From: a virus
Direction: 5' to 3' (one strand)
Virus record (IMG/VR): IMGVR_UViG_3300032241_002225
Span: 1-21,958 of that record
Length of the DNA: 21,958 bases
The notes beneath the pieces were generated by a model. It saw nothing but the letters and a program-made list of their open reading frames with translations. It was not told the DNA's origin and made no database searches. Positions 1 through 21,958 of the stretch are shown here, piece after piece (position 1 is the stretch's first letter; each line of letters opens with the position of its first letter). The translations under genes and the position numbers were made by a program.

Positions 1-116
1 GCACCGGGACGGCCAGACGGCCACCGGACGCACCGGGACGGCCAGACGGCCACCGGACGCACCGGGACGGCCAGACGGCCACCGGACGCACCGGGACGGC
101 CAGACGGCCACCGGAC
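1..116. repeat. 29-bp tandem repeat array, four perfect copies
   Basis: Copies lie at 1-29, 30-58, 59-87 and 88-116, followed by the first seven bases of a fifth copy (117-123). The unit is GC-rich and holds two GGCC tetranucleotides separated by AGAC, flanked by CCGG on both sides. The array starts at base 1, so it probably extends beyond the window. There is no unique sequence between copies, so it is not a CRISPR array. It lies downstream of the leftward operon and has no coding signal. It could be an iteron-like array, an arm boundary or a contig-end assembly artefact; the sequence does not decide. Confidence 0.95.
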
Positions 117-122
117 GCACCG

Positions 123-154
123 GCCCTATCAGCAACGGCAAGAGTCGATAGGGC
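123..154. terminator. Hairpin at the end of the leftward operon
   Basis: GCCCTATC (123-130) pairs with GATAGGGC (147-154) around a 16-nt loop. The structure overlaps the last codons and the TGA stop (129-131) of the leftward 95-codon gene and lies just before the tandem repeats. No T-run follows on the minus strand, so calling it a terminator is inference from position; it could be another 3'-end structure. Confidence 0.35.
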
Positions 155-416
155 GCTTGCAATCCATGCAAGAGTCAACGTAATTGGCCGCAAACGTTTC
201 TGCCCTAGCTATTGCATCGGGCAAACCGGCAATTCCGCCACCGGAGTCGGACCATACGCAATTGGCGTTATTGTCATGGATTCCCACTATCCAACCATCG
301 GACAAATCGACGTCACAACCGTCGATTCCCGTTATGTAAATGTCCAAATTGCCAATTGTTCGGGCAAAAGCGGTGTTTCCGCCTCCCGTTTCGCTTATGG
401 GATAACCATGAATCAC
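129..416 (-). CDS. Hypothetical protein with C-terminal cysteine cluster (95 aa)
   Basis: I do not recognise a family. The protein is acidic and glycine-rich and ends in a tight cysteine cluster (CMDCKRPIDSCRC), which could bind a metal. The start is GTG at 416, overlapping the stop of the upstream gene as GTGA (413-416), with a GGGAGT ribosome binding site about 6-10 bases ahead. That overlap implies translational coupling to the 54-codon gene. It is the last gene of the leftward operon. Support comes from coupling, the ribosome binding site and non-random composition, not from homology. Confidence 0.7.
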   Translation of the reverse strand: MIHGYPISETGGGNTAFARTIGNLDIYITGIDGCDVDLSDGWIVGIHDNNANCVWSDSGGGIAGLPDAIARAETFAANYVDSCMDCKRPIDSCRC

Positions 417-577
417 GATTCAGACTCCCAAGTGATTTGTTGCCATTCTGCCAATTCGGGCAGCTTGTAAGCGTTGCGCAAAAGCCAATTGTAGCGCCAT
501 ATCGCTTGCCTATGGCGCAAACCTGTCCATTGACGGCAAGTGCCATCATTGAACACAACGTAAGCTTTGTATGCCAT
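413..577 (-). CDS. Hypothetical small protein (54 aa)
   Basis: The start is chosen at ATG 577 because it follows an AGGAGTCAA ribosome binding site at the usual distance, the same motif used by the DUF7227-like gene upstream; a longer frame to 598 lacks one. The product begins MAYKAYVVFNDGTCRQWTG and is rich in Trp, Tyr and Arg. I recognise no domain. It lies 64 bases after the DUF7227-like gene, with a hairpin in the gap, and overlaps the next gene by GTGA. It is probably an accessory early phage gene. Confidence 0.7.
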   Translation of the reverse strand: MAYKAYVVFNDGTCRQWTGLRHRQAIWRYNWLLRNAYKLPELAEWQQITWESES

Positions 578-601
578 TGCGTTGACTCCTAGATTCATTG
601 C

Positions 602-631
602 AATCCCGTGCCACTATCGCAACACGGGATT
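602..631. other. Intergenic stem-loop in the leftward operon
   Basis: AATCCCGTG (602-610) pairs perfectly with CACGGGATT (623-631) around a 12-nt loop. It sits between the stop of the DUF7227-like gene (641-643) and the ribosome binding site of the 54-codon gene. No T-run follows on either strand, so an RNA-processing, stability or attenuation element is as likely as a terminator. Confidence 0.5.
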
Positions 632-640
632 AGCAGGAAA

Positions 641-1306
641 CTAGGCGGCAGCGATTGCGCTTGCCTTGCGCTTGCTTGCGCCATGAGCAGGGAATCCGAT
701 GATAGCCTTGCGATTGACGTTTTGGCACAAGCCACAATTCGCGCAATTGACCCGATCAGATAGCACGGCGGGGCATATGGCAATCTTGCGACCACTAGGG
801 GTTTGCATTGCCGTCAATTGATCAGCTGGCAAGATTGTAACCACTGGTGCAATACCCATATCGGCAAGCCGATCAGCGTGGGCAGGATTGTTTGCCGATA
901 GATTGATTGTAAAGCCGGACGTGTTCGCGTGCTTTACGGATTCGGCATTGCCGGGAGTCATGGGCTTATGTGTGTATGTAAAGCCCCGCTTGCCACGATT
1001 GGCCGCGACTAATTGGTGCAACATATCGCCGTCAATTGTATCGGCATGGCCTGCCAGATCACCGGCTTGATTATGTCGCCATAGTGCGCCCTTAGGCAAT
1101 GCCTTAACTTTGCCTGCAAATTCATCCCATGATAGGCCCAAACCCTCGGTTACTTTGCGCCAAACAATCGCAAGCGGTCCGCCGTCTGCATAACATCCGG
1201 CTTTTTTCAATGGGCAAGCATCCGGGCAGGTTTTGGCCGTACTAGTCGAAACGGGAATAGGGCCGGTTTTGGAATTGCGTGAAATAAGGGTAAGTGCGTA
1301 GGTCAT
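641..1306 (-). CDS. DUF7227-like cysteine-rich phage protein (221 aa)
   Basis: The start is ATG 1306, preceded by GAGGAGTCAAATTA, a strong ribosome binding site; an upstream frame to 1348 has none. Two cysteine groups are visible: C27, C31 and C38 in TCPDACPLKKAGCYADGG, and C178, C188, C191 and C194 near the C-terminus (NCANCGLC). From memory this pattern matches phage proteins grouped as DUF7227, related in look to the mycobacteriophage Gp88 type. The cysteines could hold zinc or an iron-sulfur cluster; no enzymatic role is established here. Its start overlaps the stop of the 39-codon gene as TAATG, so the two are translationally coupled. Confidence 0.75.
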   Translation of the reverse strand: MTYALTLISRNSKTGPIPVSTSTAKTCPDACPLKKAGCYADGGPLAIVWRKVTEGLGLSWDEFAGKVKALPKGALWRHNQAGDLAGHADTIDGDMLHQLVAANRGKRGFTYTHKPMTPGNAESVKHANTSGFTINLSANNPAHADRLADMGIAPVVTILPADQLTAMQTPSGRKIAICPAVLSDRVNCANCGLCQNVNRKAIIGFPAHGASKRKASAIAAA

Positions 1307-1425
1307 TAATTTGACTCCTCTTGGCAATGTTTGCTTGCGCCTTGGCAAGCCGATTCAATTGAACACTGATTTAGGGCAAGGCACGCCCACAAAACGACGA
1401 TTGCAAACAAATACTTCATGGTCAT
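1306..1425 (-). CDS. Tiny exported or membrane peptide with four cysteines (39 aa)
   Basis: The frame starts with ATG 1425 (second ATG 1419) and ends TAA at 1306-1308, overlapping the ATG of the DUF7227-like gene. From the second Met the product starts MKYLFAIVVLWACLALNQ, a lysine plus a hydrophobic stretch like a signal peptide or single membrane segment. A short hydrophilic tail with three further Cys follows. A lipoprotein is possible, but the cysteine context (LNQC) is not a good lipobox. Its ATG directly abuts the TAA of the 35-codon gene upstream. The tight tandem arrangement and sensible topology support it; it is too short for certainty. Confidence 0.55.
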   Translation of the reverse strand: MTMKYLFAIVVLWACLALNQCSIESACQGASKHCQEESN

Positions 1426-1533
1426 TTATCCTACGAATGAGAGAGCCGCGCCAATAACCCACAAACCGGCAAGAAATATGCAAATGCCCAATCCGGGCCG
1501 ATCAAACACAATTTTGTCGATAAAATTCAGCAT
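1426..1533 (-). CDS. Tiny membrane protein (35 aa)
   Basis: ATG 1533 is preceded by AAGGGAG eight bases upstream. The product begins MLNFIDKIVFDRPGLG and continues into a hydrophobic segment of about 18 residues to the C-terminus, so it is a single-span membrane protein. The stop TAA (1426-1428) directly abuts the ATG of the next gene. An in-frame ATG at 1560 would add nine residues (MFDARERVA) and lies just behind a possible -10 element. It is the first gene of the leftward operon. Function unknown. Confidence 0.55.
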   Translation of the reverse strand: MLNFIDKIVFDRPGLGICIFLAGLWVIGAALSFVG

Positions 1534-1557
1534 GGCGACTCGCTCCCTTGCGTCAAA

Positions 1558-1594
1558 CATGAGTCTTAATAGCGTGCCGATAGGATCATGCAAG
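1558..1594 (-). promoter_or_regulatory. Candidate leftward promoter with repeat-filled spacer
   Basis: On the minus strand TTGCAT is followed by a 16-bp spacer and TATTAA, then five bases and ATG 1560. The spacer is exactly GATCCTATCGGCACGC, the inverted-repeat unit found twice more to the right. Hexamer matches to the sigma-70 consensus are weak (3/6 and 4/6). The coincidence of repeat and spacer is what suggests a repressed promoter for the leftward operon. Confidence 0.35.
1572..1587 (-). repeat. Operator-like repeat, copy 1 (inverted)
   Basis: GCGTGCCGATAGGATC is the exact reverse complement of the 16 bases at 1746-1761. It lies inside the spacer of the candidate leftward promoter. Confidence 0.8.
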
Positions 1595-1681
1595 AGGTTT
1601 TGGCACTAATTTACGCCACGATTTACCGACCGACCATCGCGCCTATATATGGTGCGCCTTACACAAGGCGATTGCCGTGCA

Positions 1682-1731
1682 GTGCCGTGCCGTGCCGTGC
1701 CGTGCCGTGCCGTGCCGTGCCGTGCCGTGCC
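1682..1731. repeat. Pentanucleotide microsatellite (GTGCC)x10
   Basis: Ten uninterrupted copies of GTGCC fill 1682-1731, between the inverted operator-like repeats. A five-base unit in a non-coding control region could change promoter geometry through slipped-strand copy-number change. The copy number is also the kind of value that short-read assembly can misjudge. Confidence 0.95.
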
Positions 1732-1745
1732 GCAACATGTGAAAC

Positions 1746-1761
1746 GATCCTATCGGCACGC
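1746..1761 (+). repeat. Operator-like repeat, copy 2
   Basis: GATCCTATCGGCACGC forms a perfect 16-bp inverted pair with 1572-1587, 158 bp apart. Confidence 0.8.
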
Positions 1762-1778
1762 GTCCCGATTGACCCTGC

Positions 1779-1792
1779 CCTATCGGCACGCG
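1779..1792 (+). repeat. Operator-like repeat, copy 3
   Basis: CCTATCGGCACGCG repeats 1749-1762 exactly, offset by 30 bp (close to three helical turns), and is preceded by TTGACC at 1769-1774. Same-face spacing of two direct copies fits a cooperative DNA-binding protein. Confidence 0.75.
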
Positions 1793-2025
1793 CCAAGCTG
1801 GCGCAATATATGCGCACCAGGCAACGCCCTGGCCGCTAAGTGATTGAAATTAAACGATATGCAAATCGAGCCAATGGGCCCCCTAGCGCCAATCTAGGTA
1901 TTCTTCCGTATTGCCGAATCGCCCTGGCCCTTATATCATCGGTTACGCGGTACCCCCCGTTGGGCCTCGAGAAAAATAATTCCGGGAGCGTCCCTTGCCT
2001 CCCCCCCCAGAATCGAAATTATAAA

Positions 2026-2053
2026 TTGACGCCATCCGATCGGATGGTATCTT
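2026..2053 (+). promoter_or_regulatory. Rightward promoter with a 16-bp palindromic operator as its spacer
   Basis: TTGACG (2026-2031) and TATCTT (2048-2053) are separated by 16 bp that form one perfect palindrome, CCATCCGATCGGATGG (2032-2047). A dimeric repressor bound there would cover both hexamers. The ATG of the XF1762-like gene (2062) lies eight bases past the -10 box, so the transcript would be leaderless or nearly so. Confidence 0.55.
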
Positions 2054-2061
2054 GCCGTCAC

Positions 2062-2508
2062 ATGTCGCGCCTCAATCTCATGCCGTTGAAATTTGTAGAC
2101 GCTTGTTCGTTTGTAGATGCCAACCATCGGCATCACCGGGCACCGCAGGGTCACAAGTTCTCGATCGGAGCGGCGCGCGACGGGTCGTTGGTTGGGGTGA
2201 TTATTGTTGGTCGACCGGTGGCTCGCCGTCTGGATGATGGTTTGACGTTGGAGGTGACGAGGCTCTGCACGGACGGAACAAAGAATGCTTGTTCATTTTT
2301 GTACGGTGCGGCAGCCCGGGCAGCCAAGGCTTTGGGGTATTGCCGGATCGGAACATACGTGCTGGAAAGTGAGCCTGGAACAACTCTGGCGGCGGCGGGT
2401 TGGAAACGCATTCGAACGACCCCGGGGCAATCCTGGTCAGTACCGTCGAGGACGAGAGAAGATACGCATCCAATAGGTGCAAAAGTCTATTACTTGAAGG
2501 AACTATGA
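2062..2508 (+). CDS. XF1762-like protein, possible GNAT-type fold (148 aa)
   Basis: The product carries the signature of the phage XF1762 family: an N-terminal DACSFVDANHRHHRAPQGHK block, then VGRPVARRLDDGLTLEVTRL, the block CTDGTKNACSFLYGAAARAA, and LESEPGTTLAAAGW near residues 110-125. The family is often described as acetyltransferase-like; substrate and role are unknown. ATG 2062 is chosen because the homologous region begins just after it; an upstream in-frame ATG at 2044 lies inside the promoter palindrome and 5' of the predicted transcription start. No good ribosome binding site precedes 2062, which fits a leaderless message. The stop overlaps the next start as ATGATG. Confidence 0.8.
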   Translation: MSRLNLMPLKFVDACSFVDANHRHHRAPQGHKFSIGAARDGSLVGVIIVGRPVARRLDDGLTLEVTRLCTDGTKNACSFLYGAAARAAKALGYCRIGTYVLESEPGTTLAAAGWKRIRTTPGQSWSVPSRTREDTHPIGAKVYYLKEL

Positions 2509-2678
2509 TGTTTAACCAGAAAATGGCCCATAAACGGACCGAGCGGGCAATTTACTATAGCGAACACAAGTGGACTGCCGAACAGTCCGAAGCGTTCCGT
2601 AAATTGGTGCAGAACAACCGCCACACGGGCAAGCCGCACGATCATGCGGCCGAACGCAAGCGCCGCCTGGGCCTGTAA
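2505..2678 (+). CDS. Hypothetical basic protein (57 aa)
   Basis: ATG 2505 overlaps the TGA of the XF1762-like gene (ATGA), with GAAGGA a few bases upstream, so translation is coupled. A second ATG at 2508 could also serve. The product (MMFNQKMAHKRTERAIYYSE at the N-terminus) is basic and predicted mostly helical by eye. No family recognised. Confidence 0.65.
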   Translation: MMFNQKMAHKRTERAIYYSEHKWTAEQSEAFRKLVQNNRHTGKPHDHAAERKRRLGL

Positions 2679-2726
2679 TTGACGCAACGATCCGGCAATG
2701 ATACCACCCGGGTAAAGGAGATCAAC

Positions 2727-3209
2727 ATGGACGACACCGAGCAGCAGCCGCAGGACACCACGCAGGACACCGCTCCCGCCGCCGAAGCCGACACCGCGCC
2801 GCAGCAGGACACCGCTCCCGCCGCCGACACCGCGCCGCAGCAGGACACCGCTCCCGCCGCCGACACCGCGCCGCAGCAGGACACCGCTCCCGCCGCCGAA
2901 GCCGACACCGCTCCCGCCGCCGACATCGCGCCGCAGCAGGACACCGCTCCCGCCGCCGAAGCCGACACCGCGCCGCAGCAGGACACCGCTCCCGCCGCCG
3001 AAGCCGACACCGCGCAGGACACCGTCAGCACCGACACACCGGTGCTCGACGCGATCGGTATTCCCGAGGAAGCGATTGCCCGGGCATTTGACGAGATCCG
3101 GGAACTTCTGGTCGGCCTCGAGAACCCGACGTGGATGCTCGAAGCGGCCAAGCAGCAGCTCGAGCTGTCGGCAACGAACGTGTTTCGTCACATCCAGCAG
3201 GCTGTGTGA
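2727..3209 (+). CDS. Acidic repeat protein with C-terminal helical domain (160 aa)
   Basis: ATG 2727 follows AAAGGAG at ideal spacing. Residues about 12-98 are a low-complexity array of DTAPAAEADTAPQQ-type units, strongly acidic and Ala/Pro-rich, probably an extended linker. Residues about 105-160 form a compact region (PVLDAIGIPEEAIARAFDEI onward) that reads as two or three helices. Its stop overlaps the next start as TGATG (3207-3211), coupling it to the Acb2-like gene. The C-terminal part could be a diverged helical hairpin related to the Acb2-like neighbour, but similarity by eye is faint. No function is established. The DNA repeats (about 2765-3015) make the length prone to change. Confidence 0.75.
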   Translation: MDDTEQQPQDTTQDTAPAAEADTAPQQDTAPAADTAPQQDTAPAADTAPQQDTAPAAEADTAPAADIAPQQDTAPAAEADTAPQQDTAPAAEADTAQDTVSTDTPVLDAIGIPEEAIARAFDEIRELLVGLENPTWMLEAAKQQLELSATNVFRHIQQAV

Positions 3210-3433
3210 TGGGCGCGCCGACATTTGGGCAGAAGGCCGTCGGTCTGTCGTTCAACCCGAGCGGTGACGATGCGGTGACGCGGGTGAAGAGCTTGTACGC
3301 TCAGATCATCGACGAACTGCACGATCTCCGTTCGGGCACCACCGGCGAAGCGGCACGTCTGGCCAGCATCGCCATCACCGAGGCTCAGGGCGCGCAGATG
3401 TGGGCGGTCAAAGCCATTACGTGGAAGGATTGA
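3209..3433 (+). CDS. Acb2/Tad1-hairpin-like cyclic nucleotide sponge, candidate anti-CBASS (74 aa)
   Basis: The protein shows a helical hairpin with NPSGDDAVTRVKSLYAQIID, then RLASIAITEAQGAQMWAVKA (residues 50-69). The ending A-x-M-W-A-x-K-A is the pattern I associate with the Acb2/Tad1 hairpin family. Known members are small phage proteins that oligomerise and sequester cyclic oligonucleotide or gcADPR signals, blocking CBASS and Thoeris effectors in the host cytoplasm. Length fits that family. ATG 3209 overlaps the upstream TGA. Position in an accessory cluster before terL fits an anti-defence gene. Family assignment is by motif memory; signal specificity cannot be read from sequence. Confidence 0.75.
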   Translation: MGAPTFGQKAVGLSFNPSGDDAVTRVKSLYAQIIDELHDLRSGTTGEAARLASIAITEAQGAQMWAVKAITWKD

Positions 3434-3436
3434 CCA

Positions 3437-3625
3437 GTGTGGCTGACTGAAGGCGAAGCCCGGGGTCGCATTTGCTGCGGCCCCGCACACAAGTCGCCGC
3501 ACGTCAACAATATGTGCCAAGGCCAGAACTGCATGGCCTGGCGCTGGTCGGACCTCGAGCCGCATCCTGACGAGCCACCCGTTGGCTATTGCGGGATCGG
3601 TGGCGAACCGTTGGAGCAGGCATGA
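3437..3625 (+). CDS. Conserved phage cysteine-containing protein (62 aa)
   Basis: GTG 3437 is preceded by GGAAGGA. The product begins MWLTEGEARGRICCGPA and contains CQGQNCMAWRW followed by GYCGIGG. Many phages encode small proteins with this order (WLTE-EA, C, C-x4-CMAWRW, G-Y-C), all of unknown function. Cys13, 14, 27, 32 and 52 could form a zinc site. The stop overlaps the next ATG (ATGA, 3622-3625). Confidence 0.75.
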   Translation: MWLTEGEARGRICCGPAHKSPHVNNMCQGQNCMAWRWSDLEPHPDEPPVGYCGIGGEPLEQA

Positions 3626-3828
3626 CCACGTTCACCAACGACTTCCTGTCGACGAACGTGGCAAGTGCGACGTGGGACGACCAAACCGGGCAATTGGAAG
3701 TGACCTTTGTCCGGGATGGCACCACCTACACGTATTACAACGTGCCCGAGACGCTGTGGAAACAGTTCGTCCAGGCGCCCAGTCCGGGTCGGTTCTTGCT
3801 GTCTCAGTTGAAGGGAAAGTACGGCTGA
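3622..3828 (+). CDS. KTSC-domain protein (68 aa)
   Basis: The whole protein matches the KTSC domain: a strand-rich core (WDDQTGQLEVTFVRDGTTYTYYNVP), then WKQFVQAPSPGRFLLSQLKGKY, ending in the family's typical K-x-Y. KTSC domains also occur fused to lysyl-tRNA synthetases and as stand-alone phage proteins; the role is unknown. ATG 3622 overlaps the previous stop, and its own TGA overlaps the next ATG as TGATG. Confidence 0.85.
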   Translation: MTTFTNDFLSTNVASATWDDQTGQLEVTFVRDGTTYTYYNVPETLWKQFVQAPSPGRFLLSQLKGKYG

Positions 3829-3989
3829 TGCCTCGGATTTACCGGACGAAGGGTGACAAGGCACTGGCCGTGAAATTGTCGATCCCGCTCACGCCGACCG
3901 ACATGGAGCGTCTGGAACTGCACGCAGCAGCCCAGCAAGTGGGCAAGACCGAATACGCCCGGCGGGCTATTCTGGCGACGTTGTCATGA
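3828..3989 (+). CDS. Ribbon-helix-helix-like small protein (53 aa)
   Basis: After a basic N-terminus (MPRIYRTKGDKALAVKLSIP) the chain shows a beta-strand, then TPTDMERLELHAAAQQVGKT and EYARRAILATLS, the strand-helix-turn-helix order of Arc/CopG-type DNA-binding proteins. It could regulate early genes. It could also be a minimal DNA-recognition partner for packaging, because it sits two genes upstream of terL and no classical small terminase subunit is seen in the window; that second idea is speculation. Confidence 0.65.
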   Translation: MPRIYRTKGDKALAVKLSIPLTPTDMERLELHAAAQQVGKTEYARRAILATLS

Positions 3990-4192
3990 TGCTCGACAGC
4001 GAGTGGAAAGAGCATCCTGAGCATGTTCGGATGTGGGCGATCGAGCAGGCGTTGAAGCACGGTGCGCCCGATACGCAGGTCGGGGCCCGGTATTTGGTGG
4101 CCGTGCTGGACGGAACGTGGCATCCCGAGCCGGTGCAATACGACGACATTCCGCAGCAACCGCAAAGCTGGAAAGCCTCCAGAGGACTCTGA
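3986..4192 (+). CDS. Hypothetical protein upstream of terL (68 aa)
   Basis: ATG 3986 (or 3989) overlaps the previous stop. The product is acidic in part (MMLDSEWKEHPEHVRMWAIE) with one likely helix pair and a Pro/Gln-rich tail. No family recognised. It ends three bases before the GTG of terL. Confidence 0.6.
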   Translation: MMLDSEWKEHPEHVRMWAIEQALKHGAPDTQVGARYLVAVLDGTWHPEPVQYDDIPQQPQSWKASRGL

Positions 4193-4195
4193 CCC

Positions 4196-7132
4196 GTGAG
4201 CAAACGCAAATGGTTGCCCCTGTTCGAAGAATTCGTGGGTGACCTGCGGATCTCGTCCAAGGAAGAAACGAGCCGTGACGGTCGTGGCACGTCGCTCGTG
4301 TTGTGGGAAAGTCAGCATCGCTTCCTGAAGGAGGTCGCTGCCGGGCTCGACCAGGGGCAGAAGATCTTCAAGGTGTTGAAGAGCCGGCAGCTTGGCGTCA
4401 CGACCGTGTCGCTGGCTGTCGACCTGTTCTGGGTGGCAATGCATCCGGGCATCACGATGGCGATCGTGACCGACACGGAAGGCAACCGCGAGAAGAACCG
4501 CACCCTGCTGGCGCAATACGTGAAGAGCTTTCCCGAGGGGTACTTCGGGGAGTTCAACATCGTCCAGAACAACCGCCAAATGATGCGGTTCAGCAATGGC
4601 AGCCGGTTCGACTTCAAGGTTGCGGGCACGAAGGACAAGGGCACGGCATGGGCCGAAGGTGAAGGGTACGCCGCAGCGCACATCACCGAACTTGCGAACT
4701 TCGGAAGCCCTGACGGCCTGCGGTCGTTCGAGGAAGCGTTCGCGCAGAACAACCCCGACAGCATCTACATTTATGAGAGTCCGCTTGCGCTCGACACACC
4801 GATCCCGACGCCGACCGGGTGGACGACCATGGGTGACATTCAGACCGGTGACTGGGTGTTTGGTGAAGACGGCAAGGCGGTAAAGGTTGCCGGGACGAGC
4901 CCCGTATTCTTGGATCGAAAGTGCTATCGGATCGAGTTCAGCAACGGCGACAGCATCGTGGCCGATTCCGGGCACAAGTGGTTTGTTGAAGAGGCTCGGC
5001 ACCCGACCAATCCGCAATGGAAAGAAAAGGTCGTTACGACGGCGGAACTCAATCCGGTCAAGCACATCATCCGGTTGGGTGAGCCGCTGGACTTGCCTGA
5101 CGTGGACTTGCCGATCGACCCGTATCTGGTCGGAGCCTGGTTGGGTGATGGTGCCACGGCCGAGCCACGGATCACCGCAAGCGAAGACGACCTGCCAGAG
5201 ATGGTACGGCTGCTGGAACAGCGCGGGAATCAGATCGGCACAATCACACGCTCGAAAGACCGAGCACCAATGTTTCACGTCACGGGCATCCGCGACAAGT
5301 TTATTGCGCTGGGTCTGCGAGGCAACAAGCACATCCCGGAACAGTATCTCAGGGCGTCGGAGCGTCAGCGTCGGGAACTTCTTGCCGGTCTGATGGACAC
5401 GGACGGCTCAATCCACAAGACCAACTGGCAATGCTGTTTCGCTTCGATCAACATGCGACTGATCGACGATGTGAGCGAACTGCTCTCTTCGCTTGGTATC
5501 AAACATGTCGTCAGCGTAAACTCTGAAGACGGCAAGCAGAGACTGTTCCCGGGGGGCAACACGTCGACTTGCAAAAAGTCGTGGCGCATTTTGTTTTCGG
5601 AACACCCGGATCGACAGGTTTTCAATCTTCCGCGCAAGCGTACCATTCACCAATCGCGCACCACGAAATTTGGGTGGCGCAAGGCAAAGTGTGTTCGCAT
5701 TCGGTCAATCACGGAAGTTCCCAGCGTTCCGGTGAAATGTATTGCCGTGGACAGCCCGACGCATTTGTTCCTTGCCGGGCGCACAATGATCCCGACGCAC
5801 AACACCGCCAAAGGCCATAACATCTGGTACGACACCTGGATGGCCGGGTTCAAGGATTTGCACAAGCAGCGGTCATTCTTCGTCGGGTGGTGGGCGAACC
5901 CCAACAACGCGTTCAAGAAAAGTGACCCGCGGTTCGCTGAGTTCGGGCTCGAGAAGCCGACGCGCGAAGAGCAGGATCTGATCGACACGGTGAAGACGCA
6001 GCACGATTACGCTGTGTCGGCCGAGCAGCTCGCATGGTACCGGTACAGGCAGTCGAGTGCGGACACGACCGCCGACGGCACGCTTGAGCAGAACCAGCCG
6101 TGGACGGCCGGCCAGGCGTTCATCATGACCGGGCAGTCGTTCTTCAACGTGAGGACGCTGACCAAGGACACGCAGCAGATCATCGAGGCCCAGCAGCAGG
6201 AAGGCGGCGGGGGCTACGGCTGGGTCGGGTACAACTATGACTTCGGTTTGTCGTTTTTCGACATGGAGATGGTCGAGGCGACGGACGATGACGACCCGAA
6301 CGACATCGAGCTGCGGGTCTGGGAGCCTCCGAAGAAGGAAGGTCGCTACGTGATCGGCTGCGACCCGGCGTACGGGCGCAACGAGCACAAGGACCGGTCC
6401 GCGATCAGCGTGTGGCGCTGCTATGCCGACAAACTGGTGCAGGTGGCGGAATATGCCAGTTACCTGACCGAGGTCGACAAGGTGGCCTGGGTGCTGGCGC
6501 ATATCGCCGGCTGCTACACGGACTGCATGGTGAACCTGGACATCGGCGGGCCCGGGCGCATGATCATGCACGAGTGGAAGCATCTCGAGCAGATGATCAA
6601 TTCCGAGGCATACGCCGATCGGGCGAAGAAGGGTGGCTGGGAAGATGCCCTGAGCAACGCCCGCTGGTACCTCTACAACAAGCCCGACAGCATGGGCGCC
6701 GGGTATGTGTACAACTTCGAGGCGTCGTTCCGCACCAAGCAGGAGCTGATGCACGGCCTGCGCGGGTCGTATATCACCCGTGAGATGCTCGTGCGATCGC
6801 TGCCGCTGCTGCGCGAGATGGGTAACGTGGTGCAGGACGGGTCGTCGATTGAGGCGCCGGAGAGCAGCAACCCGGAGAAGAAGGACGACCGGGTGTTCTC
6901 GGCCGGCCTCGCGGTGCGTGCATGGCACAACTGGCGCCGGTCGGAAATGCTTGCCGAGAACCTGACGTACGAGCGGGTCATGGACGAAGAGACGGGCGCG
7001 ATCACGCAGCAGGCCCGGTCGCTCAACGGCCTGGTTGCTCGCTATTTCGCGTGGCAGCAGGCGCTCGACGATGAAGACGAATACGTGGCCGACAATCGCC
7101 CACAATGGAAGACAGACAGAGGATTGGCATGA
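4196..7132 (+). CDS. terL: Terminase large subunit (TerL) with in-frame intein (978 aa precursor, 637 aa spliced)
   Basis: TerL is the ATP-driven motor and nuclease that packages DNA through the portal. The N-terminal ATPase shows a deviant Walker A (KSRQLGVTT, residues 62-70), a Walker-B-like HITELANF (162-169) and the coupling motif ES/TAKG, split by the intein between S195 and T537. The C-terminal RNase H-like nuclease carries GCDPAYGRNEHKDRSAISVW with D723, VNLDIGGPG with D782, and KKDDRVFSAG with D897/D898. The spliced length suits a TerL. GTG 4196 is chosen over internal ATGs because AGAGGA precedes it at good spacing. The stop overlaps the next start (ATGA). No TerS-like gene is adjacent. 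Confidence 0.93.
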   Translation: MSKRKWLPLFEEFVGDLRISSKEETSRDGRGTSLVLWESQHRFLKEVAAGLDQGQKIFKVLKSRQLGVTTVSLAVDLFWVAMHPGITMAIVTDTEGNREKNRTLLAQYVKSFPEGYFGEFNIVQNNRQMMRFSNGSRFDFKVAGTKDKGTAWAEGEGYAAAHITELANFGSPDGLRSFEEAFAQNNPDSIYIYESPLALDTPIPTPTGWTTMGDIQTGDWVFGEDGKAVKVAGTSPVFLDRKCYRIEFSNGDSIVADSGHKWFVEEARHPTNPQWKEKVVTTAELNPVKHIIRLGEPLDLPDVDLPIDPYLVGAWLGDGATAEPRITASEDDLPEMVRLLEQRGNQIGTITRSKDRAPMFHVTGIRDKFIALGLRGNKHIPEQYLRASERQRRELLAGLMDTDGSIHKTNWQCCFASINMRLIDDVSELLSSLGIKHVVSVNSEDGKQRLFPGGNTSTCKKSWRILFSEHPDRQVFNLPRKRTIHQSRTTKFGWRKAKCVRIRSITEVPSVPVKCIAVDSPTHLFLAGRTMIPTHNTAKGHNIWYDTWMAGFKDLHKQRSFFVGWWANPNNAFKKSDPRFAEFGLEKPTREEQDLIDTVKTQHDYAVSAEQLAWYRYRQSSADTTADGTLEQNQPWTAGQAFIMTGQSFFNVRTLTKDTQQIIEAQQQEGGGGYGWVGYNYDFGLSFFDMEMVEATDDDDPNDIELRVWEPPKKEGRYVIGCDPAYGRNEHKDRSAISVWRCYADKLVQVAEYASYLTEVDKVAWVLAHIAGCYTDCMVNLDIGGPGRMIMHEWKHLEQMINSEAYADRAKKGGWEDALSNARWYLYNKPDSMGAGYVYNFEASFRTKQELMHGLRGSYITREMLVRSLPLLREMGNVVQDGSSIEAPESSNPEKKDDRVFSAGLAVRAWHNWRRSEMLAENLTYERVMDEETGAITQQARSLNGLVARYFAWQQALDDEDEYVADNRPQWKTDRGLA
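4781..5803 (+). mobile_element. Class 3-type intein with LAGLIDADG homing endonuclease in TerL (341 aa)
   Basis: The intein spans precursor residues P196-N536. It begins PLALDTPIPTPTGWTTMGDI, so position 1 is proline, not Cys or Ser. Block B is ADSGHKWF (H260, W262), block F VKCIAVDSPTHLFLAG (C515), block G PTHN (T534, H535, N536), and +1 is T537. W262, C515 and T534 together make the noncontiguous W-C-T motif that defines class 3 inteins, in which the block F cysteine starts splicing. The endonuclease motifs are LVGAWLGDG (311-319, D318) and LAGLMDTDG (396-404, D401), both with catalytic aspartates, so homing activity may be intact. The site interrupts the conserved ES/TAKG coupling motif, and only splicing restores TerL. 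Confidence 0.93.
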
Positions 7133-7449
7133 CCACCGACACCGACACCGCACCGACGTTCGCTATCACCTCAGACGTGCAGTTCGCCCAGCCGGCCCCG
7201 GTAGAGCGCAAAGCCCGGGCAAAGCGCACCACGCACACCAGCGCCGGCGCAATGCCGCTGGACGAGGCACCGAAGGACGGCACGCGACTGTGGCTCGAGA
7301 TGGGTGACGGCACCCAGATCGACGCATTCTGGTGCAAGTCGCGCCGGTTCAGTTGCAACCAGTGGTCAGACGCGTCATGGTGGGCGTATTGGGGCACACG
7401 TACGCCGGTGGCGGACAACATTGTAGGATGGCATCAATATGACCAGTGA
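7129..7449 (+). CDS. Hypothetical protein (106 aa)
   Basis: ATG 7129 overlaps the terL stop. Residues about 1-40 are Thr/Ala-rich and probably disordered. The rest contains PLDEAPKDGTRLWLEMGDGT followed by a Trp-rich segment (NQWSDASWWAYWGTRTPV). The EAPKDGT element is common in small phage proteins of unknown role. It overlaps the following gene by 11 bases. Confidence 0.75.
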   Translation: MTTDTDTAPTFAITSDVQFAQPAPVERKARAKRTTHTSAGAMPLDEAPKDGTRLWLEMGDGTQIDAFWCKSRRFSCNQWSDASWWAYWGTRTPVADNIVGWHQYDQ

Positions 7450-7987
7450 CACGACGTATACCGGCTACGAGAGCGAGCCGGGCGAGGGCTACATGCAGCC
7501 CGACCGGGTCAAGGTGCATTTCCGATGCGACCGCTGCGGGCACGAGTACAACCGGATTTACAAGGCTGTGCCGATGAAGAACCCGCCGTGCCCCAAGCAG
7601 GCGTGTAAGGACGCGATGGCGCTGGAACGCGCTCTGGCTGGTCAGCGCAAGGTGATGGACATCATCGAGACCGGGCAGACCCCGGGGATCACCGGCCGCA
7701 ACCCGATGACGGGGATCATCGACCAGACCGCAACGCAGGTGATGGAGGACTACAAGCTCACGGATCTCCGGGACAACATCCGTCCGGGCGATTCAATGGC
7801 ACCGAAACTGGCACCGAAACTGCAGACCGCCGCAGACAATTTCTTCAACGGTGGCGCTGGCCAGACCAGCAAGCAGGCGCAGTTGATCAGCCGGCGGGCA
7901 CTGTCCGGGGCGTACCGCAACATGGCCGTCGCACCCACGGATGTTTTTCCAGGTCAACGCGGTGCAGCACCGTTGCGAAAAGTCTGA
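7439..7987 (+). CDS. Zinc-ribbon-like hypothetical protein (182 aa)
   Basis: Residues 29-56 (FRCDRCGHEY, then CPKQAC) place C30, C33, C51 and C56 as a probable zinc site. The remainder is helical, with Gln/Ala-rich stretches and a basic C-terminus (RGAAPLRKV). It lies between terL and the inverted portal block, where phages often hold small head or packaging accessory genes, but I recognise no family. ATG 7439 lies inside the upstream gene, suggesting coupling. Confidence 0.75.
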   Translation: MTSDTTYTGYESEPGEGYMQPDRVKVHFRCDRCGHEYNRIYKAVPMKNPPCPKQACKDAMALERALAGQRKVMDIIETGQTPGITGRNPMTGIIDQTATQVMEDYKLTDLRDNIRPGDSMAPKLAPKLQTAADNFFNGGAGQTSKQAQLISRRALSGAYRNMAVAPTDVFPGQRGAAPLRKV

Positions 7988-7998
7988 CGTTGGTGTAA

Positions 7999-8025
7999 GG
8001 GTGGGGACGAGCGCCGTCCCCATCC
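7999..8025. terminator. GC-rich hairpin between rightward genes
   Basis: TGGGGACG (8002-8009) pairs with CGTCCCCA (8015-8022) around a 5-nt loop, extended by G-C and one G-U pair to 7999/8025. It lies 12 bases after the zinc-ribbon gene stop. No T-run follows, so it may be a pause or stability element, not a true intrinsic terminator. Confidence 0.45.
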
Positions 8026-8040
8026 CGCCAAGGTTTCAGC

Positions 8041-8232
8041 ATGTCAGACACCGGACGAATGCTCAGTGACGATGACGTGCATGCGATCGTCGACGTTCTG
8101 GAAGAGCGCATCACTGAGAAGTTCTATCGCGACCTTGGAAAAGGCGTCTGGGGTTTCTTCTGGCGTGCAATCGTCATTCTGCTGCTGGTCGTTGCAGCCT
8201 GGGGCGCCGGCCACGAAAAGATGATGGGTTGA
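8041..8232 (+). CDS. Small single-pass membrane protein (63 aa)
   Basis: The product starts MSDTGRMLSDDDVHAIVDVL, continues with an amphipathic helix, and has one hydrophobic segment (FFWRAIVILLLVVAAWGAG, about residues 39-57). Similar small phage proteins with an N-terminal MLSD-D-V element and one membrane span occur near packaging genes; function unknown. AAGG lies upstream at 8030-8033. It is convergent with the minus-strand 60-codon gene, 3 bp away. Confidence 0.7.
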   Translation: MSDTGRMLSDDDVHAIVDVLEERITEKFYRDLGKGVWGFFWRAIVILLLVVAAWGAGHEKMMG

Positions 8233-8246
8233 CGCTCACTGCGTCA
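8230..8246. terminator. Short hairpin at the convergent gene ends
   Basis: TGACGC (8230-8235) and GCGTCA (8241-8246) form a 6-bp stem with a 5-nt loop that includes both stop codons (plus TGA 8230-8232, minus TGA 8236-8238). It is a candidate bidirectional terminator by position, but has no T-run and is weak on its own. Confidence 0.35.
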
Positions 8247-8418
8247 CACCCACCTCGATCGTATATTCGCGCCGATCCGCTGAGTGGTGTACGAGGATGT
8301 CGGGTCGATCCGGTTCGGCCGTAGGCTTACACCAACAATTCTCGTACGTATGATCGCGCAGGTCAGACATTGGCATGGTGTGCCAATGTCCGTCGACCCA
8401 CTCTACATACCACCCCAT
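8236..8418 (-). CDS. Conserved phage hypothetical protein after the portal gene (60 aa)
   Basis: ATG 8418 shares bases with the portal stop (TGATG), so translation is coupled; a GTG at 8421 is also possible. The product holds DLRDHTYENCWCKPTAEPDR and VHHSADRRE, a pattern (H, C-x-C-x-P, then V-H-x-S-x-D-x-R-E) recurring in small phage proteins of unknown function. It completes the inverted two-gene block. Confidence 0.75.
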   Translation of the reverse strand: MGWYVEWVDGHWHTMPMSDLRDHTYENCWCKPTAEPDRPDILVHHSADRREYTIEVGVTQ

Positions 8419-10169
8419 CACTTCTTTGGCTTACCCTGAGCCTTTGCGTGCGCCTCGGCTTCGTGTGCTTTGGTGGCAGCGATTTCGCGGCGCATGATAC
8501 CGGCGATGAGACCCTCGGGATCGGGCGCGTCGGTATGCTCGACAACGTCTTCGGTGCTGGCGGCACGGATCTTGAACAGATCGAAGATGAGGTTCTTCGC
8601 ATCGGCGGCGAACGCTGGCGACGACGAATGCGAGTCAACGGACAGTTTCATGCTGTCATCGAGATCGGCAAGCTGGAACGGAACGCACACAAGGCCCGGC
8701 GCGGGCGGCACGATCAGCGGATTGTTCTGGATGCCCTCAAGACCGGCCTGGTCCTGAGGAACCCACGCCAACAGCTTCTGGTCGACGTGCGCTTTACCAA
8801 GTTCCATCATCAGCGTGCCGAGCGCGGCGATGTCGCGCTCGATCAGCAGTGCGCGGTCCTTGAACCGCGGCGAGAACATGCGAACCAGCGTCTCGGCATG
8901 GCCCTGGCCACGCACGCCGGCTTCACCGCGACCCTTGGCGATCGGCGGCAGCCCGCCCATTTCGTCGAACATGCGCTCGAACTCGTGCAGCGACCCCCAC
9001 AGATCCTGCGGAACTGCCGGTGCTTCGACCTCGATCTTGGCCTGCGGGTTGTTGTCGACCCAATAGCCGCCTGGCTTGTTGAAGCGGGCAAGCGCCTGCT
9101 GGTTCACGCCGGTCGAGCCCACGAACTTCTTCGGCGGGTCTTCCTGCAGGCGCAGAAGTTTGTTGGTGCCGTTGATGCGGCTGTTGATCGCTTCCTGCAG
9201 CATGGCCACGTTGACGATCTCGCTGCGACCCCAGAAATACTGGTCGATGCGATTGGGCGAAAACTCGACATATGGGTGGCGCCCGACCAGGTCATCGTGC
9301 GGCCGCAGCGTTGCCGGGTTCCACGCCAGCGCGTTGAACCGGGTGTACTTGCCCATGATGAGCATATCTTCGCCAATGAGCTGGAAAGTCGCCCAGTCGG
9401 CGCGTTCGTCATCCCACACCCACAGTTCGTCCAGCCGCATGACGCTGCCTTCCATGCGGGTCGAGAACATGGGGTCGGCCGAACTCATCCAGTCGACCAT
9501 GCCGCGCGAGGACGAATTGCCCTGACCCGCAGGCTGAAACGGCTGCATGCCACCGGTGGTCACGGTCATGCCGGCTGCCGGCCGGTCCTTCTGCGCCATG
9601 TACCGCTTGGCACGCTTGCGGAGAATTTCCTTGTCCGGGTGATTCCAGATCATGCGCTCGAACTGGTAGGTCGTGATCCACATCGTGTGGACGAACGCTT
9701 CCATGTCCTCGTCGAGCGAGTCATGGTTCTCGCGAAGCACACCCATGTCGTCGGGCTGAACAAGATCCGTGCAAAACGACTTGCGCTTGTAGCCGCCCTT
9801 GAGAAATGTCTTCCCTTTGATCAGTGACCAGAGCACCGCTTCGGAAATTCGCGTGTCGCTGTTCGAGCTGCGCGCCGCTGAACGCAGGTAGTTCGCAACA
9901 GAACGCCCCTTGGCTTCTTCGAGAATGTTTGGAAGGTCAGGGTCCGAAACCTTGAAACGCAGCGAGATCGGGGAATACAGAAGCGATTCCAGATCATCCA
10001 GATACGCAAACGTTTTGTTGTAAATGGCGGACTCAGTCGGGTCGTCGGCACCAAACAAGAAGTAATTCTTGAAGTATTCATAGCGCATACGACGATCTGA
10101 CTGGGAGACCAGACACTCATCGACCAGCTCACGAACAAACCGCTCAAGGTTTCGCTTGGGTATTCTCAT
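8418..10169 (-). CDS. Portal protein (583 aa), encoded on the opposite strand to the other head genes
   Basis: The portal is the dodecameric ring at the capsid vertex that docks TerL and the tail. The sequence fits podovirus-type portals: an N-terminal helical region (residues 1-60), a wing region with SEAVLWSLIKGKTFLKGGYK (109-128), the motif HPYVEFSPNRIDQYFWGRSE (298-317) followed by helices ending in RINGTN (331-336), and the clip/crown helices with GHAETLVRMFSPRFKDRALL (423-442). The C-terminus is charged and Ala-rich. ATG 10169 has a modest AGGA ribosome binding site. Its minus orientation between plus-strand terL and scaffold is unusual. Assignment is by motif and context. Confidence 0.85.
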   Translation of the reverse strand: MRIPKRNLERFVRELVDECLVSQSDRRMRYEYFKNYFLFGADDPTESAIYNKTFAYLDDLESLLYSPISLRFKVSDPDLPNILEEAKGRSVANYLRSAARSSNSDTRISEAVLWSLIKGKTFLKGGYKRKSFCTDLVQPDDMGVLRENHDSLDEDMEAFVHTMWITTYQFERMIWNHPDKEILRKRAKRYMAQKDRPAAGMTVTTGGMQPFQPAGQGNSSSRGMVDWMSSADPMFSTRMEGSVMRLDELWVWDDERADWATFQLIGEDMLIMGKYTRFNALAWNPATLRPHDDLVGRHPYVEFSPNRIDQYFWGRSEIVNVAMLQEAINSRINGTNKLLRLQEDPPKKFVGSTGVNQQALARFNKPGGYWVDNNPQAKIEVEAPAVPQDLWGSLHEFERMFDEMGGLPPIAKGRGEAGVRGQGHAETLVRMFSPRFKDRALLIERDIAALGTLMMELGKAHVDQKLLAWVPQDQAGLEGIQNNPLIVPPAPGLVCVPFQLADLDDSMKLSVDSHSSSPAFAADAKNLIFDLFKIRAASTEDVVEHTDAPDPEGLIAGIMRREIAATKAHEAEAHAKAQGKPKK

Positions 10170-10180
10170 GCGATACTATC

Positions 10181-10217
10181 CTATGGTGTCGAACTCGGTT
10201 GACAGGTGTAGCCATAG
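10181..10217. repeat. Inverted repeat flanking the -35 box
   Basis: CTATGG (10181-10186) and CCATAG (10212-10217) bracket the TTGACA of the rightward promoter and lie just upstream of the portal gene start. A divergent operator is possible; six-base arms could also occur by chance. Confidence 0.35.
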
Positions 10218-10225
10218 CATATAAT
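10199..10225 (+). promoter_or_regulatory. Consensus sigma-70 promoter hexamers, 15-bp spacing
   Basis: TTGACA (10199-10204) and TATAAT (10220-10225) both match the bacterial consensus perfectly; the 15-bp spacer is shorter than the ideal 17. It points right toward the 12-codon gene and the head genes. It lies in the 121-bp gap between the divergent portal gene (minus) and that small gene (plus). Confidence 0.75.
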
Positions 10226-10290
10226 TTGTCCAGTGTCTGAGGTTTGTTAGGACGCTCCCTCGGATAGTCGCACTCAAAAGGAGATCCATC

Positions 10291-10329
10291 ATGGCCAAGC
10301 GTGGCAAGCGGTCGCACAAGCGCAAGTAA
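10291..10329 (+). CDS. Twelve-residue highly basic peptide
   Basis: ATG 10291 is preceded by AAAAGGAGA at ideal spacing and the frame reads MAKRGKRSHKRK then TAA. Seven of twelve residues are Lys or Arg. It has its own strong promoter about 65 bases upstream and a large hairpin directly after it, so it looks like a complete expression unit. It might bind nucleic acid, or be a leader peptide whose translation controls the hairpin. The size means coding status rests on the ribosome binding site and context. Confidence 0.55.
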   Translation: MAKRGKRSHKRK

Positions 10330-10386
10330 TTGCGTGTGACCTGGACCGTCCCGATGCCTTGACGGGTCTCGGGACGGTTCGCAATT
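10328..10386 (+). terminator. Long hairpin after the 12-codon gene
   Basis: ACCGTCCCGA (10345-10354) pairs with TCGGGACGGT (10369-10378), extended by three pairs to 10342/10381, around a 14-nt loop. Outer arms AATTGCG (10328-10334) and CGCAATT (10380-10386) also match. A short T-run follows (TTTTA). The outer left arm includes part of the small gene's TAA stop. It could terminate, attenuate or protect the transcript that feeds the head genes. Confidence 0.65.
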
Positions 10387-10404
10387 TTATGGGATTTGAA
10401 GGCA

Positions 10405-10833
10405 ATGATGCCACCAATGCCAGGAATGCCGACACCTCCTCCCGGTCTCGCCGGAGGCACTGGACCTGCGTCCGTGCCGACCCCGATGATGGGTGCAGCG
10501 ACACAAGGTGTCGCCGGTGTCAAGACCGCTCTTGAGCTTCTTCAGAAAGCCCTCGGCTCCGTGCCACTGGGTTCCGACTTGCACATGTCGGTACTGAAAG
10601 CCGTGACGGACCTTTCTAAACACATGAACGATTTGCCCAGCCAGCCCGGCGGGCAGGATGTTGTTCAACAGCTCGCACAGCTTGCCCGACAGGCGCAATC
10701 TGGCGGCGCCAATCCACTTGCCGGGATGATGCCCGGTGCTGGCGGACCTCCGCCGGGTGGCGGCGCACCACCGATGGGCGGCGGCGGACCTCCGATGCCT
10801 CCCCCAATGCCATCACCACAAGGAGCAATGTAA
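10405..10833 (+). CDS. Pro/Gly-rich phage head-module protein (142 aa)
   Basis: Start is ATG 10405 (or 10408), with GAAGG just ahead; a TTG start at 10396 is less likely. The N-terminus is Met/Pro/Gly-rich, the middle is helical (VKTALELLQKALGSVPLGSD, then VLKAVTDLSKHMNDLP), and the C-terminus is a Pro/Gly tract (GGGAPPMGGGGPPMPPPMP). Proteins of this layout sit between portal and scaffold in related podophages with no proven role. The stop overlaps the next ATG. Confidence 0.75.
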   Translation: MMPPMPGMPTPPPGLAGGTGPASVPTPMMGAATQGVAGVKTALELLQKALGSVPLGSDLHMSVLKAVTDLSKHMNDLPSQPGGQDVVQQLAQLARQAQSGGANPLAGMMPGAGGPPPGGGAPPMGGGGPPMPPPMPSPQGAM

Positions 10834-11015
10834 TGGCTCGTTTCCCCAAGCCTTACGTCAACGAAGTCCCCGAGACGGATCGTCATCCGGGCATCGTTCG
10901 CGTTGATCTGAAGAACATGGAAATCGGCGCCCGCAAGTCGGGCATGCCGTCGGCTGCTTCGACCGGTCCCGACCGTATCGAGCACGTCGGCAAAGACGCC
11001 ATCGGCGGCCGCTGA
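10833..11015 (+). CDS. Hypothetical protein between head genes (60 aa)
   Basis: ATG 10833 overlaps the TAA of the gene before (TAATG), with AAGGAG upstream. The product begins MARFPKPYVNEVPETDRHPG and is polar. I recognise no domain. Its place just before the scaffold gene and tight coupling suggest a minor head role. Confidence 0.7.
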   Translation: MARFPKPYVNEVPETDRHPGIVRVDLKNMEIGARKSGMPSAASTGPDRIEHVGKDAIGGR

Positions 11016-11027
11016 GGAGTATAGGGT

Positions 11028-11606
11028 ATGACCACCACCCCCACATCCGAAGCAGAACGCGCCCAGCAGCTCGTTGCAGCACTCTGGGACAACCCTTCCG
11101 TGCGTGCGAAGGCCAAGGAGATGTTCCCGGACATCACCGTGCCCGAAGACCACGTCAACCCTCTGGTTCAGCCGATCAAGGCCGAACTGGAGGAGTACAA
11201 GAGCGAACTCGCGAAAATGCGCGAAGAAGCGGCTGCGGAACGCAAGGCTCGTGAAGACGACGCCCAGACGCGCACGTTTCATCAGCGCATTGAGCAGGCT
11301 CGCAAAGCATTTCCGTCACTGACGGACGACGGGTACAATCGTGCCCTCGACCGCATGAAGGAAACGGGCAACTACGGTGACCCCGAAGCAGCGATGGCAT
11401 GGGTTGCGCGTCAAGAGACGCCCAGCAACTCGCCGGCAAAGGCTGACTGGTTGCCGAAGAAGCTCGACCTGTTCGGTCACCACAACGAACGCTCGGAGGA
11501 GTCCTTCCAACTTCTCCATCGTGACCCCAACGCGTACATGGACTCGGAATTGGCAAAATTCGTTGCCGATCCCGTGGGTTATACCAACGACACGTTGGGT
11601 ATGTAA
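11028..11606 (+). CDS. Probable capsid scaffolding protein (192 aa)
   Basis: GAGGAG precedes ATG 11028. The product is acidic and helical with a likely coiled coil at about residues 45-90 (IKAELEEYKSELAKMREEAA onward), a charged middle and a C-terminal region rich in acidic and aromatic residues. Size, helicity, charge and position directly upstream of the major capsid gene are typical of scaffolds, which guide procapsid assembly and then leave. Sequence families of scaffolds are very diverse, so the call is mainly contextual. No protease motif is seen in the window. Confidence 0.75.
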   Translation: MTTTPTSEAERAQQLVAALWDNPSVRAKAKEMFPDITVPEDHVNPLVQPIKAELEEYKSELAKMREEAAAERKAREDDAQTRTFHQRIEQARKAFPSLTDDGYNRALDRMKETGNYGDPEAAMAWVARQETPSNSPAKADWLPKKLDLFGHHNERSEESFQLLHRDPNAYMDSELAKFVADPVGYTNDTLGM

Positions 11607-11668
11607 TTCACATGCCTCATGCCACTTCGCTTAACGGCGCAAGGGCTTTTTATCCAGGAGTACGATAA

Positions 11669-12739
11669 ATGGCTTTTCCCAATGCGCCGGTAGCGCCCAT
11701 TACGAACAACGGGATTACTCCCGGCGGTCAACTTGGCGCACAGCTCTCCGCTATCACGCGGCGCGCGTTCATTCCGTCGCTGTACGTTCAGATCTACAGC
11801 AGCCACCCGCTGCTGTCGATGTTCATGTCGAACGCACAGGCCGCTCGCGGCGGTGTTGGCCAGATCACCGTGCCTGTGCAGGGCGCGTCGTTCACCAGCT
11901 TCAACTGGGGTTCGTTTGCCGGTGACTTCCCGATGCCGACCGACCAGGCCGCGATCGAGAACGCTCAGTTCAACCTGAAGCTGGGCATGGTTCCGATCGG
12001 GTTCTTCGGGATGGAAGCCATTCTGCAGTCGTCGGAAACGGTGATCCCGAAGTTGCGCGCCGTGATGAGCGATGCGGGCGTGGTCATGAAGCAGGCTTTC
12101 TCTAACGCCCTGTATTCGAACAACGTGTCGAACGCCCAGGCTTGGGACAGCCTCTCGATGGCCTACGACGACGGCACGAACGTGCCGACCTACGGTGGCA
12201 TCAACCGCGCCAACAACTCGTTCTTCAAGGGTCAGCTCATCACCAACACCGGTGGTCTGGCAACGACCCGCGTCGGCATGACCCAGCTCATCATGCGCGT
12301 CCTGTCGGGCGCTGGTGGTGAAGCACCGGATTACGGCGTGATGAACCCGGCCAACTGGGCCGTGCTGCAGGCCGATTTCCAGAACCTGGAAATGTACATG
12401 ACCACGCCGAAGTCGGTCTATGGCAAGGACGACGCCGTCAACACCGGCTTCCGTGCGATCAACGTGATGGGCGTTCCCATCTTCCCGGATCCGTTCTGCC
12501 CGCTCGGCAGCATGTACCTCATCAACTCGCGCTACACCGGGCTGTACATGTCCGAACACGCGCCAATGACGTTCTCCGGGTTCGAAAGCCAGATCCCCGT
12601 CGGTCAGATCTCGGACATCGGCGTCCTGATCTCGGCAGCGGATCTCGTCTGTGCAAAGCCCTCCTCGGGTGCCCAGGTCACTGGCATCACCGGCGTGGCG
12701 TGGCCGAACGTTCCGGGCACCACGCCCGTCATCCAGTAA
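11669..12739 (+). CDS. Major capsid protein, HK97-type (356 aa)
   Basis: CCAGGAG precedes ATG 11669. The chain shows a typical capsid order: an N-terminal arm with RRAFIPSLYVQIYSSHPLLS, the strand VGQITVPVQGASFTSFNWGS, the spine-helix region around VIPKLRAVMSDAGVVMKQAF, and the A-domain segment FRAINVMGVPIFPDPFCPLG followed by MYLINSRYTGLYMSEHAPM. Location after scaffold and its length agree. It forms the icosahedral shell. A run of well-biased GC-rich codons fits a highly expressed gene. Confidence 0.88.
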   Translation: MAFPNAPVAPITNNGITPGGQLGAQLSAITRRAFIPSLYVQIYSSHPLLSMFMSNAQAARGGVGQITVPVQGASFTSFNWGSFAGDFPMPTDQAAIENAQFNLKLGMVPIGFFGMEAILQSSETVIPKLRAVMSDAGVVMKQAFSNALYSNNVSNAQAWDSLSMAYDDGTNVPTYGGINRANNSFFKGQLITNTGGLATTRVGMTQLIMRVLSGAGGEAPDYGVMNPANWAVLQADFQNLEMYMTTPKSVYGKDDAVNTGFRAINVMGVPIFPDPFCPLGSMYLINSRYTGLYMSEHAPMTFSGFESQIPVGQISDIGVLISAADLVCAKPSSGAQVTGITGVAWPNVPGTTPVIQ

Positions 12740-12751
12740 GGAGTAACTGCA

Positions 12752-13831
12752 ATGGGTCTTTTCTCTGGTCCCGGTCTTACGCCCACCCTCAAGGGCGCAG
12801 TGACCAACGAAATCACGCTGAATGGCGGTTCCGTCACTCTGCTCCAGCCCGCCGGCTGGTATTACCTCGGTCTCGGCAAGTACACGACGCTTCAGCAGTA
12901 CGACCCGATCACGCAGATCTGGCGCACCATCGGTGCGGGCAGTGACGGCGGCGCCGATCAGTACATCTACTCGGACGGCGTCAACTACCGTCTGGCCAAC
13001 CTGACCGGTTGCGTTGTGGGTGCTCTGCTCACCACGGCCGGCTCGGGCTACACCAGCGCCCCGACCGTGACGGCTTCGGCCGGTGGGTCGATCTGGCGTG
13101 CGATTGTTGGCGGCGCGGTGAACACCACCGTCACTGTCACCAACAGCGGCAGCAGCTATACCTACGCTCCGGTTGTCGAATTTTCGGCTCCCCCGGCTGG
13201 CGGTATCCAGGCTGAAGGTTACGCCACCCTGTCGAGCGGCGTGATCAGCATCACCGTCACCAACCAGGGTGCCGGCTATGTGACCGCTCCGACCGTGGTG
13301 CTGTCGAACGATCCGCGTGAAGGTCTGAACGGTCTGTCGCAGGGTTCCGGTGCGTCCGCTGTCGCCACCTTGACCGGCGCTGGCACCATCACCGGCCTGC
13401 TCTGCCTGGATCCGGGCAGCTCGGTCACTTCGCTGCCGACCCTGTCCTTCTCGGGCGGCGGCGGGTCGAGCGCCGCAGCGACCGCGATCTGGAACGCGAC
13501 CATCACCGGTATCGCTGTCACCACGGCCGGCGCTGGCCTGTCGGGCAGCTACGTTCGCGTCACGGCGGAAGACAACTTCCCGACCACTGCCGCGGCGTAC
13601 ACCAACACGACCACGCAGTCGAACCTGGTTCGCACTCGCTCGGCCGACATCCGCGCAGCGATCAGCTCGGGCGGCGTGACGGCAACCGGCGCGGTGATCT
13701 ACGACGGCGGTATCTACACCTCGGCTCCCACGCCGCTGGTGATTCCGAGCGCCTCGGTTGTGACCACGGCTCCGGTCGTGACTTTCACGCTGGGCGGCGC
13801 CACCGACACGAGCTACCTGACCCAGGTCTAA
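12752..13831 (+). CDS. Capsid-associated protein with Gly-Tyr-x-x-x-Pro repeats (359 aa)
   Basis: GGAGTAACTGCA precedes ATG 12752. The N-terminus (PAGWYYLGLGKYTTLQQYDP, then WRTIGAG) is followed by beta-rich repeats at about residues 88-110, 127-146, 164-185, 214-236 and 251 onward, with the core GSGYTSAPTV. The same core forms eight copies in the tail protein at 15362-17920. Placement right after the major capsid gene and ahead of a terminator suggests an abundant structural protein, such as a head decoration or fibre-like protein; the exact role is inference. Confidence 0.75.
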   Translation: MGLFSGPGLTPTLKGAVTNEITLNGGSVTLLQPAGWYYLGLGKYTTLQQYDPITQIWRTIGAGSDGGADQYIYSDGVNYRLANLTGCVVGALLTTAGSGYTSAPTVTASAGGSIWRAIVGGAVNTTVTVTNSGSSYTYAPVVEFSAPPAGGIQAEGYATLSSGVISITVTNQGAGYVTAPTVVLSNDPREGLNGLSQGSGASAVATLTGAGTITGLLCLDPGSSVTSLPTLSFSGGGGSSAAATAIWNATITGIAVTTAGAGLSGSYVRVTAEDNFPTTAAAYTNTTTQSNLVRTRSADIRAAISSGGVTATGAVIYDGGIYTSAPTPLVIPSASVVTTAPVVTFTLGGATDTSYLTQV

Positions 13832-13857
13832 GTTTCGCTTGGTGGTTTGGCGAAAGG

Positions 13858-13900
13858 AGCCACGCCCTGCCTTTATGGTGGGGCGTGGCTTTCTTCATTT
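13858..13900 (+). terminator. Intrinsic terminator after the capsid genes
   Basis: AGCCACGCCC (13858-13867) pairs perfectly with GGGCGTGGCT (13881-13890), a 10-bp stem with a 13-nt loop, followed by TTCTTCATTT. It lies between the capsid-associated gene and the adaptor gene and would separate strong head transcription from tail genes. Confidence 0.85.
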
Positions 13901-13911
13901 AGGAGCGTGAC

Positions 13912-14709
13912 GTGTCGTATCAGTTCTACATCGAAGATACCCGGAGCCTGATCAACGATACGTCGGCGCTGTTCATCTCGGACAACCAGCTCACGCGCTG
14001 GATCAACACAGCGCGGCAGGACGTTGCGAAACTGACCGGGTGCATCCAGCGTCTGATCAGCGGCCAGAGTGCGCAGGGCGCCGGTGCGCAACCGGGCAAT
14101 ATGATTCCGGGCGGCATCCAGCCGGGCGCACTGCCTGGCGCAATCACGCCTGTGACAGGGTTCCCGTACACGTCGTTCAACGGCATGCAGACGATCCCGG
14201 GCGTCGAACGTTATCCGTTCAAGGGGTTCTTCAACCCGTTCCTGACGCAGCAGTATGCCGGCATGAAGGGTGTGGTCGACTGTATCCAACTGGCAATCAC
14301 ATGGGAAACGACGTTCCGGCCCGCGCTGACGTGGATGCCTTGGGACGACTTTCAGGCGTATTGCCGAGCGTATTCAAACCAGACGACAAGCTATCCGTCG
14401 GTCTGGTCGGTGTTCAACGACGGCGAAGACGGTGAGATCTGGATGTTCCCGGTGCCGTCGAGCCCGTGCGAAATCGAAGCGTACGTTGCGTGCATGCCGA
14501 TGGACATTTTCAGCGATGCTGACTACGATGCGATCCCTGACGGGTTCAAGAGCACGATCAAATTTCGTGCAGCAGAGCTGGCATTCCTCAGCGGGCAGCG
14601 GTATCAGCAGTCGCAGCTCATGGGTCAGAAATTCCTCGAACAGGCTGGCCTGGGCGTTCTGTCGCGTGATCGTGGGAAGACCCCGAACTATTATGCTAGG
14701 GTGATTTGA
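13912..14709 (+). CDS. Head-tail adaptor protein (265 aa)
   Basis: AGGAGCGTGAC precedes GTG 13912. The N-terminus MSYQFYIEDTRSLINDTSAL, with the following FISDNQLTRWINTARQDVAK, is typical of podovirus adaptors (the P22 gp4 type), which form a ring under the portal. Residues about 49-85 are a Gly/Pro/Gln-rich insertion (GAGAQPGNMIPGGIQPGALP). The C-terminal half (TWMPWDDFQAYCRAYSNQT onward) matches the beta and helical region of this family. The stop overlaps the next ATG. Confidence 0.82.
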   Translation: MSYQFYIEDTRSLINDTSALFISDNQLTRWINTARQDVAKLTGCIQRLISGQSAQGAGAQPGNMIPGGIQPGALPGAITPVTGFPYTSFNGMQTIPGVERYPFKGFFNPFLTQQYAGMKGVVDCIQLAITWETTFRPALTWMPWDDFQAYCRAYSNQTTSYPSVWSVFNDGEDGEIWMFPVPSSPCEIEAYVACMPMDIFSDADYDAIPDGFKSTIKFRAAELAFLSGQRYQQSQLMGQKFLEQAGLGVLSRDRGKTPNYYARVI

Positions 14710-15365
14710 TGGCATCGCAGCTCGACCCGTCCACTGTACTGTCGGCATCGCCGCTTCTCGCGCCTAGCGTGACGCCCGTACCTGTGGCGGCGGCACCTGC
14801 GGCACCGGCAGTGCCCGCAGATTATACGGCCAGGTTGATCGCTCAAGCCCAGCAGCAGTACCCGTTCATCAAGCAGTACAATCCGATGGTGGTGGTTTCG
14901 CCCCAGCCGGACGGAGACTATGCCGAAACGTGGCGCGCGGGCGAACCCGGGGGCGAAGGTGTCATGCGTCCGCAGAGCATTCCGCTTGACCGGGTGGGTA
15001 TCCAAGTGTTTCGCCCGGAGCAGTTCGGGCCACAAGATTTCGCTGGAGAGTTTCTCCATGTCGATCCCCGGGCCAATCAAGTTCGTTCAATGTTCATGCA
15101 AACTTTGTCGCCTGAACAATTGCAAAAAATACAAAACAGTTCCAAAGATTACCTACGCACGATAAATGATATCAAACCAGACATGCCACCTGAGGAAGCT
15201 CAAAAAATCAGGCAGCAAGCAACGCAAGATGCCATAGATTCCGCTTTTCGTGGATACACAGTGGGTCAGTGGCCTGCCGAAGCCAATGCTTCCATAGGAT
15301 ACACCCCCGAGCAGTTGCAACTGCTTGACGGGCTCAAGCGTTATATGACGACCGGAGCGCAATGA
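14709..15365 (+). CDS. Conserved phage hypothetical protein (218 aa)
   Basis: ATG 14709 overlaps the adaptor stop (TGATG). Residues 1-50 are Ala/Pro-rich; the centre has YNPMVVVSPQPDGDYAETWR and the segment PLDRVGIQVFRPEQFGPQDF then GEFLHVDPRAN. From memory similar proteins occur between adaptor and nozzle genes in podophages, without assigned function. The last third (about 15050-15340) is visibly more AT-rich with Lys/Ile codons, unlike the first two thirds, so it may be a recombinant segment. The stop overlaps the next ATG (ATGA). Confidence 0.75.
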   Translation: MASQLDPSTVLSASPLLAPSVTPVPVAAAPAAPAVPADYTARLIAQAQQQYPFIKQYNPMVVVSPQPDGDYAETWRAGEPGGEGVMRPQSIPLDRVGIQVFRPEQFGPQDFAGEFLHVDPRANQVRSMFMQTLSPEQLQKIQNSSKDYLRTINDIKPDMPPEEAQKIRQQATQDAIDSAFRGYTVGQWPAEANASIGYTPEQLQLLDGLKRYMTTGAQ

Positions 15366-17920
15366 TGGCAGGCCAAGGCGTCCGCAACCCGCAGCCGAAG
15401 TTCTTCTCGCCCTATCCGTTTGGCGGGATGAACCTGCTCGCCGCGCCGCCCAGCATCGGCGACAACGAGTTCCTGTGGGTCGAAAATTTCGTGCGCCTCG
15501 GCGACGGCAAGTACCGGACCGCCTGGGACATCGGCGCGGCACTCTACACTGTCACGGGCAGCGCGACGATCATCTATTTCGAGTTTTTCACGATCGCCAC
15601 AGCATATTACGTGGCCGTGTTCCTGAGCGACGGATCGGCCGTGCAGGTCGATATGAACGGCAATGTCACCCAGATCGGGCCCGCAGGCACGTTCTGGACC
15701 GCAGGCCTGTCCGAACTGCCGTGTGCCACCAACTGGGGCACACAGTTGCTGCTTATCGCCAGCAGGCTCAATCAGAACTCCTATTGGATCTGGGACGGCA
15801 ACCTGCTGTACACCGCCGGCACGGCTGCCGCGCAGGGCGTGCAAATTCAGTCGGGTGGCAACAATTACACCACCGTGCCCAACGTTGCGTCATACGGCGG
15901 CAGCGGATCGGGCATGACGTTTGCTGTCACGATCGACGGCGGACAAGTGTCGAACATTCAGATCACCAACCCCGGCAGCGGGTATCAGGTCGGTGACATC
16001 GTCCAGCTGGTGTTCGGCGGCGGCGGGTCAGATGGCAGTGCTGAACTGCAGGCGAGCATTTCGGCCGGCGGCGTTGCTGCTGTCGAAGTCACGTCCCCAG
16101 GATCTGGTTACACGTCGGCGCCGTCAGTCGTCTTTTCGGGCGGCGGCGGCGGCTCGGGCGCTGCGGGCACAGCAACGATCAGCGGCGGACAGGTCACAAG
16201 TGTCGCGATCACGTCGGCTGGCACCGGATATACCACAGCACCGGCGGTGAGTTTCACAGGCGGCAGCGGCTCGGGTGCCGGTGGCTATTCCGTGCTGCAG
16301 ACGGGCAGCGTCACAAGCGTCACGGTGGTGGATCCCGGAAGCGGTTTCACGAGTGCTCCAAGCATTTCGTTTGAAGGCGGCGGCGGCTCGGGCGCGACCG
16401 GGATTGTAACGCTGGTGGGTACGTCCATCCAGTCGATCAATGTGGTTGCGGCCGGCACCGGGTATCAGAAAGTGCCGACCATCGTCATCAGTGGCGGCGG
16501 CGGTGGTACGGGCGCGGCAGCCACCGCGGTGATCGCACAAGGTCAGGTGGTCGAGATCAATGTCACCAATCCTGGTTCAGGATACACGACACAGCCGCTG
16601 ATCTTCGTGCAGCCCGCAAACTACCAAACCAGCACCCAAGACACGGGTACGGGCGCGGCCGCGCAGGCTGTGCTGACACCGACCCAGATCAACACGGTCA
16701 CCATTTCTTCGGCCGGCAGAAATTACACCAGCGCCCCGACGGTGGTGGTGAACCCGGGCGGCAACAATGCCGCGTATGCCACAGTTGACCTGATGCCGTT
16801 CGGGATCAGCGGTGCTGCGATCCAGACCTATCAGCAGCGAGTGTGGATCGCAAACCCTGCGACCAACCCGAACCAGACGGTTCCGCCTGGTGGACAGTTC
16901 AACGTCAGTGCGCCAGGCTCGTTCATCGACTTTGCCACGTCGGACGGCGGGGTGTTGTTCACCAACAGCGACAACTTCCTGCAGACCAAATACACGGCGA
17001 TCCACCAGTCGAACGGGTATCTCTACATGTTGGGTGACGGCTCGGTGAGCATCATCTCGAGCGTGAACACCTCGGGCAACCCGTCGACCACCACGTTCAA
17101 CTATCAGAACGTCGACCCGCAGACCGGTGCCAAATTCCCCAACTCGGTGCAGGATTTCGGCAAGGACATCTTGTTCGCAAACGAGACCGGCGTCTTCGGC
17201 ATTTACGGCGGCAGCGCCACGCTGGCGTCGGCCAAATTGAACGATCTGTTCCTGACGCTCAACACCACGACCGGCGTGACGCCCAGCAGCGCATCGGCAA
17301 CGCTGTTCGATGTGAAGCACTATATGCTTCTGGCGACTGTCACCGACCCGGTGCTGCTGACGCCGCGGACGGTGCTGCTGACGTGGAACCAAAAGGACTG
17401 GACGATCCTGTCGCAGGCAGTGTCGTTCACATTCGTGGGCACGCAGAAGATCGCGTCGAAACTCTATGCCTGGGGCACGGACGGCACCAGCCTCTACCCG
17501 ATGTTCAACCAAGCGAGCAACACGCTCACGAAGCGCCTCGACAGCAAGATCTACGGCGGCGGCGGGTCGAACTGGGTGTTCAAGGACATCCAGTACATGT
17601 ACATGCAGGCGCAGGACCAATCCTCCGGGCAAGCGGGCGTTTCGTGGAATGTCGACCTTGTTGTGTCAGGTGTGACTCCGCAGCCGGCTGATCCTGACAT
17701 CTACATGACGCCAAACGCGGTGCTCCCGGGCACGCAGCTGTGGACATACACGGGTGCCTTTGCGGCACCACAGCCATACTGGCCGGTCTTTGCGACCCGC
17801 ACCGGCGGCATATCGTGTCTCAACGTCGGCGCCAGGTTCACGACGACCTCTCCCGATTTCATCCTCGCGGATTGGCGCATTTTGTATTACGATACCGACA
17901 CCTTCACGATGGGATCCTGA
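15362..17920 (+). CDS. Nozzle-like tail protein with eight inserted 40-aa repeats (852 aa)
   Basis: ATG 15362 or 15365. N-terminal residues 1-160 (FSPYPFGGMNLLAAPPSIGD, then FLWVENFVRLGDGKYRTAWD) and C-terminal residues 480-852 (NGYLYMLGDGSVSIISSVNT, FGKDILFANETGVFGIYGG) look like one beta-propeller protein of the podovirus nozzle type (P22 gp10-like). Between them lie eight repeats near residues 169, 208, 250, 290, 329, 368, 408 and 455, period about 40, with the core GSGYTSAPSVVFSGGGG. The tail nozzle plugs DNA and carries the tail tip. Assignment of the flanks is by overall look; the repeats are plain. Confidence 0.75.
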   Translation: MMAGQGVRNPQPKFFSPYPFGGMNLLAAPPSIGDNEFLWVENFVRLGDGKYRTAWDIGAALYTVTGSATIIYFEFFTIATAYYVAVFLSDGSAVQVDMNGNVTQIGPAGTFWTAGLSELPCATNWGTQLLLIASRLNQNSYWIWDGNLLYTAGTAAAQGVQIQSGGNNYTTVPNVASYGGSGSGMTFAVTIDGGQVSNIQITNPGSGYQVGDIVQLVFGGGGSDGSAELQASISAGGVAAVEVTSPGSGYTSAPSVVFSGGGGGSGAAGTATISGGQVTSVAITSAGTGYTTAPAVSFTGGSGSGAGGYSVLQTGSVTSVTVVDPGSGFTSAPSISFEGGGGSGATGIVTLVGTSIQSINVVAAGTGYQKVPTIVISGGGGGTGAAATAVIAQGQVVEINVTNPGSGYTTQPLIFVQPANYQTSTQDTGTGAAAQAVLTPTQINTVTISSAGRNYTSAPTVVVNPGGNNAAYATVDLMPFGISGAAIQTYQQRVWIANPATNPNQTVPPGGQFNVSAPGSFIDFATSDGGVLFTNSDNFLQTKYTAIHQSNGYLYMLGDGSVSIISSVNTSGNPSTTTFNYQNVDPQTGAKFPNSVQDFGKDILFANETGVFGIYGGSATLASAKLNDLFLTLNTTTGVTPSSASATLFDVKHYMLLATVTDPVLLTPRTVLLTWNQKDWTILSQAVSFTFVGTQKIASKLYAWGTDGTSLYPMFNQASNTLTKRLDSKIYGGGGSNWVFKDIQYMYMQAQDQSSGQAGVSWNVDLVVSGVTPQPADPDIYMTPNAVLPGTQLWTYTGAFAAPQPYWPVFATRTGGISCLNVGARFTTTSPDFILADWRILYYDTDTFTMGS

Positions 17921-17921
17921 C

Positions 17922-18104
17922 ATGCGTAAACTCGACTGGGAAAAGATTCTCGACGAACCTGACTTCTGCGCGCAGACGCCCAACGGCACTGCCAAGTGGA
18001 TGGGTACGGGCTGGAACGATCAATACGGCATGCCGTACACGCGTCCGCAGCTCAAGCCGACCAAGACGCGCCCGGCCGGCCGGTCGAACCGCACGGGCGA
18101 GTAA
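17922..18104 (+). CDS. Hypothetical protein (60 aa)
   Basis: ATG 17922 starts one base after the tail protein's TGA. The product begins MRKLDWEKILDEPDFCAQTP and ends in a basic tail (RPAGRSNRTGE). No domain recognised; the spacing and strand bias place it in the tail operon. Confidence 0.65.
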   Translation: MRKLDWEKILDEPDFCAQTPNGTAKWMGTGWNDQYGMPYTRPQLKPTKTRPAGRSNRTGE

Positions 18105-18110
18105 CGCACC

Positions 18111-18443
18111 GTGCGGGCCGTGCTGTATGAGGCTCCCCGCAACCCAGAAGAATGGTTGCGCTGGTCGTTTCATCACCGGAACAGCCACGACAACATTCGT
18201 GCAAGCATCGCGGCCAAAGGCGGTGCCCGACTTGCGGACTACCCGGTTGATCCGATCCGGGGACCACAGATCGGGGACTTCCTTCAATACAACGCTCAGT
18301 TGCATTCGGACATGAACTCGGCGCTGAGGTTGCAGAGCGAAGATCTGCTGTCGGTGGATTTCAACAACGAAGCGCAAAGACTTGCGTGGATCCAGATTCA
18401 TGCCAGAGAGCATGAAAGTGCGGAACTCGCATTGGGGATATAG
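18111..18443 (+). CDS. Conserved phage hypothetical protein (110 aa)
   Basis: GTG 18111. The sequence NPEEWLRWSFHHRNSHDNIR, then ADYPVDP, QYNAQLHSDMNSAL and AWIQIHAREH, follows a His- and Trp-rich pattern that recurs next to nozzle genes in podophages. The regular histidines could bind a metal. Function unknown. The ribosome binding site is weak, so reinitiation after the upstream gene (6 bases away) is likely. Confidence 0.75.
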   Translation: MRAVLYEAPRNPEEWLRWSFHHRNSHDNIRASIAAKGGARLADYPVDPIRGPQIGDFLQYNAQLHSDMNSALRLQSEDLLSVDFNNEAQRLAWIQIHAREHESAELALGI

Positions 18444-18444
18444 C

Positions 18445-18903
18445 ATGACCACCACCATCGCTGAAGAACCATTTAGGTCGGCAATCGAAGAAGCAATTCC
18501 GCTCCTCAAAGAACATTGGGAAGAGCTGGCGCGCAACAAGGAAGACATTCCGCTCGATCCCGATTTCACCGTTTACGACACACTTGAGAGAGCAGGAATG
18601 CTCGCAACTTTTGTGGTTCGCAAAGAAGGAAAGATGATCGGATATGCGGTATATCTGGTACGCAGGCACCCTCATTATCGCCAGCATGTGTGGGCTGTGT
18701 CTGATCTATTTTGGATCAACCCTTCTCACCGCGACGGCCGCGTGGGTCTGGCTCTGTTCTCGGCCGTCGAAAAAGGCCTGAAAGCCCGCGGCGTTCATGT
18801 CATGCATACCAGCCACAAGGTCGACCACCCAACCCCGGGGGTTTTGCTTAAACGGCGTGGTCATGCTATGATTGAGCACGGATATTCCAAAAGGTTGAAC
18901 TGA
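18445..18903 (+). CDS. GNAT family N-acetyltransferase (152 aa)
   Basis: ATG 18445 follows the previous stop by one base. The fold order of GNAT enzymes is visible: beta strands MLATFVVRKEGKMIGYAVYL, then HVWAVSDLFWINPSHRDGRV with the acyl-CoA loop R-D-G-R-V-G-L-A-L, followed by EKGLKARGVHVMHTSHKV. Such genes are frequent in podophage tail clusters; the substrate is unknown and could be a phage or host protein. Confidence 0.8.
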   Translation: MTTTIAEEPFRSAIEEAIPLLKEHWEELARNKEDIPLDPDFTVYDTLERAGMLATFVVRKEGKMIGYAVYLVRRHPHYRQHVWAVSDLFWINPSHRDGRVGLALFSAVEKGLKARGVHVMHTSHKVDHPTPGVLLKRRGHAMIEHGYSKRLN

Positions 18904-18904
18904 A

Positions 18905-20350
18905 ATGGCGATTAGCACGATTGTCGCAGGTCTGAGCGAAATCGGTATGGACACCGCAGTGGCAACCATTGCTGCTGGTGCGATCGAAGGTGGCTTGGTC
19001 GGCGGCGGCATCAACGCACTTGAAGGTAAGAGCTTCGGATCAGGGGCACTGAGCGGTGCGTTGACGGGCGGTCTCGGTGCGGGATTTACCGAAGCGTTGC
19101 CAGCGTTGGGCATGACAGGTCAGGGTGCCACGATCATTGGTGACACGTTGGGTGGCGCGGCTTCCGCAGGCATTCTTGGTCAAAACGTGCTCAAAGGTGC
19201 CGAAGGCGGTCTTGCGTCGGGTGTTATCTCGAGCACTTTGGGCGGTGGTGGCCAACAGCAGAGTAGCAGTACCAGCAGTGCGGCCCCCACTGCGGGCGGT
19301 GGCGTGGGAAGTGCCGCCGGCACAGCGGCCCCGGCAAGCGTAGGTGCGATCGACCCGAACGTTGTGGCACCCGACGTTGTCAACGCCCCGGTCACGGGCA
19401 CCAGCATGACGGTCGGTGGATCTCCTGCAGGGCTGCCGGGTGGCGGCGGTGCCGACACGTCGCTCCTAGGCGCTACGGGCGGGCCGCAGACACTCGGCTC
19501 GGGCGTAACCGGATCAGTCGGCAATGGTGCAGCGTCAAGCAGCAGCAGCGCGTTGTCCGGTTCGGGCACTGCCGGCGATCAATTCTCTTCTGCTCCATCG
19601 CCCAACGTGGGTGGTCTGACACAATCAAATGCGGCAGCGTCCGCGATCACGGGATCGGCTCCTATGACGACAACTTCTTCGCTTTCCGATCTCGGGGTGT
19701 CACCGCTGGCATCTGCGCCCACGCTGGGTACGGCCGCAGCCGGGCCCACCAATTTGCTGACGCAATCTGACAACATGCCCATCGCCGGGTTCAACGCGGA
19801 CGGAACGGCGATCGATACGTCTGGCACCGCACCGCCCGGTGGCAACCTCTTGAGCACACTCGCCAAGAACCCGATGGCCGACATTTCGGCTCTGGGCATG
19901 GCTGTCAACCTGCTGGGCGGCAACAAGACGCCCGCATACTCGGGCCAACTTGCCGGCGCGGCAAACACACTGGCTGCCCAAGGCAACCAGCTCACAGGCT
20001 ACCTGACGAGCGGTGCGTTGCCGCCAGGCATGCAGGACAACATCAATCGGGCAACGTCGGCGGGCGCGGCCCAGATCCGCTCCATGTACGCTGCGCGCGG
20101 CATGACCGGGTCGAGCGCCGAGCAGCAGGACTTGCAGAACCTGCAGATCCAAGCGCAGGCACAGGCTGCCCAGATGGCCGAGCAGCTCTACAAGCAGGGC
20201 ATCAGCGATATGAATATGAGCGATTCCCTGTATCAGCAACTGATGCAGACCTTCAACGCGCGCGATGCGCAAACATCGAACGCTATCGCTACGTTCGCCG
20301 GGTCACTGGCGCGCATGGGCATGCCCGCCACTCAGCAGACGGGAGGATAA
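18905..20350 (+). CDS. Gly/Ala/Ser-rich probable ejection (internal virion) protein (481 aa)
   Basis: AAAAGG precedes ATG 18905. The N-terminal 110 residues are hydrophobic and Gly-rich with small-residue repeats (AAGAIEGGLVGGGINALEGK, SGALTGGLGAGFTEALPALG), able to pack in membranes. The middle is Ser/Ala/Gly low complexity (QQQSSSTSSAAPTAGGG). The end is a helical Gln-rich region (QNLQIQAQAQAAQMAEQLYK). This layout and location before another long protein fit ejection proteins that enter the host envelope with the DNA. No enzymatic domain is seen. Inference from composition and context. Confidence 0.7.
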   Translation: MAISTIVAGLSEIGMDTAVATIAAGAIEGGLVGGGINALEGKSFGSGALSGALTGGLGAGFTEALPALGMTGQGATIIGDTLGGAASAGILGQNVLKGAEGGLASGVISSTLGGGGQQQSSSTSSAAPTAGGGVGSAAGTAAPASVGAIDPNVVAPDVVNAPVTGTSMTVGGSPAGLPGGGGADTSLLGATGGPQTLGSGVTGSVGNGAASSSSSALSGSGTAGDQFSSAPSPNVGGLTQSNAAASAITGSAPMTTTSSLSDLGVSPLASAPTLGTAAAGPTNLLTQSDNMPIAGFNADGTAIDTSGTAPPGGNLLSTLAKNPMADISALGMAVNLLGGNKTPAYSGQLAGAANTLAAQGNQLTGYLTSGALPPGMQDNINRATSAGAAQIRSMYAARGMTGSSAEQQDLQNLQIQAQAQAAQMAEQLYKQGISDMNMSDSLYQQLMQTFNARDAQTSNAIATFAGSLARMGMPATQQTGG

Positions 20351-20353
20351 GTC

Positions 20354-21958
20354 ATGGCCGATCCGTTGACACCCAGTTCCGATCCGTTGGCTCCGTCTTA
20401 CAAGCCCGATCCGGCCGCAATGTCGCCGGGCGGTGCTACGTCTGTTCAGGTGGTGGGCGGACTCAAAGAACAAATTGCTGGCGCCCGAAAGGTCATGGGT
20501 GAAGTAGAAGAAACACGCAATGCTGGCATACAGGCGTTGGCAAAAACTCGTGAGGCTCAAGAAAAGGAAAGACACGAAAACGAGCTGAAACGTCTGGAGT
20601 TGCAGGCCGAACAGCCGGTTCCCGAAAAACCCACGGAAGCCCCGCATCAGAATCAAACTGATGCAATGAAGGCTTGGGGTTCGGCAGCAATGATGATTTC
20701 GATGATGGGGTCACTTTTGACTCGAGCACCAATGACGTCTGCTCTCAACGCGGCGTCAAAAGCCATCGACGCTTTCCACCAAAACGACATTGATGCCTAC
20801 AACACCGCGTTCAAACAATGGCAGGTGGAAAGCACAAACGCTGAAAAAATGTTTCAGCATCAACAAGCAGCATATGAAAAACTCTTGGCTCAAGCTGATC
20901 GTCATGAAAATGAGACGGATCAGCACTATGCGAAACGCATTTCCGACATGGAGCGAGAGCTTACGTGGATCGCTACGTCTTTCAAAGACGAAAAAAGTCT
21001 TTTGGCTTTGGGTGTTAGCGGCTACAAAGGCATCGAACAGGCTATCGCCGTTGAAAAATCGTTTTTTGCCAAAATGACGGCTGAAGCAGATGCGATGGTC
21101 AGAACGAACCCCCAACGCGTTGCGTCAATGGGAGTTCTTGGTGATCCTCAGTATCAAGAAGCTGTGGCAGTCCTCACCAATCCCAAAGCATCTAGGGAAG
21201 ACAAAATCAAAGCAGCATCCACAATTAGAACGATGGGTGCTTCGATTGGGCCAAGCTTTCAAGAACGCATTCAGAAACAAGCGACAGATGAAATCATAAA
21301 ACAAGAAGACTATTTGAACACCAAAGATCCCATCGGAAAGTTGTACGGTTTGTTCAAATCTTCGGACATACCTCAAGTCATCGAAAGAGCAAACGAACAA
21401 TTGAAAAAACATCAAATGATTGATGTTTATACTGCTGCGGCGTTGAAAGACGCGTTTACCAAAGCCGCTACTGGCGGTCAGGCAATTCGCGTCGGAATGC
21501 TCAAGATGGTTGAACAAAACAAACCGTTGTATGACGAAATGAATGATACTTTCAACAGGCTCTACAGCGGATCAGGACTCAATCCGAACCAAGCAACTCG
21601 ATTGATAAAATATGTCAACGAATACTATAAAAATGCACAATACAACTTTGCGCAAAAGATCGAACAGACTGCTTCTCAGATGGATGATCTCTATCGTGAA
21701 AGCAACGGTCTTTACGGCGATCAATTGCGCAAAAATTGGCCGGAACTGACATCTGGGGTAATGGCCATCCACAATGCAAAAAAAGGAGGTCCGACCGCAA
21801 GGTCGGAGACGTTTCTCTCAGTAGTCGGAAAATCTGAGAAGTTTCCCTTCGGGAACGTGACAAAATCGCAATATCAAGCCAACCCGGGGGCGTACGGCTG
21901 GCACCCGGTGACCAACGCCAAGGCTATCGTTGAAAGCATGTACCCGGGTTCCTCCACA
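20354..21958 (+). CDS. Large probable internal virion protein, cut by the window end (535+ aa)
   Basis: ATG 20354 follows GGGAGGATAAGTC; the frame is open for 535 codons to the last base, so the 3' end is missing. Residues 1-30 are Pro-rich, about 36-90 a charged coiled coil (NAGIQALAKTREAQEKERHE), about 107-140 a hydrophobic helix (AMMISMMGSLLTRAPMTSAL), and the rest largely helical. The order and the preceding gene suggest an ejection or internal virion protein; a lytic domain could follow outside the window. From about 20470 to 21850 the gene is clearly more AT-rich than its neighbours. A slippery site with hairpin lies at 21778-21807. Confidence 0.75.
   Translation, partial: MADPLTPSSDPLAPSYKPDPAAMSPGGATSVQVVGGLKEQIAGARKVMGEVEETRNAGIQALAKTREAQEKERHENELKRLELQAEQPVPEKPTEAPHQNQTDAMKAWGSAAMMISMMGSLLTRAPMTSALNAASKAIDAFHQNDIDAYNTAFKQWQVESTNAEKMFQHQQAAYEKLLAQADRHENETDQHYAKRISDMERELTWIATSFKDEKSLLALGVSGYKGIEQAIAVEKSFFAKMTAEADAMVRTNPQRVASMGVLGDPQYQEAVAVLTNPKASREDKIKAASTIRTMGASIGPSFQERIQKQATDEIIKQEDYLNTKDPIGKLYGLFKSSDIPQVIERANEQLKKHQMIDVYTAAALKDAFTKAATGGQAIRVGMLKMVEQNKPLYDEMNDTFNRLYSGSGLNPNQATRLIKYVNEYYKNAQYNFAQKIEQTASQMDDLYRESNGLYGDQLRKNWPELTSGVMAIHNAKKGGPTARSETFLSVVGKSEKFPFGNVTKSQYQANPGAYGWHPVTNAKAIVESMYPGSST
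21778..21807 (+). promoter_or_regulatory. Candidate -1 frameshift signal (A_AAA_AAA plus GNRA hairpin)
   Basis: Seven A (21778-21784) sit in the zero frame as A_AAA_AAA. After a 5-nt spacer (GGAGG) a 7-bp stem closes a GCAA tetraloop (TCCGACC 21790-21796, GGTCGGA 21801-21807). A -1 shift would add 17 codons and stop at 21835-21837, giving a product of about 494 residues. It resembles the dnaX-type arrangement but is unproven. Confidence 0.35.

Follow-up and report, generated by a model that had tools for sequence, protein, structure and literature searches.

The large terminase gene (terL) in the sequence studied here very probably carries a full-length, mobile class 3 intein in its ATPase coupling (C) motif, as judged from sequence comparison and structure prediction. 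The DNA analyzed, referred to as the window, is an IMG/VR virus record of 21,958 bases. The open reading frame at positions 4196-7132 on the plus strand translates into 978 residues, with the 341-residue intein inserted in frame. The features of the gene and of the intein are listed in Table 1.

Table 1. Features of the intein-containing terL gene in the window. A slash in a motif marks the insertion point.
Feature	Position	Strand	Basis
TerL N-extein, 195 aa, GTG start, ATPase domain	4196..4780	+	ORF and translation
Walker A-like LKSRQLGVTT	4376-4405	+	assigned by eye
Walker B-like AHITE	4676-4690	+	assigned by eye
Class 3 intein (predicted), 341 codons, Pro1-Asn341, with LAGLIDADG endonuclease domain	4781..5803	+	empty-site comparison, phmmer, AlphaFold2
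Intein residue 1, Pro, no nucleophile	4781..4783	+	translation; empty-site boundary
Block B His65 (B:10), Lys66, Trp67 (B:12)	4973..4981	+	aligned with 6rix, 6bs8
First LAGLIDADG motif LVGAWLGDG, residues 116-124, catalytic-position Asp123	5126..5152	+	alignment
Second LAGLIDADG motif LLAGLMDTDG, residues 200-209, Asp206 and Asp208	5378..5407	+	Pfam LAGLIDADG_3
Cys320 (F:4), predicted to act as the initiating nucleophile and as the first branch point	5738..5740	+	aligned with 6rix, 6bs8
Thr339 (G:5), His340 (G:6), Asn341 (G:7)	5795..5803	+	conservation in relatives
TerL C-extein, 442 aa and stop, nuclease domain, begins with the +1 Thr of the coupling motif ES/TAKG	5804..7132	+	

The intein interval was translated without a stop into 341 residues that begin with P and end with THN. 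When the C-extein alone was searched against viral contigs, four close relatives were obtained. In one of them, L035 (the same contig as L002), the same intein was present and was 98% identical to that of the window. The other three, L036, L037, and L038, were intein-free, and their C-exteins were 85-87% identical to that of the window. The proteins of L036-L038 ran uninterrupted through NPDSIYIYES-TAKGHNIWYD, where the window encodes NPDSIYIYES-(P...THN)-TAKGHNIWYD, and the empty terL site of the L038 type encodes NPDSIYIYESTAKGHN. Both boundaries of the intein were fixed by this comparison, because the intein-free homologs read straight through ES/TA. The placement of the intein at 4781-5803, between S195 and T537, in an initial annotation of this DNA was confirmed exactly. 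Since S195 and T537 are adjacent in the empty allele, the spliced product would have 637 amino acids. This length had also been given in the initial annotation, and as a predicted product it agreed with the intein-free alleles L036-L038. The insertion had further been assigned to the ATPase coupling motif, and this was supported by sequence, structure prediction, and the empty-site comparison, with the motif itself assigned by eye.

A similarity search of the intein with phmmer against solved structures matched the class 3 DnaB inteins 6rix and 6bs8 with E-values of 9.5e-33 and 3.5e-32 (about 1e-32). Two aligned stretches placed W67, C320, and T339 on the class 3 WCT residues of these structures. 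In TerL numbering, the three residues are W262, C515, and T534, which had been put forward earlier as the class 3 set; the alignment with 6rix and 6bs8 and the relatives of the intein agreed with this. Relatives were drawn from viral contigs, species genomes, and sequenced phages. The first set comprised 198 sequences, all of which had His at B:10 (198/198), Trp at B:12 (198/198), Cys at F:4 (198/198), and Asn at G:7 (198/198), while Thr at G:5 was found in 197/198 and His at G:6 in 194/198. Since the same columns were near-invariant in the 198 relatives, we concluded that the WCT pattern was not due to chance. For an enlarged, 95% non-redundant set of 282 class 3 relatives, the counts were 281/282 for W, 282/282 for C, and 280/282 for T. 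At B:7 the intein has Asp (D62), which was the commonest residue at this position in the relatives (162/198) and is known from functional class 3 inteins (PMC7891396).

The AlphaFold2 model of the intein had a pLDDT of 88.6. Its splicing domain superposed on 6bs8 with a Z-score of 24.3 and an rmsd of 1.0 Å over 126 residues (VIA-align), and the model matched full-length PI-SceI over approximately 320 residues with a Z-score of 27 (VIA-align). Model confidence and the superposition on 6bs8 support the presence of the HINT splicing fold. The residues of a class 3 intein were all found: Pro at position 1, Trp at B:12, Cys at F:4, Thr at G:5, His at B:10, a His-Asn end, and Thr as the +1 residue after the intein. 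The earlier assignment to class 3 is supported by the sequence, the predicted structure, and the empty-site comparison.

By homology to the class 3 pathway (PMC5222942, PMC4031507, PMC7664689, PMC7891396), Cys320, held together with His65 and Thr339, would attack the Ser195-Pro1 amide and give rise to a thioester-branched intermediate at block F. The N-extein would then pass from block F to Thr+1, Asn341 would cyclize after this transfer, and an O-to-N acyl shift would link ...IYIYES to TAKGH... in the mature TerL. The probability of a class 1 or class 2 mechanism is negligible, and nothing in its favor was found. Class 1 inteins need Cys, Ser, or Thr at position 1, and class 2 inteins have Ala1, Ser at G:6, Cys at +1, and Asp at F:4 (PMC4031507, PMC5222942). 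Class 1 was excluded because the first residue is Pro, and class 2 because of the residues at positions 1 (Pro), F:4 (Cys), G:6 (His), and +1 (Thr). It is also very improbable that the intein is degenerate and no longer splices, kept as a pseudogene because TerL is supplied otherwise. A precedent for an inactive class 3-like intein has been published with Arsp-FB24 Arth_1007 (PMC3196547), but Arth_1007 is without Cys at F:4 and His at B:10, both of which are present in the window intein. Moreover, the inteins of the window and of L035 differed in 20 synonymous versus 6 nonsynonymous codons, and the changes in the exteins were also mostly silent, which argues that the unspliced reading frame is under constraint. 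An unspliced insert of 341 residues in the coupling motif would also be expected to kill packaging. Splicing has been reported for five terminase inteins and cutting for two (PMC5050341).

The endonuclease domain of the intein has two LAGLIDADG motifs with acidic residues. The second motif matched Pfam LAGLIDADG_3 with 36.2 bits at a cut-off of 22.5, and both PF14528 and PF05204 were matched above cut-off. The model of the intein showed fold matches to PI-SceI and I-DmoI. As claimed in the initial annotation, both motifs keep their aspartates: D123, D206, and D208 are present and are conserved in most relatives (first-motif Asp in 173/198, D208 in 191/198). LAGLIDADG motifs were reported for 82.5% of 1701 class 3 inteins (PMC7891396). 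In a mixed infection, intein-free terL would be cleaved by this domain at the S/T site and would receive a copy of the intein.

Silent divergence between the window and L035 was much lower in the intein than in its surroundings. Only 13/170 four-fold degenerate sites (7.6%) differed in the intein, compared to 33/85 in the N-extein (Fisher p 4.5e-9) and 36/192 in the C-extein (p 0.003). Six other clearly shared coding stretches, including the exteins, showed 19-46% silent difference, and those other shared genes that were long enough to be informative 26-46% at four-fold sites; a shared fragment of 27 codons with zero differences was left out as too short. On the 5' side, divergence dropped at the intein boundary: the differing codons outside were -1, -4, and -9, and the first differing codon inside was about 15 codons into the intein. 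Since these 5' flank codons differ, no long co-conversion tract was visible on that flank. That silent sites in the intein have diverged so little is suggestive of recent homing or gene conversion, based on one pair, the window and L035, the one other phage found with the same intein allele. In this pair, the intein allele appears younger than the host genes, which is what homing would produce, and the intein is probably still mobile.

Two other explanations for the pattern were considered. Ordinary phage mosaicism, that is, block recombination rather than endonuclease-driven homing, could also lower the silent divergence of the intein. Identity fluctuates along the shared region, block values ranging between 0.53 and 0.98, and the C-extein, at 19%, likewise diverges somewhat less than the other genes, but the drop in divergence begins at the N-terminal intein boundary, and we regard mosaicism as a possible but rather doubtful cause. 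A splicing-competent class 3 intein that is inherited vertically and whose endonuclease no longer cuts is unlikely. The presence of LAGLIDADG motifs does not prove cutting activity, and around the insertion site the intein-free relatives match the window at just 36-38/50 bases. On the other hand, the intact aspartates argue against a dead endonuclease, and a silent divergence far lower in the intein than in its own exteins is contrary to strict vertical descent. With regard to recent homing, natural intein-free alleles are available for a homing test.

Several known inteins resemble that of the window. The class 3 DnaB inteins DnaBi1 of M. smegmatis (6bs8) and MchDnaB1 of M. chimaera (6rix/6riy) have the same WCT residues, His at B:10, and terminal Thr-His-Asn, and their splicing fold superposed on that of the window intein with an rmsd of 1.0-1.6 Å at 50% identity over about 126 residues. 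Both are mini-inteins of 139-146 residues in DnaB without an endonuclease, whereas the window intein lies in TerL and has LAGLIDADG motifs; MchDnaB1 begins with Ala instead of Pro. Class 3 was founded on the mycobacteriophage Bethlehem DnaB intein, which splices efficiently (PMC3196547) and differs from the window intein in gene and site. TerL of Stenotrophomonas phage SOVA965 also harbors a full-length Pro1 WCT class 3 intein with LAGLIDADG motifs. It is 38% identical to the window intein and is inserted in an unrelated TerL family at the Walker A-like site GNGK/S, in contrast to ES/TA in the window. For TerL of phiCbK, a Pro1 intein of 341 residues, P131-N471, was annotated (Gill et al. 2012, PMC3556154). 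This intein (L082, 461-1483) resembles that of the window in Pro1, Cys at F:4, and length; however, as read from its sequence, it has Phe at B:12 and Val at G:5 and not the Trp and Thr of the WCT set. It is located at a P-loop-type GHAK/S site and is about 33% identical to the window intein over blocks A and B. The intein TerL6-f of mycobacteriophage Chandler gp6 interrupts the ATPase coupling (C) motif of a TerL from a different terminase family and splices in the MIG reporter (PMC5050341); the window intein, at ES/TAKG with the motif assigned by eye, may be inserted at a corresponding place.

The same ES/TA coupling-motif site is occupied by a Pro1 class 3 intein in TerL of IMGVR_UViG_3300045020_000286 (L090). 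The two inteins are 46-47% identical, while the C-exteins share just 31% identity. Since L090 shares both the site and a Pro1 intein, the ES/TA site has retained or acquired inteins of this type over a long period. Pro1 class 3 inteins were also observed in P22-like portal proteins near RMYNYW in plus-strand ORFs of L083, L084, L085, L087, and L091, with membership of this family tested in the case of L083, L084, and L087. The portal-gene inteins of these three are near relatives of the window intein (about 50% identical), and portal-gene inteins include its nearest relatives outside L002. They show that such inteins have spread among packaging-machinery genes. A self-composed probe of 36 residues for block A, which was not taken from a database, matched class 3 inteins only in a general way. 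A candidate in phage AFIS from the search with the DnaB extein was rejected, as it proved to be a neighboring HNH gene and not an intein.

The initial annotation had regarded Pro1 as making this intein a useful test case for class 3 chemistry. The intein is neither unique nor needed in this respect. In the enlarged set of 282, which favors relatives of Pro1 queries, 193 inteins began with Ala, 53 with Pro, and 11 with Gly, so that Pro was the second commonest first residue among the class 3 relatives sampled. The species-genome subset had Pro1 in 6/76, and with SOVA965 TerL it occurs in a sequenced isolate. According to Gill et al. 2012 (PMC3556154), functional Pro1 inteins were described by 2010 in the paper defining class 3, which is that of the Bethlehem DnaB intein. 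Pro1 and the coupling-motif location are both already known, and a claim of novelty fails. The intein belongs to a well-described kind, and the hint of recent homing is interesting but unproven. It extends the list of known Pro1 class 3 inteins by one that has firm boundaries and was probably mobile in the recent past. Its main use is comparative, as the 53 Pro1 class 3 inteins are material for asking what decides between Ala and Pro at position 1.

With Pro1, the scissile bond would be a tertiary Xaa-Pro amide. In the enlarged set, Ala1 followed Lys at -1 (P-loop GK/) in 178/193 cases and Pro1 followed Lys in 5/53. The residue before Ala1 was typically Lys, and before Pro1 it was A, G, E, S, and others. 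In a tree of the class 3 set, at least nine state changes in residue 1 were forced by well-supported branches. Essentially all informative pairs among 9 independent pairs on well-supported branches went in the expected direction, and the sign test on these pairs was borderline (median p 0.06, range 0.03-0.38). Much of the association of Ala1 with Lys may reflect shared descent. Pro1 showed no consistent signal with the +1 residue. The association between the -1 and the first residue is a lead and not a result. We consider only tentatively, and with more doubt than belief, that the first residue of class 3 inteins is tuned to the preceding host residue, with Pro1 as an adaptation to non-P-loop sites and not a neutral variant.

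Its sequence marks the host gene as a divergent terL. The C-extein was 31-32% identical in tblastn to the annotated terminase large subunits MW202753 and MW202825 of environmental phages and weakly matched the terminase family phrog_2 (E 8.8e-5), which is the basis for this assignment; we call it divergent because no Pfam terminase match was found for the host protein. The N part of an intein-free homolog matched the phrog_2 terminase large subunit with E 3e-5. Besides terL, the record has genes for a major head protein and for tail-like structural proteins, as well as one for a Mom-like DNA modification protein, and this gene content is what one would expect of a tailed phage. No tRNA or Rfam features were found within the 21,958-base window. 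The Mom-like family protein (phrog_1384, E 1.1e-36) is encoded upstream of terL at 1840-2508 (+). A 583-aa protein at 8418-10169 (-) gave a weak SU10 portal match below cut-off (E 7.9e-4); should this protein be the portal, its strand is opposite to that of terL and the head gene. Several repeats were also observed. Positions 1-123, at the extreme contig end, hold 4.2 copies of a perfect 29-bp tandem repeat, which may be an assembly end effect, and positions 1673-1732 hold TGCCG repeated 12 times with 96% matching. A small ORF at 2679-3209 (+) consists mostly of PAADTAPQQDT repeats, with tandem units of 36-60 bp at 2762-3024. Gly-rich repeats (GSGYTSAPTV-like) at 12752-13831 and 15362-17920 are common to two structural ORFs, which match many tail/structural PHROGs.
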